Source of the DNA: Caldicellulosiruptor obsidiansis OB47
Lineage (GTDB): Bacteria; Bacillota; Thermoanaerobacteria; Caldicellulosiruptorales; Caldicellulosiruptoraceae
Length of the DNA: 64,000 nucleotides
Direction: 5' to 3'
Assembly (NCBI RefSeq): GCF_000145215.1
Contig: NC_014392.1
Location: 489,501 to 553,500, forward strand
Part shown: positions 1-64,000 of the stretch, one piece after another
Layout of the letters: every line of letters starts with the position of its first letter
How positions within the stretch are numbered: position 1 is the stretch's first letter
Notes under the pieces: model-generated
The model's database searches: none
Told to the model about the DNA's origin: nothing
Seen by the model: the letters and a program-made list of their open reading frames with translations, nothing else
Position numbers and translations under genes: made by a program

Positions 1-539
1 CATTGGGATTTGTCAATTTTAGTACAATAGGTTACCACCTGAAAGCTAAAAACTTGATGTCAGATGAAAGTATAACCTTGCTTTATTCAATAGCTATGGT
101 TGTTGATGCTGTTACAGCGCTGCTTATCGGAAAGGCTTATGATCGACTGAAAGTTAAAACAGAAAATAAAACCGGTGGTCTTTTAGTTTTGATGGCAATT
201 CCGTTTCTGACATTGTTGTTACCATTTTTGACATTGAGCAATTCGGCAGTGCTTATTGTTATTGGGATGATTATTTTTGGCATAGTTATGGGAACACATG
301 AAACTGTTATGCGCTCTGCCATTGCCGATATTACACCATTTTATAAACGTGGTACCGGGTATGGAATATTTAATACCAGTTATGGTTTAGCTTTGCTTGG
401 CGGAGCAGCATTGATGGGTCTGTTTTATGATATGAATATGATAAAGATTATAATTGCTATCACTTGTATTACTGAATTGATTGCTATTATCCTATATTTC
501 AAAATGAACAATATGGTAAGAAACAGCAATCAAGTATAG
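1..539 (+). CDS. MFS transporter, C-terminal part (cut by window edge)
   Basis: Only the last ~178 residues are visible, because the frame is open to the left edge. They contain about five hydrophobic membrane segments. A charged cytoplasmic loop with a G-x-x-x-D-R-x-K pattern (GKAYDRLKVK, ~residues 43-52 of the visible part) is typical of the loop between paired helices in major facilitator superfamily transporters. The end is a short basic tail after the last helix. It should be an inner-membrane solute exporter or importer, but the substrate cannot be told from this fragment. The stop is followed by ~150 bases without a gene. Confidence 0.75.
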   Translation, partial: LGFVNFSTIGYHLKAKNLMSDESITLLYSIAMVVDAVTALLIGKAYDRLKVKTENKTGGLLVLMAIPFLTLLLPFLTLSNSAVLIVIGMIIFGIVMGTHETVMRSAIADITPFYKRGTGYGIFNTSYGLALLGGAALMGLFYDMNMIKIIIAITCITELIAIILYFKMNNMVRNSNQV

Positions 540-691
540 TTTTAATTCGGTTACAAAAAATGGATTGATATATTTCTTCAGACAAGTGACTTCTAAAATG
601 GTTTGCAAAAAATTAATTCTGTAATCTTTAAGCCATGCATAATGTGGGACTTTGTTTAAAAAAGTATGCAATTGAAGGTGGAAATTTATTG

Positions 692-1075
692 ATGAAAAAA
701 AATATAAAGGGAAAAGTAAAATTATTAAAAAAGCAAATTCCGGCTATTTTTTTAGCAATGAAAAGAAGAGATACGCCTCTTTTAGCTAAGATATTTGCTT
801 TGATTACTATTGCATATGCTTTGTCGCCAATCGACTTTGTACCAGATTTTATACCTATTTTGGGTTATCTTGATGACATAATAATACTTCCACTTTTGGT
901 TACAATAACAATAAAACTTATACCAGATTTTATTTTAAATGAATGCCAGAAAGAGGCAGAAAATCTTTGGCAAGAAGGTAAACCAAAGAAATGGTATTAT
1001 GGTATTCCCATTATTATTTTTTGGAGCTTAATTATAGGAGTAATTATTTACAAAATTGTTGAAGGTATTAGTTAA
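692..1075 (+). CDS. YkvA/DUF1232 family small membrane protein
   Basis: 127 residues starting at ATG 692, behind the GAAGGTGG ribosome-binding site at 674-681. An upstream in-frame ATG at 635 lacks such a site. The core motif, YALSPIDFVPDFIPILGYLDD, is the hallmark of the YkvA (DUF1232) family. It is followed by a hydrophobic stretch, and a further membrane segment lies at the C-terminus (IPIIIFWSLIIGVIIYKIV). The function of the family is unknown. It stops 18 bases before the methyltransferase start, so the two are probably co-transcribed. Confidence 0.8.
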   Translation: MKKNIKGKVKLLKKQIPAIFLAMKRRDTPLLAKIFALITIAYALSPIDFVPDFIPILGYLDDIIILPLLVTITIKLIPDFILNECQKEAENLWQEGKPKKWYYGIPIIIFWSLIIGVIIYKIVEGIS

Positions 1076-1093
1076 AAAATGGAGGAATTTAAA

Positions 1094-1576
1094 TTGAAAA
1101 TATCTATTGGCTATCTGTTATCTCCTATTGGGCTTATAAAAATTGTTGGACAAGACAATAGCATAGTATCAGTAAAGTTTGTTTCGCATAAAGATGAGGA
1201 TGAGTTAATAAGCCCTGTTATAAAGGAAGCTATTTTGCAGCTTAAAGAGTATTTTGAAGGGAAGAGAACCTCTTTTGAGCTAAAACTTCAGCTGCAAGGA
1301 ACAGAGTTTCAAAAAAGAGTTTGGAATGAACTTATAAAGATTCCTTTTGGCTGTGTGATTTCATATAAAGAGCTTGCAAAAAGAGTTGGAAAAACACAGG
1401 GGGCAAGATGTGTTGGAAATGCTGTTGGCAAAAATCCAGCTGTGATAGTTGTTCCGTGCCACAGAGTTGTAAAATCGGATTTAGCCTTGGGCGGTTTTAG
1501 CGGTGGGCTTGAAAAAAAGATTTGGCTACTTTCATATGAGGGATGGAAAATAGAAAACGGGCTTTTGATAAAGTGA
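1094..1576 (+). CDS. ogt: methylated-DNA--protein-cysteine methyltransferase
   Basis: About 160 residues. It repairs O6-alkylguanine by moving the alkyl group to its own active-site cysteine, a suicide reaction. The catalytic motif VVPCHRVV is present, with the Cys at about residue 122. The preceding helix-turn-helix arm (SYKELAKRVGKTQGARCVGNAVGKNP) that carries the arginine finger is complete. I prefer the TTG start at 1094, because GGAGG at 1081-1085 lies 8 bases upstream. An ATG at 1079 is in frame but would overlap that ribosome-binding site. It probably shares a transcript with the YkvA-like gene upstream. Confidence 0.92.
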   Translation: MKISIGYLLSPIGLIKIVGQDNSIVSVKFVSHKDEDELISPVIKEAILQLKEYFEGKRTSFELKLQLQGTEFQKRVWNELIKIPFGCVISYKELAKRVGKTQGARCVGNAVGKNPAVIVVPCHRVVKSDLALGGFSGGLEKKIWLLSYEGWKIENGLLIK

Positions 1577-1591
1577 TTTTTCAAAAGCCCG
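1558..1591. terminator. bidirectional intrinsic terminator between ogt and bglA
   Basis: An 11-bp perfect inverted repeat (CGGGCTTTTGA / TCAAAAGCCCG) spans the ogt stop codon and lies between two convergent genes. On the minus strand it is followed by a T-rich run (TTTTCTATTTT), so it should stop bglA transcripts. On the plus strand the T-rich tail is weaker. Confidence 0.75.
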
Positions 1592-1604
1592 CTTCTATTT
1601 GTAT

Positions 1605-2963
1605 TTACGAGTTTTCCTTTATATATTTCTGATAAAAATAAAAGCTGTCTTTTTTAATTCTCTTTTGAGTTTCATAATCCACATATATAATTCCAAACCT
1701 TTTTGTGTAACCCATTGCCCATTCAAAGTTGTCTATCAAAGACCACACAAAATATCCTCGCAAGTCAACTCCATTTTCAATTGCCTTTCTTGCTATTTCA
1801 AAGTGCTGTTTTAAATATTCCACCCTCTTTTGATCATGAACCCTTCCATCCTCAACTTTATCGTTATAAGCTGCACCGTTTTCTGTTATATAAATTGGGA
1901 TTTGTGGATAACTTTCCTTGATCCAAGTCAAAAGGTCAAAAAGTCCTTGTGGGAACACTTCCCAGCCCATCTCGGTATATTCTCCTTCAGGATGTTCCCA
2001 TCTTATTGGAAATATCCAACCAGAATTTTCATCGTAAAGCCTGACAGAACGTGTATAGTAGTTAATACCAAGAAAATCAGGGAAAATGAAGTTTTCTCTT
2101 ACTTGCTGCTGCATATTGTTGGCTTTTTGGCTATCCAACAAATTCTTTTGAACAAGGTAATCTAACAGCTTTTGTGGATAACTTCCTTTTAATACAGGGT
2201 CTAAAAAAAGTTTATTGTCAAGCTGGCTGCTGAGTTTTACCATTTCTCTTTCTATTTCGCTTACCTTATATCCAAGTCGCTCTGTCTGAAGGTAAACTGG
2301 AGTTAAATTTAATGTAATTCCAATTTCAACATCAATATTGTTTTCCTTTACAGCTTTTACAACCTTAAAATGAGAAAGCATAATGTTGTGCACAACATCC
2401 ATTGCAACTTTAAAGTCCTTTATTCCTGGTGCGTGAACTCCATGCCAATGGCCCAAAAAGGCAATACAATAAGGTTCATTAAATGTTATCCATTTTTTCA
2501 CTTTGTCTTTATAACGGTTTATAAGAAGCATTGTATATTCAAAATAATAGTTTACAATTTCTTTGTTTGCCCAGCCGCCAATGTCTTGTAGCTTTTGAGG
2601 AAGGTCCCAGTGGTAAATGGTGATAACCGGTTCAATATTGTTTTCAACAAGCTTGTTGATTAGCTTGTCATAAAACTCAAGACCTTTCTGATTCACAGTA
2701 CCAAAACCATCTGGGAAAATTCTTGCCCATGCAATAGAAAATCTGTAGGCTTTAATTCCAAGTTCTTTCATAAGAGAGACATCTTCTTCATACCTGTGGT
2801 AATGGTCACAGGCAACATCACCGTTATGACCATATAGAATATTTCCTTTTTGATGTGTGAACCTGTCCCAAATAGATTCACCTTTTCCATCTTCGTTCCA
2901 TGCACCTTCAATTTGATACGATGCAGTTGTAGCACCCCACAGAAATCCTTTTGGAAAACTCAT
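1605..2963 (-). CDS. bglA: beta-glucosidase, glycoside hydrolase family 1
   Basis: 452 residues, the usual GH1 length, with no signal peptide, so it is cytoplasmic. It hydrolyses cellobiose, cello-oligosaccharides and probably aryl glucosides to glucose. The family start FLWGATTASYQIEGA is present. The acid/base glutamate is in TFNEP (E163) and the nucleophile is in YITENG (E361). Sequence and length agree with my memory of BglA from Caldicellulosiruptor. ATG 2963 has an AAGGAGG site just upstream. It sits on the same strand as two GH94 phosphorylases. The terminator at 3157-3202 and a 255-base gap separate it from them, so it probably has its own promoter. Confidence 0.95.
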   Translation of the reverse strand: MSFPKGFLWGATTASYQIEGAWNEDGKGESIWDRFTHQKGNILYGHNGDVACDHYHRYEEDVSLMKELGIKAYRFSIAWARIFPDGFGTVNQKGLEFYDKLINKLVENNIEPVITIYHWDLPQKLQDIGGWANKEIVNYYFEYTMLLINRYKDKVKKWITFNEPYCIAFLGHWHGVHAPGIKDFKVAMDVVHNIMLSHFKVVKAVKENNIDVEIGITLNLTPVYLQTERLGYKVSEIEREMVKLSSQLDNKLFLDPVLKGSYPQKLLDYLVQKNLLDSQKANNMQQQVRENFIFPDFLGINYYTRSVRLYDENSGWIFPIRWEHPEGEYTEMGWEVFPQGLFDLLTWIKESYPQIPIYITENGAAYNDKVEDGRVHDQKRVEYLKQHFEIARKAIENGVDLRGYFVWSLIDNFEWAMGYTKRFGIIYVDYETQKRIKKDSFYFYQKYIKENS

Positions 2964-3156
2964 TTTGTAATAGACCTCCTTAAAGTTAGTGTCATTTTAT
3001 TTTGAAATCAATTACATTGTATATTAAATTATATTGCCACATAAGATTTGAGTTTGCAAATAAAAATTTTAAATGATTATAGCGAAATTTTTAATTGTTT
3101 TTTATAATTTACAAATAATCATATACAATTACATACAATTTTGTAAAAATAAAATA

Positions 3157-3202
3157 AAAAAAGAGATACACCATATTTTGACACAAGGTGTATCTCTTTT
3201 TA
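3157..3202 (-). terminator. intrinsic terminator after the GH94 pair
   Basis: A near-perfect inverted repeat of about 15 bp (AAAAAGAGATACACC / GGTGTATCTCTTTTT) with a 14-base loop lies 17 bases after the stop of the GH94 gene. In the minus direction the stem ends in a T-rich stretch. It isolates the phosphorylase pair from bglA. Confidence 0.8.
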
Positions 3203-3218
3203 TACTTTTTATTCAAAT

Positions 3219-5591
3219 TTATAATCCCATTATTACTTCAATTACATTTTCTTCATCAAGAAGAGCTTCTGAAATTAGATTGCTTTTGATTTCTTTACCA
3301 TTTATAATCACCTTTTTTACACCTTTTGAAACATGTTCTGGATTTAACACTTTTATTAAAAGCTTTTTACCTCTGAAAATTCTTTTAACTTCAAAACCAT
3401 CCCAGCTTGATGGTATGCAAGGATCAATTATTATTCCATTATAATGCGGACGAATTCCCAAAATGTACTGTGTTGCAGCGGTAAATGCCCATGTTGCAGT
3501 ACCTGTTAACCAGGGATTTCTTGCACGACCAAAGTAATAAGGATGCTCCTTCCCTGTAATAAACTGGGAATATACATATGGTTCTGCCGTATAAATTTCA
3601 GCTATTTCATTTTTATTTGCGGGTAAGAAAGACATATAATATTCAAATGCATATTCTCCACGCCCTAATAGAGCTTCAGCAATTATTACCCATGTATTAG
3701 CATGGCAAAATATTGCGGCATTTTCTTTTAAACCCGGAGGGAATGATGTTATTGCACCGACTTCAATAATGTAATCTACGTACGCAGGCCAGTTTTTAAC
3801 ACAGCCGTGTTCTGTAGCAAGATATTTCTTGACACTGTCCATTGCAGTTTTACCTTTTTCGTCTAAAAAAGCACCTGAAAATACAGCCCATGATTGAGAG
3901 TTAAGAAAGATTTTACTTTGTTCACTCTCTTTTGAACCAAGCTTTTTGCCGCTTGCAAGATATCCACGTACAAACCATTCACCATCCCATGTGAACTCTT
4001 CAAGAGCTCTTTTTATTTCGTCACGGTATTTTTTGTATTTTTCTACATCATCAGTTTTTCCGATGTATTCGGCTAAATCTATGAATTCAGATAAAGCTTT
4101 ATAATAAAGCTGTGTTGACCATGTACTTTCGCCGCCATCTTTAAGATTTATACAATCATTCCAGTCAGCTGCAAGTCCTAATAACAATCCATGCTTACCT
4201 CTATTGTTCCACGAAAATTCAAGAGCTTGCTTTAAATGATCATATACAGAAGCACTGCCACTGTCAGCATATTCAACAATTTCATCCAAAATAGAAAAGT
4301 CACCAGTTTCTTTTATATAAGCGGGTACAGCAATCAAAAGCCATAAATGGTCATCTGAATAAATTCGTTCACGTGGTGGAATGTTATGTTTACCTTGGGA
4401 CATTGTAAGAGGCTGAAAATGGTGCATTGCATATCCTTCAGATAACTGAGCTTTTAAAAGTTCTATAAGTCTCCTTCTAACTTCCTGAGGTATAGAATGA
4501 ACAACACCTAATATATCTTGCGAAGAATCTCTAAAACCTAATCCGTCTCTTCCACCAGCTTCTATAAATGAAGCAGACCTCGACCAGTTAAATGTTGTAT
4601 GGCATTGGTATTGGTTCCATATATTTAACATCAGATTCATTTTTTCATCTTGTGTATTGCATTCAAATTTATTAAGTCTTTCTTTCCAGTATTCTTGAAC
4701 TTTTTTGAACTCTTTTTCAACACTGTCAATAGAAGCAAATATTTTCTTGTATTCTCTGCCTTCTTTATATGCATTTCCTATTCCCAATAAAAATACTAAA
4801 TATTCTTCTTGACCTGGCTGAAGTTCAATTTTTACCTGTGTTGCAGCACATGGATTACCACCAATAGCAATTGAACCAAAACATTTGCCGTTTTTAATCG
4901 CTTCTGGATTAGATTCACTGTTATATGGACCAATGAAAACATCTCTGTCAGTATCAAAACTTTCAATCTTTTTGTTTGCACAAGTGAAGAATGCCTTAGG
5001 TTCATATGGGCTCCAAAGTTTTATAGAGTAATCTATTATTTCATCTTCTTTGTTGTATCCCATTCTGCATGTGTAGAGAATATACTGAAAATCCATCATA
5101 TCAAGCATTGAATTCCATAAGCAAAACTCTGTGTATGTGAAAACTGAAAATTCTTTTTTTTCATTTGAGTCATTTTTAATTTTCACTTCCCATATTTCTA
5201 ACGGTTTATCAACAGGGACAAATATTTTTAATGAGGAAATTATGCTATTGTATTTGCTTTCAAATATCGTATATCCGAGACCATGGCGACATATACTTAA
5301 GAATTTGTCTAAGGGTTTCCCAACTGGTTGCCAGCTTATTGACCAAAAGTCGTTAGTTTTTTCATCTTTCAAATAAACATATCTACCAGGCCTATCCATA
5401 GGTATACTATTAAATCTAAATCGAGTAACTCTTCCAAGTTTTGGAGATTTATAAAACGAATAACCTGAAGCATTATTTGAAATTATAAGGCAATAGTCAC
5501 TTGTACCAAGATAATTAACCCAGGATGTTGGTGTTTTGGGATTTGTTATTACATATTCTCTTTTTTGTTCATCAAAATATCCAAAGTTCAT
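3219..5591 (-). CDS. GH94 phosphorylase (cellodextrin- or diacetylchitobiose-phosphorylase-like)
   Basis: 790 residues from ATG 5591, which has AAAGGAGG 7 bases upstream; a TTG at 5597 is less likely. It is cytoplasmic and inverting, splitting a beta-linked disaccharide or short oligosaccharide with phosphate to give a sugar 1-phosphate. Family marks are GYFDEQKREYVIT at the N-terminus, the catalytic Asp in AADWNDCIN, GLGFRDSSQD, and WLTGTATWAF near the end. Two stretches (DRPGRYVYLKDEKTNDFWS and IEAGGRDGLGFRDSSQD) look closer to chitobiose-type phosphorylases than to the neighbouring cellobiose phosphorylase. Substrate therefore stays open: cellodextrin, cellobionate, laminaribiose or a chito-disaccharide. 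The gap to the upstream GH94 gene is 24 bases, so they form one operon. Confidence 0.85.
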   Translation of the reverse strand: MNFGYFDEQKREYVITNPKTPTSWVNYLGTSDYCLIISNNASGYSFYKSPKLGRVTRFRFNSIPMDRPGRYVYLKDEKTNDFWSISWQPVGKPLDKFLSICRHGLGYTIFESKYNSIISSLKIFVPVDKPLEIWEVKIKNDSNEKKEFSVFTYTEFCLWNSMLDMMDFQYILYTCRMGYNKEDEIIDYSIKLWSPYEPKAFFTCANKKIESFDTDRDVFIGPYNSESNPEAIKNGKCFGSIAIGGNPCAATQVKIELQPGQEEYLVFLLGIGNAYKEGREYKKIFASIDSVEKEFKKVQEYWKERLNKFECNTQDEKMNLMLNIWNQYQCHTTFNWSRSASFIEAGGRDGLGFRDSSQDILGVVHSIPQEVRRRLIELLKAQLSEGYAMHHFQPLTMSQGKHNIPPRERIYSDDHLWLLIAVPAYIKETGDFSILDEIVEYADSGSASVYDHLKQALEFSWNNRGKHGLLLGLAADWNDCINLKDGGESTWSTQLYYKALSEFIDLAEYIGKTDDVEKYKKYRDEIKRALEEFTWDGEWFVRGYLASGKKLGSKESEQSKIFLNSQSWAVFSGAFLDEKGKTAMDSVKKYLATEHGCVKNWPAYVDYIIEVGAITSFPPGLKENAAIFCHANTWVIIAEALLGRGEYAFEYYMSFLPANKNEIAEIYTAEPYVYSQFITGKEHPYYFGRARNPWLTGTATWAFTAATQYILGIRPHYNGIIIDPCIPSSWDGFEVKRIFRGKKLLIKVLNPEHVSKGVKKVIINGKEIKSNLISEALLDEENVIEVIMGL

Positions 5592-5615
5592 AAACAAGCC
5601 TCCTTTGTAACTAAA

Positions 5616-8051
5616 TTATCCCATTATGACTTCTACAAAATGTTCTTTACCATCAGAAAAAGCAGGTATTAAATTGGAAGATATTTCATTACCATCAACA
5701 ATAACCTTTTTTACACCTTTTGAAACTTTGTTTGGATTTTTGACTTCAATATTGTATATTGCATTTCTGAAAACTCTTTTCACTTTAAATCCTTCCCATG
5801 ATGCTGGTATACAAGGGTCTATCAAAAGTCCATCAAAGTCTGGTCTTATCCCTAAAATCCACTGTGTCATTGCCACAAAATTCCATGCAGCAGAACCTGT
5901 TAACCATGAGTTTTTAGCCTCACCCGGCTTGTATGCATCTTTTCCTGCAATCATCTGACAGTATACATATGGTTCAATCTTGTGAATTTCGCTAATCTCT
6001 TCTCTGTATGAGGGTGCAATCTTTGACCAGTACTCAAATGCTCTGTCTCCTCTTCCCACAATACATTCTGCAATCATGATCCATGGGTTATTATGACAGA
6101 ACACAGCTGCGTTTTCTTTGTAACCTGGTGGATAGCTTGTAATTTCGCCAAGATGAATTTTGTACTCTGTAAAAGCTGGCTGAACTAAAACTATTCCATG
6201 TTCAGTATCAAGATATTTTTTTACAGAATCAAGGGCTGAAATAGCTTTGCCATCATCAAGTCCTATTTGGGCCATGACACAAAAACCTTGTGTTTCAATA
6301 AATATTTTTCCTTCATCGCACTCTTTGCTACCAACCTTGTTTCCAAAGTAATCATATGCTCTCAAAAACCATTCACCATCATAACCGTACTTTAGAATAG
6401 CTTCTTTCATTTTATCTATGTGGTTTTGAGCATCTTTGGCCAGTTCAAAATTTCCAGTCTTTTCACACAGCTTTACAAATTCTTTACCTACATACACGAA
6501 CATTCCCGCAATCATAACAGATTCGGCAGTTTTGCCATCTTTGTTATCACATGTTTGGAACGACTCATCAGGGTTTGTCGAGAAAGCATTTAGATTCAGA
6601 CAGTCATTCCAGTCAGCTCTGCCGATAAGAGGAAGTCCATGTGGTCCTAAGTTGTTGACAACATGATAAAAAGCCCTCTTTAAGTGTTCGAACATTGTAC
6701 CCATCTTTTCAGGATTATTTTCAAAGGGAACCATTTCATTGAGGATTGACCAGTCACCTGTCTCTTTTATATAGTGAACTGTTGAAAGTATCAACCAAAG
6801 AGGGTCATCATTGAAGTTTCCGCCGATTTCATTGTTTCCTCTTTTTGTAAGAGGTTGATATTGATGATATGCTCCGCCATCTTCAAGCTGGGTTGCAGCT
6901 AAATCCAGTATCCTTTCTCTTGCACGTTCTGGTATCTGATGAACAAAACCCAGAATGTCCTGGTTTGAGTCTCTAAATCCCATACCCCTTCCAATTCCAG
7001 ACTCGAAATATGAGGCACTTCTGGAGAGGTTAAATGTGACCATGCATTGATATTGATTCCATATATTCACCATTCTATCTACTTTGTCAATTCCTGTTGA
7101 TACATTGAACTTATCTAAAAGTCTATTCCAGAATTCTTTAAGTTTTTCAAATGCCGCATTTACATCTTCCGGCTTTGAAAATTTTTCAATCATTTTATAT
7201 GCCTTTTCTTTGTTGATAATACCTTTTTTGAACCATTTCTTATCAGGTTCATTCTCAATATAGCCAAGGATGAATATAAGTTCAGTTGTTTCTCCTGGCA
7301 GAAGACTGAGTTCGATCATGTGAGATGCAATTGGAGACCAGCCATGTGCTTCTGAATTAAAGCTCTTACCCGTTTCAACAGCAAGAGGGTTTTCAAATCC
7401 TCTGTAAAGTCCTAAAAATGTATCTCTATCTGTGTCAAAACCGGCAATAGGAGTATTCACAGAATAAAAAGAGTAATGATTTCTCCTTTCTCTGTATTCA
7501 GTTTTATGATATATAACAGAACCTTCGATTTCAACCTCGCCTGTTGAAAAGTTTCTCTGAAAATTTGTCATGTCATCAAGTGCGTTCCACAAGCAAAATT
7601 CTATAAATGAAAAGAGTTTAATATCTTTCTTATCATTTGTCATATTAGTAATTTTTAAATGATGTATTTCACAGTTTTCATCGACAGGGACAAAAAAACT
7701 TTGCTCAACCTCAATGCCATTTCTTCTACCTGTTATAATTGTGTATCCAAGTCCATGCCTGCATTGATAAAATTCGAGGTCTTTTCTTGTTGGCATCCAT
7801 GATGGTGACCAGAAATCATCCCCATCTTTTACGTAGAAGTATCTTCCCCCCATGTCAAGAGGAACATTGTTGTAACGAAATCTTGTTATTCTTCTAAGTC
7901 TTGCATCTTTATAAAAACAATAACCTCCTGCGTGGTTTGAAATTAAGGATAGAAAATCTTTCATACCAAGATAATTTATCCAAGGATATGGTGTAAGAGG
8001 AGTTGTTATAATGTATTCTCTTTTAGCATCATCGAAGTATCCAAACTTCAT
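5616..8051 (-). CDS. cellobiose phosphorylase, GH94
   Basis: 811 residues, the usual size for cellobiose phosphorylase. It is cytoplasmic and converts cellobiose plus phosphate to glucose 1-phosphate and glucose, saving ATP compared with hydrolysis. Visible marks are [13 protein letters not shown] at the start, [20 protein letters not shown], the catalytic Asp in [15 protein letters not shown], and [10 protein letters not shown] with [16 protein letters not shown] at the end. The start ATG 8051 has AAGGAG upstream. It is the first gene of the pair with the 790-residue GH94 protein. Together with BglA it gives the cell both a phosphorolytic and a hydrolytic route for imported cello-oligosaccharides. 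Confidence 0.92.
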
Positions 8052-8311
8052 TTTTCAAAAACTCCTTTCTACCCAGCACATATTTTTTGCTATTATAAAC
8101 CTAATCTTAATTATACCTTCTCTATAAAATTGGCTACTTTAATTATTTTGCTTTTATTTTGCATTATTTTGACATAAAAAGACTGTTATGTGTATTTGAT
8201 TTTAGATATTAATAATCAGAGTAAATTATGATATACTCAATATGGACATTTATTCTAAAAACGTTACAAAAAAAGCTTAAGAAATCTATTTTGCAGAAAG
8301 GGAGAAAAGAA

Positions 8312-9535
8312 TTGAAAAATGTTTGGATATTTAATCATTATGCAATTCCACCCAAAGTTGGGGGGATAACAAGACATTTTGATTTTGCTAAGCAGCTTGT
8401 GCAAAGGGGCTATAGCGTTACAATCTTTGCTTCGAGTTTTGACCATAAACAGCGAGTTGAGATGCTTGAAAAAGGTAAAAAGTTTAAAATGGAGAAATAT
8501 GATAAAGTAAGATTTGTTTGGATTAAAACATTTCCATACAAAAAGAATGATATAAAAAGACTTTTAAATATATTCTCATATGCCAAAAACCTTTATTTCA
8601 TTGCCAGAAAGTTTGAAAGACCTGATGTAATATTGGCATCTTCATTTCATCCACTTGCCTGGATTGTGGGGTATCTGCTGTCAAAGAAATTTAAATGTAA
8701 ATTTATTGCCGAAGTGAGGGACCTTTGGCCACAGAGCGGTATTGATCTTGGTGCTTTTAAAGAAGGAAGTTTAATTGTAAGACTTTTGAGAAAGCTTGAG
8801 AAGTTTATTTACACAAAAGCAGATTATGTTATGACGGTATTACCAAAAGCAGACCAGTACATAGAAAGTCTTGGCATTGATAAGAATAAAATAGTTCATA
8901 TTCCAAATGGGTGCGATATAGAAAGGTTTGATAGTCTCAGAAATTCTATCTCAGAAGAAGTAAGTAATATTTTGAGAGAACATGAGGGATATTTTAAAGC
9001 TTGTTATTTAGGTGCACTTGGTCAGGCAAACGCAATGGAAACAATAATTGAGGCTGCTAAGATTGTTCAAGAAAACGCAGGGGACAGTATACATTTTTTG
9101 ATAATAGGTGATGGTCCAGAAAAAGAAAAACTCCAAAATATGGCAAAAGAGTTTGAACTTAAGAATGTGTTTTTTTATCCGCCAATTGCAAAATTATCTG
9201 TACCTGCTTTGCTTGAACATGTTGATGTGACACTTGTTTCTATGCATAATTTGAAAGTCTATAGATTTGGAATATCTTTAAATAAGCTTTTTGATTATCT
9301 TTGTGCTGCAAAGCCAATTGTTTTTGCAGGAAATGTGGTCAACGATATTGTGAAAGAGTCTGGTGCCGGGATATCATGCCAGGCTTATGACAGCAAAGCT
9401 TTTGCACAGGCGATATTGCGCTTTTGTGCTATGTCAAAAGAAGAAAGAGAGGAAATAGGGAAAAGGGGAAGAGAGTATGTCCAAAAATACCATGACATTA
9501 GAATGCTTGCAACAAGACTTGAAAAAATACTTTAA
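8312..9535 (+). CDS. family 4-type glycosyltransferase
   Basis: 407 residues from TTG 8312 (GGAG 7 bases upstream); an ATG at 8228 would add a lysine-rich leader without a ribosome-binding site. The protein opens with VWIFNHYAIPPKVGGITRHF, the nucleotide-sugar glycosyltransferase start seen in WbuB-like enzymes. The C-terminal half has the GT-B donor-site region (IIGDGPEKEKLQNMAKE) and the Glu-containing stretch LNKLFDYLCAAKPIVFAG. It probably adds a sugar to a lipid-linked intermediate of an exopolysaccharide. The initiating sugar transferase follows 17 bases later, so the two form an operon. Confidence 0.85.
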   Translation: MKNVWIFNHYAIPPKVGGITRHFDFAKQLVQRGYSVTIFASSFDHKQRVEMLEKGKKFKMEKYDKVRFVWIKTFPYKKNDIKRLLNIFSYAKNLYFIARKFERPDVILASSFHPLAWIVGYLLSKKFKCKFIAEVRDLWPQSGIDLGAFKEGSLIVRLLRKLEKFIYTKADYVMTVLPKADQYIESLGIDKNKIVHIPNGCDIERFDSLRNSISEEVSNILREHEGYFKACYLGALGQANAMETIIEAAKIVQENAGDSIHFLIIGDGPEKEKLQNMAKEFELKNVFFYPPIAKLSVPALLEHVDVTLVSMHNLKVYRFGISLNKLFDYLCAAKPIVFAGNVVNDIVKESGAGISCQAYDSKAFAQAILRFCAMSKEEREEIGKRGREYVQKYHDIRMLATRLEKIL

Positions 9536-9552
9536 ATGGAGATGGTAGCAAG

Positions 9553-10899
9553 ATGAAATCATATATTAAAAGCTATCATAAACTGAGCAAATTTTTTGTT
9601 GTTCTTATTGATATTTTACTTATACATGCGGGTTATATTCTTGCATATATAATAAAGTTCAACTTTACATTCCCTGAAAGAAATTTTATGCCATATTATA
9701 CATTGATTCCTCAAATAACACTCTTTGCTCTTGTGCTTTTAAATATATATGGACTTTACACTATTACTATGAAAACAATCAGCGAAATTGCATTTTCTCT
9801 GGGTCTGGCTTTAATGCTTCTACAATTTTTAACAGTTGTATCAACATTTTTCTACAGACACTTTGCTTTCCCACGCAGTATATTTATAATTGCCTTTTTT
9901 GTCCAGTTTTTATTACTTCTGGGATGGAGAGGATTTGTTTTATATGTTTTCAAAAGAGTTCAAGGCATTAAATATGTTCTTGTGATAGGAGAGACATCGA
10001 GGGCACACGAGTTTGCTCAAAAACTTCAAAATATCTCAAAAGGATGGATAGAAGTAAAATATGTTCTTGAGCCAACAACTATTGAAGAGTTGATACCATA
10101 TATAAAAGTTGTTGATACAATTTATCTTTATTCAAAAATGGATGAGAATTTAAAAAGCGAGATTGTAAGGAAAGCGATAGAATTCAAAAAACACATTTTC
10201 ATAGCACCAGACTTCAGAGATATACTTGTATCACGTGCAAGGGTGATTCAGTTTGACGATGTTGCAACACTTTCGATTGAACAGCCAGAGCTGACATCCG
10301 AGCAAAAGCTCATAAAAAGGGTGTGCGACATTCTTCTTGCCTCTGTTGCACTGGTTATTGCTTTTCCTATAATGATTTTGATTGCAATTGCCATAAAACT
10401 TGACTCTGAAGGGCCGGTAATTTACAAGCAAAAAAGGGTTACAGAGGGTGAAAGAGAGTTTTATGTTTTAAAGTTCAGGACGATGGTAAAAGATGCTGAA
10501 AAGATGACAGGTCCTGTTTTAGCAACCGAAAATGACCCGCGAATCACACGTGTGGGGAGATTTCTACGTGCAACAAGGCTTGATGAGCTTCCGCAGCTGA
10601 TAAATATTTTAAAAGGTGAGATGAGCTTTATAGGTCCAAGACCAGAGCGACCATACTTTGTTGAGCAGTTTAAAAAGCTCTATCCTGAATATTCTCTGCG
10701 CCACAATGTAAAGGCAGGACTTACAGGACTTGCTCAGGTTTATGGCAAGTACGCAACAAGTCCTGAAGACAAGCTCAGGCTTGATTTGATATATATAAAA
10801 AATTATTCTGTTTTTTTGGACATCAAAATTTTACTGCTAACTTTAAAAACAATTTTTACTAAAGAGGCAGCTGAGGGGGTAAAAAACCAAAAAGGATAG
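9553..10899 (+). CDS. exopolysaccharide polyprenyl-phosphate sugar-phosphotransferase
   Basis: 448 residues. Four or five N-terminal membrane segments (to ~residue 135) are followed by a CoA-binding-like cytoplasmic domain. A further membrane hairpin comes at ~255-285 ([21 protein letters not shown]), and then the conserved bacterial sugar-transferase domain. That domain shows [28 protein letters not shown] and [13 protein letters not shown]. Such enzymes attach the first sugar-phosphate (often glucose-1-P or galactose-1-P) to undecaprenyl phosphate at the inner membrane. With the glycosyltransferase upstream it forms a two-gene polysaccharide start unit. The rest of a polysaccharide cluster is not seen here. 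Confidence 0.92.
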
Positions 10900-10973
10900 G
10901 GCTGCTTTTCTACTTGTAAGGGGCCCTGTGGTTATTTTCATGAAAGATTATTTCACTTAATGGTAATTATGCT

Positions 10974-11119
10974 TCAAAAGAGAATTATGGGTTTCTTTTC
11001 CCTGTGTTTAACTCTGCAGCTTTCACCTTTAATAACTACAAAATGACAGGGATGAACAAATCTATCTAAAATAACTGTGGCTAAAACTGGGTCATAAAAG
11101 AATATCTTCAGCTATTAGT
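10974..11119 (-). pseudogene. istB fragment (IS21-family helper ATPase, C-terminus)
   Basis: On the minus strand, a short frame ending at 10974 reads FYDPVLATVILDRFVHPCHF and continues VVIKGESCRVKHREKK. The pattern D-P-V-x-A-T-x-x-L-D-R-x-x-H and the G-E-S-x-R-x-K end are those of IstB, the AAA+ helper of IS21 transposases. Stops close the frame upstream of ~11119, and no istA could be recognised. It is a dead remnant of an IS21-type element at the left border of the accessory region. Confidence 0.65.
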
Positions 11120-12191
11120 AAAATACTTTATTTATGATTGTTATTGTTGCACTTTTCACATTATCTTGATAAGATTTACCTCATAGGGATCGTAGGAAAT
11201 CATATTGTACAAAATAGCAGTTACCTTTGTATGCAATATAACAATTGCTTTCTTATGAAACTTTAGAAGTATTTCTAAATGATTGCTCAAATTACTATCT
11301 CAGCGTACATAACTTTTAAAGTTTGCTATTGAAGTTCAATAACACTATATATCCGAACTTAACTTGAGCTTACTCGTAAAGCAAAGTTTTTTTGTTGTCT
11401 TTACATATCTTCCGACGTTTAAGCAACTTCTTCCAAAGTTATTGATATGTATTGTTGTCTTTAAAATTCCTTATATCTTTTCCGCAAGTAATTTATATTT
11501 TATAATATTTAGAAGAAAACTTCTAATTTAAATAATAGATAGAAATTTTAAATGTCATTTCAAATATGCTTAATTTGACAATAATGAAAAAATAAAATTA
11601 CTTAGTAGCTAATATTTTCAAGAATATTAAAATAATGTAATTTATAAAATGCAATTGTACATTGAGAAATCTGATAAAAAATGTTATTCCAAAATTTTGA
11701 CTATATCAGATTTGTGGAAACTTAACATTATACTTTTCCGTGCTTTATATTTGTTCTATAATAAATCTTAAGAAGCAACAGCAAAATATTTTAATGAAGA
11801 ATCTATCTTTTATAAAAATGACAAATAATGATACTTTATTATCTCTATAGCAGACCTGTTGATATATTAAGCTGAATAAATGAAGCAACGAAGAAAAGAA
11901 CTATATTAATTCGTGTACTATAATTGTCTGGTTTAGCTATATCAAATAAATCCAACTTCGCAGGGTTTTAGATACGCTCAAAATTTGGTCCGAAATTTGG
12001 TCTGGAGGCTATAAAAATTTGAATATTGAATATTATCTAAAATGATAATGGAGGAAAATCATGTAAAAAGAAGCAGAGGGAGGTCTGAATTAACAAACTC
12101 ACAATTACATAAATCAGTGTGAATTAAAAATTTGATCCAGCACGAAGTAAAAATTCCGAAGGAAATTATTTTAAATGAGGGGGATTAGAAA
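11120..12191. other. long stretch without a recognisable gene
   Basis: About 1.07 kb with stops in all frames and no protein similarity that I could recognise. It has two copies of TTGTTGTCTTTA (around 11390 and 11450) and a very AT-rich central part. It lies between the istB remnant and the HEPN gene and is most likely decayed mobile DNA. GGAGG-like purine stretches just before 12192 serve the next gene (GAGGGGGATTAGAAA before ATG 12192). Confidence 0.5.
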
Positions 12192-12911
12192 ATGAATTAC
12201 CGAATGATAGCAATTCAAGTAGGGGATCTTTTAAAATATGATACATCCAAAAATGATATAGAACGTGCAGCTAACTCTGTTTTTAATTTTCAACGAGAAG
12301 ATTTTCCAAAAGAAGCTATTACATCAGAGAGAGCAAAATTAATTCATGACTGGATACTTACATTAGCCAAACAGAAAATGAACAATGATGGACGCAATAG
12401 GTTATTAAGGAAATTTTTGTACCTTATTACTCCTGAAGATAAAGTAGCCGAGGTAGAGAAAATTTTAAGGGAAGCGGGTGTAAATTTGCATATAGACGAT
12501 GCTTTAAATGAATTCTATTCCAGAAATTATCATTATCTAATTTGTAAACATTGTCTCCAACTTTACAAACAGAAAAATTACTTTCACGCTGTGTTTGAAG
12601 CAGCAAAGGTTTATAACAAAATGGTTAAAGAGAAAACGCAAAGCGATAAAGATGGTTATGAATTAATGATGGATGTATGGGCCTTAAAGGGGGTTTTAAA
12701 GGTTACTCCTTGCGAAACAGACACTGATAAAAATGTTCAGGAAGGACTTAAGTTTTTGTCAGCAGGTTTAATGAGAGCTATTAGAAACCCAACAGCTCAT
12801 GAACCTGCACTTGATTGGCCTATATCAAAAGACGATTGCCTTGATCTTTTAAGTTTCATATCATTTTTGTTACGGCAACTGGATAAAGCAGTTTATTATA
12901 AAGGAAATTAA
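12192..12911 (+). CDS. TIGR02391 (Ymh-type) HEPN-like protein
   Basis: 239 residues, mostly helical, cytoplasmic. The C-terminal half matches the TIGR02391 family: HAVFEAAKVYNKMVKEKT, then FLSAGLMRAIRNPTAHEPALDW. The segment RNPTAH is an R-x4-H motif of the type that forms the RNase active site of HEPN domains, which are common in toxins and abortive-infection proteins. The first ~90 residues (RAANSVFNFQREDFP to YLITPEDK) form a separate helical part. The ribosome-binding site is GAGGGGGATT. The gene stands alone among decayed sequence and transposon remnants, with no antitoxin or restriction genes next to it. A defence role is therefore inferred only from motif and setting. Confidence 0.75.
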   Translation: MNYRMIAIQVGDLLKYDTSKNDIERAANSVFNFQREDFPKEAITSERAKLIHDWILTLAKQKMNNDGRNRLLRKFLYLITPEDKVAEVEKILREAGVNLHIDDALNEFYSRNYHYLICKHCLQLYKQKNYFHAVFEAAKVYNKMVKEKTQSDKDGYELMMDVWALKGVLKVTPCETDTDKNVQEGLKFLSAGLMRAIRNPTAHEPALDWPISKDDCLDLLSFISFLLRQLDKAVYYKGN

Positions 12912-13079
12912 AGTGTGAAAAAAATGAAACCAACCGAGTTCAACATTCTACTGTGTTTTGGTGCTAATGTACTCGGACAATAATTGTAAATTATCATGAT
13001 GCATTTTTATAGAAATTATATTGCTGTATTTAGTATTAAGAGGAAAGAAGATTGGTTATGCTGATACATCTTTGACAAA

Positions 13080-13480
13080 TCAAGTAAAAATTTGGTTCAG
13101 CTTATATTAAACAAAAGTGTTAATATTTATATTTTTTTTAGGTATTTAGCAATAAAACACATAATAGTCCTATCAACAGACGGAAATGTATACACTGGGA
13201 TAAACTGTTAATGAACTGTTTAGATTCTTATGAAAGAAGAAATGTTATTGCAATATCAAATTCCGAATGTAATATAGCAGAGCAAGAGATATAAAACATT
13301 ATGGGTTTAAAGATTTCAAAATTTTGGCAGTATTTGTGAGAGAGAAGGATTTTGGGAAAAGGTAAATGACTATATAGAAGAACTCTTAAATGTGTACCAA
13401 ACTGATAAAGAAGACATATTCGTTGAAAAGATAAGGAAGGCTGGGGAGAAAAAGGACTTGAGTTGATACCAAAAGCGGAA
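13080..13480 (+). pseudogene. decayed reading frame of unknown origin
   Basis: Protein-like stretches appear in changing frames, separated by stops and shifts. About 13145-13210 reads IIVLSTDGNVYTGINC. About 13200-13290 reads CLDSYERRNVIAISNSECN and onward. About 13294-13360 reads KHYGFKDFKILAVFVREKDF. About 13350-13465 reads EKVNDYIEELLNVYQTDKED. The order suggests one former gene of ~130 codons with at least three lesions. The family is not recognised; the D-G-x-V-Y-T-G stretch is only loosely like cytidine-deaminase-type proteins. Confidence 0.35.
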
Positions 13481-13704
13481 TAAACTTGTTAAAAATTTCA
13501 TTTTTAGATATAGTAACAAAATAAATTAGCTGCATAATTTGCAAATATTTAATTGTATTATTGAAGCAAGATTTTGCTCTTTTATCAACTAAAAATTCTT
13601 TTTCTACCTAAATCTTAATCCATTCTACTTTAAACCAATTGAAGATATTCTCTTTAAATTTTCCTTATGTTTTCATAAATTTGCTGTTAAAACTTTTAGA
13701 AGCA

Positions 13705-13716
13705 TTTGTAATATAT
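13705..13716. repeat. 12-bp target-site duplication of the first IS (left copy)
   Basis: TTTGTAATATAT at 13705-13716 recurs exactly at 14834-14845, directly outside the two ends of the insertion sequence. A 12-bp duplication fits the 10-13 bp range of the IS4 group and shows that this copy arrived by simple transposition. Confidence 0.8.
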
Positions 13717-13773
13717 TAGCTTGTTGAATAAAACAGATTAACAGAAAAGACAATAAATAGATATATATAAAAA

Positions 13774-13838
13774 GCCATCTTCCTTAAGGTAAAATTATAG
13801 CAAGAGAAGACTAAAAACACCTAACTAAGGAGGATGGC
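13774..13838 (+). promoter_or_regulatory. inverted repeat covering the transposase ribosome-binding site (copy 1)
   Basis: GCCATCTTCCTTA at 13774-13786 can pair with TAAGGAGGATGGC at 13826-13838, which contains the GGAGG of the transposase gene. RNA entering from outside the element would fold and hide the start. A transcript starting inside the repeat would lack the left arm and be translated. The second IS copy has the same arrangement with a different stem sequence. Confidence 0.65.
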
Positions 13839-13839
13839 A

Positions 13840-14787
13840 ATGACTAATTTTATTAAAACACAAAAACAAAAATTTTTAAAGATACTTATGACAATTGAGA
13901 AAGTAATAAAAGCCTTGGGATTAAAGATAAAAAGTAGCAGGAGAGGAAGACCGAAGAAATTTAAGCTAAGCCATATAATAGCTTGTTTTGTTTACAAAGT
14001 CAAAAAAAAGATAAACAGCTTCAGGGAATTAGAATACAAGATAAATGAAGATGAAGAATTTAAAAAGGCTATAGGGATAGAAAAGAGCCCCGATCATACA
14101 TATTTTTCGAAATGGGCAAAAGTAATTTAAGAAGAATATATAGAAGGAATAGCAAGAATTTTAGTGAGAGAAATAGATCTGCAGACAAAAGTTTGTGCTA
14201 TAGATTCTACACCTTTGAGAAGCTCGAGGGGTGACAAAGAGGCAGAAGTAGGAGTATGTGTTAGTTTAGGTTTTTACAATGGATATAAATTACATGTGTT
14301 AGCAACAGTTGAAGGCGAGGTTCTACCTATAGTATGGTGGTTGACACGTGCAAATATCCATGACAGTAAAATAGTAGAACTTTTGTATGAAGCTAAGATA
14401 TTTGGACCTGAAGTGATATTGGCAGATGCAGGTTATGATTGTGCGAAATGGTTTGAGGTGTCAGATAGACTTGGGATAAAGTTTGTAGCGGCGGTAAATA
14501 AGAGAAATAGTAAGGATTTCAGTAATGTAAAAAATATTTTGAGGATAAAAAATATGGAATTTTTAAGAAGTGAAGAAGGACAAAGGTTATATAAGCAAAG
14601 GACAAAAATAGAAAGATTATTTGGTAAGTTAAAAGGAGAATACAATTTAGAACAAGTAAGGTTAAGAGGTTTTAGAACATATAAGAGGCATGTAGACTGG
14701 ATTATGATTACTTATTTGATAGAGGTCTATATTCAAAAAATTGAAAACTGTAAATTTTCTTTTAAATACACGTGGAATAATTTGTAA
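13840..14787 (+). pseudogene. IS4-type DDE transposase, interrupted by one stop codon
   Basis: ATG 13840 has GGAGG 6 bases upstream. The frame stops at TAA 14128-14130 and then continues in the same frame (EEYIEGIARILVREIDLQTK) to 14787, so a single nonsense codon splits a ~315-residue protein. Catalytic parts are intact after the stop: first Asp in AIDSTPL, second Asp in LADAGYD, and the Y-x2-R-x3-E-x6-K signature in YKQRTKIERLFGKLK. The N-terminal part has the basic RRGRPKKF segment. Aligning with copy 2, the stop replaces a residue in the K-I-E-E-E-Y stretch. A GTG at 14164 could start the catalytic part alone, but it has no good ribosome-binding site. Confidence 0.85.
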
Positions 14788-14833
14788 TCCTATATAATAA
14801 CATTAATGGTATAATTATTTATTCAACAACTTG

Positions 14834-15184
14834 TTTGTAATATATATAAATAACAATCCTTCTAATCCCATTAAAGCAGAACATATATATGTCACAAAAT
14901 AATTTACAGTAAGATTAATTCCTTAATATTTTAATCCTATTCACGCAACCCATACACCTCAGGGTGCTGCTAATCTTTTTTGAAGATAATGAAGAACTTT
15001 TTGTCAAAAATAAGCAATCTACATAAAATAGTTCTACCAAATTAGATAGTGTACTATCCACTGCGTCGAGTTTTGTTTTTACTAATTTTTTATCCAACAT
15101 TTTTTATAGGCTTAAAAATTACTAAGTAGATGTATTTATCAGTTATTAGCAAATTCCTTCTTTTAACTCATCTACTTAATTGTT
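14834..15184. other. region without a supported gene
   Basis: It begins with the right copy of the target-site duplication (14834-14845) and is AT-rich. One 61-codon leftward frame at 14915-15100 has no recognisable features or ribosome-binding site, so I do not call it. No terminator stands out for the toxin gene that ends at 15185. Confidence 0.4.
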
Positions 15185-15517
15185 TTAGATTAACTCATAG
15201 AGTTTTTCTTTAACTCTCTCAATAATGTGTTTTTTCACTGAACCAAACTTATTTATTACAATACTTTGCGATAAAGTATAGATTTTGTCCACTCTTACAC
15301 AAGAGTCCACCTTAAGAGTCCCTTCAGCAAGGTCATGATTTGTCAACATAACAATATAATCTTTTGCTGTTAGGTTTGAAGTAATAGCTGCAACTAATAT
15401 ATCTTCTGTTCTGTTGTTGTAATCATCATTAGATAAAACAAGAACAGGACGTTTTTTATTCGATGTCAAATCACTGAAAGGTATGGGAATTAATAAAATA
15501 TCGCCTTGTCTATACAT
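15185..15517 (-). CDS. MazF/PemK-type endoribonuclease toxin
   Basis: 110 residues. I place the start at ATG 15517 (MYRQGDILLIPIPFSD), which overlaps the antitoxin stop by 8 bases. The conserved PemK/MazF core is present: QGDILLIPIPF at the start, then KRPVLVLSND, AAITSNL, and VDSCVRVDKIYTL. Such toxins cut mRNA when the labile antitoxin is degraded. The upstream partner on the same strand (15510-15707) completes a type II toxin-antitoxin pair. It lies in the accessory stretch beside ssrA, where such pairs commonly help keep mobile DNA. Confidence 0.88.
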   Translation of the reverse strand: MYRQGDILLIPIPFSDLTSNKKRPVLVLSNDDYNNRTEDILVAAITSNLTAKDYIVMLTNHDLAEGTLKVDSCVRVDKIYTLSQSIVINKFGSVKKHIIERVKEKLYELI

Positions 15518-15707
15518 TGTTCCATACCTCATCGTCAATATCATTATTCCAAAAATCTATACTACTCTCACTGGCGGACACCAAATCACTTAATAACTTT
15601 TTATCTTGCCTATGTTTTAAAAACAAAATAAAGTCAATAACTTCTTCAAGTTGACTTTCCGGGATTTCCTCAATTAGCTCTAATAAAAGATTTTTATTTA
15701 CTTTCAC
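15510..15707 (-). CDS. antitoxin partner of the PemK toxin (DUF2281-like)
   Basis: 65 residues from GTG 15707, with GAGG 9 bases upstream; another in-frame GTG at 15716 overlaps that site. Its first part, LLLELIEEIPESQLEEVIDFILFLKHR, is the amphipathic DUF2281-like segment found in small antitoxins. The acidic tail (SSIDFWNNDIDDEVWNNV) is the usual flexible toxin-wrapping end. It overlaps the toxin start, as expected for translational coupling. Neutralisation of the toxin is inferred from the pair arrangement. Confidence 0.75.
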   Translation of the reverse strand: MKVNKNLLLELIEEIPESQLEEVIDFILFLKHRQDKKLLSDLVSASESSIDFWNNDIDDEVWNNV

Positions 15708-15813
15708 TAATTTCACCTCTGAATTAATATACTATACCTCATTATTTTTCTAATGGGAGTTCTTCTTAGAAGTGTAGTCTAATAATCCCAAAACATTGTA
15801 GAATTGTTTATTT

Positions 15814-16179
15814 TGGTGGAGGCGGGGGGATTTGAACCCCCGTCCGAAGGCATCGAACCCCAAACTTCTCCGGGTGCAGTCAGTGTACTAAATTCTCGGG
15901 AAGAAAACGCCCACTGACAGGCTTTTTCTTCCCCAGCCTGAGATTAGTCCCAAAAGTAAGGCTCAGGCAACCTTACTTTCGGTACCCCACGTGGGTTGGC
16001 GCCCGACTCGGAGGCCGTGGGCACCTCCGGCGGACGTTAGCTGCTTATTTACGCAGCTAAAGCGAGTTGTGGTTTTTCTGCAGTTATTTTTCTTCTCGGT
16101 TTTTTATAGTGGCACCGAGAAAACCACTACCCGCTATTTGGAATCCGACTGCCCCCGTCGAATTCCAAAACACGCCCCC
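15814..16179 (-). ncRNA. ssrA: transfer-messenger RNA (tmRNA)
   Basis: On the minus strand the 5' end GGGGGCG pairs with CGCCTCC just before the encoded CCA at 15814, giving a 7-bp acceptor stem with one G-U. The T-arm region GGGGGTTCAAATCCCCCC is tRNA-like. The mRNA part reads GCA GAA AAA CCA CAA CTC GCT TTA GCT GCG TAA, a tag ending AEKPQLALAA. The terminal LALAA is the classic degradation signal for ClpXP-type proteases. The exact resume codon (GCA assumed) is inferred. tmRNA with SmpB rescues ribosomes stalled on broken mRNAs. Confidence 0.96.
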
Positions 16180-16656
16180 TCATCTTAAATACTCTTTCAT
16201 TTTCTTTTTAATCTCAAGCTCAGCATCTCTTTTTGCTATTGCTTCACGCTTATCATACAGTTTTTTACCTTTTGCAACTGCAAGCTCTACTTTTATTTTA
16301 CCTCTTTTGAGGTAAATCTTCAATGGGATTAAAGTGTAACCTTTTTGCTGTACATAACCTGCAAGCCTGTTGATTTCATGTTTGTGCAAAAGTAGTTTTC
16401 TATCTCTCATTGGGTCAACGTTAAAGATGTTGCCTTTTTCATATGGGCTTATATGCATGTTGTAAAGAAAAACTTCACCATCTTCTACTCTTGCAAAACT
16501 GTCTTTGAGGTTAACATGACCAAGCCGCACCGACTTTACTTCTGTGCCTTTTAGCTCAATTCCTGCTTCGATTGTCTCTTCAATAAAATAGTCGTGATAA
16601 GCTTTGCGGTTTGTTGCTATGACTTTTATGTCATTCTGTTTATTCTTTTCAGACAT
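16180..16656 (-). CDS. smpB: SsrA-binding protein SmpB
   Basis: 158 residues from ATG 16656 with GGAG 8 bases upstream; the longer in-frame start at 16683 has no such site. It binds tmRNA and brings it to stalled ribosomes. Family segments seen are [27 protein letters not shown] near the start, then [36 protein letters not shown], and the basic C-terminal tail ([27 protein letters not shown]). Its TGA stop ends exactly one base before the mature 5' end of tmRNA, so both come from one transcript driven by the promoter at 16707-16735. Confidence 0.97.
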
Positions 16657-16706
16657 CTGATCAACTCCTGCAATTGATTCCAAACAATTATTCTTTGCAA
16701 ACTTTT

Positions 16707-16735
16707 ATTATATAATAGAAACAAATTTTTGTCAA
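16707..16735 (-). promoter_or_regulatory. sigma-A promoter of smpB-ssrA
   Basis: On the minus strand, a perfect TTGACA (-35, 16730-16735), 17 bases of spacing, and a perfect TATAAT (-10, 16707-16712) lie ~50 bases before the smpB start. It is the best consensus promoter in the window, as expected for an abundant stable RNA. Confidence 0.88.
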
Positions 16736-16769
16736 TCCCCAATATGCATTACATTTGTTCTACATCTCA

Positions 16770-19700
16770 TCATTCCAAAAGCTCCATTATTTCTTCTTTT
16801 GTGAGTTTTCCTATAAAAGATTGACTTGCTTCGATTAAACTATCAAATAAGTCTTTCTTTTTCTGCTGTAGAGCAAGTATTTTCTCTTCTATAGAATTTT
16901 TGGCTATAATCTTAAATGACTGAACAACATTTTTCTGACCCAGCCTGTGTGATCTTGCTGTTGCCTGGTTTTCAACTGCAGGGTTCCACCATGCATCAAA
17001 GTGAATAACAACGTCTGCGCCAGTAATATTGAGTCCAAATCCACCAGCTTTTAGCGAAAGCAAAAAGACATTTTTCTCTCCACTGTTGAACCTGTTGACC
17101 ATTTCAACTCTGTCTTCAGCTTTTGTTGCACCATCTAAATAAAAGTATAAAATTTTTTCCTTGTCAAGCATTTTCTTGATAATAGATAACATTGAAGTCC
17201 ACTGAGAATATATAATTACCCTGTGCCCGCTTTCTAAACAGTCTTGTAAAATTTCTTTCAGTGCTTCCATCTTACCAGAGCTTCCTTTGTAATCTTCAAA
17301 TACAAGCTTTGGATGACAGCAGATTTGTCTTAGTCTTGTCAGCAAAGAAAATATTTTTATTTGACTTTTTTCAAACCCAGCTGAATCTATTTCTTTTTCA
17401 ATCTCTTTTTTGGCTGAGACTAAAAATTGCTTGTAAATTTTTTCCTGTTCAGGGCTCATTGCAACTTGGATATTTGTTTCTATTAGCTCAGGAAGTTCAT
17501 TTAATACATCTTGTTTTACTCTTCTTAAAACAAACGGTTTTATCAACTTTTTTAATTTTTCCAAAGCATTATTGTTTCCGCTATAAATTAGCATTGCAAA
17601 ACGCTCAACAAATTTCTCAGCTCCTCCTAAATATCCAGGAAGTATAAAATCAAAGATTGACCACAGTTCAATGAGATTATTTTCAATTGGTGTACCTGTC
17701 AGGGCAAATTTAGCATCTGCACAGATTTCTTTTACAGCCAGCTTTATTTGTGAATGAGGATTTTTTATGTACTGTGCTTCATCTAAGATACAAACACTAA
17801 AATCGATGTCTTTATAAAATTCTATATCTTTTCTCAAAAGTGCATATGATGTAATTACAATATCATACTCTGGTATTTTTTCTATAGCTTTTTTGCGCTT
17901 TGCAGGTGTTGAGTCAATAATTAAAGTTTTCAGACCTGGCGCAAATTTTTCAATCTCTTGTTTCCAGTTATAAATAAGTGATGTTGGTACAATGGCTAAT
18001 ACTGGCTTTTTAATTTTTTGTTTATTTGCAAGAATAAAGCCAAGTACCTGCAGAGTTTTTCCAAGCCCCATATCATCAGCTAAAATTCCACCAAGTTCAT
18101 TTTCAAATAGAGAAGATAACCATTTTATTCCAAGTTTCTGATAATCTCTTAACACACCTTGAAGCTCAACTGGGATTTCAATATCAATTTCCCTAATATT
18201 TTCTATCTTTTCAACAATATTTTTTATACTTTCAACTCCATTTGCCTGAATTCCGCTTTCTTCTAAAAGTTTTGTTACAGCCACTGCTTCTTGTAAAGAA
18301 AGCTCAGCTTTTTCTTTTATAACCTGGCCAATGTCGGATGCAGATTCTATAAATGAAACAAATCTTTTTATATTTGGACTTTCTAAAATCAAAATTGAGC
18401 CATCTTTGAGTTTGTAATACTTTTTCTTTTTCTTGATTGCATCAAGAATATTTTTAAGCTCTGAGCTATCAAGATCATCACTTTCAAGCCAGAAGTCAAT
18501 TGAGTGTTTTGAATATTTTAAGCAGGGAATAATTTTTACATCTTTCTTTATTTTAAGCTTCTTAAAATCTTCTGAATAATAAACATCGGTTATATTTTGG
18601 ATTTGTGGAATACCTTCTGCTAAAAATTCCATAAACAAATCAGGGTCAACACATTCATAACAGAATTCTTGGTCAGACTCTATCTCATTAAACCTATAAG
18701 CAAATAAAATACTTTGTATCTCAAACAAACCAAAATAATCAAACAATGGAACTTTCTTTGTTTTTGATATTATATCAAATATTTCATTCATTCCACTGAT
18801 TCTTGCGACAAACCTTTCATTTTCAAATTCTAAGTATAGTTTGGGTTTAATAATATAATCTTCTAATATTAATTTTTTGAGGTCTGGGTCAATTTCTAAT
18901 TCAAAGTGCTCATTTAAAAATAAATAATATTTGTTCATGAACTCACAAAAGTCTTCTTTATTGAGGGTAAAAAAATTAACGTATTCAACTTTGAAAAAGT
19001 TAAATACTCTATTTGCTTCAGCCATTTTTTTGATAATTGAAGAAAATATCTTTTGCTCTGGCGAAAGCTTATATAAAGTGTCACCTGAGACAAAATAACT
19101 ACCATCGCTATATAAAAATTTTTTGTTGGCAGTGTCTATTAAATCACTATAAAGTTTTACCTGATTATCTTCAAGTTTAAATAAAATCTTTGGTTTTACT
19201 TTAGTGCAAAGATCAACTTTTACTTTTTGAGCATCATAATAATTTGCCACAAAATAATCAAAAGATATAAAAATTTCTTCATTGTCAAGGATTTCGATTA
19301 TTTCATTTGCTATCTTTACAGGTAGGTAAATAGTATTTTTTTCTGTTTCTAAATCTAAAAAATTCAAATATTTCAATAGCGCATTCAAAAATTTTTTGTC
19401 TTTTTCACCAAAAAAATGATAAGTAGGATTGTACACAAAATTCTTACCAAACTGAAATGGTTGTTTTTGTTCGTATGCTTTTAAAAATTCTGGTATATTT
19501 GAAACCACATAGTCTCTTTTTAAATCTAAAGTTTTTACTTTTAATTTTAAAGTTACTAAATCATTAGTAGAATATCCGAAGTATTTTTCTAAAAATATGT
19601 TAGGAGACTTTATAGATAAATTATCAAGTGAAAACTTTATATAATTTTCTTCAAAATTGCTTGCAAAAAATTGATAAATCCGGGAATTTTGTTTTCTTTC

Positions 19701-20189
19701 CTTCTCAATAGCCTCATTTAATTTTTGTTCTAACATTTGAAGCAAAGTTTCTTGCATTTTATTTAGGCTATTGAGAATATATTTACCATCGGCAAAACTT
19801 TTTAACACAGCAATTATATGCCGACAAAAATCATCGAACAGAACTAAATCTTCTATATCAATATCTTCTTCCGATTCTAAATCAATATTTTCCAAACTGC
19901 ATGTACACGCAGCACTTATGATTATATTTTCAATTTTGATATTACCAAAAAAGTCCTGAGTCATATATGAAGGCAAATCAAAATCAACAAAAACCCAATA
20001 TTCATTTTTACCATCTTCTACTTTGCCGAATATTGCATTTTCTTCTTGGTCATATTGAATATCTTCTTTTTCTACCTTTCGAGCAAGAGATATTCCTTTT
20101 TCAAAAGCTTTTCTATTTTTTGCAAGTTGAGCAAGTTGACTGTCTGTTAAAAACTGCACAATTGTTTGATAATTAAGTTCTATTGACAC
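16770..20189 (-). CDS. SNF2-family DEAD/DEAH helicase with SWIM zinc finger
   Basis: 1139 residues from GTG 20189. The N-terminal ~130 residues hold a SWIM-type zinc-binding pattern (CTCSLEN, then FCRHIIA). The middle ~500 residues are the bacterial SNF2-associated region. The ATPase core begins at ~690: LRDYQKLGIKW, Walker A DDMGLGKTLQ, DEAQYIKN (motif II), TGTPIENN. Helicase C motifs LKAGGFGLNITGADVVIHFD and ATARSHRLGQ follow near 1050-1100. It should be an ATP-driven DNA translocase, perhaps remodelling protein-DNA complexes or helping transcription or repair. The bacterial target is unknown. It is a single gene, separated from smpB by a promoter. Confidence 0.93.
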   Translation of the reverse strand: MSIELNYQTIVQFLTDSQLAQLAKNRKAFEKGISLARKVEKEDIQYDQEENAIFGKVEDGKNEYWVFVDFDLPSYMTQDFFGNIKIENIIISAACTCSLENIDLESEEDIDIEDLVLFDDFCRHIIAVLKSFADGKYILNSLNKMQETLLQMLEQKLNEAIEKERKQNSRIYQFFASNFEENYIKFSLDNLSIKSPNIFLEKYFGYSTNDLVTLKLKVKTLDLKRDYVVSNIPEFLKAYEQKQPFQFGKNFVYNPTYHFFGEKDKKFLNALLKYLNFLDLETEKNTIYLPVKIANEIIEILDNEEIFISFDYFVANYYDAQKVKVDLCTKVKPKILFKLEDNQVKLYSDLIDTANKKFLYSDGSYFVSGDTLYKLSPEQKIFSSIIKKMAEANRVFNFFKVEYVNFFTLNKEDFCEFMNKYYLFLNEHFELEIDPDLKKLILEDYIIKPKLYLEFENERFVARISGMNEIFDIISKTKKVPLFDYFGLFEIQSILFAYRFNEIESDQEFCYECVDPDLFMEFLAEGIPQIQNITDVYYSEDFKKLKIKKDVKIIPCLKYSKHSIDFWLESDDLDSSELKNILDAIKKKKKYYKLKDGSILILESPNIKRFVSFIESASDIGQVIKEKAELSLQEAVAVTKLLEESGIQANGVESIKNIVEKIENIREIDIEIPVELQGVLRDYQKLGIKWLSSLFENELGGILADDMGLGKTLQVLGFILANKQKIKKPVLAIVPTSLIYNWKQEIEKFAPGLKTLIIDSTPAKRKKAIEKIPEYDIVITSYALLRKDIEFYKDIDFSVCILDEAQYIKNPHSQIKLAVKEICADAKFALTGTPIENNLIELWSIFDFILPGYLGGAEKFVERFAMLIYSGNNNALEKLKKLIKPFVLRRVKQDVLNELPELIETNIQVAMSPEQEKIYKQFLVSAKKEIEKEIDSAGFEKSQIKIFSLLTRLRQICCHPKLVFEDYKGSSGKMEALKEILQDCLESGHRVIIYSQWTSMLSIIKKMLDKEKILYFYLDGATKAEDRVEMVNRFNSGEKNVFLLSLKAGGFGLNITGADVVIHFDAWWNPAVENQATARSHRLGQKNVVQSFKIIAKNSIEEKILALQQKKKDLFDSLIEASQSFIGKLTKEEIMELLE

Positions 20190-20339
20190 TGTCTTTCACA
20201 TCCTTTTTCATTTTAGTATGCATAACTCTGAATAAAAATTTTCATCCATATTGATTTTATATTGATTTTATCAAAAAATGAAGAGCATTCGATGACAAAA
20301 ATTTTAAATAAAATCTTAGTTCTCATAATCCAAAACAAA

Positions 20340-20375
20340 AAGCCTCATCCCTTAAATTTTCAAGAGAAGAGGCTT
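20340..20375 (-). terminator. intrinsic terminator after the aldo/keto reductase gene
   Basis: AAGCCTC (20340-20346) pairs with GAGGCTT (20369-20375), with extra pairing inside. In the minus direction the stem is followed by TTTTTGTTTTGG. It lies 10 bases after the stop at 20386 and separates this gene from the SNF2 gene. Confidence 0.75.
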
Positions 20376-20385
20376 GAAGATTAGA

Positions 20386-21408
20386 TTAATCGCCAATTGT
20401 TACTCGAATAATCTCAAGCTTTTTCTCAATCATATCAGGTATTGGTAAGTTGTATGGACACCTTGTAATACATACTCCACATTTTATACAATTTTTGGCT
20501 TTTCGGTATGCATCATAAAACCAACCAGACTTCAGAGTTTGATAAGGCAGTCTTTTCATTGCAGAATCAGCATGGAGTATAACCCAAATTGGAATTTCTT
20601 GTGGGCATGGTTGACAATAATTACATCTTCTACAAAATTCTTTTCCCATTTCTTTTCTAATTCTTTCTATTTCTCTTTTCTCTTCTTCGGTTAAAGGTTC
20701 TATATGCATAGCGACTTTTACATTTTCCTCTAATTCTTCAATGGTTTCTATTCCGGGGTCAGGTACAACAAATTCTTTTTGTAAAACATATTTTAAAGAT
20801 AAAGCTGGATTTGGAATAACACCACCACCCATTGGTTTCATAGCGATAATACCAATGTCTTTTTCTAATGCTAATGGGAAAATTTTGTCTTCAACATCTG
20901 TTTCAATGATATTATAGCAAAGTTGAATAACATCAAATTTATCGGTATTAATTAGTTTTTCAAGAACATCTACACTATGACTTGAAGCAGCTATGAATCT
21001 TATTAACCCCTTTTCTTTAGCTTCAACAAGTCCCCAAAAAGCCCCATCTTCAGCAAATACTTTATTAAATGTATCTAAATCATTTATGCCATGAAGCTGG
21101 TAAATATCAATCTGTTCTACACCGAGATTTTTCAAACTTATTTCGATATCCCTTAAGATTCCCTCTTTTGTTCTATTTGCCGATTTAGATGCTAAATAGA
21201 CTGTTTTATTAATGCCTCTCAAAGCCTTACCAATTTTAATTTCACTATCAGTATAACCTCTTGCAGTATCAATTAAATTAATTCCAAGCTCAATTGCTCT
21301 TCGAATTACTTTTATTGCAGACTCCTCATCAATTCTTTGAATAGGAATTCCACCAAATGCTATTGGGAAAACTTCTATATTTGTCCTTCCAAGTCTTCTA
21401 TACTTCAT
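20386..21408 (-). CDS. aldo/keto reductase with C-terminal 4Fe-4S ferredoxin-like domain
   Basis: 340 residues. Residues 1-~260 form the aldo/keto reductase barrel: YRRLGRTNIEVFPIAFGG, then NLIDTARGYTDSE with the Asp and Tyr of the active site, the catalytic Lys in LASKSA, and DIYQLHG with the His. The last 80 residues carry iron-sulfur cysteines: CRRCNYCQPCP and CIKCGVCITRCPYNLPIP. Such fusions probably couple NAD(P)H or ferredoxin electrons to carbonyl reduction in anaerobes; the substrate is not known. Its ATG overlaps the stop of the ABC transporter upstream by four bases (ATGA), so the two are translationally coupled. Confidence 0.9.
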   Translation of the reverse strand: MKYRRLGRTNIEVFPIAFGGIPIQRIDEESAIKVIRRAIELGINLIDTARGYTDSEIKIGKALRGINKTVYLASKSANRTKEGILRDIEISLKNLGVEQIDIYQLHGINDLDTFNKVFAEDGAFWGLVEAKEKGLIRFIAASSHSVDVLEKLINTDKFDVIQLCYNIIETDVEDKIFPLALEKDIGIIAMKPMGGGVIPNPALSLKYVLQKEFVVPDPGIETIEELEENVKVAMHIEPLTEEEKREIERIRKEMGKEFCRRCNYCQPCPQEIPIWVILHADSAMKRLPYQTLKSGWFYDAYRKAKNCIKCGVCITRCPYNLPIPDMIEKKLEIIRVTIGD

Positions 21409-23171
21409 AATGTATTCCCCCTTATCAAATTATTGCTTTCATCAAACAACTGCACAGAGCATAGATGATAATAAAATCCCTTTTTAGCAAACAGTTCATC
21501 ATGTGTTCCTGTTTCGACAATCTCACCGTCCTTCAAAACTATAATTTTATCTGCCTTCTTCACGGTAGATAGCCTGTGAGCAATGATTAAAATTGTTCTT
21601 GTGCCAGCAAGGTTATTTATAGCTTTTTGAATTTCATTTTCAGTTTCTGTGTCAACAGAAGATGTTGCTTCATCTAAAATTAAGATTGGTGCATTTTTCA
21701 AAACAGCTCTTGCAATTGCCAAGCGCTGCTTCTGGCCCCCAGAGAGTTTTACACCTCTTTCGCCAATTACTGTGTTATAGCCCTGTGGCAAATTTTGAAT
21801 AAACTCATGTGCACAGGCAATTTTTGCTGCTTGAATTATCTCGTCCATGGTGGCATTTTCTTTTCCATATGCGATGTTTTGTGCCACTGTTCCGTTGAAC
21901 AAAAACACATCCTGCATTACCATACTGATATTATCATGTAATGATTTTAAAGTGACATCCTTTATATCTATATCGTCAATTTTAATTACACCTGAGTCTG
22001 GGTCATAAAAGCGATTTAAAAGGTACATAATTGTTGTCTTTCCAACTCCAGTTGGACCAACAAACGCAACCATTTCTCCTGGCTGAATTTCAAACGAAAT
22101 ATTTTTCAAAACCTGAATTTCAGGATTATATGAAAAAGAGACATTTTCAAAAGTGATTTTTCCTTTAACATTTTTAAGTTTCTGCGCATTTTCTTTTTCT
22201 TTTATCTCAGACTCTGTTTGAAGAATTTCAAAAACTCTTTCAGCACCTGCTAATGCCTGCTGAACGTTTTCAATAACCTGTGATAATGCAGTCACTGGTT
22301 GATAGAACATGCTAAGATATAAAATAAACCCTACAATATCCTTGACAGGCACTTTTCCTCTCAAGGCCATAAGTCCGCCAACAGAAACTACTATCACCGT
22401 TCCGACAGAGCTTAAAAAACTTACAGTTGGATGAAACACTGCTGAAAGCTTAAGTGCACTCAAAAGTGCGTGAATGTGCCTGTAGATTTTTTCTTTTATT
22501 TTTAAAAGCTCTTTTTCCTGCTTGTTAAAAATCTGTATTTCACGGATACCTGAGAGATTATCTTGCAGGTCAGCGTTCAAATCTGCTAATGCTTTTTGAG
22601 CCTCTCTAAAATTTGGCAAAATCTTTTTGGCAAAGACCGTGCCGCTTAAAACCAGAAATGGTATTGGAATTAAAGAAATAGCCGCAAGAACAGGGTTTAT
22701 AATAAAAAGGATAACAGCAACGCCAAAGATAATGAGAGCATTTGTAAATAGGTCTGGCACAGCATGTGCAATCAAAACTTCAAAGTTTGCAGTATCGTTT
22801 ACAACTCTTGACATAAGCTGACCTGTTTGTTTGTCGACAAAATATCCAAAAGATAAGCTCTGAAGTTTTTCATATACCTTTGTTCTGACGTCAGCAACTA
22901 AATGCCAAGCTGCATAGTGCGAAAAATAGCTGTTTAAAAATTGAAATACAATTCTTAAAATGTAAGATAAAACCAATATTAAAGAAATATTAATTATTGT
23001 TTTTCTTGCGTTTGGATATTTACCGGCAGCTGTAATTATTCCTGTCAAATTTCTCACAAGCCACGGACCAAGAAGGTTTAGCGCTGTGATTGCGAGCATG
23101 GAAAAAGCAGCAATAATAAGATATTTCCAGTATGGTCTTGCCATTTTGACAAGTTTAATCAAATACCCCAT
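21405..23171 (-). CDS. ABC exporter, fused membrane and ATPase domains
   Basis: 588 residues. The first ~320 residues contain six membrane helices of a type I ABC exporter. The nucleotide-binding domain follows, with Walker A GPTGVGKTT, Q-loop region MVMQDVFLFNGTV, signature LSGGQKQR, Walker B ILILDEATSS and the switch His in IIAHRLST. It should act as a dimer exporting lipids, drugs or peptides. The start ATG 23171 has TAGGAGATG upstream. Coupled translation with the aldo/keto reductase suggests a shared purpose, but no substrate can be named. Confidence 0.93.
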   Translation of the reverse strand: MGYLIKLVKMARPYWKYLIIAAFSMLAITALNLLGPWLVRNLTGIITAAGKYPNARKTIINISLILVLSYILRIVFQFLNSYFSHYAAWHLVADVRTKVYEKLQSLSFGYFVDKQTGQLMSRVVNDTANFEVLIAHAVPDLFTNALIIFGVAVILFIINPVLAAISLIPIPFLVLSGTVFAKKILPNFREAQKALADLNADLQDNLSGIREIQIFNKQEKELLKIKEKIYRHIHALLSALKLSAVFHPTVSFLSSVGTVIVVSVGGLMALRGKVPVKDIVGFILYLSMFYQPVTALSQVIENVQQALAGAERVFEILQTESEIKEKENAQKLKNVKGKITFENVSFSYNPEIQVLKNISFEIQPGEMVAFVGPTGVGKTTIMYLLNRFYDPDSGVIKIDDIDIKDVTLKSLHDNISMVMQDVFLFNGTVAQNIAYGKENATMDEIIQAAKIACAHEFIQNLPQGYNTVIGERGVKLSGGQKQRLAIARAVLKNAPILILDEATSSVDTETENEIQKAINNLAGTRTILIIAHRLSTVKKADKIIVLKDGEIVETGTHDELFAKKGFYYHLCSVQLFDESNNLIRGNTL

Positions 23172-23191
23172 TCAACCATCTCCTATAGATT

Positions 23192-23944
23192 TTACTCAAT
23201 AATTTCAAAAAGTCCAAACCCCTGAGAGTTTTTTGAGCCAAGACCACAATAATATGCAACTTCCATTATTCTTGGGTCAGTTTCAATTGTATAAAAACCA
23301 AGCCAGCCTTTTATGGGCGTTTTTTTAAAAAACATGGGTTTAAAATGTGCTTTTTCTTCCACCTTTAATGGTTTCAAATTAAATCTGAAGTTTTTTTCCT
23401 CAAAGTCTTTTATTAACAGCTTGCATTTTTTCATCAGGTTCTGAGAAATGAGGTTATAAAACTCATCCTCGAATGGTGTAAAAAATTGCTTGTACTCTGA
23501 ACTTTCGTTTCTGATTGTTTTATATGCACACATAGGAGATAACATTTTTATTTTATGGAAACTTAAAAATTTTGGTCTTTTGAGTATGCTTGCAGATGTT
23601 ACATATAATATATTGTCTTTTAGAAAAATCTGGTCTTTTTTGAAAAGTCCAGTTGAAAACTTTGTAATAAAATCCTCAACAGGTGATGAGATTGTAAGTG
23701 AAACCTTTTTGTCAAAAACTATTTTTTTGTTTGAATCATTTCCTACAATTTCAAATGGTCCTTCTAAGCGAGAAAATGAAAAGAGTTTAAAGTTTTTCAA
23801 ATCAACCTCATATCCTTTATCATGTAAAAATGTAGCATATATTTTATCATCAATGGTGTTGTATATCATTGACTGGACAAAGTAGTTGTAATGAATAGGG
23901 AGTTCTATTGGCTTTTGTGATTCAAAGTCTACTTTTATTCGCAT
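23192..23944 (-). CDS. cas6: CRISPR-associated endoribonuclease Cas6
   Basis: 250 residues from ATG 23944 (AAAGGAAG upstream). It has two ferredoxin-like halves and the C-terminal glycine-rich loop GLGSKNSQGFGLFEI, the standard Cas6 mark, following KGWLGFYTIETDPRIMEVAYYC. The protein cuts precursor CRISPR RNA within the repeat. The conserved N-terminal His used by many Cas6 proteins may be one of those in PIHYNYFVQ. No other cas gene and no repeat array is present within 23 kb on the left or 40 kb on the right, so this is an orphan that would have to act on arrays elsewhere. Its end lies 20 bases before the ABC transporter gene. Confidence 0.9.
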   Translation of the reverse strand: MRIKVDFESQKPIELPIHYNYFVQSMIYNTIDDKIYATFLHDKGYEVDLKNFKLFSFSRLEGPFEIVGNDSNKKIVFDKKVSLTISSPVEDFITKFSTGLFKKDQIFLKDNILYVTSASILKRPKFLSFHKIKMLSPMCAYKTIRNESSEYKQFFTPFEDEFYNLISQNLMKKCKLLIKDFEEKNFRFNLKPLKVEEKAHFKPMFFKKTPIKGWLGFYTIETDPRIMEVAYYCGLGSKNSQGFGLFEIIE

Positions 23945-24155
23945 ATTTTTTCTTCCTTTCATAAGAAAATTTCCTACTTTTCATAATGATATTTTATCAG
24001 AAAAGTCAAGGGTTTGCACGGCAGTTTTCGAAAGAACATATCAAAATTTTAAAGTTTATTTAAATTTTTTAAATGAATGTAGATAAAAATCTTTGAAAAT
24101 GATATGATAAAATTCGGAAATTCATAGGTTGAAAAGGCAAGAGGAGGTTTTGAAA

Positions 24156-26345
24156 ATGCCAATAACCTTTAACCCACAAACAAATATGTTTTTCATAGAA
24201 GCAAAGAACACAAGCTATGTTATAAAGCTTTTCAAAGGTAAGTTTTTGTGTCATGTTTACTGGGGCAAAAAGACTAGGGAGTTTGAGTGGACAGATTTTG
24301 ATGTGACAGGCGGCAGAGCGTTTGGTCCAACTCCCGACCCAAACGACAAATCTTATACATTTGATACAATGCTTTTAGAATACCCTGCGTATGGCAACTC
24401 AGATTTCAGACACCCTGCATATCAAGTTCAGCAAGAAGATGGTTCTCGTATAACAAACCTTGTTTATAAAGCTCACAGAATCTATGATGGGAAACCAAAA
24501 CTTGAAGGTCTTCCTGCAACATATGTAGAGTCATCTGATGAGGCTCAAACACTGGAAATAGACCTTTATGATGATTTGATTGACTTAAAAGTCACATTGA
24601 TATATACAGCTTTCAGAGATTATGATGCGATAACGAGAAGCGTAAGATTTGAGAACTTAGGAAAACAAAAACTCAAAATCCTTCGTGCGATGAGTACATG
24701 TGTTGACTTTCAAGAAGGAGATTTTGAACTTTTGCACCTGTGGGGGGCTTGGGCAAGAGAAAGGTATATTGAAAGAAAAGAGATTATTCATGGTCAGCAG
24801 ATTATAGAAAGTTCAAGAGGTGAAAGTTCTCATCAGCACAATCCATTTATAGCTCTTGTTAGAAAAGATGCAAACGAAGATTACGGAGATGTGTATGGTT
24901 TTTCTCTTGTCTACAGTGGAAATTTTTCTGCAATTGTCGAAAAAGACCAGTACAATTTTGTAAGAGTTACTATGGGAATAAATCCATTTGAATTTACATG
25001 GATTTTAGAGCCGCATAGCAGTTTTCAGACACCTGAGGTTGTAATGGTGTATTCAGACCAAGGTTTGGGTAAGATGTCTCGCACGTACCATAAGCTTTAC
25101 AGAAAAAGGCTTTGCAGAGGTGTTTGGAGAGATAGACGAAGACTTGTGCTTATCAATAACTGGGAAGCCACATATTTTAATTTCAATGAGGAAAAGCTTT
25201 TGGCTTTGGCAAAGGAAGCAAAAGAACTTGGCATTGAACTTTTTGTTCTTGACGATGGATGGTTTGGTAAAAGAGATGATGATACAAGCTCGCTTGGCGA
25301 CTGGTTTGTTGATAAAAGAAAATTGCCCAATGGTTTAGATGGTTTTGGGAAAAAATTAAATGAGATGGGGCTCAAGTTTGGACTTTGGTTTGAGCCTGAG
25401 ATGATCTCACCAAACAGTGAGCTTTACAGAAAGCATCCTGACTGGTGTTTGCAGGTTAAAGGTAGAACCCTTACCCAGTGCAGAAATCAATATGTGTTAG
25501 ACATAACAAGAGAAGATGTAAGAAAAGAAATTCTAAGGATGATGAAAGAGATTTTGAAAACAGCTCCAATTGAATACATCAAGTGGGACATGAACAGACC
25601 TTTGACAGAGGCTTATTCTCTTGCTCTTCCACCAGAGAGGCAAAAAGAAGTCTTTCATAGATATGTCTTGGGGCTGTATCAAATGATGGAAGAACTTGTG
25701 ACAGAATTTCCATATATTTTATTTGAAGGATGTTCTGGCGGTGGTGGAAGGTTTGATCCCGGAATTTTATATTACATGCCACAGATTTGGACAAGTGACG
25801 ACACAGATGCGATAGAAAGGTTAAAGATTCAGTTTGGAACAAGCATAGTGTATCCTGCATCAACAATGGGTGCGCATGTGTCAATTGTGCCAAACCATCA
25901 GGTTGGAAGAATAACACCAATGAAAACAAGAGGAGTGGTTGCATTATCTGGTGCTTTTGGGTATGAGCTTGACCTGACCAAGCTTTCTCCAGAAGATAAG
26001 GAAGAGATTAAAAGGCAGATAGAAACTTACAAAGAGATTTGGCATATAGTATTTGAAGGAGAACTTTTCAGATTAATTTCTCCTTTTGAAGAAGATGCGG
26101 CTGCTTGGATGTTTGTAACTGAAGACAAAAGAGAAGCTGTTGTATTTTATGTTGAAGTTTTGAAATCTCCTAATAAACATCCAAGAAGGTTAAAATTGAA
26201 AGGTCTTTTGCCTGAGAAAAAGTATTTTATTAAAGAACTTAATACATCAAAATTTGGCGATGAACTTATGAATCTTGGAATTTTTATTCCTGAGATGTGG
26301 GGAGATTTTAATTCGAAGATGTGGACATTAAAAGCACTTGATTAG
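24156..26345 (+). CDS. alpha-galactosidase, glycoside hydrolase family 36
   Basis: 729 residues from ATG 24156 (GAGGAGG upstream); the in-frame ATG at 24129 would overlap that site. No signal peptide, so cytoplasmic. It removes alpha-1,6-galactose from raffinose-type sugars and galactomannan fragments. Layout is an N-terminal beta-sandwich, then the barrel with VLDDGWFGKRDDD, GLWFEPEMISP, the nucleophile Asp in YIKWDMNR, EGCSGGGGRFD, and the acid/base Asp in WTSDDTDAIERL. A C-terminal beta domain ends it. It stands alone with a GNAT gene following after 51 bases, and no sugar transporter is nearby. Confidence 0.95.
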   Translation: MPITFNPQTNMFFIEAKNTSYVIKLFKGKFLCHVYWGKKTREFEWTDFDVTGGRAFGPTPDPNDKSYTFDTMLLEYPAYGNSDFRHPAYQVQQEDGSRITNLVYKAHRIYDGKPKLEGLPATYVESSDEAQTLEIDLYDDLIDLKVTLIYTAFRDYDAITRSVRFENLGKQKLKILRAMSTCVDFQEGDFELLHLWGAWARERYIERKEIIHGQQIIESSRGESSHQHNPFIALVRKDANEDYGDVYGFSLVYSGNFSAIVEKDQYNFVRVTMGINPFEFTWILEPHSSFQTPEVVMVYSDQGLGKMSRTYHKLYRKRLCRGVWRDRRRLVLINNWEATYFNFNEEKLLALAKEAKELGIELFVLDDGWFGKRDDDTSSLGDWFVDKRKLPNGLDGFGKKLNEMGLKFGLWFEPEMISPNSELYRKHPDWCLQVKGRTLTQCRNQYVLDITREDVRKEILRMMKEILKTAPIEYIKWDMNRPLTEAYSLALPPERQKEVFHRYVLGLYQMMEELVTEFPYILFEGCSGGGGRFDPGILYYMPQIWTSDDTDAIERLKIQFGTSIVYPASTMGAHVSIVPNHQVGRITPMKTRGVVALSGAFGYELDLTKLSPEDKEEIKRQIETYKEIWHIVFEGELFRLISPFEEDAAAWMFVTEDKREAVVFYVEVLKSPNKHPRRLKLKGLLPEKKYFIKELNTSKFGDELMNLGIFIPEMWGDFNSKMWTLKALD

Positions 26346-26396
26346 CAAGATTTTGGTGTTGTATAATGTTGAAAAAGCAAGAAATGAGTGATTTGG

Positions 26397-27215
26397 ATGA
26401 TAAGAAAACTTAGCAGTTCTGATTATGATGTTTTAATGGACTTTGTCAGGAAGGAAAAAGAGTGGAACATTTTTATTATTGGTGATATAGTGAGCTATGG
26501 ATTTGATTCGCCAGTGGTTGAGGTGTGGGGTGAGTTTGATATAGTATTTGGCAGTTTAAAAGCAGTTCTTCTTCGGTATCGACGAGATTTAATTTTTTAC
26601 TCTGATTCTGAAGACTATGATATTGATTCATTTTGCAATATAATACTTACGACAAAGTGCAAGGTGCTTTCTGGTAAAAAAACTGTCATTCTTCCGTTTT
26701 TAAAAGCTTTAAATGTCCTGCAAAAAAGAGAACAGTTTTTTATGCGACTTGATACAAATATTCCAAAGGAAAAGATAGAAACGTCTTTAGAGGAATATGA
26801 AAGAGTAAAGGTTATATCAAAGGATAATTTGGAAGAAAATCTTGATAAAATCGAAATGATAGTGTATTTATATCAGTCAATAGAAGAATTTTTGAACCCT
26901 GCAACCTTTGAACAGATAAAACAGGATGTTTCGCTTGGGCGAAGTAGAATATATTATATAGAAGAAGATGGAATAATAGTATCTTCTGCTCGAACAGGTG
27001 CAGAGCTTCCTGATATGGCAATGGTTTTGAGTGTATGTACAATGCATGAATATCGCTCAAGAGGGTATGCAACTATGTGCATGAAAAGACTTTGCACTGA
27101 TTTGATAAAAGAGGGTAAGTCACTTTGTTTATTCTGCGACAATCCAAAAGCTGCCAGTATATATAGAAAAATTGGTTTTCAGCAGATTGGAACATGGATG
27201 ACTTTAGGATTGTAA
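26397..27215 (+). CDS. GNAT-family acetyltransferase
   Basis: 272 residues from ATG 26397; an in-frame GTG at 26388 is also possible. The N-terminal ~150 residues are a less conserved domain. The C-terminal ~120 residues show the acetyl-CoA fold: MVLSVCTMHEYRSRGYATMCMKRL, where R-S-R-G-Y-A is the pyrophosphate-binding loop. LCLFCDNPKAASIYRKIGFQQIGTW follows, with the usual N-x-x-A-x-x-x-Y-x-x-x-G-F end. It moves an acetyl group to an unknown amine. It is followed by a strong terminator. Confidence 0.85.
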   Translation: MIRKLSSSDYDVLMDFVRKEKEWNIFIIGDIVSYGFDSPVVEVWGEFDIVFGSLKAVLLRYRRDLIFYSDSEDYDIDSFCNIILTTKCKVLSGKKTVILPFLKALNVLQKREQFFMRLDTNIPKEKIETSLEEYERVKVISKDNLEENLDKIEMIVYLYQSIEEFLNPATFEQIKQDVSLGRSRIYYIEEDGIIVSSARTGAELPDMAMVLSVCTMHEYRSRGYATMCMKRLCTDLIKEGKSLCLFCDNPKAASIYRKIGFQQIGTWMTLGL

Positions 27216-27239
27216 AATACCTTTTCAAAACGAAATTGG

Positions 27240-27275
27240 ACCACCTGTGGATTTACAGGTGGTTTTTATTTTTTT
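27240..27275 (+). terminator. intrinsic terminator after the GNAT gene
   Basis: ACCACCTGT / ACAGGTGGT stem with a 6-base loop (GGATTT) followed by TTTTTATTTTTTTT. It is a textbook rho-independent terminator and closes the alpha-galactosidase-GNAT unit. Confidence 0.92.
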
Positions 27276-27286
27276 TGAATTTTTGG

Positions 27287-27315
27287 TTGTAATTATATAG
27301 ATTTAGTGATACAAT
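27287..27315 (+). promoter_or_regulatory. probable sigma-A promoter
   Basis: TTGTAA at 27287-27292, a 17-base spacer, and TACAAT at 27310-27315. It lies right after the terminator and ~35 bases before a short abandoned start (27349), and could also drive the secreted-protein gene starting at 27536. Confidence 0.6.
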
Positions 27316-27348
27316 ATAGTAAAGTAAAAAAAGAGGGGTGATGTTTAA

Positions 27349-27384
27349 ATGCCAAAAATATTCCGCGCGTTCTTGCAGTTTTAG
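27349..27384 (+). pseudogene. remnant of a gene 5' end (11 codons)
   Basis: GAGGGGTGATG lies upstream of an ATG at 27349 that reads MPKIFRAFLQF and stops. A shift of frame would allow LAVLVIRFCFTISYF, a hydrophobic signal-like stretch, to follow. It looks like a good promoter and ribosome-binding site left behind after the gene body was lost. It is too short to be certain. Confidence 0.3.
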
Positions 27385-27535
27385 TTATAAGGTTCTGCTT
27401 TACAATTTCTTAATATTTTGGCACAGATGAGAAATAAATTTATTTTTTTAATCTTTTTTAAAATTAAGGGTTAAATCTTTGATTATTTACTTTGAAAGTT
27501 CAAAATTAAGAAAGAAAAAAGGGAGTGAAATTCGT

Positions 27536-28318
27536 ATGAAAAAATTATTATTTATATCAAAATCAATTAGATTATTTTTATGTTTTTGTTTATCTATATT
27601 GTTACTTATAAATGTTATATACGTAAGAGCTCAGGAACAGGACAAATTTTTAGAGGATGAAATTTTACGAGCTTCAGGAATGCCACAAGACGAAATCGAT
27701 ACATTAGATAATGATATAAAGAAATTTGTAGTTGATGTTCAAATGTTCAAAAAAATGTCAAACGAAGAACTGAATAATTTTATAAGTAATATTGCTAAAC
27801 TTTATTTCAAATCAAAAACGAGTAAAACTTCAAACATTCAAACTGCGTCTGTAGAACAATTTAATTCCATTCAATTAGCATGGCTTGCTGCAGCCCAAAT
27901 TGCTAGAAATTACGGCTATTCATGTGCAGCTACTCTGGTTGAACATTCTGTAAAAAATATTCCATACTATGAATATGGTGAGGGTTTATTTATTAATAAA
28001 ATTAGATTGACATCAGTATATAAAGATTATATTTCTAAATTAAAGTCTGGTAAAATAAAATTAAATGAAAAAAATTCAATAGTATTTGAAAAGGAAGATA
28101 ACGCCGATTTATTTTATGCATTACACAAAGTATATATTAAATCAGAGAAGGGATTGCTGTCTATTTATACTATAACAATTTCAGATATATTTGACTTTGG
28201 ATACGATAACTACTATGACGATCTTTTTACTAATATAGTTAATAATTGGGCATGGTTATGTCAGCAAAAACAAGTTTTGCATCCTATTGATGTAACAATT
28301 ACTTTATCAGAACAGTAG
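27536..28318 (+). CDS. secreted protein of unknown family
   Basis: 260 residues from ATG 27536 (GGGAGTG upstream). The N-terminus is a clear signal peptide: KK-LLFISKSIRLFLCFCLSILLLI, then YVRAQEQD with a possible cleavage after A. A helical acidic part (LRASGMPQDEIDTLDNDIKKF) follows. After this comes a C-terminal domain beginning IQLAWLAAAQIARNYGYSC that ends with WAWLCQQKQVLHPIDVTITL. Two Cys are present in the mature part. I do not recognise a family. It is followed after 11 bases by a small membrane-anchored protein, so the pair may act together at the cell surface. Confidence 0.6.
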   Translation: MKKLLFISKSIRLFLCFCLSILLLINVIYVRAQEQDKFLEDEILRASGMPQDEIDTLDNDIKKFVVDVQMFKKMSNEELNNFISNIAKLYFKSKTSKTSNIQTASVEQFNSIQLAWLAAAQIARNYGYSCAATLVEHSVKNIPYYEYGEGLFINKIRLTSVYKDYISKLKSGKIKLNEKNSIVFEKEDNADLFYALHKVYIKSEKGLLSIYTITISDIFDFGYDNYYDDLFTNIVNNWAWLCQQKQVLHPIDVTITLSEQ

Positions 28319-28329
28319 GTGAGCAAACC

Positions 28330-28899
28330 ATGAAAAAATTTGTTATCTTTTCAGTAGTTTTTTTAAGCTTAATCTTAGCTCCCATATTATTTACAATTTT
28401 GTCACCTGTGATTTTGTTTTCAAAAGACAATGTAATCAGAGAATTTGAAAAAAATTTTAATACAAGACTTCCAAAGAGCACAGTTTCAGAAAAAATATAT
28501 GACGATTATGGTGGTTTTCACAATGATGGTATGAAACTTTACAAATTTGTTTTTACTGCTGAAGGTAAGAAAAGTTTTGTTTCATACATCCAAAAACAAA
28601 AAAGCTGGAAAAACCTCCCTTTAAGTCAAGCTTATCAAGCACTAATATATGGCGGAGAAGTTAAAGATTTTTCTGGTAATATTACAGGATTTGGAGGCTT
28701 TGCAAAAGAAGTTGGTCTTCCTAAAATTTCTAAGGGATTTTGGAAAGCAATTGGTGACAGATCTGTTGTCACAGCAAGGTTTATAGATTATGAAAACCTT
28801 GATACTAAAACGCTTATTAACCTTAAATCATTTGATTTTTATTTGGCAATTTACGATACAGAAAAAGGAGTGCTTTATATGTTAAAAGTGAATACTTGA
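28330..28899 (+). CDS. membrane-anchored protein of unknown function
   Basis: 189 residues. An N-terminal hydrophobic segment (KKFVIFSVVFLSLILAPILFTIL) acts as signal or anchor, and a soluble extracellular domain of ~160 residues follows. Noticeable parts are DDYGGFHNDGMKLYKF (a short segment often seen in small Firmicute lipoprotein-like domains of unknown role) and VVTARFIDYENLD. The ribosome-binding site is GTGAGC, weak. It is probably in one operon with the secreted protein before it. Confidence 0.6.
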   Translation: MKKFVIFSVVFLSLILAPILFTILSPVILFSKDNVIREFEKNFNTRLPKSTVSEKIYDDYGGFHNDGMKLYKFVFTAEGKKSFVSYIQKQKSWKNLPLSQAYQALIYGGEVKDFSGNITGFGGFAKEVGLPKISKGFWKAIGDRSVVTARFIDYENLDTKTLINLKSFDFYLAIYDTEKGVLYMLKVNT

Positions 28900-28953
28900 A
28901 AAAGGAACTTATTTCTGTATTTGAATATATTATTATTAAGTTTTACAAAGTGG

Positions 28954-28982
28954 TTGTAGATTTGAGGTTTTAATGATATAAT
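28954..28982 (+). promoter_or_regulatory. sigma-A promoter of the SIMPL-domain gene
   Basis: TTGTAG (28954-28959), 17-base spacer, TATAAT (28977-28982), ~33 bases before the start at 29015 with its AGGAGG site. Confidence 0.8.
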
Positions 28983-29014
28983 GTTACTGAAGTAAAAAAT
29001 AGGAGGTTAAAATT

Positions 29015-29749
29015 TTGAATAATAAAAATATTGCCTATGTTTTTATTGCCTTAATTTTGGGAATTTCTTTTACAATTTCTTCTTACTTTTTAGCAAATGG
29101 ACTTATAAATTTCAGGGCAGAAAGAAAGACTATTTCGGTGACAGGTTCTGCAAAAAAACAGCTTCGATCTGACCTTGTCAAGTGGACAGGGATGTACACT
29201 GCTGTGGCAAAAGATTTAAAAGAAGCTTACAGACTTCTTGAAGAAAGTCAAAAGAAAGTGAAAACCTATTTCCTTTCAAAAGGTTTATCAGAAAAGGATT
29301 TAATATTTTCTTCGATTTCAACTCAAACAATATACGAGATGCTTCCTAATGGAATATATTCAACAAAGGTAGATAGTTACAAACTTTCGCAAAGTATTCA
29401 GATTACATCAAAGGATGTAGACAAGATTACAGAGCTTTCTCGAAAGTCAACAGAGCTTATAAACTCTGGTGTTCAGTTTGAATCTATGCCACCTCAGTAT
29501 TATTATACAAAGCTTGCAGATTTAAAAATAGAAATGCTTTCCTTAGCTACAGAAGATGCTGTAAGAAGAGCAAAACAGATCGCAAAGAGCACAGGGAGCC
29601 AAGTCGAAAGGCTAAAATCTGCGTCAATGGGTGTTTTTCAGATAACTCCGCTTTATTCAACAGAAGTTAGTGACTATGGAATAAATGACACCACATCAAT
29701 AGATAAAGAGATAACTGCTGTTGTAAACTGCGAATTTATAATAAAATAA
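29015..29749 (+). CDS. SIMPL-domain (DUF541) protein
   Basis: 244 residues starting TTG 29015 with AGGAGG upstream. An N-terminal membrane segment (YVFIALILGISFTISSYFLANG) anchors it. The rest is a SIMPL domain: KTISVTGSAKKQLRSDLVKWTG, KKVKTYFLSKGLSEKDLIFSSI, YKLSQSIQITSKDVDKI, and AVRRAKQIAKSTGSQVERLKSASMGVFQITP near the end. The molecular role of this family is not settled; proteins of this type sit on the outer face of the membrane. It is monocistronic, with its own promoter and terminator. Confidence 0.88.
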   Translation: MNNKNIAYVFIALILGISFTISSYFLANGLINFRAERKTISVTGSAKKQLRSDLVKWTGMYTAVAKDLKEAYRLLEESQKKVKTYFLSKGLSEKDLIFSSISTQTIYEMLPNGIYSTKVDSYKLSQSIQITSKDVDKITELSRKSTELINSGVQFESMPPQYYYTKLADLKIEMLSLATEDAVRRAKQIAKSTGSQVERLKSASMGVFQITPLYSTEVSDYGINDTTSIDKEITAVVNCEFIIK

Positions 29750-29765
29750 AATGCATAAAAAAGTC

Positions 29766-29806
29766 CCTTCCAGGCTTTTAAAAAAGCTTGGAAGGGTTTT
29801 TTTAAT
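29766..29806. terminator. bidirectional terminator between SIMPL gene and hydF
   Basis: CCCTTCCAGGCTTTT pairs with AAAAGCTTGGAAGGG and T7 follows on the plus strand; A-rich flanks on the left give a T-run on the minus strand. It overlaps the hydF stop and serves two convergent genes. Confidence 0.88.
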
Positions 29807-31013
29807 ATTCAAACTCAATTCCAAATGGTTTTAGAGCTCTTGGTAAAATCCCGTGGACATATGCAATTGTCACACCATAGTTTGTTATTGGCACGTTTTG
29901 TTGTTTTGCGAGTTCTATTCTAAATAACATTTCTCTTCGTGTTATCATACACCCGCCACAGTGGATTATAAGCTTGTACTTTGTAAGGTCTTTTGGGTAA
30001 TTGTAGCCTGATACCCATTCAAAATTTATGTCAAATCCAGCAATTTGACGGAGCCATCTTGGAATTTTAACAGTGCCGATATCGTCAGCTTGCCTGTGAT
30101 GAGTACATGCTTCTGCAATCAACACAGTGTCTCCCGGTTTTAACTCTTTAATCTTTTTTACACCTTCAACAAACTCTATCAAATCCCCTTTGTATCTTGC
30201 AAACAAAATGGAAAAGGATGTAAGTGGAATGTCAGGTGGTGTGTCCGCATCAACCTTTAAAAATGCCTGTGAATCGGTAATTACAATTGCAGGCTTTTTC
30301 CCGAGATTTTCAATAGTTTCTTTTAACTCATATTCTTTTGTTACAATTGCAATAGCATCAGAGTCTAAAATATCCCTTATTGTCTGCTGCTGTGGCAAAA
30401 TCAACCTTCCTTTTGGAGCAGCTTTATCAATTGGAACAACCAAGATGGCAAAATCCCCTGGATTTATCAGGTCTCCTACTATTCGCAAATCTTCACCAAC
30501 ATCCGGAACAAGTTTTGCAAGAGAACTTTTAAGCTCATCTATTCCTTTCAATGTGGCGCAGGACACAGCCAAAAAAGGTATGCCAAGACTTTGTTGTAAA
30601 AATGAAAGTTTTTCTTTGTAACTTGGGTCTTTGTCGATCTTATTCAAAACACCAATCTTTGGCACTTTTTTTTCATTGAAAAGATTTATGAGCTGTCTTT
30701 CGTAGCTCAAATCTTCAATGTCAGATACTACTAAAATTGCAATGTCTGTCTTGTTCAAAACCTCTAATGTCTTTTCAACCCTGAGCTTGCCAAGCTCACC
30801 AACATCGTCAATTCCTGCTGTGTCGATTAAAACAACAGGACCAAGCGGCAAAATCTCCATTGATTTGTAAACAGGGTCAGTTGTAGTGCCTGGTGTCTCT
30901 GACACAATTGCAATTGGCTGGTTTGTAATGGCATTGATTAAGCTTGACTTTCCAGCATTTCTCTTGCCAAAGATGGCTATGTGAAGTCTTTCACTTCGCG
31001 GTGTTGTGTTCAT
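29802..31013 (-). CDS. hydF: [FeFe]-hydrogenase maturation GTPase HydF
   Basis: 403 residues. HydF is the scaffold on which the 2Fe subcluster of the hydrogenase H-cluster is built before transfer to HydA. The GTPase domain has Walker A GKRNAGKSSL, T-P-G-T-T (switch), DTAGIDD and NKIDKD. The dimerisation domain follows. The C-terminal iron-sulfur domain has CTHH (Cys-x-His) and HCGGC, the conserved 4Fe-4S ligands. Presence implies hydrogen-evolving metabolism. aspA lies 28 bases upstream on the same strand; hydE, hydG and the hydrogenase itself are not in the window. Confidence 0.96.
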   Translation of the reverse strand: MNTTPRSERLHIAIFGKRNAGKSSLINAITNQPIAIVSETPGTTTDPVYKSMEILPLGPVVLIDTAGIDDVGELGKLRVEKTLEVLNKTDIAILVVSDIEDLSYERQLINLFNEKKVPKIGVLNKIDKDPSYKEKLSFLQQSLGIPFLAVSCATLKGIDELKSSLAKLVPDVGEDLRIVGDLINPGDFAILVVPIDKAAPKGRLILPQQQTIRDILDSDAIAIVTKEYELKETIENLGKKPAIVITDSQAFLKVDADTPPDIPLTSFSILFARYKGDLIEFVEGVKKIKELKPGDTVLIAEACTHHRQADDIGTVKIPRWLRQIAGFDINFEWVSGYNYPKDLTKYKLIIHCGGCMITRREMLFRIELAKQQNVPITNYGVTIAYVHGILPRALKPFGIEFEY

Positions 31014-31040
31014 TTTAAAATCAGTCCTCTCCAGATAAAT

Positions 31041-32426
31041 TTATTCTCTAAACTTTATGAATTCAAAAGGATTTAAAAGCTCTTGTGCCTCTTTTTCATC
31101 CATAATATTTAGCTCTTTGACAACATCAATTACTGGCTTGTTTTCTGAAATTGCCTTTTTTGCAATTTCTGCTGCCTTGTCATATCCAATCTTGTCAATC
31201 AAAGTTGCTGCGATAGCAGGAGTCTTTTTTGCATATTCTAAACATTTTTCTTTGTTTGCCATTATACCATCTATACACTGCTCTCTGAAAATTTTAATAC
31301 CATTTTTGAGAATTTTAAGACTTTCAAGAAGATTGTTTGCAATCAAAGGTAAAAAAGCATTTAGTTCAAGCTGACCAGCCTGTGCTGCCAAGGTTATTGC
31401 AAAGTCGTTTGCCATCACCTGAAAAGCTATTGTGTTTATAAGCTCCGGTATAACAGGATTTACCTTACCCGGCATTATACTTGATCCTGCTTGAACAGCT
31501 GGCAGGTTTATTTCGTTTAAGCCTGTGTTTGGACCAGAGGAAAGAAGACGCAGGTCATTTGCAATCTTGCTCAGATTCACCGCCAAAGCTTTCAAAAGTC
31601 CCGAGCATTCCACAAAAACATCTGCGTTCTGTGTTGCGTCCATGAGATAGTCTGACCTTGCCAAACCGATTTTTGTAAGATTTCTAAGTATTTCTATCAC
31701 TTTAAATATGTATTTCAAAGGTGCGTTGACTCCGGTACCAACAGCAGTCGCACCAAGGTTTATAACTCTGAGCCGCTCTTCTACTTTGTAAAGTCTCCAT
31801 CTGTCGCGTGAGATGGCTTGAGCGTATGCTCCAAACTCCTGACCCAAAGTAACAGGCAGGGCATCCTGTAGCTGTGTTCTTCCTGCCTTTATTATATCCT
31901 CAAATTCATGTTCTTTTTTCTGAAGGCTTTTTTGAAGCTCTGCACATTCTTCGGAAAGCTCTCTTACATTCCATATAGTGGCAATTCGCAGTGCTGTAGG
32001 GTATACATCATTTGTTGACTGTGACATATTAACATGGTTGATTGGATGAACTATGTCATACTCACCCGGTTTTTTTCCAATGTGAATTAAGGCTACGTTT
32101 GCTATAACCTCATTTACATTCATATTTGTAGATGTTCCAGCCCCGCCCTGAAATTTATCTATAATAAACTGGTCTTCATATTTTCCTGCTAAAATCTCAT
32201 CACATGCAAAGACAATAGCATCTTTGATTTTTTCATCCAAAAGACCAACTTCAAAGTTTGCAATTGCACACGCTTTTTTGACCATGACAAGCGCTTTTAT
32301 TAAATCTTTATCAACCCTGTTTCCAGAGACGTTAAAATTAGCAAAAGCGCGTTTTGTGTGAATTCCGTAAAGCTCAAGGTCAGAAAGCTCAATACTGCCT
32401 AAGAAATCTTTTTCTATTCTTGACAT
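31041..32426 (-). CDS. aspA: aspartate ammonia-lyase
   Basis: 461 residues. It converts aspartate to fumarate and ammonia as a cytoplasmic homotetramer. Family marks are QGGAGTSTNMNVNEVIAN, HPINHVNMSQSTNDVYPTALRIA, GRTQLQDALPVTLGQEF and the flexible signature loop GSSIMPGKVNPVIPE. Its place in front of hydF repeats a pairing seen in several hydrogen-making Firmicutes, where an aspartase-like lyase sits in hydrogenase-maturation operons. The role there is not settled; supply of ammonia or fumarate is one idea. Fumarase (beta subunit only) is at 55.9 kb. Confidence 0.94.
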   Translation of the reverse strand: MSRIEKDFLGSIELSDLELYGIHTKRAFANFNVSGNRVDKDLIKALVMVKKACAIANFEVGLLDEKIKDAIVFACDEILAGKYEDQFIIDKFQGGAGTSTNMNVNEVIANVALIHIGKKPGEYDIVHPINHVNMSQSTNDVYPTALRIATIWNVRELSEECAELQKSLQKKEHEFEDIIKAGRTQLQDALPVTLGQEFGAYAQAISRDRWRLYKVEERLRVINLGATAVGTGVNAPLKYIFKVIEILRNLTKIGLARSDYLMDATQNADVFVECSGLLKALAVNLSKIANDLRLLSSGPNTGLNEINLPAVQAGSSIMPGKVNPVIPELINTIAFQVMANDFAITLAAQAGQLELNAFLPLIANNLLESLKILKNGIKIFREQCIDGIMANKEKCLEYAKKTPAIAATLIDKIGYDKAAEIAKKAISENKPVIDVVKELNIMDEKEAQELLNPFEFIKFRE

Positions 32427-32886
32427 TGCTGTATATCTCTCCTGATTAAATGTATTTTAAAATTGTCCTATATTAATCAACATCAAATATTATATCATAT
32501 CGATGAAAATTCAGGTGAAAAAGACACGATTTTAAAAGCACTTTCTTTAATTGCGGAATTTTAAAGCTTTGCGAGAGGTTTTTATGCCCAATAAAGATAA
32601 CTTTGAATCAGTTCACAACAGTCATTTCATGTGACTTTTCCCTTCGGATTTATGTTTGTTTTTTAAGTGTGTAATTAGAGTGCAAAAAATGTAGTAATTG
32701 GTTTAATTTAAAAACAGAAAACAGTCCAAGGTAAATTTTTATCTTTGGCAAGACAAAATAATGCAAGATTGAGTGCAAAATATTGCAAAAAAAACAATAT
32801 TGTGAATTGAAATTTAAAACAGCAGTTATAAATTATAATTAAAGGTTCTTAAATGAAATAGGATTAAAAAACGAGGGTGAAATAAA
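32427..32886. other. 460-base gap between divergent genes
   Basis: It holds the control regions of aspA-hydF (left) and of the secreted protein at 32887 (right). A TATAAT lies at about 32836 before the rightward gene, but no convincing -35 goes with it. No coding frame or strong structure was recognised. Confidence 0.4.
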
Positions 32887-33873
32887 ATGAAAAAGAATAA
32901 GGTATATATTGGTTTTGTAATGACCTTTTTGTTGCTTTTCTTTACGACATTTTCAGCTACTGGAGCAAGCTATTCAATCGAACATAATGATGAAATTAAT
33001 ATACTCAGAAGGCAGTATTTAGCCGAGTCATGGCTCAATCTTTATATCAGTTCTCTTATTAAAAATTGTACAAAAGACTCACCTGCGCTGCAATCGTTAA
33101 ATGAAATAACAAATATAAATGGACCGTATAACATTGAAAAATTCAAGTTGAGCAAAGAGTATGAATATTACAGGGTATTTCATATCCCAACTGAAGTTAA
33201 AATAGCTAAAAATGGGCGTCCATATCATATTGTAAGAGATGAGGTAAAAAATAAAATAAAAAATTTGAAGTTTGACTCATGGAGAGATGTTCTTAATACT
33301 GAATTTGTAGACAAGGGATGGGCAAGAATTGTGTATTATGATAATGTACCTGTTGGACATCTTCTTATCGAGTGGGATAGTAAAATGAACAATTATATAG
33401 TAAATACTGGAGTGTTAGGTGATGATTCATTGGGTAATGCAGTGAATAATTTGGAAAAATATTTGGCACAGCGGGGCATAAAGAGCGATGTAAAAATTGT
33501 CAATATTGAAGAAATGACATTATACGCAGTATCAGGTGATGGAAATTGGTGGTGTGCTGGTGCAAAAGGTTACGAAAATCATATATGGGATTTTGGCATA
33601 ATAAAAGATGCATTAAATGAAATACCAGTTCAAATTTTAAACGCTATAGAAGAAAGAAGTAGATTGATGAGAGAAGCACCTGAAAAGATAATGATGGGTG
33701 GGGAAGACCCATCAAAGACATTATACTTTATTGCTACCAAAAAAGAAAGAACTCAGAATGTCATGATTGCTATATCCTTGCTAATCATGACTGCTATTGT
33801 TGTTATATGCTCAAAGTGGAAATTTTCTTACCAGCATCTATTCTACAAACATGTTAGAAATAGACAAAAGTAA
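32887..33873 (+). CDS. exported protein with C-terminal membrane anchor, unknown family
   Basis: 328 residues. It has an N-terminal signal peptide (KKNKVYIGFVMTFLLLFFTTFSATGAS) and, near the end, one membrane segment (VMIAISLLIMTAIVVICSKW) followed by a short basic tail, so most of the chain is outside the cell and held by its C-terminus. The extracellular part has WARIVYYDNVPVGHLLIEW and SGDGNWWCAGAKGYENHIWDF. I do not recognise a family. The ribosome-binding site is GAGGGTG. The N-out plus C-anchor layout is unusual among the neighbouring single-anchor proteins. Confidence 0.6.
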   Translation: MKKNKVYIGFVMTFLLLFFTTFSATGASYSIEHNDEINILRRQYLAESWLNLYISSLIKNCTKDSPALQSLNEITNINGPYNIEKFKLSKEYEYYRVFHIPTEVKIAKNGRPYHIVRDEVKNKIKNLKFDSWRDVLNTEFVDKGWARIVYYDNVPVGHLLIEWDSKMNNYIVNTGVLGDDSLGNAVNNLEKYLAQRGIKSDVKIVNIEEMTLYAVSGDGNWWCAGAKGYENHIWDFGIIKDALNEIPVQILNAIEERSRLMREAPEKIMMGGEDPSKTLYFIATKKERTQNVMIAISLLIMTAIVVICSKWKFSYQHLFYKHVRNRQK

Positions 33874-33905
33874 AACTATGTTCAAAAAATCCAAACAAAT
33901 ATTTA

Positions 33906-33946
33906 AAGGGAGCTGTCTGAAAAATATAATAAAGACTGCTCCCTTA
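33906..33946. terminator. imperfect terminator hairpin between convergent genes
   Basis: AAGGGAGCTGTCT and AGACTGCTCCCTT form an imperfect stem with a ~15-base loop, followed by TACTGCTTTTTG. It lies between the exported-protein gene and the ferritin-like gene, and may serve both. Confidence 0.6.
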
Positions 33947-33966
33947 CTGCTTTTTGTAGGTCTTTT

Positions 33967-34461
33967 TTAGAACAAATCAATTTCTTTCCACTCTTTTTTC
34001 ATAAGGCTATGATACCTTTCTTTGAAATATTTTTCATGCTCCTCTTCCCACTTTGCAAGATGTAGAAGCAAACCTTTTACATTGCTATCTTCAACCTTTT
34101 CAGCAGCATGTTTGTAAAATGCGGCAAAGTCACCCTCAATCAGGTATGCAAGCCTTAAAATTGTAAGGTCTGAAAAGTCAGTTTCCAAAATCACTGAGTT
34201 ATCAACTAATATGTGCGGGTCTACCATTTTGTTCTGGTCATCTACAACCCATGAGATTGAAATTGGTGGTTCTTGACTGTCCAGACTTTTTAGAATATTC
34301 TCAAGATACTTATAATGTTCTTGCTCAATTTTTACAAACTCTTCGAAAAGTTTCTTTAGCCCTTCATCTTGCAGATTATTTGCATAGAAAGAATAAAAGT
34401 CTTGCGCATTTTTCTCCATCTTCATTCCAAATCTCAGTATGTTCTCAATCTTTTTGCTCAT
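33967..34461 (-). CDS. ferritin-like (rubrerythrin-type) diiron protein
   Basis: 164 residues from ATG 34461, which has GGAGAG upstream; the longer in-frame start at 34497 covers that site. Four-helix bundle with two diiron half-sites: ENAQDFYSFYANNL with EQEHYKYLENIL, and IEGDFAAFYKHAAEKV with EEEHEKYFKERYHSL. There is no rubredoxin domain, so it is the short rubrerythrin-like form, likely involved in peroxide or oxygen defence or iron handling in an anaerobe. Its promoter region and first codons are duplicated as a remnant near 36.06-36.12 kb. Confidence 0.85.
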   Translation of the reverse strand: MSKKIENILRFGMKMEKNAQDFYSFYANNLQDEGLKKLFEEFVKIEQEHYKYLENILKSLDSQEPPISISWVVDDQNKMVDPHILVDNSVILETDFSDLTILRLAYLIEGDFAAFYKHAAEKVEDSNVKGLLLHLAKWEEEHEKYFKERYHSLMKKEWKEIDLF

Positions 34462-34625
34462 TACAAGGTCTCTCCTTTTATAAAATTTTACTTTCAAAAA
34501 TATTTATACCCAAATTCGAAAGATTGAAAACTAAAAAAATCATAAAAACGAAAATTGTTTAAATGTAATATCTACAGTGTAGAAAAACAATTTAGAATAG
34601 ACTGCTGAAAAAATAATAGTTGTTA

Positions 34626-35231
34626 CTAAGTTCTTTCATCGGGATATATTATTAACTCTGCCTTTTTAGTATCCCATTTTTCAATGATTTTATTGAACAA
34701 TTCAATACCTTTATAATTTTCTTTATTGGTAATATCTAATTTTGAAAAGAGGTCATGATACAAGAGTAATTCATTATAAATATTTTTTTTGGACTTTATT
34801 ACTATTTTGTTGCTGTTAGGTAGATTAAAATGAGTTCCTCCATCTTTAATATAGTAATTGTAAACATTATTTAAAAATACAAATAAAATTTCAAATGTAT
34901 TCTCTATTGAACGTATTCTTATAAAATAATCATTGTCTTTATCAATTTCTACAGCAGACAAGATGTGTCTAATAGATTCATAGATAACCTTAGATTTATA
35001 TTCTAAAAGCAATATGTTTTCCTCAGAAAAACCATCTTTATCGAAATTAGATATTATATAATCTGTTAGTTTAACAGCACTTTGTATTTCTGAAAGTAAC
35101 TTAACTTTTAAATTCTCCGAAGCCTTTTCAAAAGATATTCTTCTTATTGAATAATTTTTATATAGAAAAGACAAAATTAACACCATTATAATCAGAAAAA
35201 TTATATGAATATAAATAATTTTTCTTTTCAT
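34626..35231 (-). CDS. membrane-anchored protein, tandem family copy 1
   Basis: 201 residues from ATG 35231 (AGGAGGAAG upstream). KRKIIYIHIIFLIIMVLILSFLYKNYS is an N-terminal membrane anchor; the rest is a mostly helical extracellular domain. It shares with two further genes (35284-35901 and 36275-36886) the blocks IKDGG-x-x-FNLPN, IYNELLLYHDLFSKLD, FNKIIEKWD and the end YPDER or YPSER. No known domain is recognised. The three copies, all leftward, arose by tandem duplication and have diverged clearly in the first 100 residues. Confidence 0.65.
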   Translation of the reverse strand: MKRKIIYIHIIFLIIMVLILSFLYKNYSIRRISFEKASENLKVKLLSEIQSAVKLTDYIISNFDKDGFSEENILLLEYKSKVIYESIRHILSAVEIDKDNDYFIRIRSIENTFEILFVFLNNVYNYYIKDGGTHFNLPNSNKIVIKSKKNIYNELLLYHDLFSKLDITNKENYKGIELFNKIIEKWDTKKAELIIYPDERT

Positions 35232-35283
35232 TCATCTTCCTCCTGGTATTTAAATTTTTGCAAAAGTTTCACAAGCTAATTAT

Positions 35284-35901
35284 TTATTTTTGAATTCTTT
35301 TAGAAGGGTATATTATTTTATCTGCCTTTTCAATGCTCCATTTTTCAATAATTTTATTAAATACCTCATTACCATAAATAGGTCCTATTACGTTTGTATC
35401 TAATTTTGAAAAAAAATCATGATACAACAGCAATTCATTATAAATGTCTTTTTTAGTTTTTATTATGAATTTAGTATCTTTGTCATTAGGTAAATTAAAA
35501 GGTTTTTCTCCATCTTTAATATAATCATAAACTTTACTCAAAAATGTTACAAAATTAGAAAATGTAGAATACATTGAATGTAATTTTGCCTTGTAGTAAG
35601 GAACATTATTTGAATCGGTATCTATATACTCCAAAGCAGATATAATAAACGACATGCATTCTGCTTCAGATTTCAAATACAAAATGCGTTCCAGAATAAT
35701 ACTGTTTCTATTAGATATTATATCATCCGGTGCAGAATTCCATGAAATATCTCGTATTTTTAAAAAGGCTTCTGCTTTCAGATTATTCAAAGCCTTATTG
35801 AGGTAATTTATTTCTTTTGAGTAATTTTTAAAGAGAATGAAAAAAATTGATGCTATTATAATCAAGAAAACTATATGGTTAAAAATGATTTTTCTCTTCA
35901 T
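35284..35901 (-). CDS. membrane-anchored protein, tandem family copy 2
   Basis: 205 residues, ATG 35901 with AGGAGG 8-9 bases upstream. It has the N-terminal anchor KRKIIFNHIVFLIIIASIFFILFKNYS and the family blocks DYIKDGEKPFNLPND, KFIIKTKKDIYNELLLYHDFFSKLD, VFNKIIEKWSIEKADKIIYPS. Compared with copy 1 it has no DNA-level near-identity in the first half, so the duplication is not recent. Just upstream lies a fragment of a relative of the large secreted protein (35916-35985), as if this gene once followed such a gene directly. Confidence 0.65.
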   Translation of the reverse strand: MKRKIIFNHIVFLIIIASIFFILFKNYSKEINYLNKALNNLKAEAFLKIRDISWNSAPDDIISNRNSIILERILYLKSEAECMSFIISALEYIDTDSNNVPYYKAKLHSMYSTFSNFVTFLSKVYDYIKDGEKPFNLPNDKDTKFIIKTKKDIYNELLLYHDFFSKLDTNVIGPIYGNEVFNKIIEKWSIEKADKIIYPSKRIQK

Positions 35902-35915
35902 CCATTCTCCTCCTA

Positions 35916-35985
35916 TTTCAAAATACCTCTATATGCAAGGTAGACATATTGAGCTTCATCTAAAATTTTAAGTTTTGTAGAACTA
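35916..35985 (-). pseudogene. fragment of a paralogue of the 36989-38542 secreted protein
   Basis: The minus strand reads SSTKLKILDEAQYVYLAYRG and then ILK-stop. The intact protein at 36989-38542 has GSAQFNILTEAQYIYLAYNG. The match covers ~20 codons and no more of the gene is visible, so a second copy existed here and was mostly deleted. Confidence 0.6.
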
Positions 35986-36059
35986 TTTACAATTTACAAT
36001 AATAGTATCTACATTATTTACCTTTACATTACTTGTGATAATCAATGGTGTTATTCCTG

Positions 36060-36125
36060 CATTTTTTTGCTCATCACAAAGTCTTTCCTTTTTATAAAAT
36101 TTTTCTCAAAGATATTTATACCCAA
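36060..36125 (-). pseudogene. duplicated promoter region and first codons of the ferritin-like gene
   Basis: On the minus strand, ATAAATATCTTTGAGAAAAA is followed by a TTTTATAAAAAGGAAAGACTTTGTG leader and ATGAGCAAAAAAATG. The intact ferritin-like gene has the corresponding ATAAATATTTTTG leader, AAAGGAGAGACCTTGTA and ATGAGCAAAAAGATT. The homology stops after a few codons (MSKKMQE-stop). In both places the sequence lies directly downstream of a member of the tandem family, so the block was duplicated together. Confidence 0.65.
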
Positions 36126-36274
36126 AAGCTTGTATTAGAAACCTTAAAATAAATCATAAAAATAATGACTGCTTATTGTTTCCATAAACATAGCAGCCCT
36201 AAGAAGAGTTTAATGTTTAAGATAATTTTAGTTAATATTTTTTTACATAAACTGTTGCAAGCTAAAAGTTCTTT

Positions 36275-36886
36275 TTAATTTCTTTCAGAAGGGTATACTA
36301 TTTTGTTTGCCTTTTCAATATCCCAGGTTTTAATAATCTTATTAAATAACTCAGTACCTGTAGAAGACTTTGTTACGTGTAAGTCTAATTTTGAAAAAAG
36401 GTCGTGATAAAATAAAAACTCGTTATATATATCTTTTTTAGTTTTTATTAAAAACTTGTTATCATTGTTGTCAAATAAATTAAAAGGCTTGCCTCCATCT
36501 TTGATATGTTCAATAACTTTTGTCAAAAATCTATCAAAAAGAGAAAATGTATTGTACATTGAGATTAATTTAGTACCATAATTATCTATCTCAAAAGAAT
36601 CAATACGTGCAAACATAAGTGCATCTATAGCTAAAAAAACAAATTTTACTTTAAGCTCTAAATACGATATATTTTCCATAGAAAACCCGTCTTTATCAAA
36701 ATTATCTATTATATACTTTGTACAATATGCGACTTCAGCTATTTCATTAAAAGCCGTAACTTTTATATCATTAAAAGCGTTAATATAACGCATCTTTATT
36801 ACTGAGTAATTTTTATAGAAAATAGATAAAATCAAAGCGATTATAATCAAGAAAGCTATATGGATATAAATTAATTTTCTCTTCAT
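36275..36886 (-). CDS. membrane-anchored protein, tandem family copy 3
   Basis: 203 residues from ATG 36886 with GAGAGGTGAAAATGC upstream. N-terminal anchor KRKLIYIHIAFLIIIALILSIFYKNYS; then helical domain with HIKDGGKPFNLFDN, KFLIKTKKDIYNEFLFYHDLFSKLD, ELFNKIIKTWDIEKANKIVYPSER. It shares FDKDGFS-x-EN with copy 1, which copy 2 lacks, so copies 1 and 3 are the closer pair. The downstream region carries the ferritin-gene remnant, matching the order seen after copy 1. Confidence 0.65.
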   Translation of the reverse strand: MKRKLIYIHIAFLIIIALILSIFYKNYSVIKMRYINAFNDIKVTAFNEIAEVAYCTKYIIDNFDKDGFSMENISYLELKVKFVFLAIDALMFARIDSFEIDNYGTKLISMYNTFSLFDRFLTKVIEHIKDGGKPFNLFDNNDNKFLIKTKKDIYNEFLFYHDLFSKLDLHVTKSSTGTELFNKIIKTWDIEKANKIVYPSERN

Positions 36887-36988
36887 GCATTTTCACCTCT
36901 CTCAATATATCGAAAAAAATAAAAAAATATATGGACGTACTGCATAATTCATGGCTTATGCAGTACGTTCGTATTATATGCTTTAACA

Positions 36989-38542
36989 TTATTGAACATA
37001 ATAATTGTTTGTAACTGTTTTATTTACAGTTGCTTCTAATACACTATATGTTAACCAAACTGGATGGCGTGAATATATTTCAAAATAAAATCCATTGTGA
37101 AATACACGATTTCCTGAAACTCTTGGTTTATCCAAAGGTACACAAACTTCATATTCTAAGAGTAATTGTTGCCCTTCTGTATATAAGTAATCGTTTGAGC
37201 CTATAGTAGCCTTATGCCCTCTAACAACTTTTCCATATTGTAGTAGTTGACCGTTTACTGTTATAGGATAGGTAGTAGTACCAGCTGAACTATTTTCTAC
37301 TTTATACTCAATTGCACTAAAAAAACTAACTGCATTACTAAAAGTATCTCCAAACGGCAACAGTCCAATCAATGAACTCCAAGAAATATTTAATGTTCCA
37401 GAACTACAGCTTGCCTGTTTTGTAATTTTAGAAAATATATCGGTATTTCCAGACCCAATTCCTACTTGCATATATAAATTTCTTATTCTTAAATAGGAAC
37501 TATTATCAAATAATTGAATTGAACCATTATATGCAAGATAAATATATTGAGCTTCGGTTAGGATATTAAACTGTGCAGAGCCTGTGCCTCTTGAAGCTGA
37601 AGCAGTAATTGTATTTGGCTTATTACATGTATATCCCCATTTCAATAAAGTTGTAAGTCTATTTCCGCTTCCTACTGGCCATTCCACAGTATTTTTGTAG
37701 TAACCGTAATTGTCATTATCATTATATACTTTCTTACCAAGAGTAATAAAGTCACTCACGGGAACACCAGGTACTGGAGATGTTGTTGTGAGACTAACAA
37801 TTTGAGATTCCTTAAGGCTAACATCTTTGGTTTCTTCAAGCTGGGAAGTATTACTGTTTGCGATAAAAGGCATAAACCAATTTTCAGAAAAACCTACTTT
37901 GTCAGCATCGTCAATGTTTGTTTTGCCAATTTCTATACCTGATTTATCAATTTCATCTTTATTATAAGTTTCAGCTGGCTCTTTAGCAAGAGTATATAGC
38001 CTTGATAATTTATTTATGTTGGGGAAAACATCTTCAAAGTAGAAAATATCATTTGTTTTTGTGCACAATACTGCTATTTTAGCCACAGTTTTATTTTTAA
38101 GTTTTCTATTTACAGGAAGAAGAAGTCCTTCATTGGCGTTATTTTCAATTATAAATGATAATATTTTGTAATCTCCTTCATTGTTAAATAATACTGTTAG
38201 AGATCTTGTTTTCTTCAACATCATGTTTTGAGAATAATATATTTTTCCAGTTGCTTGAATTAAATTTTGCATATTTTTATTTTCTATTACAGCTTCTAAA
38301 ATAAGCTCATCATTTTTTATTTGCATTTTTTTAATTATCAATTTAGAATCCAGTTGATTTTCGGAATCAACTTTAACAAAATTTCCACCTTTATATTGTA
38401 TTCCTCTTAAAATACCATTATCAACAATCAATTCATTGTTTTCAGCATACGCTTTAATATTAAAGGCACTCGAAATAAGAGAAAAAGATATTATCATCAA
38501 TACTGCTAGTATTTTAGTAATTATTTTATTTCTAACTATCAT
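36989..38542 (-). CDS. large secreted protein of unknown family
   Basis: 517 residues from ATG 38542 (GGAGGAG 4-7 bases upstream; in-frame ATG 38563 overlaps it). Signal peptide VRNKIITKILAVLMIISFSLISSAFNIKAYA with cleavage after AYA. The N-terminal half (to ~240) looks like a beta-rich adhesion or binding part, then a linker (SLTTTSPVPGVPV). The C-terminal half starts DFITLGKKVYNDNDNYGYY and includes RGTGSAQFNILTEAQYIYLAYNG and GKVVRGHKATIGSNDYLYTEGQQ. There are few cysteines and no anchor, so it should be released or held by partners. Next to it are three anchored family proteins. A ~20-codon fragment of a relative lies at 35.9 kb. Confidence 0.6.
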   Translation of the reverse strand: MIVRNKIITKILAVLMIISFSLISSAFNIKAYAENNELIVDNGILRGIQYKGGNFVKVDSENQLDSKLIIKKMQIKNDELILEAVIENKNMQNLIQATGKIYYSQNMMLKKTRSLTVLFNNEGDYKILSFIIENNANEGLLLPVNRKLKNKTVAKIAVLCTKTNDIFYFEDVFPNINKLSRLYTLAKEPAETYNKDEIDKSGIEIGKTNIDDADKVGFSENWFMPFIANSNTSQLEETKDVSLKESQIVSLTTTSPVPGVPVSDFITLGKKVYNDNDNYGYYKNTVEWPVGSGNRLTTLLKWGYTCNKPNTITASASRGTGSAQFNILTEAQYIYLAYNGSIQLFDNSSYLRIRNLYMQVGIGSGNTDIFSKITKQASCSSGTLNISWSSLIGLLPFGDTFSNAVSFFSAIEYKVENSSAGTTTYPITVNGQLLQYGKVVRGHKATIGSNDYLYTEGQQLLLEYEVCVPLDKPRVSGNRVFHNGFYFEIYSRHPVWLTYSVLEATVNKTVTNNYYVQ

Positions 38543-38559
38543 AATACTCCTCCTCCTAC

Positions 38560-39024
38560 TCAAGTTAATTATTTATATAACTGCAATTCACAATTTTAAC
38601 AACAATTCCTTTCTTACATTGTATTTTGATCAGAATCGGATATAAATGCTGTTTCACTTCTGCACCGCATGGCACATACAACAGAATGAACTTAAGAAAG
38701 CCGAAGATGCCAAAGAACTTTTCAGCATAGACAATAACCAATTTTTGTATTTTCTGCATAAACTTTTTCGCTGCTATAGAAAGAGTTTTAACTTTAAGTT
38801 TTTTCTTCTATATTTCTGTATAACTTAACCTATAAATGCCATAGCAATATAGAATGCTATAAAGTTTTACTTTGTGCTTTTATAGTTTTTAATCTGTTAG
38901 AAATCCTTAGTAAATCACCCCTCGACTCTTTGGTATATTTGAAAATAGAATAATAAGAATAAGATTGTTGAATTAGAATGCAAAAGTTTTATATGATGAA
39001 ATCACCTCTCAAGTTAATTATTTA
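38560..39024 (-). repeat. 17-bp direct repeat framing a 431-base segment upstream of the secreted-protein gene
   Basis: CTCAAGTTAATTATTTA occurs at 38560-38576, just before the ribosome-binding site of the secreted-protein gene, and again at 39008-39024, just after a strong promoter (39030-39058). The second copy is followed in the minus direction by GAGAGGTGATTTC without a usable gene. The segment between is AT-rich with no supported frame. It looks as if a leader plus gene start was duplicated and one copy lost its gene. Confidence 0.6.
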
Positions 39025-39029
39025 CTTTA

Positions 39030-39058
39030 ATATTAGCAAAAAAAAACGCAATAGTCAA
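39030..39058 (-). promoter_or_regulatory. sigma-A promoter upstream of the secreted-protein gene
   Basis: On the minus strand, TTGACT (39053-39058), a 17-base spacer containing nine T in a row, and TAATAT (39030-39035). Almost the same sequence recurs at 43325-43351 beside the second IS, there with two T fewer in the spacer. It likely drives the gene at 36989-38542 through a ~480-base leader. Confidence 0.75.
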
Positions 39059-39126
39059 GTTACACAAAGTTATGAGTCTAATATTGTTAAATAAGAGTAT
39101 AGAGAAAGGATAGAGGAAAATAAAGT

Positions 39127-39162
39127 GAAAGGCTATCCAATCAACTTTTTGGACAGCCCTTG
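39127..39162 (-). terminator. terminator-like hairpin after the 265-residue anchored protein
   Basis: In the minus direction AAGGGCTGTCC and GGATAGCCTTT form a stem with one mismatch and a ~12-base loop, followed by CACTTTATTTTCC. It lies ~40 bases after the stop at 39201. Confidence 0.55.
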
Positions 39163-39200
39163 AGTATATTTATAATTTCTTATTCTCAGAAATTGGAAGT

Positions 39201-39998
39201 TTATTCGACAATTCCGTTTTGTTTTGCCCATTTATCAAGCTCTTGTGCCACTTCTTTTTTCTTTTCTTCTAATATCTTTTGGTATTCTTCTCTCTCTTTC
39301 TCTATAGCTTCTTCTGTTAAATTGTTTTGTTTGGTTAATGCTTTACCTTCAGGAGTTGAGAAAAATATGTTCTTTTTAACATCTGGTTCAAACTTAACAA
39401 GCAAACTTCTTGCTTTATGTTCAATGACTATTGTTCTAAATTCTTTCCAAATATTTTGCCAATCGGAAGGATTTTTAATTAAATCTTTAAGGAATTTTTC
39501 GTAATAGTAAATAGCAACTTTATCAATTTTATATTGAGCATATTTTTCTATATTAAATATGTTATTTTGATATTCTTTTAAGTATTCTTCATAACCCTTT
39601 TTGAATTTTTGCTTTGTTTCATAATCAAGCTTAATGTACATATCTGTATAAATACTATAAAAGTTATCTTTTATAAACTTATAGAGATATTTGGCTTTTT
39701 CATCTGAGAAGTATTTTTCATAATCAAGAGTCAAAATTTCAGGAGGAACATTGTAATTTAGTCTGACATCTTCTGTTTTTAAAAGAACTTCAAAACTTTT
39801 TTTGAGGTTTTCATCTAATGAATTTTGAATTTGTTCATTACTATTTTTGCTTGTTTCAATATTTGCGTATACAAGATTTGAATTAGTCTTAGTTAAAGAA
39901 GCATTATTATTCGAAAAATAGAATTTTATACACACTACTGATAACAAAAGAAAAGATATTATGAAAAGAGAAATTAATAATTTGTTTCTTTTATTCAT
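39201..39998 (-). CDS. membrane-anchored helical protein of unknown function
   Basis: 265 residues from ATG 39998 (AAAGGAGAA upstream). NKRNKLLISLFIISFLLLSVVCIKFYFS is an N-terminal anchor. The extracellular part is helical, rich in Lys, Glu and Tyr, with a long C-terminal helix of coiled-coil type (EEAIEKEREEYQKILEEKKK, continuing to KKEVAQELDKWAKQNG). No known domain is recognised. It belongs to the same leftward island of surface proteins and has its own terminator. Confidence 0.6.
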   Translation of the reverse strand: MNKRNKLLISLFIISFLLLSVVCIKFYFSNNNASLTKTNSNLVYANIETSKNSNEQIQNSLDENLKKSFEVLLKTEDVRLNYNVPPEILTLDYEKYFSDEKAKYLYKFIKDNFYSIYTDMYIKLDYETKQKFKKGYEEYLKEYQNNIFNIEKYAQYKIDKVAIYYYEKFLKDLIKNPSDWQNIWKEFRTIVIEHKARSLLVKFEPDVKKNIFFSTPEGKALTKQNNLTEEAIEKEREEYQKILEEKKKEVAQELDKWAKQNGIVE

Positions 39999-40027
39999 TA
40001 CTATTCTCCTTTCTACTTTAAAAAATT

Positions 40028-40226
40028 TTAATTAGTACTTATTTTATAGAGAATAATCCAATTTTCTTTAGGACAATTATAAAAAAGGTAATTATATAAG
40101 GTAACATTATAATCGTTAGAAGTATGCTGTGCAACTAATATATCATATATGCCATTTGCACTTGTTCTGTCATGAACAATCTGAGAATGATAAGAAACAT
40201 CACGGCCATAAGTAGAACTATAAGCA
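40028..40226 (-). pseudogene. Amidase_6-like C-terminal fragment
   Basis: On the minus strand an open frame ending at 40028 reads AYSSTYGRDVSYHSQIVHDR, then GIYDILVAQHTSNDYNVTLYNYL and NWIILYKISTN. The S-x-x-H-S-x-I-V, then I-x-x-A-Q-H-T layout is like the end of the putative Amidase_6 domain. A stop closes the frame upstream of 40226. It is a leftover piece of a lost gene; the assignment rests on pattern memory only. Confidence 0.45.
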
Positions 40227-40308
40227 TTTAAATGTTAAACTATATTTTTCCCTAAGTTTTTGCATCTTTTTTAACTCTTTGTTTTCAACAAACTTTTAAA
40301 GACATAGT

Positions 40309-41039
40309 TCATTTATTTTCATTTTGTAACTCCTGTAAATTCTCTTTAATATAATCTACCCTTTCAGTATGGTAACCATCATCTAATACATATAAATGAT
40401 TAGTTTTTGGAATATATACAAAATAAAGAGAAAGTGCTTTTGTTCCAGTCCTTGTTGCTTTGTAATATCTATAAAACTTATATTCTTCTTTCATTTCTAT
40501 GAGCATATTCTGAGCTAATTTTTCATTCAAGATTGTACCTCCAATTTCATATACACGTTTTCCTTCAATATCAAAGAAAAGTGGTTTCCAGTCATCAGGG
40601 AGTTTGTGTTTACCTAAAGAAAAAAGGTTAGCATACCATATAATAGTTTCAATATTTTCTTTTACTTTACCAGATACATTGTCCGGGTCATTTTGTATTT
40701 TACTGTATGTGTTTTCTGGTATTTTATTATCTTTAACATAAACCCAGTTCGATGTTAGCTTTTCTAATTTACGTTTGTCTTTTTTATCGAAAATTAACAA
40801 GTCAAAGATTACAAATTCACACTTGGCTATTTTTTTTCTTCTATTGGCTCAGGAAACTCTGTATCAAATATTTTATACAACCTAATCCACTCCGCACGGT
40901 TTTTTACATACTTTGGTGGTTCGTGAGGCACAACATAAATCAAAAATACTGTTGAACCAATAATAAAAATTAAAAACCCTATTATCCATAAAACAATTAT
41001 TAAACATATTATCAAAAATTTTTTACCTATTCCCCGCAT
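40309..41039 (-). pseudogene. membrane-anchored protein split by a frameshift in an A8 run
   Basis: The first part starts ATG 41039 with one membrane segment (KKFLIICLIIVLWIIGFLIFIIGSTVFLIYV) and reads to IFDTEFPEPIEEKK-stop at 40827. Directly after an A8 run, the next frame continues IAKCEFVIFDLLIFDKKDKRKLEKL and on to 40309. One extra A would join them into a ~242-residue anchored protein with a soluble domain (WVYVKDNKIPENTY to DDGYHTERVDYIKENLQ). Either the gene is broken, or translation or transcription slips in the A run, or the base count is wrong. TTG 40800 could start the second part, but without a clear ribosome-binding site. It follows the shared-N-terminus gene directly, in the place of a partner or immunity protein (inference). 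Confidence 0.5.
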
Positions 41040-41059
41040 AGTATTACTCCCTTCTTTGT

Positions 41060-42053
41060 TTATAAAAGAATGTTGACTTTGACTGTTTCTATTTTGATAA
41101 AAATTTCGTATGGTTTGACAACCCCCATATGCTGCAAATCTTCTCCAAATTCATTTAACCATTCTCCAAAGCTAATTTTTCCTTTTAATAGATCTGGTAT
41201 TTGTTCTATTGAACTTTGTTTTTTGGTTTTATTATCAAAGTTATAGGTATCGTGAAGCCATATACTTATAGTATTTTCACTCTCTTTTTTAAAATACAGA
41301 TTAGCATTGTTTATTGCCAAAAAGAGATCTAAATCTTGCTCCTTAGAAAATGTTACTTTTAAAAATTCTCCATTTTGATCTTTCCCTTTTTCTTCCCCAA
41401 CTTTCATTGTAGGAAGTAATTTTTCAGCTACTGAAATAACCTTTTCCCTTGCTTTTTTATAAATCTATGTTATTTTTTATTTTTTGAGTCAATTCACTCT
41501 TTTCATTTGTAATTTTTATATCAGAAGGCTTATCTTGCAAAGAATGCTCTAAAAAGTTTATTGCATATTTCAACTCATTACCTTTTACTGCTCTTAAAGC
41601 TTCTAACCCTGCCTTCAGGTCTTTTCTTATAACATTTATTTCTGTTTTCTTTAAATGTTCTGAAATTTTTTTGTCAATATCTTTTACAGTATTTTCTAAT
41701 TTTCTAAAAGTAGATGGGATAGTTAAGGCTGAGATTATTTTTTTAGATGTGCTATTTGTTACATTGTTACTCATGGCTTTTATTGAATTTTCTTGTTGTT
41801 GAAGTACACAGATTTTACTTTGAGTTTTTTCACAGACTATTTTACCATAGAACTCATTAGCAGAAGAACCTTTTTCATAAACATAGGCAGGCGAAATTTT
41901 AGAGTTGTTTTGTGCTGTGTTTTGATTTGAATGAGAAAAATAGCTTTTTGGAATTTGCTCTTCAGTACTTTTTTGGGCTGACAGGTTTTGAAGGTAAGAG
42001 CTATTTTTAAAAATCAAATTAAAATTGTTAGAAGCAAATTCAATACTTTTCAT
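41060..42053 (-). pseudogene. repeat-module protein A, split by a frameshift
   Basis: The first ~85 residues (start MKSIEFASNNFNLIF; upstream in-frame ATGs at 42062 and 42077 are possible) are nearly identical to those of the M23 gene at 44.65-45.58 kb, with DNA identity close to 99%. After GKIV-C-EK the two differ completely. Here a helical part follows (SNNVTNSTSKKIISALTI to DIKITNEKSELTQKIKNNID), then a stop at 41457. The next frame carries on from IYKKAREKVISVAEKLLP to the stop at 41060, with FLAINNANLYFKK, ISIWLHDTYNFDNK and EFGEDLQHMGVVKPYEIFI. One inserted T near 41458-41465 would restore ~330 residues. No signal peptide is seen. The D-x-Y-N-F segment recalls C-terminal parts of toxin-like proteins, but I cannot name a family. 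Confidence 0.5.
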
Positions 42054-42206
42054 TTTCCTCATAACCCCTATTTTCATCTATTTTTTGCTTGTTATAAAAG
42101 TTTAACCCAGCAAACACTAAAAAGTCAATTGACATTTTAAATATAAAGTTTGATAATGAACAAAATTTTTTTGTGAAGAAATGATAAGAAAACTATGGTA
42201 AAATAT
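41826..42206. repeat. 381-bp direct repeat, copy A
   Basis: It covers the upstream region and first ~85 codons of repeat-module protein A. It matches 45352-45734 with only one substitution (giving C or Y in the protein) and two single-base indels outside the coding part. Its upstream end (42206) is cut exactly by the second insertion sequence. Confidence 0.92.
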
Positions 42207-42265
42207 GAGGTTGTTGAATAAAAGAAATAACCATATAAAGTAAACATAGTAACAAATGAAAAAAA

Positions 42266-42319
42266 GCCCCTTGTGTTATAATTTAATTTAAGAGAAAACA
42301 ACCACAAAACACAAGGGGG
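42266..42319 (+). promoter_or_regulatory. inverted repeat covering the transposase ribosome-binding site (copy 2)
   Basis: CCCCTTGTGTT at 42267-42277 pairs perfectly with AACACAAGGGG at 42308-42318, which includes the purine-rich site before ATG 42332. The sequence differs from the stem in copy 1, but the fold and its position over the start are the same. Confidence 0.65.
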
Positions 42320-42331
42320 AAAAATATACTC

Positions 42332-43271
42332 ATGAATATTAAAGCACAAAATAAGAAATTTTTAAAGCTACTTTTTGTAGTGAAAAAGGTTGCTGAAGCT
42401 CTGACAAGGAGAATAAAGCACAATAGAAGAGGACGCCCAAGGAAATTTAATTTGTTTCAAATAATAGCTTGTCTGGTTTACAAAGTTAAGAAGGGGATAA
42501 AGAGTTTTAGAGAATTAGAATATCGAATAAATCAAGACACAGAGTTTAAAAGAGCAATAGGTATGGAAGAAAGTCCGGACTATTCATATTTTGCAAAGTT
42601 GTCAAGGAAAATAGAAGAAGAATACATGCAAGATATAAGAGAGATACTAATAGCTGAAATAGAACCTGATATTGGTATAGCGATAGTAGATTCTACACCT
42701 TTGAAAAGTGCCAAAAATGATTCAGAAGCAAAAGTAGGTATACATATTACAATAGGATTTTACAGGGGATACAAATTACATCTTTTGTGTACAGGTAAAG
42801 AAGAAGTAATACCACTTTTCTGGATTTTAACAGGGGCAAATGAACATGACTCAAGACAAGAAGAGCTTTTGGCAAGAAGCATGGGGCTTTGGCTGTGAGA
42901 TTGTATTAGCAGATGCGGGATACGATTGTAGCAGATGGTTTAATATAGCAAATGAGCTTAAAGTTAAATTTGTTGCCGGGATAAACAGAAGAAACATGAA
43001 AGATAAAAACAATGTTAAGAATGTTTTTAGAAGAAATAACATAAGATTTTTAGAAACTGAAGAGGGCAAAAAGCTATACAAGCATAGAACAAAGATTGAA
43101 AGACTATTTAGTAAATTAAAAGGTGAATATAATCTTGAGAATGTAAGGGTCAGGGGGTTTAAGAATTATAAAAGGTATATTGATTGGATACTAATTACTT
43201 TTTTGTTTGAGCAACTTCTCAGAAAAGTAGAAGGTAAGAAGTTTTCTTTCGCATATGAATGGAATCAATAA
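42332..43271 (+). pseudogene. IS4-type DDE transposase, frameshifted
   Basis: The frame from ATG 42332 reads through the basic RRGRPRKF region, the first catalytic Asp (IVDSTPLK) and GANEHDSRQEELL, and stops at 42898. The neighbouring frame then continues WGFGCEIVLADAGYD with the second Asp, and YKHRTKIERLFSKLK with the Y-x2-R-x3-E-x6-K signature, to 43271. Comparison with copy 1 (HDSKIVELL, then FGPEVILADAGYD) places a one-base lesion near 42865-42885. No slippery heptamer is present, and copy 1 is read in one frame, so this is a mutation and not programmed shifting. Confidence 0.85.
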
Positions 43272-43324
43272 CTTTTGCTCATTTTATGTATTGTTGGTAA
43301 TAATTTTTATTCAACAACCTATTA

Positions 43325-43351
43325 ATATTAGCAAAAAAACGCAATAGTCAG
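43325..43351 (-). promoter_or_regulatory. copy of the island promoter, spacer shortened by 2 bases
   Basis: In the minus direction CTGACT, a 15-base spacer with T7, and TAATAT. It matches the promoter at 39030-39058 except for one -35 base and two T fewer. Its -10 lies 4 bases from the right end of the second IS, so transcription would enter the element against the transposase gene. With a 15-base spacer it is probably weak. Confidence 0.5.
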
Positions 43352-43559
43352 ATTTAATAAAGTCATACTTTTAGAATTGTTAGTATTGTCTAATAAGAGT
43401 GACAAAAATAATATGTAAGGATAAAGCAAAAATTGGGTTAATTCTTGAAGATAGGCTTTATAAATCAAATAAAAAGAGTCACATCTTAAGGGGTTCAATT
43501 AATAAAAATCGATGTAGCTCATTTCCAAATCAAAAATATAATCAGTTATTAATAGTATA

Positions 43560-44040
43560 AATCAAGCAAGTAATACTTTTTGTCCTTCTTTTGTACTCCT
43601 GTAAACCAGATATCATATCCATTTTCTTACGACATAGCTTCGTACTGATTTACAAACATAAACAAAGGGTCAGCATTGATAATTGCTTTTTTTAAATTGC
43701 CATTAAATATCTTGTCAAAATTATTGATAAACTCTTTTTCATTTTTTATACTTTTCTTTTTACCATCAATTTTAACATCAATTGGGTACACTATCAGTTT
43801 TGCAAGTGCTTTCTTGTCGTTTTTTATTAAATATTTTTGAATGTTAGTAGCGAATTTTACTACTTCTTCGTCTGGAAAGCCAACAAAGTTATATCTTTAC
43901 TTCCTTTTTTACCACTGTAATCGTAATAGCCTTTTTAGATTTTTTCATTTTTATCATTGCTTAAAATAAGGTGCATTGCAAAATTAAAATCATGATTGGT
44001 ATTAGTACAATAATTCTTTTTCTGGCTTTCAAATATTTCA
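43560..44040 (-). pseudogene. decayed exported-protein gene
   Basis: The minus strand has long protein-like stretches. One is FVGFPDEEVVKFATNIQKYL, then IKNDKKALAKLIVYPIDVKI, DGKKKSIKNEKEFINNFDKI and ADPLFMFVNQYEAMS-stop-ENGYDIWFTGV. Before it, in another frame, come LALHLILSNDKNEKI-stop-KGYYDYSG and KKGSKDI. One missing base near 43893 and two stops separate the parts. The YPI-D-V-x-I-x-GK and F-x-x-x-x-x-x-M-x-x-x-x-x-G-x-x-x-W-F layout recalls small exported Firmicute proteins of unknown function. It clearly is no longer a working gene. Confidence 0.55.
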
Positions 44041-44043
44041 CCT

Positions 44044-44654
44044 CTAATTATCATGATGATATGCCACAATTTGCTTTACTCTACCTTTTGATATTTTAAA
44101 TTCAATTTCATAATAGGGACTGTCTTGATAATAAATGCTGTGAATTTCACCTTTTTCATTATAGGTTATGCAACCAAATTGTGTGATATTATCTTTTGTT
44201 TTTGGCTTGATATAGTATAGGTATTCTTTGCCACCAATTTTTTCTGGACTATATCTAAATTTATTTATCACTCTTTTATAACTATCTCCGACTTCAATTC
44301 CTCTCGGTCCTTTTATTCCTCTCTTGTTAATCTCTGCGTATATTATATAAAATGAATTCTTTTTAACACCTGGTGCTAACCAAAGGCTACCCCAATCATA
44401 GTAACAATATTCCCCATAATCACCATAAGCACCCCACCATTCTTTCTTAACCTTTTTAGGTTTTCCTATTTTTTTATCAATTCTCCCTTTGTAAATTCAT
44501 CTTTTAATTCTAACAAAACTGGCTCCTCTCTTGTATAGATGGATTTGTTATTTTTAAAAACAAAAAGGTCATCTTTAAAGATTAAAAACATTCCCATTGC
44601 AATAATTATTATTCCAACAAAAATTGAATAAAAAACAAATATTTTTTTCCTCAT
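44044..44654 (-). pseudogene. membrane-anchored protein split by a frameshift in an A7 run
   Basis: ATG 44654 overlaps the stop of the M23 gene (ATGA). KKIFVFYSIFVGIIIIAMGMFLIF is an N-terminal anchor; the frame reads to FTKGELIKK-stop at 44466. After the A7 run, the next frame continues IGKPKKVKKEWWGAYGDYGE, then YDWGSLWLAPGVKKNSFYII and GPRGIEVGDSYKRVINKF, ending KGRVKQIVAYHHDN at 44044. One extra A would give a ~203-residue protein. Translational coupling to the M23 gene suggests it is its partner. Confidence 0.6.
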
Positions 44655-45579
44655 TTTTTAATCTCCTTTTCACTCTTTGTTTTTAATCTTAACACATCCA
44701 TTGGATTTATTAAATCGCTTCTGCGTTCATAATTTGCCTCTGGAACATATTTGTATGTTTTGTTGTTTTTTTGAGTAAGCGATCCACTACTGTCACCTTT
44801 ATAAACTTCTAAATGAAGCATTGCATCACCACCTTTACTATTACGTATAATTTTACCTATAACCTGTCCTTGCTTCACTTTATCTCCAACTTTAACATTT
44901 GGTTTAATTTCACCATATCTGATAACAGAACCATCATCGTTTTTTACTTCTATTGCCATTGTTCCCGGATAGAATTCATAAATAGCAGTGACTGTTCCAT
45001 TAGTCATTGCTAATACTTCTACATTTTCTTTACCAATAAACTTGCGTTTATTTTCATCATAATAACCAACTAAAAGATCAACTCCTGCATGAGTTCTACT
45101 TTTATCTCGAGGAGCACCGAATTGTCTTCCTTCTTTTGTGGGTTCAGCTACGATTAAGTTTTTAGACTCTAAAGGGAATATCCATTTGTCAATACGCTGC
45201 TCCCAGAATTCTTTACTTGGATTAGTTTTTTTGTTTCATTGGTTTTAGTTTTTTCAACTGAACTACTTGAATTTAGAATTTTGCTGCTATTATTTAGATC
45301 TTGAATAGAACTGCCACTTTTTGAAGACGGCAAAGAGTGATTTGAACTATATTTTTCATAGACTATTTTACCATAGAACTCATTAGCAGAAGAACCTTTT
45401 TCATAAACATAGGCAGGCGAAATTTTAGAGTTGTTTTGTGCTGTGTTTTGATTTGAATGAGAAAAATAGCTTTTTGGAATTTGCTCTTCAGTACTTTTTT
45501 GGGCTGACAGGTTTTGAAGGTAAGAGCTATTTTTAAAAATCAAATTAAAATTGTTAGAAGCAAATTCAATACTTTTCAT
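44651..45579 (-). pseudogene. repeat-module protein B with M23 peptidase domain, split in a homopolymer
   Basis: The start MKSIEFASNNFNLIF has upstream in-frame ATG 45588 as alternative. The ~85-residue N-terminal module is shared with protein A. After it comes a Ser/Asn-rich linker (SSNHSLPSSKSGSSIQ). The frame is lost at a run of seven A (plus-strand T7 at 45226-45232). One more A gives NPSKEFWEQRIDKWIFPLES, then a full M23 peptidase: THAGVDLL (zinc His and Asp), AMTNGTVTAIYEFYPG, KVKQGQVIGKI and MLHLEV. The usual second H-x-H reads H-L-E, so one zinc ligand may be missing or replaced. M23 enzymes cut peptidoglycan cross-bridges. No signal peptide is seen on the shared module. Confidence 0.65.
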
Positions 45580-45734
45580 TTTCCTCATAACCCCCTATTT
45601 TCATCTATTTTTTGCTTGTTATAAAAGTTTAACCCAGCAAACACTAAAAAGTCAATTGACAATTTTAAATATAAAGTTTGATAATGAACAAAATTTTTTT
45701 GTGAAGAAATGATAAGAAAACTATGGTAAAATAT
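45352..45734. repeat. 383-bp direct repeat, copy B
   Basis: It is the partner of 41826-42206. It covers ~150 bases upstream plus the first ~85 codons of the M23 gene. Outside this block the two loci are unrelated, in both the downstream coding part and the far upstream sequence. Confidence 0.92.
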
Positions 45735-45845
45735 TATAACTAAGAGATAAGTTTAAAAAATTTTCACTCCAGCCACCTGAAAATGAAAAATACTTGCAAT
45801 AATTAAGTGAAAAATTCAGAAAAGAAAAAAGGAGAATAGGAGAGT

Positions 45846-46661
45846 ATGATTATAGACTTCCATACCCACTGTTTTCCAGATGATTTGGCACCAAGAGCAA
45901 TGTCAAAACTTTCCCAAAACTCTGGTATGCCATATTATCATGATGGGACTTTGAGAGGTTTGAAAGAATCCAGCAAAATAGCTGGAATTGACATATGTGT
46001 AGTTCTGCCCATTGCAACAAAACCTCAGCAAACAATGACTATTAACAGATGGGCATTGTCTGTGATGGAAGAACACAACGACATAATTTGTTTTGGCACA
46101 GTTCACCCTGAGTTTGATATGTGGGAAGAGGAAATAAGGTGGTTAAAAGAAAACGGTTTTGCCGGAATAAAATTTCATCCTGATTATCAGGATTTTTTTG
46201 TAGATGATAAAAAGATGTACCCCATTTATGATGCTATTGCAAAAAACGATATGATTATACTTTTTCACAGTGGAGTTGACCCGGCTTATATGCCTCCCTA
46301 CCACTGCACACCAGAAAGGCTTCAAAGAGTTTTGAAAGATTTTTCAGGTGCAAAGATTGTTGCAGCGCATATGGGTGGATATAGGTTTTTTGATGAAACG
46401 CTTGAGTGTTTGATAGGTAAAGATGTGTATCTTGATACATCCTTTTTCTTTGGTGAGGTTCAAATACAAAATTTCGAAGAGATTTTCAGAAAACATGGTA
46501 TAGATAAGATTTTATTTGCAACAGACTCTCCCTGGAAGGATCAGAAAAGAGAAGTTGAGTATGTAAATAGCTTAAGACTTTCTGAAGAAGAAAAAGAAAA
46601 GATTTTATGGAAAAATGCACAACAGCTACTTAAAGTTAAAATTGTTCATAGAACAAACTAA
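45846..46661 (+). CDS. metal-dependent amidohydrolase (TIM-barrel, ACMSD-like)
   Basis: 271 residues with AGGAG upstream of ATG 45846. DFHTHCFP at the start gives the first two metal-binding His. IKFHPDYQDFF and IILFHSGVD follow, then KIVAAHMGGYR with a His, VYLDTSFF, and ILFATDSPWKDQ with the catalytic Asp. It belongs to the amidohydrolase_2 group. The substrate (a cyclic amide, carboxylate or phenolic acid) is not predictable. It marks the return to conserved genes right of the island. An MBL-fold gene follows 54 bases later. Confidence 0.88.
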   Translation: MIIDFHTHCFPDDLAPRAMSKLSQNSGMPYYHDGTLRGLKESSKIAGIDICVVLPIATKPQQTMTINRWALSVMEEHNDIICFGTVHPEFDMWEEEIRWLKENGFAGIKFHPDYQDFFVDDKKMYPIYDAIAKNDMIILFHSGVDPAYMPPYHCTPERLQRVLKDFSGAKIVAAHMGGYRFFDETLECLIGKDVYLDTSFFFGEVQIQNFEEIFRKHGIDKILFATDSPWKDQKREVEYVNSLRLSEEEKEKILWKNAQQLLKVKIVHRTN

Positions 46662-46715
46662 TAATTTTTTGCGTTAACAATACCAATGGCAAATTAGAAA
46701 GAGGGGTTTTGAAAA

Positions 46716-47507
46716 TTGAGAGTCAAAATACTTATTAACAACTGGACATTTAAAGGTGGGTATTTAGCAGAACATGGTCTTTCGCTTTTTATTGAAAAGG
46801 ATGGGAAAAAGATTTTGTTTGATTGTGGGCAAACAAATGCTATTTTGAAAAACATTGAGAAAATGGGTGTGGGTTTTGATTTTGATGCTGTGGTCCTTAG
46901 CCATGCTCATTATGATCACACAGGCGGACTTAAATTTCTTATTGAAAAAACAAGTTGTCCTATTTGGGTGCACACAGGGTTTTTCGAAAAAAAGTTTGCA
47001 AAAAGAGAAGGCGAGTATAAATTTATAGGTGAAAATTTTGAAAAGCTTGATATGTCAAAGTTTAAGATTGTCGATAAAGATGTCTATGAGATATTTGATG
47101 GTATTTTTATGGTGAATGTTACCTCAGGTAAGGAATCTGATGAGTTTTATATTCTCAAAGATGATCGGTTTCAAAGTGATTTGTTTTTAGAAGAACAGTC
47201 GCTGGTGATAAAGGAAGATGGGAAAATTGCTGTGATTGTTGGCTGCAGTCACAATGGAATTGAGAATATTATAGAAAAAGTAGAAAAATATTTTTCTCAG
47301 AACATCTTTGCAGTTATTGGTGGTTTTCATTCAAAAGACTTTCGACAAGATGATTTGCAAAGGCTTTGTCAGTTTTTCAGGGAAAAGAAAATCTATAAAC
47401 TTGTACCTCTTCACTGTTCTGGTATAGAGACATTAATTTATTTTGCAGGCAATCTTCCAAATAAGCTTAAGATTTGTGGTGTAGGAGATGAGATTGAAAT
47501 ATGCTAA
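46716..47507 (+). CDS. MBL-fold metallohydrolase (dihydropterin-type synthase family)
   Basis: 263 residues from TTG 46716 with GAGGGG upstream. It has the metallo-beta-lactamase motif SHAHYDHTGGL, a later VGCSHNGIENI, and LVPLHCSG at the end, together supplying the two-metal site. Layout and the start ILINNWTFKGGYLAEHGLSLFIE match the family that includes the enzyme annotated as dihydropterin ribofuranosylaminobenzene phosphate synthase in methanogens. In Firmicutes the reaction is unknown. It is cytoplasmic and probably co-transcribed with the amidohydrolase. Confidence 0.88.
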   Translation: MRVKILINNWTFKGGYLAEHGLSLFIEKDGKKILFDCGQTNAILKNIEKMGVGFDFDAVVLSHAHYDHTGGLKFLIEKTSCPIWVHTGFFEKKFAKREGEYKFIGENFEKLDMSKFKIVDKDVYEIFDGIFMVNVTSGKESDEFYILKDDRFQSDLFLEEQSLVIKEDGKIAVIVGCSHNGIENIIEKVEKYFSQNIFAVIGGFHSKDFRQDDLQRLCQFFREKKIYKLVPLHCSGIETLIYFAGNLPNKLKICGVGDEIEIC

Positions 47508-47581
47508 AATGTATTATGCTAAATACTAATTCAATGAAGTCTTCATAAATTTAACTTATTCTAAAAGGGTGAAAATCCAAC

Positions 47582-48382
47582 ATGAAAGCAAATTTTTGGC
47601 TAAACAAGACAGTTATCATCACAGGGGCAACATCAGGTTTGGGGAAGGCAATAACAAAGATTTTGCTTGAAAAAGGTGCGAAAGTTGTTGCTATTTCAAG
47701 GTCAGAAGAGTCATTAAAAGGGCTTAAAAATGAGCTTGTAAGTTTTGCTGAAAATCTCTTTTTAATAAAGGCTGATGTAACTGTTAAGAAAGATTGTAAA
47801 TATATTTTTAAAACTGTAGAAGATGAGCTGAAAACAGCAGATTTATTAATTAACAACGCAGGTGTTGGTTTGAGATGTGAGGTTGAAGAAATAGATGAGC
47901 TTGATCTTAGAAAGGTATTTGATACCAACTTTTTTGGTGCTTTTTACATGATGCAGTATGGAATATCATTTTTTAAAAGACAAGGTAAAGGTACGATTGT
48001 AAATATTTGTTCGCTCGGTGTTAAAAGACCTGTTCCATTTACCGCAGGTTATACGGCTTCAAAAGCTGCTCTATCAACCTTAGCTGATGCTGCAAGACTT
48101 GAGCTTAAAAAAGATGGGATTTCTGTTTTGTGTGCATATCCGGGTTCAATTTCAACAGACTTTAGAAAAAATGCTTTGGGTAAGCCTTATCCTGAAAATG
48201 AAGTGAGGCTTTCCAGACTTTTGCCTGAGATTGCAGCAAAAAGAATTATAAGGGGAATTGAGAAGGGAAAAATAGAAATTTACACATCAAAAAAAGATTA
48301 TCTATTTATTCTTTTCACACGGCTTTTTCCAAGGCTTTCTGACAGGGTGGTTGAGAAAGCATTTGCAAAAAAACAGGAATAA
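47582..48382 (+). CDS. short-chain dehydrogenase/reductase
   Basis: 266 residues, ATG 47582 with a weak AAGGGTG site. Classical SDR: cofactor loop TGATSGLGKAI, NNAG (LLINNAGVGLR), and the active-site Ser in NICSLGVKRP with Y-x-x-x-K in YTASKAAL. AYPGSISTDF follows. The C-terminus has a basic and hydrophobic stretch (KKDYLFILFTRLFPRL) that could touch membranes, as in SDRs of lipid metabolism. NAD(P)H-dependent, substrate unknown. Confidence 0.9.
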   Translation: MKANFWLNKTVIITGATSGLGKAITKILLEKGAKVVAISRSEESLKGLKNELVSFAENLFLIKADVTVKKDCKYIFKTVEDELKTADLLINNAGVGLRCEVEEIDELDLRKVFDTNFFGAFYMMQYGISFFKRQGKGTIVNICSLGVKRPVPFTAGYTASKAALSTLADAARLELKKDGISVLCAYPGSISTDFRKNALGKPYPENEVRLSRLLPEIAAKRIIRGIEKGKIEIYTSKKDYLFILFTRLFPRLSDRVVEKAFAKKQE

Positions 48383-48483
48383 TTAAAATTAAAAATTATT
48401 TTTGCACTCAGTTTTCAACTAAGAAATTAGCGCTAATTAGCATTTAAAAAGATAGCGCATTACTGTAGGGGCACACAATTTCC

Positions 48484-48512
48484 TTGACACAAATAAAAAT
48501 ACATGCTAAAAT
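48484..48512 (+). promoter_or_regulatory. sigma-A promoter of the ilv-leu operon
   Basis: TTGACA at 48484-48489, 17-base spacer, TAAAAT at 48507-48512. It gives a leader of ~90 bases before ilvB. Confidence 0.85.
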
Positions 48513-48556
48513 AATTCAAAATTTCTTCTCAAGGCTGCAAGATTTAAAGAAATTAC

Positions 48557-48590
48557 GTCCGACAAGAAGGGTAGCATGGTCGGACTTTTC
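48557..48590 (+). promoter_or_regulatory. hairpin in the ilvB leader
   Basis: GTCCGAC (48557-48563) and GTCGGAC (48579-48585) form a perfect 7-bp stem with a 15-base loop, followed by TTTTCAT. It lies between the promoter and the ilvB ribosome-binding site (AAAGGGTGG) and could be an attenuator or an mRNA-stabilising stem. The AGGGTGG-ACCGCG element of T-box leaders is absent, and no leader peptide rich in Leu, Ile or Val codons was found. Confidence 0.5.
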
Positions 48591-48610
48591 ATATATAAAG
48601 GGTGGTTTTG

Positions 48611-50221
48611 ATGAAGGTAAAGATGACGGTAGCACGGGCAATGGTAGAGGTTTTAAAAAGTGAAGGTGTAGAGATAATCTTTGGTATTCCTGGCGCTGCA
48701 ATTTATCCATTTTATGATGCACTCTATAGCTCTGATATAAAGCATGTCCTTGTGAGAACAGAACAGGCAGCAGTTCATGAGGCGAGCGGATATGCACGTA
48801 CAACAGGAAAAGTAGGTGTGTGCGTTGCAACCTCTGGGCCTGGTGCTACAAATCTTATAACTGGTATCGCAACTGCATATATGGATTCAGTTCCTATAGT
48901 GGCAATTACAGGTCAGGTAAATTCAAGTTTAATTGGAAAAGATGTGTTTCAAGAAGTGGACATTACTGGAGCGACAGCTCCTTTTACCAAGCATAATTAT
49001 CTTGTGAAAGATCCTAAAAAAATTGTAAGAGTATTAAAGGAAGCTTTTTATATAGCTTCAACAGGAAGAAGAGGACCTGTTTTAGTAGATGTCCCCATAG
49101 ATGTTCAGATGCAGGAGATTGAATTTGAAATTCCGAGAGAAATTGAGATACCGGGTTACAAGCCGAGGGAAAAGGGGCATCCTTTACAAATAAAAAGGGC
49201 GGTAGAAGCTATAGAAGCTGCCAAAAAACCGGTTATATGCAGTGGTGGCGGTGTGATTGCTTCAAAGGCTTCTGAAGAATTAAGAATACTGGTTGAAAAG
49301 CAAAAGATTCCAGTTATTTCAACTTTAATGGGGATTGGAGCTATTTCGACAAATCATCCATACTATCTTGGTATGATTGGTTCACACGGGCAGAGAGAAG
49401 CAAATCTTGCTTTGAGACAGGCAGACCTTTTAATTGTGGTTGGAGCACGGCTTGCAGACAGAGCGTTAGGTGATACAAAGATTACTGACAATATGAAAAT
49501 TATCCATATAGATATTGACCCTGCTGAGATTGGTAAAAATGTTGATACTAATATCCCAATTGTTGGCGATGCAAAGTATGTTCTTTCAGAAATAAACAAG
49601 AGGATTTCAGAAAGAGAAGAATTCTGGGCTGCTGAGATAAAGGCGCAGAAGAAAATTCTGCCAGACGATGGAAAACTTCATCCCTATGATGTACTTCGTG
49701 AAATTTCAACTCAGTATGATGGAGAATATATAATCACAACAGATGTTGGTCAGCACCAGATATGGGCGGCACACCATTTGTATATAAAAAGACCGGGAAC
49801 TTTTATTACATCAGGTGGACTTGGAACAATGGGATATGGTGTTCCAGCAGCGATTGGTGCGAAGTTTGGAAGTCCAGATGATGAGGTTATTGCAATAACC
49901 GGGGATGGAAGTTTTCAGATGCTTATGCAAGAGCTTGCAACAATAAAAAGAGAACAGGTGCCGGTTAAAATTGTTCTGTTCAACAACACAAGGCTTGGAA
50001 TGGTATATGAACTTCAGAAGAGAAGATGCACAGGCAGATTTATAGCAACATGCCTGGATGGTAACCCTGACTTTATGATATTGGCAAAGGCATATGGAAT
50101 TGAAGGTATGAGGCTTGAAAGCAAGGAAAAGTTAAAAGAAGCTATTTCGGTTATGAAGAGTTATAAAGGACCATTTTTGCTTGAGGTTGTAACAGACCCT
50201 GATGAGCCGACTATACCTTAA
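48611..50221 (+). CDS. ilvB: acetolactate synthase large subunit
   Basis: 536 residues from ATG 48611 (GGGTGG upstream; in-frame GTG 48602 is less likely). It is thiamine-diphosphate dependent and condenses two pyruvates, or pyruvate with 2-oxobutyrate, in the first common step of Val, Leu and Ile synthesis. The catalytic Glu lies in RTEQAAVHEASGYAR. TSGPGATNLITGIA and the ThDP-binding GDGSFQMLMQELATIKREQVP to NN motif are present. The FAD region is GVIASKASEELR onward. At ~536 residues it is slightly shorter than the usual ~560-590. ilvN follows after 52 bases. Confidence 0.96.
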   Translation: MKVKMTVARAMVEVLKSEGVEIIFGIPGAAIYPFYDALYSSDIKHVLVRTEQAAVHEASGYARTTGKVGVCVATSGPGATNLITGIATAYMDSVPIVAITGQVNSSLIGKDVFQEVDITGATAPFTKHNYLVKDPKKIVRVLKEAFYIASTGRRGPVLVDVPIDVQMQEIEFEIPREIEIPGYKPREKGHPLQIKRAVEAIEAAKKPVICSGGGVIASKASEELRILVEKQKIPVISTLMGIGAISTNHPYYLGMIGSHGQREANLALRQADLLIVVGARLADRALGDTKITDNMKIIHIDIDPAEIGKNVDTNIPIVGDAKYVLSEINKRISEREEFWAAEIKAQKKILPDDGKLHPYDVLREISTQYDGEYIITTDVGQHQIWAAHHLYIKRPGTFITSGGLGTMGYGVPAAIGAKFGSPDDEVIAITGDGSFQMLMQELATIKREQVPVKIVLFNNTRLGMVYELQKRRCTGRFIATCLDGNPDFMILAKAYGIEGMRLESKEKLKEAISVMKSYKGPFLLEVVTDPDEPTIP

Positions 50222-50273
50222 GGATTTGAGTGAGCTTAGATAAAAATTTTTGGTGATAGGGGGATGCAAGAAG

Positions 50274-51789
<1,516 letters not shown>

Positions 51790-51805
51790 AGGTGAGGGGT
51801 TCTGA

Positions 51806-53329
51806 ATGGGAAACAGAGTTATAAAAATTTTTGATACAACACTCAGAGATGGTGAGCAAACACCAGGTGTGTCTCTCAACGTCAATGAAAAACTGCAGAT
51901 TGCCAAACAGCTTGAAAAACTCAAAGTTGATGTGATAGAAGCAGGTTTTGCAATAGCATCTCCAGGTGATTTTGAAGCAATAAAAGTAATATCTGAAAAT
52001 ATAAAAGATGCAGTTATAGTATCTCTGGCGCGAGCAGTAGAAAAGGACATAGACAGAGCTTATGAAGCACTCAAAAACGCGCAAGCGCCGAGGATTCACA
52101 CCTTCATTGCAACAAGTGATATTCATATGAAATACAAGCTCAAGATGACAGAAGAGGAAGTACTTGAGAGAGCAGTTGCAATGGTAAAATATGCAAAAAA
52201 ATATGTGTCAGATGTAGAGTTTTCTTGCGAAGATGCAACAAGAACAAGAATTGAATTTTTGATAAAAGTATTTGATGCAGTTATAAAAGCTGGTGCAACA
52301 GTAATAAACATTCCCGACACAGTTGGCTACACAACACCAGAAGAGATGAAAAGAATTATAAGGGCTATAAAAGAAAACATTCCTGACATTGACAAGGTTC
52401 AAATTTCAGTTCACTGCCATAACGACTTAGGACTTGCTGTTGCAAATTCACTGGCTGCTGTTGAAGAAGGTGTTCACCAGGTTGAATGTACGATAAACGG
52501 TCTTGGAGAAAGAGCAGGTAATGCTGCTTTAGAAGAAATTGTAATGGCTCTTAAAACAAGAAAAGATTTCTATAATGTTGATGTTTTGATTGACACAACT
52601 CAGATTTACAGAACAAGCAAACTTGTATCATCACTCACAGGTATATTTGTTCAGCCAAACAAAGCAATTGTTGGAGCAAATGCATTTGCGCATGAATCTG
52701 GTATACATCAGCATGGAGTACTTTCAGAAAGGTCTACTTATGAGATTATTGATCCTGTTTCAATTGGTCTTCCTAAAAACAGGATGGTTTTAGGCAAGCA
52801 TTCAGGTCGTCATGCATTTGAAGAAAGGTTAAAAGAGCTTGGATACACTGACCTTACAAGAGAAGAGATTGATGCTGCATTTGAAAAGTTTAAAGTTTTG
52901 GCAGACAAAAAGAAGGTTGTGCTTGACAAAGACATAGAAGCACTTTTAGAGCAAAAATCCCTCAATATCCCAGAGACATACGAGCTTATTAAGTTCCAGA
53001 TTATAAGCGGAAATGACTTGATCTCAACAGCATCTGTCAAGATAAAGTCCGGAGAAGAAGAGTTTGAAGAGGCGGCAACAGGTGATGGTCCTGTTGATGC
53101 AATCTTTAAGGCAATAGATAGAATAACAGGACTTCAGGTTGAACTTGACGATTATAGTATAAAAGCTGTGACACAAGGTAAAGATGCTCTTGGCGAGGTA
53201 ACAGTCAGAATTAAGAAAGACGGCAAGGCTTTCTTGGGTCGAGGACTTTCGACCGATATTTTAGAAGCAAGTGCCAAAGCGTATGTAAATGCTATAAATA
53301 AGATGCTGTATAAAATTTCAGAAGAGTAA
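51806..53329 (+). CDS. leuA: 2-isopropylmalate synthase
   Basis: 507 residues, ATG 51806 with GGTGAGGGG upstream, 16 bases after ilvC. It condenses 2-oxoisovalerate with acetyl-CoA in the first leucine-specific step. The barrel has [21 protein letters not shown] (metal-binding Asp and catalytic Arg), [20 protein letters not shown], and [14 protein letters not shown]. The C-terminal ~120 residues are the LeuA allosteric domain ([21 protein letters not shown]) that binds leucine. leuB, leuC and leuD are not in the window. Confidence 0.96.
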
Positions 53330-53408
53330 AATTGACTCTTTACAATTTTACAAATTGGGTTTAAAATAATTAGCAAATAAAATTTTAAGGGTCAAAGGGG
53401 TGCAAAAA

Positions 53409-53573
53409 ATGATAATACGAATATGCGGCGCAATCACAATAATTGGCATTATTTCGATAATTAGAAAGAGAATAATTAGATTGATTTATAAAATTTCATA
53501 TGCCGCATTGCACCCATTTTGGCCTGTGTATGATCAAAGAGGTTTTTTGAAAAGACCCTTAGGGCATGGTTGA
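53409..53573 (+). CDS. small ORF between leuA and cimA, unknown
   Basis: 54 codons from ATG 53409 with AAAGGGG 8 bases upstream and a terminator ~40 bases after the stop. The sequence MIIRICGAITIIGIISIIRK starts with a short hydrophobic stretch; it then has Arg-rich IIRLIYKISYAALHPFWPVY and ends DQRGFLKRPLGHG. It might be a tiny membrane protein. The same DNA also has short inverted repeats (ATGCGGC / GCCGCAT), so an RNA role is an alternative. I do not know the family. Confidence 0.45.
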   Translation: MIIRICGAITIIGIISIIRKRIIRLIYKISYAALHPFWPVYDQRGFLKRPLGHG

Positions 53574-53614
53574 ATTGATAAAGAGTTTTGTTTCGAATGA
53601 GTTTTGAGTTTTAA

Positions 53615-53650
53615 AGCCCAGCCTAAAAAATCACAGGCTGGGCTTTTTTG
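53615..53650 (+). terminator. intrinsic terminator upstream of cimA
   Basis: AGCCCAGCCT / AGGCTGGGCT perfect 10-bp stem with a 10-base loop and T6 after it. It ends the ilv-leu transcript or acts as an attenuator for cimA, which starts 25 bases later. Confidence 0.92.
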
Positions 53651-53674
53651 ATATCAAAAAGGAGGGAAAACAAA

Positions 53675-55252
53675 GTGGAAGATAATAAGACAATCATCAT
53701 CTATGATTCGACTTTAAGAGATGGAGCTCAGGCAGGTGGAATTTCATATACTCTGGAAGATAAACTCAAAATTGTAGAAAGACTTGACAAGTTTGGTGTG
53801 AAATTTATTGAGGCAGGCAATCCGGGTTCTAACATCAAAGACCAGGAGTTTTTTGCAAGGGTAAAACAAATGAAGCTTAAAAATGCAAAGCTCATCGCCT
53901 TTGGTTCAACAAGGCGAGTGGGCATTGACGTGAAAGATGACCCAAACATTCAATCATTAATTGCAGCTGATACTGAAGCTGTTGCGATTTTTGGAAAGTC
54001 ATGGGATTTTCATGTAATAGAAGTGCTAAGAACAACAGAAGATGAGAATCTTCAAATGATTTATGATACAATAAAATATTTAAAGTCCTTGGGCAAATAC
54101 GTTGTATTTGATGCTGAACACTTTTTTGATGGTTATAAGAATAACAAAAAGTATGCATTGGAAACTTTAAAAGTTGCAAAAGAAGCCGGGGCAGATTCTT
54201 TAGACCTTTGTGATACAAACGGTGGTACTTTCCCAATGGATATTTATAACATCACTAAGGAAGTTGTTGAGATGTTTCCTGGGACATTGATTGGAATTCA
54301 CTGTCACAACGATACTGGTATGGCTGTTGCAAACTCAATCATGGCAGTTTTGGCAGGTGCTCGCCAAGTACAAGGGACTATAAATGGATATGGCGAAAGA
54401 TGTGGTAATGCAGATCTTATCACACTAATTCCTAATCTTCAGTTAAAACTTGGGTTTAAATGTATCCCTGATGAGAATATAAAACACCTTACATCTCTTT
54501 CAAGGTATGTTGCAGAGATTGCCAACATGATTCCAAACGAAAGAGCACCATATGTTGGAGCGTATGCATTTACTCACAAGGCCGGAATGCACATTGATGC
54601 TGTCAAGAAAAATCCAGCTTCGTTTGAGCATATCAATCCTGAAGTTGTTGGAAATACAAGAAGGATAGTGTTGTCTGAGGTTGCAGGAAGAGCTACAATT
54701 CTTGACAAGATTCGAGAGATTGACCCGACAGTTACAAAAGACTCACCTGTTACAAAAGAGATTATTGATGAGCTAAAGCGTTTAGAAAATGAAGGGTACC
54801 AGTTTGAGTCAGCAGAAGCCTCATTTGAGATGCTAATTAGGAAAAAGCTTGGGCTTTATGAGCCATTTTTTACTCTCAAAGAGTTTAAGGTTTTAATTAA
54901 CGAGCCGGCGGTGGAGTACAGTTCATCTGCAATTGTCAAAATTGCAGTAGATGGTGTTACAGCAATCACTGCTGCAGAAGGTGATGGTCCTGTTCATGCC
55001 TTAGATAGTGCTTTGAGAAAGGCTTTGGAAAAATTCTACCCAGAGCTCAAAGAGGTTCATCTTGTTGACTATAAAGTGCGAGTACTGAATGCAGAGACTG
55101 CAACTGCTGCAAAAGTAAGAGTTCTGATTGAGTCAACAGACGGAAAAGACACATGGTCAACTGTAGGTGTTTCAACCGACATTGTAAATGCAAGCTGGAT
55201 TGCGCTTGTGGATTCACTGGAGTACAAGCTTTGCAAGGAAAAAGTTAAGTAA
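53675..55252 (+). CDS. cimA: (R)-citramalate synthase
   Basis: 525 residues from GTG 53675 with AGGAGGG upstream (ATG 53648 lies inside the terminator and is unlikely). It condenses pyruvate and acetyl-CoA to citramalate, giving 2-oxobutyrate for isoleucine without threonine. It has YDSTLRDGAQAGGISYTLEDKL, DLCDTNGGTFPMDI, HCHNDTGMAVANSIMAVLAGA and GYGERCGNADLITLIPNLQLK. The N-terminal pattern is that of the bacterial CimA group and not of LeuA. The C-terminal regulatory domain (AEGDGPVHALDSALRKALEKF) should bind isoleucine. Confidence 0.93.
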   Translation: MEDNKTIIIYDSTLRDGAQAGGISYTLEDKLKIVERLDKFGVKFIEAGNPGSNIKDQEFFARVKQMKLKNAKLIAFGSTRRVGIDVKDDPNIQSLIAADTEAVAIFGKSWDFHVIEVLRTTEDENLQMIYDTIKYLKSLGKYVVFDAEHFFDGYKNNKKYALETLKVAKEAGADSLDLCDTNGGTFPMDIYNITKEVVEMFPGTLIGIHCHNDTGMAVANSIMAVLAGARQVQGTINGYGERCGNADLITLIPNLQLKLGFKCIPDENIKHLTSLSRYVAEIANMIPNERAPYVGAYAFTHKAGMHIDAVKKNPASFEHINPEVVGNTRRIVLSEVAGRATILDKIREIDPTVTKDSPVTKEIIDELKRLENEGYQFESAEASFEMLIRKKLGLYEPFFTLKEFKVLINEPAVEYSSSAIVKIAVDGVTAITAAEGDGPVHALDSALRKALEKFYPELKEVHLVDYKVRVLNAETATAAKVRVLIESTDGKDTWSTVGVSTDIVNASWIALVDSLEYKLCKEKVK

Positions 55253-55303
55253 AATTAAATTTTTTTAGAAATTATGGGCAAGACAAATCAAAACCATATA
55301 TTG

Positions 55304-55352
55304 TAAGAAGGGGGGTTATCTAATTATCTTTTTAACAGCCCCCTTCTTAATT
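55304..55352 (+). terminator. intrinsic terminator after cimA
   Basis: AAGAAGGGGG and CCCCCTTCTT form a strong GC-rich stem with a ~23-base loop, followed by AATTTG. The T-tail is poor, so efficiency is uncertain. Confidence 0.6.
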
Positions 55353-55567
55353 TGAAAACTTATACGGTCTTATGAACATCTGGGTCCAGTGCAAAACTCC
55401 CTTGTTGTTTTTGGCAACCCAAACACCACTTTCAGTAAAAGAGGAGTTTTAGGATATTTGCTCTGTGATTTCTTTAAAAACCTAATTAAAAATCTATTTT
55501 AAAAACCTCAAAATCGTGGTATTATTATAAAAGTAAATCTAATTTCAAAAAGGGAGGCAAAGATAAA

Positions 55568-55741
55568 ATGGCATATTACATCACAGATGATTGTATTTCA
55601 TGCGGCGCATGTGAGAGTGAATGCCCTGTTCAGTGCATATCCCCTGGCGATGGGAAGTATGTCATCAACGAAGAACAATGCATCTCATGCGGTGCATGCG
55701 CAAATGTATGTCCAGTTGATGCTCCAAAGCCAAGAGATTAG
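55568..55741 (+). CDS. 2[4Fe-4S] ferredoxin
   Basis: 57 residues from ATG 55568 (GGGAGGC upstream). It has two cluster motifs, CISCGACESECPVQCIS and CISCGACANVCPVDAP, the classic clostridial-type layout C-x2-C-x2-C-x3-CP twice. It is a small cytoplasmic electron carrier, for example between pyruvate ferredoxin oxidoreductase and hydrogenase. It is likely monocistronic and strongly expressed. Confidence 0.95.
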   Translation: MAYYITDDCISCGACESECPVQCISPGDGKYVINEEQCISCGACANVCPVDAPKPRD

Positions 55742-55853
55742 TTTTTAAATACTCATGACCGGGTATAAAATCAAGTGCCCGGTCTTTAAATTGTAAATTG
55801 AAATAAGATTTAAAGATAATTATGCGTATACGAAAGGAAGGGCGAAAAAGAAA

Positions 55854-56411
55854 TTGAACAGGATTTTTGTTCCGCTTCAAAGTCCTGAAGAGATAAAAAG
55901 TCTAAGATGTGGTCAAGAAATTTTGGTGAGCGGTAAACTTTTTGTTGCAAGGGACGCCGCTCACAAAAGGCTTTTTGAAATGATTCAAAAAGGAAGTAAA
56001 ATCCCAATAGATTTTAAAAACGGTGCGATATATTACATGGGTCCCTGTCCTGAAAAGCCAGGTGAAGTAATAGGACCATGTGGCCCCACAACAGCAGGCA
56101 GGATGGATGTATTTACTCCCATGATGCTTGAGCTTGGGATAAAGGTTTTGATTGGTAAGGGAAAAAGAAATGAGGCTGTAAAAGAGGCAATTAAAAAACA
56201 CGGTAGCATTTATCTTGCCACATTTGGTGGTGCTGCAGTTTTGATTCAAAGCTGTGTCAAATCTCAAAGAATAGTTATGTTTGAAGACCTTGGTGCAGAG
56301 GCAATTCGTGAGATTGAAGTGGAAAATTTACCCTGCATTGTTGCAATAGATAGTCAAGGGGAAGATATATATGAAGTTGGACCAAGAGAGTATGCGCAAG
56401 ATTTTAGATAA
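55854..56411 (+). CDS. class I fumarate hydratase, beta subunit
   Basis: 185 residues from TTG 55854 (GGAAGGG upstream). It matches the C-terminal (beta) domain of iron-sulfur fumarases and tartrate dehydratases: GKLFVARDAAHKRLFE, YYMGPCPEKPGEVIGPCGPTTAGRMD and VMFEDLGAEAIREIEVENLPCIVAID. The alpha subunit, which holds the 4Fe-4S cluster, is not adjacent, so it must be encoded elsewhere. Its end overlaps the decarboxylase start by 20 bases. Confidence 0.92.
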   Translation: MNRIFVPLQSPEEIKSLRCGQEILVSGKLFVARDAAHKRLFEMIQKGSKIPIDFKNGAIYYMGPCPEKPGEVIGPCGPTTAGRMDVFTPMMLELGIKVLIGKGKRNEAVKEAIKKHGSIYLATFGGAAVLIQSCVKSQRIVMFEDLGAEAIREIEVENLPCIVAIDSQGEDIYEVGPREYAQDFR

Positions 56412-57765
56412 TCTTAAGATTTTCAGTGCTCTTAAGAGTTACAATTTTTTGCGTCTTCACATGCCAGGTCACAAAGGTAAAGAAGAGATTTTCCCAGATG
56501 CAATTAAAAATATATTTCCCAGCTTTGATGTCACAGAAACCTTCTGTACAGACAACTTATTGGACCCAAAAGGTTATATAAAGGAATTTTTAGATGGGAT
56601 AAACGAGTTTTTTGGATCAAATTATAGTTTTTTGTCTCTTCAGGGTTCAACACACCTTCTGCAAGCCTCAATTGCTGCATTTTCAAATCCGTATGACGGT
56701 ATACTTATAAATAGAGATGCTCACAAAAGCATATATAATATTGCAAAGATTTTAAAACTTGACATAGAATATATATATCCACAGTACGATGATTCTTTAG
56801 GAATATTTACATATATCGACGAAAAACACTTTGAAAGTGTCCTTCAAACTTCAAAATCTCAAATTGTTGTAATAACCTCACCATCATATTATAGCATTGA
56901 GCAGAATGTACAAGCGCTCTCAGATATAGCAAAGAAATATCAAAAAAAGCTCATAGTTGACCAAGCTCACGGCGGTTATTACAAATTTGCAGGGAAAAAA
57001 ACAGCACTGGATTTGGGGGCTGACATATGCATTTTGAGTCTTCACAAAACATTGCCATGTCCAAACCAGTCTGCACTGCTTTTGTCTAATTTATCAAATA
57101 ACGATAATAAAAAACTTTCTGCTTATTTAGGTTATCTTCATACAACAAGTCCGTCGTATGTGCTGCTTGCTTGGAGTGAGTATGGCATAGAGTTTTCAAA
57201 AATGTTTGGCAGACAGCTTTTTAAAGAGCTTGAAGGAAAACTTGAAAAGCTGTGCAAGCCAGTCTTGGAGTATACAAACTATGTCTACAGAGATGTAGAT
57301 GTTTTAAAACTTCTTTTGAACTTTGGCAAAGCGGGGAAAAATCAAAGTTTTGTAAAAAATCTTTTGGAGAGGTATTCTATTGTTCCAGAGCTTTTTGACC
57401 AAAATAGGATTCTATTTTATTTTTCTCTGGTGGATGCTCTTTTTAATTTTGAAATCTTGGAAAGCTTTTTTTATGATATAATAAAAGAAAAAGGAAAAAG
57501 AGAACTTGAGAAAAAGTTTTTATCACCGCCGAGACCGAAAAAGGTTTTAAAAATATACCAAGTTGACAACGCGAAAAAAAGAAGGGTAAAAATTTATGAG
57601 GCAGAGGGGTTTGTATGTGCACAGGCAATTATTCCTTACCCGCCGGGGTTTCCGGTTGTTGTTGAGGGTGAAGTCATAGATAAGGATACCATAGAATATT
57701 TACAGGAGCTTTTTGGCAAGGAATTTATCAAAGAAAATGAGGTTGATGTGATTGAGGAAGGGTAA
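56392..57765 (+). CDS. PLP-dependent Orn/Lys/Arg decarboxylase family protein (YaaO-like)
   Basis: 457 residues from ATG 56392; an in-frame ATG at 56371 lies deeper in the fumarase gene. Fold type I with RLHMPGHKG, SLQGSTHLLQASIAA, VDQAHGGYYKF and the PLP lysine in LSLHKTLPCPNQ. Length and the short C-terminal part (PPRPKKVLK, then PYPPGFPVVVEGE) match the small family that stands before tmk in Bacillus (yaaO). Lysine or arginine decarboxylation for polyamines is the usual guess, unproven for this branch. The stop overlaps the tmk start by 14 bases. Confidence 0.9.
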   Translation: MRKILDNLKIFSALKSYNFLRLHMPGHKGKEEIFPDAIKNIFPSFDVTETFCTDNLLDPKGYIKEFLDGINEFFGSNYSFLSLQGSTHLLQASIAAFSNPYDGILINRDAHKSIYNIAKILKLDIEYIYPQYDDSLGIFTYIDEKHFESVLQTSKSQIVVITSPSYYSIEQNVQALSDIAKKYQKKLIVDQAHGGYYKFAGKKTALDLGADICILSLHKTLPCPNQSALLLSNLSNNDNKKLSAYLGYLHTTSPSYVLLAWSEYGIEFSKMFGRQLFKELEGKLEKLCKPVLEYTNYVYRDVDVLKLLLNFGKAGKNQSFVKNLLERYSIVPELFDQNRILFYFSLVDALFNFEILESFFYDIIKEKGKRELEKKFLSPPRPKKVLKIYQVDNAKKRRVKIYEAEGFVCAQAIIPYPPGFPVVVEGEVIDKDTIEYLQELFGKEFIKENEVDVIEEG

Positions 57766-58384
57766 ACTCATAGTATTTGAAGGTAACGACGGTTCTGGAA
57801 AAACTACGCAGCTTTTCAAAGTTGAAAAATATCTCAAAGATAAAGGATACAAGGTTCTCACAACCAGAGAACCAGGTGGGACAGAAGTAGGATACAGAAT
57901 CAGAAAGCTTCTTTTAGACCCTCAATATAAGATGGATGGACTTACTGAAGCTCTGCTTTTAGCTGCAGACAGAAACGAACATGTGAAAAATGTACTCATT
58001 CCCGCACTGGATGAAGGGTACATTGTGCTTTGCGACAGATACATCCTAAGCAGTATAGTTTACCAGGGCATTGTAAGAGGAGTTGGTGTTGAAAACATTT
58101 TGAGATTAAATTCTATCTTTGAAGATAAAATAAAACCTGACCTTTACATTGTTCTTACATTGGAGCCTGAAATAGCTATTCAAAGGATTCAAATGGCAGG
58201 CAAAAACAACAGGCTTGACTTAGAAGATTTGGAGTTTCACAGGCGTGTGTACAGCGGTTTTAAAGAGGTATCAAAATGGTTTGAAAGATGTGTGAACATT
58301 GAGGCGCAAGGGTCAGAAAAAGAGGTTTTTGAAAAGGTGTGTCGTGAGATAGAAGGGCTATTTGAAAGCAAAGAGAAGTGGTAG
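57752..58384 (+). CDS. tmk: thymidylate kinase
   Basis: 210 residues from TTG 57752. It phosphorylates dTMP to dTDP. It has P-loop FEGNDGSGKTTQ, the TREPGG loop with DR (RNE)-type lid (AADRNEHV), and DRYILSSIVYQG. The last part is FHRRVYSGF. The start lies inside the end of the decarboxylase gene, so translation is probably coupled. It is the first gene of the conserved tmk-darA-yaaR-holB-ricT series. Confidence 0.96.
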   Translation: MRKGKLIVFEGNDGSGKTTQLFKVEKYLKDKGYKVLTTREPGGTEVGYRIRKLLLDPQYKMDGLTEALLLAADRNEHVKNVLIPALDEGYIVLCDRYILSSIVYQGIVRGVGVENILRLNSIFEDKIKPDLYIVLTLEPEIAIQRIQMAGKNNRLDLEDLEFHRRVYSGFKEVSKWFERCVNIEAQGSEKEVFEKVCREIEGLFESKEKW

Positions 58385-58441
58385 AATATAGAGAAATGCT
58401 AAGTCGGCATAGCTTTTCAAAGAGAGGAGAGAAGAGGAAAG

Positions 58442-58771
58442 ATGAAGCTTATTGTAGCAGTTGTGCAAAATGAAGACATTAGTAGGCTCTTGGACGCTCT
58501 TCAAAAAGAAGGTATAATGGCAACAAAGCTTTCAACGTCGGGTGGATTTTTGCGCTCTGGCAATACCACTTTGCTCATAGGCATTGATGATGACAGAGTT
58601 GCTGAGGTGATTGACATTATATCTCAAAAGTGCAAGACACGCAAACAAATTGTTTCATCGCCTGTGCCAAACAATCCGTCAGCAGGTGTATACCTGCCAT
58701 ATCCTGTTGAAATAACAATTGGTGGTGCTACAATATTTGTCCTCAATGTCGAGAGGTTTGAGAAGGTTTAA
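58442..58771 (+). CDS. darA: cyclic di-AMP receptor, PII-like
   Basis: 109 residues. It has the DarA/YaaQ (DUF970) start MKLIVAVVQNEDISRLLDALQKEG and the loops MATKLSTSGGFLRSGNTTLLIG, which bind c-di-AMP, and ends with PVEITIGGATIFVLNVERFE. It forms a PII-like trimer in the cytoplasm; its downstream partner is not known. ATG 58442 has GAGGAAAG. It stands in the usual place between tmk and yaaR. Confidence 0.95.
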   Translation: MKLIVAVVQNEDISRLLDALQKEGIMATKLSTSGGFLRSGNTTLLIGIDDDRVAEVIDIISQKCKTRKQIVSSPVPNNPSAGVYLPYPVEITIGGATIFVLNVERFEKV

Positions 58772-58797
58772 AAAAATTTAAGAAGTGGGAAAGTAAA

Positions 58798-59244
58798 ATG
58801 AGAGTAGAAGATGTTAGAAGAAATAATATAAATAATGTAACATTTTTTCAAGACCAGCGAAGGGTTGAAAGACCAAAAGACTCTTTTTCAAGCTATGTAA
58901 AGCAGCTTGAGAAAGATGAAATTATAAACAGAATAAAGGAACTTATAAGCAAAATAGACTCTCTTGGTAAAAGCCTTGCTGAACGATTAGACCTTTCAAC
59001 CCTCAAAGAATATAAAAAAGCTATAAAAGAGCTTTTAGGATATACAGTGTATTCTTCACATGAATATTTTAATGAAAGCCTTTTTGGCAGAAAAGGCAGG
59101 CACAAGGTATTTGGTATTGTAAAAAAGATTGATGAAAAGATGGACATGTTAACCCAGGAGATTTTAAAAAAAGAAGCAGACAATCTCAAGGTTTTATCTT
59201 ATGTAGGTGAGATAAAAGGCCTGCTTGTTGACCTGTTTATTTAG
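58798..59244 (+). CDS. yaaR: YaaR-family (DUF327) protein
   Basis: 148 residues, charged and helical, with the family pattern FSSYVKQLEKDEIINRIKELIS, LDLSTLKEYKKAIKELLGYTVYSS and KVFGIVKKIDEKMDMLTQEIL. The function is unknown, but the gene keeps its place before holB in many Firmicutes. ATG 58798 has GTGGGAAAG upstream. Confidence 0.9.
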   Translation: MRVEDVRRNNINNVTFFQDQRRVERPKDSFSSYVKQLEKDEIINRIKELISKIDSLGKSLAERLDLSTLKEYKKAIKELLGYTVYSSHEYFNESLFGRKGRHKVFGIVKKIDEKMDMLTQEILKKEADNLKVLSYVGEIKGLLVDLFI

Positions 59245-59270
59245 AAATTTGCACAGGGGAAGAGTTGAAC

Positions 59271-60233
59271 ATGAATTTAGATACTTTTATAGGTCAAAAG
59301 GGAATTGTTGCTACTCTCAAAAAAGCACTTGTTCAACCTTTTCATGCATATATTTTTGAAGGTGAAAAAGGACTTGGTAAAAAACTTTTGGCAATGACCT
59401 TTTCAAAGCAAATTCTGTGTGAAAAAAAGCTTGCGTGTGGTGTTTGCAAAAGTTGCAGGCTCTTTGACGCACTCACACATCCGGATTTTAAAATAATAAA
59501 AAGAGAGGAAGATAAAAAAGAAATATCTGTTGATGCTATTAGAGAGATTATAAAAGATATTTCACGAGGACCTATTTTTGCAAGTAAAAAGATATACTTA
59601 ATACAAGAGGCTGAGGAGATGTCAACAAGTGCTCAAAATGCACTTTTAAAGACCTTAGAAGAGCCCCCGGAGTATGCTCTTTTTATTCTCACATGCAACA
59701 ATTTAGAAAGGCTTTTGCCGACAGTGATTTCAAGGTCTTTAGTGCTTTCGTTCAAAAGGTACAGCGCCAGCGAAATCTCTGAGATTTTAAAAAATTATGA
59801 GCTTGAACCCAAAGACTATGTTTTAAAACTTTGCAGAGGGAATCCTAAAATTGCTCTTGATTTTTATGATAAAGAGGTTCAAAATAAAAGAGACTATATT
59901 TTTGATAAACTTCTTTCGTACGACGGGGCAAGTTTTAGTTTGATAAAAGAATTTGAAAGTGATTTTGAAAAATTTAAAGACGACTTTGCATTTTTATTTG
60001 AAACGGTAATATACTTTCTAAGAGATGCGCTTATGTTCAAAAGAACAAACCTTGTTGAGCTTATTACAAACACAGATAAGTTAGCAAAGATAGTTGAGTT
60101 TGCAAACAAGCATACAATCTATCATATATACAGGCTACTGCAGGATTTCATGATGTTGGAAAAGTACCCGGATGCAAATGTAATTTCAGACAATGTGCTT
60201 GACATGATTTTTTTAAAACTATCAGGGGGCTAA
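59271..60233 (+). CDS. holB: DNA polymerase III delta' subunit
   Basis: 320 residues from ATG 59271 with GGGGAAG; the TTG 59265 is an unneeded extension. It is part of the clamp loader. GEKGLGKKLLAMTFSKQILC is the P-loop region. A zinc module follows (C-x8-C-x2-C-x2-C, in CEKKLACGVCKSC), then LIQEAEEMSTSAQNALLKTLEEPP and the arginine-finger region TVISRSLVLSF. The protein is a little shorter at the C-terminus than in E. coli, as usual for Firmicutes. Confidence 0.94.
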   Translation: MNLDTFIGQKGIVATLKKALVQPFHAYIFEGEKGLGKKLLAMTFSKQILCEKKLACGVCKSCRLFDALTHPDFKIIKREEDKKEISVDAIREIIKDISRGPIFASKKIYLIQEAEEMSTSAQNALLKTLEEPPEYALFILTCNNLERLLPTVISRSLVLSFKRYSASEISEILKNYELEPKDYVLKLCRGNPKIALDFYDKEVQNKRDYIFDKLLSYDGASFSLIKEFESDFEKFKDDFAFLFETVIYFLRDALMFKRTNLVELITNTDKLAKIVEFANKHTIYHIYRLLQDFMMLEKYPDANVISDNVLDMIFLKLSGG

Positions 60234-60240
60234 AAGAAAG

Positions 60241-61128
60241 ATGGCAGAAGTTGTTGGGGTTAGATTCAAAAAAGCTGGAAAGATATACTGGTTTGACCCG
60301 AATAACATAGATTTGAAAGCTGGGGATGACGTCATTGTTGAGACAGTCCGCGGGATCGAGATGGGAAAAGTTATGATAGAAAAAAGAGAGGTGCCGGACG
60401 AAGAGATAGTCCAGCCTCTCAAAAAGGTTGTAAGAAAGGCAACAGAAGAAGATTACAAAAAAGCTCAAGAGAACATGGAAAAGGCAGCTAAAGCACTTGA
60501 GATTTGCAAGGAAAAAGTACAAAAGCATGGGCTTCCTATGAAGCTTTTGCATGCCGAGTACACATTTGACAACAACAAGCTTCTTTTCTATTTCACAGCA
60601 GAAGGAAGGGTTGATTTCAGAGAACTTGTAAAAGACCTTGCAGCAGTTTTCAGAACAAGGATTGAGCTAAGACAAATAGGTGTCAGAGACGACACAAAAT
60701 TTCGTGGTGGTTTGGGTCCGTGTGGACGTGAGGTTTGTTGTTCTGTTCATCTTTGTGAATTTGTGCCAATCTCAATAAAGATGGCAAAACAGCAGGGGCT
60801 TGTTTTAAACCCTGCAAAGATATCCGGCCTTTGTGGAAGGCTCATGTGCTGTTTGACATACGAGCAGAAATTCTATGAAGAGGCAATGTTAAAGCTTCCA
60901 GGGATAGGTGCGATTGTAAAAACAGCCGATGGTATAGGTGAAGTTGTTGAGGTGAATGTCTTAAAAGAAAAGATAAAGGTCAGATTTGAAGATGAGATGC
61001 AAAATGTAGAGTTAAAAGAATACTCTGTTGGTGAGTTTGAGATACTAAAAGACACCAAAAAGATTCAACAGCCGGTTGTTGCACTTGATGACGACGAGCT
61101 AAAAGAGCTTCTTGATTTAGAAGAATAA
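60241..61128 (+). CDS. ricT: PSP1-domain protein RicT (YaaT)
   Basis: 295 residues, ATG 60241 with AGGGGG. PSP1 domain (residues ~5-210) with VGVRFKKAGKIYWFDPN. Cys-rich parts follow: GPCGREVCCSVHLC and GLCGRLMCCLTYEQKFYEE. In Bacillus the RicA-RicF-RicT complex binds 4Fe-4S clusters through such cysteines and guides RNase Y. Here ricT stands right after holB, the same order as Bacillus yaaT. The C-terminal acidic tail (LDDDELKELLDLEE) is short. Confidence 0.94.
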   Translation: MAEVVGVRFKKAGKIYWFDPNNIDLKAGDDVIVETVRGIEMGKVMIEKREVPDEEIVQPLKKVVRKATEEDYKKAQENMEKAAKALEICKEKVQKHGLPMKLLHAEYTFDNNKLLFYFTAEGRVDFRELVKDLAAVFRTRIELRQIGVRDDTKFRGGLGPCGREVCCSVHLCEFVPISIKMAKQQGLVLNPAKISGLCGRLMCCLTYEQKFYEEAMLKLPGIGAIVKTADGIGEVVEVNVLKEKIKVRFEDEMQNVELKEYSVGEFEILKDTKKIQQPVVALDDDELKELLDLEE

Positions 61129-61158
61129 AAATGAATTTGAAGTTTAAAGAGGCAAAAA

Positions 61159-61200
61159 GGGCTGCTAAAAAAGTTTTACTTGAAAAGCAGCCCGTTTTTT
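61159..61200 (+). terminator. intrinsic terminator after ricT
   Basis: GGGCTGCT and AGCAGCCC form a perfect 8-bp stem, extended by A/T pairs, followed by GTTTTTTAAATTTT. It closes the tmk-ricT operon. Confidence 0.9.
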
Positions 61201-61240
61201 AAATTTTAAGATTCTTTTTCTTGTACAGAGGTGATAAAGA

Positions 61241-62479
61241 TTGGAAGTAGTTTTGCTAATTGTTATTATCGTTCTTGTCATATCAAACTTGTTACTGCTC
61301 ATAAGACTTAAAAATAATATGAGTTCTTCCTTGGATACTCAAAATAAACTTTTGGAGATTGAAAAGGAACTTGGACAAATTCAAAATTCCATATCACAAC
61401 AATTTTCTCAGAATAAAAATGAAACGCAAAGTATGATAAGCTCATTTGGCAGCATTTTGATGACAAGATTTTCAGACATATCCAACCAGATAATAAATTT
61501 TACATCATCAAATCAGGAGAGGCTTGACAGTATCCGAAAAGAGATAGATAACAAGCTTGAGAAAATACGAGAGACTGTTGACAGCCAGCTACAAAGTACA
61601 TTAGAAACAAAACTTTCACAGTCTTTCAAACTTGTGTCAGAGCGGCTTGAGCTTGTTCACAGAGGACTTGGTGAGATGCAAGCCCTGGCTGGAAGTGTGG
61701 GAGATCTTAAAAAGATTTTGAGCAATGTAAAGGTTAGAGGCACGCTTGGGGAGATTCAGCTTGGCAATATCATAGACCAGATTTTGGATTCTTCACAGTA
61801 CGAAAGAAATGTCAGGATAAAACCGCACACTCAAGAGCAAGTTGAGTTTGCTATAAAAATTCCTTCTAAAAATTCAAAAGATAATGAATTTATATACCTT
61901 CCAATAGACTCTAAATTCCCCATAGAAGGTTATCAGCGACTTATTGAGGCGCAGGAGAAAGCGGAGGCAGAAGAAGTTGCAAGATTTTCAAAGGAGCTTG
62001 AAAATAGTATAAGGCAAAATGCAAAGACTATAAAGGAAAAGTACATAGACCCGCCAAAAACAACAGATTTTGCTATCATGTTTTTGCCCTCTGAAGGACT
62101 TTATGCAGAGGTGCTGAAGATACCCGGGCTGTTTGAGTCTGTGCAAAGGGAATACAAGGTGATCATTGCGGGACCCACAACAGTTGTTGCAATGCTCAAC
62201 ACCATTTCGCTTGGATTTAAAACCTTTGCCATTGAAAAGCGAACAAGCGAGGTTTGGGAGCTTTTGTCTGCGGTCAAGACTGAGTTTTCGAGGTTTGCTG
62301 AGATTCTTGAAAAGGTTAAAAAGAAACTTTCTGAGGCACAGGATACAATTGACACTGCAACAAGAAAGACAAGAACCATAGAAAGAAAGCTCAAAAGTGT
62401 CGAGGTCCTCTCTTCAGAAAAAGACCCTGAAAAGATTCTTTATGATGAGGAAGCTATTGAAGAAGGTTCAGGAAAATAG
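61241..62479 (+). CDS. rmuC: DNA recombination protein RmuC
   Basis: 412 residues from TTG 61241 with GAGGTGATAAAGA upstream. An N-terminal membrane anchor (VVLLIVIIVLVISNLLLLI) is followed by a coiled coil (~residues 30-150). The RmuC core comes next: VKVRGTLGEIQLGNIIDQIL, EFAIKIPSKNSKDNEFIYLPIDSKFP, and FAIMFLPSEGLYAEVLKIPG with GPTTVVAMLNTISLGFKT. It limits recombination at inverted repeats; the nuclease-like fold is inferred from the family. It is monocistronic. Confidence 0.94.
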   Translation: MEVVLLIVIIVLVISNLLLLIRLKNNMSSSLDTQNKLLEIEKELGQIQNSISQQFSQNKNETQSMISSFGSILMTRFSDISNQIINFTSSNQERLDSIRKEIDNKLEKIRETVDSQLQSTLETKLSQSFKLVSERLELVHRGLGEMQALAGSVGDLKKILSNVKVRGTLGEIQLGNIIDQILDSSQYERNVRIKPHTQEQVEFAIKIPSKNSKDNEFIYLPIDSKFPIEGYQRLIEAQEKAEAEEVARFSKELENSIRQNAKTIKEKYIDPPKTTDFAIMFLPSEGLYAEVLKIPGLFESVQREYKVIIAGPTTVVAMLNTISLGFKTFAIEKRTSEVWELLSAVKTEFSRFAEILEKVKKKLSEAQDTIDTATRKTRTIERKLKSVEVLSSEKDPEKILYDEEAIEEGSGK

Positions 62480-62574
62480 TCTCATTTATGAAGATTTTAA
62501 ATTACCATCTTGCAAAAATCCGCTCAATATCTTAAAATATACTCTTGCGCAAAAGAACAATTTGCAATGTCCTA

Positions 62575-62603
62575 TTGTCAAAAATGCAAAAGTAGAATAT
62601 AAT
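62575..62603 (+). promoter_or_regulatory. sigma-A promoter of the Re-citrate-synthase gene
   Basis: TTGTCA (62575-62580), 17-base spacer, perfect TATAAT (62598-62603), ~50 bases before GTG 62657. Confidence 0.85.
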
Positions 62604-62656
62604 ATATCTCATAACACTTGATTGTATACATATATACAATGTGGAGGGAAGCTTAA

Positions 62657-64000
62657 GTGGCAAGAGTAGAATTTAATCCCAAGACAAACCTGATTGAGCA
62701 GGCAGCGTATAAATATACACTCCAGGATGTTCCAGAGCCTAACCTCTATAGAGAGATTTTCCCGTACACAGAGATACCCAAGATAGCATTCAACCACAGG
62801 CATGTCCCTATGTTTGTGCCTGATGAGATATGGATAACAGATACAACATTCAGAGATGGTCAGCAAGCAAGGTCTCCTTATACAGTTGAACAGATTGTAA
62901 GGCTTTTTGATTATCTCCACGAACTTGACAACAATTCTGGCGTGATCCGTCAGACAGAGTTTTTCTTATATTCCAAAAAAGATAGAGAAGCTGTTATTAA
63001 ATGCATGGAAAGAGGTTATAAGTATCCAGAGGTTACCTCATGGATAAGAGCAAGAAAAGAGGATTTTCAACTTGTGAAAGAGATGGGCATCAAAGAGACA
63101 GGAATTTTGGTATCATGCTCCGACTATCATATATTCAAAAAGCTCAACATGACAAGAAAACAGGCAATGGAAATGTATCTTTCTATTGTTGAAGCCGCAC
63201 TTGAACATGGAATTATTCCGCGCTGCCATTTTGAGGACATCACAAGAGCAGACTTTTACGGCTTTGTTGTTCCGTTTGCAAATGAACTTATGAAACTTGC
63301 GCGCCAGGCAAATATGCCTGTAAAGATTAGAGCATGCGATACCCTCGGGCTTGGTGTGTCTTACCCGGGAGTTGCTCTGCCAAGAAGTGTTCAGGGAATA
63401 ATTTATGGGCTAAGGCATTATGCAGAGGTGCCGTCTGAGTGGCTTGAGTGGCACGGTCACAACGATTTTTACAAGGCTGTTGTTAACTCTGGTACTGCAT
63501 GGCTTTACGGTGCATCTGCAGTCAACTGTTCGCTTCTGGGTATTGGTGAGAGGACGGGCAATACCCCATTAGAGGCTATGGTAATTGAATATGCCCAGCT
63601 TAGAGGTACAACAAAGAATATGAGGCTTGAGGTAATCACTGAGATTGCAGATTACTTTGAAAAAGAGCTTGACTATGAGATTCCACCAAGAACTCCGTTT
63701 GTGGGAAGGGCATTTAATGCAACAAGAGCAGGAATTCATGCTGACGGTATTTTGAAGGATGAGGAGATCTACAACATCTTTGATACAAAGAAGATTTTAA
63801 ACCGTCCAATTGTCATTGCAGTTGATGCACACTCTGGGCTTGCAGGTATCGCTGCATGGATTAACACATATTTCAGGCTTGAAGGTGACAAGAAGATTGA
63901 CAAGCGTGACCCAAGAGTTGCTAAAATAAAAGAGTGGGTTGACAAGGAGTACGAAAATGGAAGAACAACTGTTATTGGCGACGATGAGCTTGAGATGGTT
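62657..64000 (+). CDS. Re-citrate synthase (LeuA-like aldolase superfamily), cut by window edge
   Basis: GTG 62657 with GGAGGG 8 bases upstream; open to the right edge, 448 residues visible. It starts with YTLQDVPEPNLYREIFPYTE, then WITDTTFRDGQQARSPYTVEQI with the metal-binding Asp and catalytic Arg. Next are FFLYSKKDREAV, RCHFEDITRADFYGFVVPFA, RACDTLGLGVSYPG, EWHGHNDFYKAVVNSGTAWLYGASAVNCSLLGIGERTGN and RAGIHADG. These match my memory of the Clostridium kluyveri Re-citrate synthase and not LeuA or homocitrate synthase. It would make citrate from oxaloacetate and acetyl-CoA with the opposite stereochemistry to the normal enzyme, feeding glutamate synthesis in anaerobes. The extra N-terminal ~50 residues are a mark of this group. 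Confidence 0.88.
   Translation, partial: MARVEFNPKTNLIEQAAYKYTLQDVPEPNLYREIFPYTEIPKIAFNHRHVPMFVPDEIWITDTTFRDGQQARSPYTVEQIVRLFDYLHELDNNSGVIRQTEFFLYSKKDREAVIKCMERGYKYPEVTSWIRARKEDFQLVKEMGIKETGILVSCSDYHIFKKLNMTRKQAMEMYLSIVEAALEHGIIPRCHFEDITRADFYGFVVPFANELMKLARQANMPVKIRACDTLGLGVSYPGVALPRSVQGIIYGLRHYAEVPSEWLEWHGHNDFYKAVVNSGTAWLYGASAVNCSLLGIGERTGNTPLEAMVIEYAQLRGTTKNMRLEVITEIADYFEKELDYEIPPRTPFVGRAFNATRAGIHADGILKDEEIYNIFDTKKILNRPIVIAVDAHSGLAGIAAWINTYFRLEGDKKIDKRDPRVAKIKEWVDKEYENGRTTVIGDDELEMV

Follow-up and report, generated by a model that had tools for sequence, protein, structure and literature searches.

What is the product of a gene that stands open and alone amid decayed mobile DNA, and why has its frame survived there? 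The question is raised by the forward-strand gene at 12192-12911 of a 64,000-nucleotide stretch of the Caldicellulosiruptor obsidiansis OB47 genome (hereafter, the window), which encodes a 239-aa protein of the Ymh/TIGR02391 family of HEPN proteins, with an ATG start and no internal stop. Its GC content is 33%, against 27% on either side. A Shine-Dalgarno-like GAGGGGG, noticed by eye, is present at 12177-12183 (+ strand) and ends 8 bases 5′ of the ATG. Between 11900 and the gene start, the + strand showed no sigma-70-like site, which was counted against the reading as a defence RNase proposed below.

A solitary gene at a variable site near ssrA

The sequence-only reading had described a solitary intact gene between an istB remnant and an insertion sequence (IS), and this picture holds: the gene is the sole ORF of at least 60 aa in 10900-13833, and both neighbours are decayed. 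The left one, on the - strand at 10998-11156, was detected by tblastn with an intact istB-like ORF from the genus as reference (E 1.5e-16, 66% identity over 53 aligned positions) and is interrupted by two stops and one gap; a shorter istA-like piece comes next (E 0.005). Bases 10999-11146 are repeated at many sites in the genus, one copy lying inside an intact istB-like ORF that adjoins an istA-like ORF. The right neighbour is a + strand transposase frame (13834-14787) cut by one in-frame stop. Its matches in NCBIfam, to IS982, IS1182 and IS5, were below cut-offs, and the upstream end of this IS (13710-13830) is multicopy in the genus. The names istA and istB, as well as smpB and glycosyltransferase used below, are presumptive, being read off the sequences. 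A search around the gene for repeats that would mark a transposon gave only short, chance-like pairs.

Region 8000-17000 was compared with its equivalent in 11 further genomes of the genus. The 239-aa protein was missing from all 11, and is thus present in one genome out of 12. The site that harbours it (10910-15816) lies between a glycosyltransferase-like gene and the 3′ end of ssrA, the tmRNA gene (15814-16179, - strand; Rfam RF00023, 192.3 bits), and was found empty in 8 of the 11 genomes and filled with other DNA in 3. The putative smpB (16180-16683) is in all 12 genomes. Where the site is empty (G001, G002, G003, G004, G005, G007, G009 and G011), the flanks are 21 to 206 bases apart, the glycosyltransferase side extending to ∼10908-10935 and the ssrA side starting from ∼15505-15518 (from 15802 in G002); in G001, a 115-base piece matching 15006-15122 lies between them. 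The filled sites hold ∼8.6 kb in G010, ∼11 kb in G008 and ∼0.9 kb in G006. G010 and G001 both contain parts of 14968-15122, so that the DNA specific to this genome, delimited by blastn of the relatives' loci and matched by nothing at this site in the other 11, was set approximately to 10936-14967. Searched genome-wide, 10900-13830 matched nothing in the relatives except multicopy pieces and, weakly, an 82-base segment. The latter is 13343-13424 (72%, E 5.7e-4), matched in G006 outside the IS pieces.

We considered that the site might be a dedicated defence hotspot, and did not uphold this idea: the cargo in the three relatives gave no clear defence match, a result also counted against the defence RNase reading. 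In G008 it consists of metabolic-looking and IS ORFs, as judged by eye, and in G010 of a DUF3800 fragment and a weak UDG-like match, as judged by a Pfam scan only. The G006 cargo (L086:1144-2001) is a single 285-aa ORF matchless in Pfam, PADLOC and NCBIfam. The window itself has a PemK/MazF toxin gene at 15185-15544 (PF02452, 8e-19), overlapping a 68-aa antitoxin-like ORF, the pair spanning 15185-15716. This gene may be older at the site and have been lost elsewhere: in several relatives DNA is kept on the side of the small ORF (from ∼15505-15518) and is mostly gone on that of the toxin, a pattern that would result if the toxin gene went and the small ORF remained.

The HEPN domain and its R-x4-H motif

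Residues 112-230 (12525-12881, + strand) match the Pfam profile PF09509, Hypoth_Ymh, with an E-value of 2.1e-32 and 111.9 bits (cut-off 25), and the 239-aa protein matches NCBIfam TIGR02391 with an E-value of 2.5e-26 and 92.2 bits (cut-off 39.45). Judged by these profile E-values, membership of the Ymh family is far beyond chance. With PADLOC, the PD-Lambda-3_B profile matched residues 83-234 (E 3.4e-25, profile positions 112-264 of 270) and Aga_HEPN matched the protein with an E-value of 5.7e-9; in PHROGs, phrog_6297, of unknown function, matched at 8.9e-14. A PDB sequence search with the protein returned nothing but ORF48, whose E-value of 0.15 was treated as chance.

According to the available text of PMC3710099, HEPN domains with an Rx4-6H motif are predicted metal-independent RNases, and Ymh is among them, with the motif conserved. 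In the window protein the corresponding motif, predicted to be the RNase active site, is RNPTAH (residues 198-203; 12783-12800, + strand), which has the Rx4-6H spacing and a polar residue after the R. That RNPTAH is the HEPN signature had been claimed from the letters, and two results bear the claim out: the domain scores over curated cut-offs, and R-N-x3-H is present in 32 of 34 loci (33 with a HEPN match, plus the window), which are search matches rather than a random draw, some of them near-copies (e.g. L042, L088, L089). A loss of R and H, which would have told against the sequence-only reading, was not what we saw in the inspected loci, mostly best matches. The two exceptions are L011, with K for R, and L013, a 97-aa fragment with Y for H. 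Among the 35 loci examined for this count, a HEPN domain was found in 33, 31 of which have R-N-x3-H; L003 is without the motif region and L033 gave no HEPN match. A 27-row alignment (A2) had left out L011, L013, L022, L024, L030, L032 and L033, restored in the later count; 26 of its rows cover the motif, and R198, N199 and H203 are present in all 26.

In the AlphaFold2 model m106fa862d6fe, a helix spans 177-197 and is followed by another at 200-203, which puts the motif at the end of a long helix and the start of a loop within a helical bundle, the place expected of a HEPN motif; residues 204-207 have low confidence. The HEPN rows of the fold search were weak, with Csm6′ (8pe3) at Z 5.0, rmsd 5.2 and 107 aligned residues, and Csx1 (8y7f) at Z 4.5, rmsd 8.9 and 174 aligned, and were counted against the RNase reading.

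Ymh proteins were already linked to defence in 2012-2013 (PMC3506569 and PMC3710099, in their available parts), the former reporting an association of Ymh with restriction-modification and the latter listing Ymh HEPN solos as well as fusions to pMORC, AbiJ-NTD1 and AbiTii. In a literature search whose scope left outside most subscription papers and bioRxiv, no paper devoted to a Ymh HEPN protein was found by family name, nor any mention of TIGR02391.

An N-terminal helical domain of a rare type

The HEPN domain and its defence link being already known, the novel part is the N-terminal ∼100 residues, which are of a rare type. The first ∼90 had been read as a second helical domain, and the AlphaFold2 model agrees, with five helices within residues 3-94 (3-13, 20-30, 46-60, 65-78 and 82-94). 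The domain (residues 1-102; 12192-12497, + strand) was found in four loci, the window, L004, L005 and L003. Up to an E-value of 10, Pfam gave for these four N-termini weak matches only, none significant. One of them, in a single member, the window protein, is to DED (E 0.071, 13.8 bits, cut-off 35.9). The usual Ymh N-terminus, of ∼140 residues, and that of the window type show no detectable sequence similarity (15 usual-type and 3 window-type proteins compared). A kinship suspected by eye was dismissed at the sequence level, the listed hmmsearch scores being -1.4 to 2.2 bits and the hhalign probability 0.2 on the tool's own scale; the two may still share a fold.

At E ≤ 10, the profile of the domain had one match in each of the four carrier genomes and no second copy, a search in which too-divergent copies would be missed. 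When profile A4 of the domain was run on 398 genomes of the phylum, 24 matched at E ≤ 0.1, strongly in three cases, the window genome, G098 and G192. The next two matches (E 0.0012 and 0.004), the weakest to be inspected, fall in housekeeping-looking ORFs, which we take to encode an M16-type peptidase and a YggS-like protein; they were regarded as chance, and modular reuse of the domain was not retained. Plasmids had no match to the N-terminal part alone at E 0.01, and no relative was found in viral contigs with P0001, A1 or A4. Phage records gave no match at 1e-5 and nine at E ≤ 1, of which seven match the HEPN region; the two others, ‘capsid and scaffold protein’ matches to residues 19-119 (E 0.3), were taken as chance.

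The mean pLDDT of the full-length AlphaFold2 model is 86.9, the other four models being at 70-76. Foldseek of this model against the PDB returned nothing at E ≤ 0.001, and a viral fold library no match at the same threshold. Aligned with VIA-align, residues 1-97 gave pyrin 2mpc (Z 5.3, rmsd 3.2, 77 aligned), then the NLRP3 PYD and Dronc CARD (both Z 4.7), the NLRP6 PYD (4.6) and the caspase-8/cFLIP DED (4.5), these death-fold rows (PYD, CARD, DED, DD) being mixed with spidroin and adenylosuccinate lyase rows of similar score. A model of the isolated domain, built from 4 sequences and with a pLDDT of 66.1, gave HEAT/armadillo-like rows instead, the C-terminal part of Abi-P2 (7r08) on top (Z 6.2, rmsd 3.6, 98 aligned), and no death-fold row among the 50 listed; the death-fold reading was not upheld by this second model. 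All Z values of the domain lie within the range that the tool calls common for helical bundles, and as moreover the two models disagree, a death fold stays hypothetical.

Were the domain a pyrin/DED-like assembly domain fused to the HEPN RNase, as the full-length model might suggest, the gene would be a one-gene ‘inflammasome’; we consider this doubtful. Equally doubtful is the sequence of events that would follow from it, in which an infection signal would cause the N-terminal domain to polymerise, bringing the HEPN domains together for RNA cleavage. The protein would share with the bacterial death-like and effector-associated domains (PMC8195603, available part) a small helical N-terminal adaptor on an effector, and a weak fold likeness in one model; it differs from them in that the likeness is missing in the second model and that no second copy was found in the genome. 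If true, the death fold would make this gene a minimal and mobile form of the adaptor-effector scheme known from animals, and a polymer-forming domain of that kind would tie a bacterial RNase effector to inflammasome logic.

Relatives, alternatives and a proposed function

Close relatives of the protein are few and scattered. L004 (in G098) is 65% identical to it and L005 (in G192) 60%; L003, from a Desulfofervidaceae MAG, is 70% identical over residues 1-124 and misses the HEPN part. In this MAG (L003:10001-10465), the gene is cut just past the N-terminal domain, directly before what is presumably a glyQ-like gene, and the N-terminal frame is open. L022 (in G518), which shares 63% identity with L004, is an 87-residue C-terminal remnant with a stop. 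Since two of these five close loci are degraded, the truncated L003 and the remnant L022, the gene appears to be often lost, which was counted against the defence RNase reading. Eleven of the 398 phylum genomes match the protein in any form at E ≤ 0.001. The other sets, between which some genomes are shared, gave 1 match in 3 genomes (class of G098), 5 in 154 (class of G192) and 9 in 247 (phylum of G403, including the doubtful partial L033), and a contig scan across genomes added 1 relative.

At the DNA level, the window and L003 are similar from the start codon onward (76% over 372 columns), no significant similarity being found upstream of it. Over 122 codons, this pair has a dS of 0.99 and a dN of 0.185, which indicates purifying selection on the N-terminal part since the two split; the estimate concerns this one pair, the other pairs being saturated at synonymous sites. 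The proposal that survival of the frame implies selection is thereby supported for the N-terminal part. Survival in this genome taken by itself is weak evidence, since a gene present in 1 of 12 genomes may be of any age there. In a simulation, this frame survived without a stop with a chance of 0.0185 at 0.1 substitutions per site and 0.0015 at 0.2, but as its residence time in the genome may be short or long, we put no weight on these values.

As to neighbours, L004 is followed 43 bases downstream by a gene for a TcmP protein (TIGR04474, E 1e-61; PADLOC PDC-M41A, 1.2e-116), then by one for a DUF5131 protein (PF07505, 1.3e-100; PDC-M41B, 2e-115), and preceded by an ORF matching part of DarG below cut-off and a Uma2 gene. 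A functional link of the TcmP and DUF5131 genes, a candidate defence pair (L014:5341-7026), with the adjoining Ymh HEPN gene of G098 is possible. L005 is alone among transposase-looking ORFs. Two of the three intact window-type loci, the window and L005, thus have no defence gene evident nearby, only IS, a further point counted against the defence RNase reading.

More distant Ymh proteins are mostly ∼265-270 aa long. On plasmids, 115 records match the 239-aa protein, none over 80% of its length. Nine loci were drawn from the best 30 of these matches, eight of them annotated (L037 is without annotation), and in 5 of the 8 PADLOC named a defence gene within 7 kb, the other three being unscanned: GajA/GajB (Gabija) in L034, an AbiD/PD-T4-5-like gene in L035, PDC-M68B in L036, SduA (Shedu) with Dsr1 in L039, and HamA with HamB (Hachiman) in L042. 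For the unscanned three, annotation gives a DNA methyltransferase and an antitoxin-domain gene in L038, mazF with an AbrB/MazE-type gene and a PIN-family toxin in L040, and a RES-family gene in L041. As a control, a 14.4-kb stretch was taken elsewhere in seven of the same plasmids (L034 had none). Product names of defence or toxin-antitoxin type, judged by eye, were present in 6 of the 7 home stretches (7 with RES) versus 0 of the 7 controls, which were compared by name and not by PADLOC, one of them being mostly hypothetical proteins.

In E. coli, 44 of 5426 genomes match the Serratia plasmid gene at the DNA level, in 43 cases along 80% or more of its length. Two such loci, L088 and L089, have PD-Lambda-3_A (2.3e-100 and 1.4e-102) directly before the PD-Lambda-3_B gene, and on these profile matches the longer Ymh form of E. 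coli is subunit B of PD-Lambda-3. One locus lies beside Qat (L089), the other beside a restriction-endonuclease fragment. In strain KFu022 (L089:2286-12798), PD-Lambda-3_A/B are flanked by a HEPN/Toprim-associated gene on one side and by the Qat genes on the other. In Streptococcus phage IPP34 and Lactococcus phage TP712, the relative is near integrase and CI-type genes, that is, in lysogeny modules. Surveying neighbourhoods for defence islands, as the sequence-only reading had advised, hence placed many of the inspected relatives in mobile, defence-island or prophage settings; these loci, mostly best matches and non-random, were not mainly in the housekeeping settings that would have spoken against a role in defence.

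We think it rather probable that the gene encodes a stand-alone, infection-triggered Ymh HEPN RNase with a rare helical control domain. The C-terminal ∼125 residues would be the RNase, family knowledge placing R198 and H203 in its active site, and the N-terminal ∼100-residue helical domain would hold it silent. A phage-related signal would lead the HEPN domains to pair and cut RNA; growth arrest or death of the infected cell would follow, by analogy with Tha and PD-Lambda-3, and phage would not spread. The single gene would move between distant lineages, and here have landed in the variable site near ssrA. An RNase effector of the abortive type, controlled by a domain of its own, is suggested because of its likeness to what is described in the available parts of PMC3710099, PMC3506569, PMC11087260 and PMC13190303.

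A close parallel, by description only, is Tha, an anti-phage system of S. aureus prophages (PMC11087260, in part). Tha-1, a single HEPN protein, degrades RNA non-specifically once phage tail proteins have activated it, and protection is abolished by the H270A mutation; like the window protein, it joins an N-terminal part of unknown fold, predicted with low confidence, to a C-terminal Rx4H HEPN domain (RNSIMH). With AbiJ-type proteins the architecture is shared as well, several types of variable N-terminal domain preceding HEPN in Abi-like proteins (PMC3710099, available part). The usual-type N-terminus of phage TP712 weakly matches AbiJ_NTD3 (2.7e-4, 20.8 bits, cut-off 32.5), whereas no AbiJ_NTD match is listed up to E 10 for the N-termini of the window, L004, L005 or L003, with a tool whose filters drop most weak matches. 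As for the Ymh family (PF09509, TIGR02391) at large, the window protein has in common with it a HEPN domain with R-N-x3-H in mobile, often defence-linked settings, and departs from it by an N-terminus unlike the usual one and without significant Pfam match.

PD-Lambda-3 acts by abortive infection, infected cells lysing but blocking a second round (PMC13190303, available part). It is placed under the PD-(D/E)XK nuclease domain in the available part of PMC10952713, and its description was not found in that of PMC9519451. The window protein is not a full-length B subunit: its HEPN half aligns to positions 112-264 of 270, and it is one gene with another N-terminus, compared with A plus B in E. coli. 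PD-Lambda-3_A (PDLC03986) had no match in the window genome at E ≤ 1, which was counted against the defence RNase reading, and one weak match with two stops in G098 (E 0.028). These data raise the possibility, in our view unlikely, of an orphan: the effector component of a system of several genes (resembling PD-Lambda-3, or tied to TcmP/DUF5131), its partner lost on transfer and itself inactive or decaying. The two-gene form of E. coli, the missing A subunit, the decayed flanks and the apparent operon of the G098 relative with TcmP and DUF5131 all fit such an orphan, but the PDC-M41 pair may be adjacent without any functional tie, L005 is likewise alone yet intact, and two phage members have no partner as far as annotation goes, their neighbours being unscanned. 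Moreover, as the N-terminus differs from the usual Ymh one, the same PD-Lambda-3 partner is not expected.

A constitutive or stress-linked toxin, favouring persistence of the mobile stretch rather than phage defence, appears improbable. No adjoining ORF of at least 60 aa (shorter ones were outside the scan) is available as antitoxin candidate, and several relatives adjoin anti-phage systems, although the gene is solo among IS and shares its variable site with a PemK/MazF-type toxin gene. That the protein serves in housekeeping RNA processing or regulation is hardly credible, since nothing specific favours it beyond the presence of HEPN also in RNA-processing proteins (PMC3710099, in part), while the settings are mobile, matches are rare in the phylum, and the genus-wide position or presence expected of such a gene is not seen (1 of 12 genomes, site empty in 8 of 11).

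The gene is of interest beyond this genome: Ymh HEPN proteins occur in many bacteria, on plasmids and in some phages, and a compact member encoded by one gene, its N-terminal domain small and separate, would be handy for asking how such RNases are restrained and triggered.
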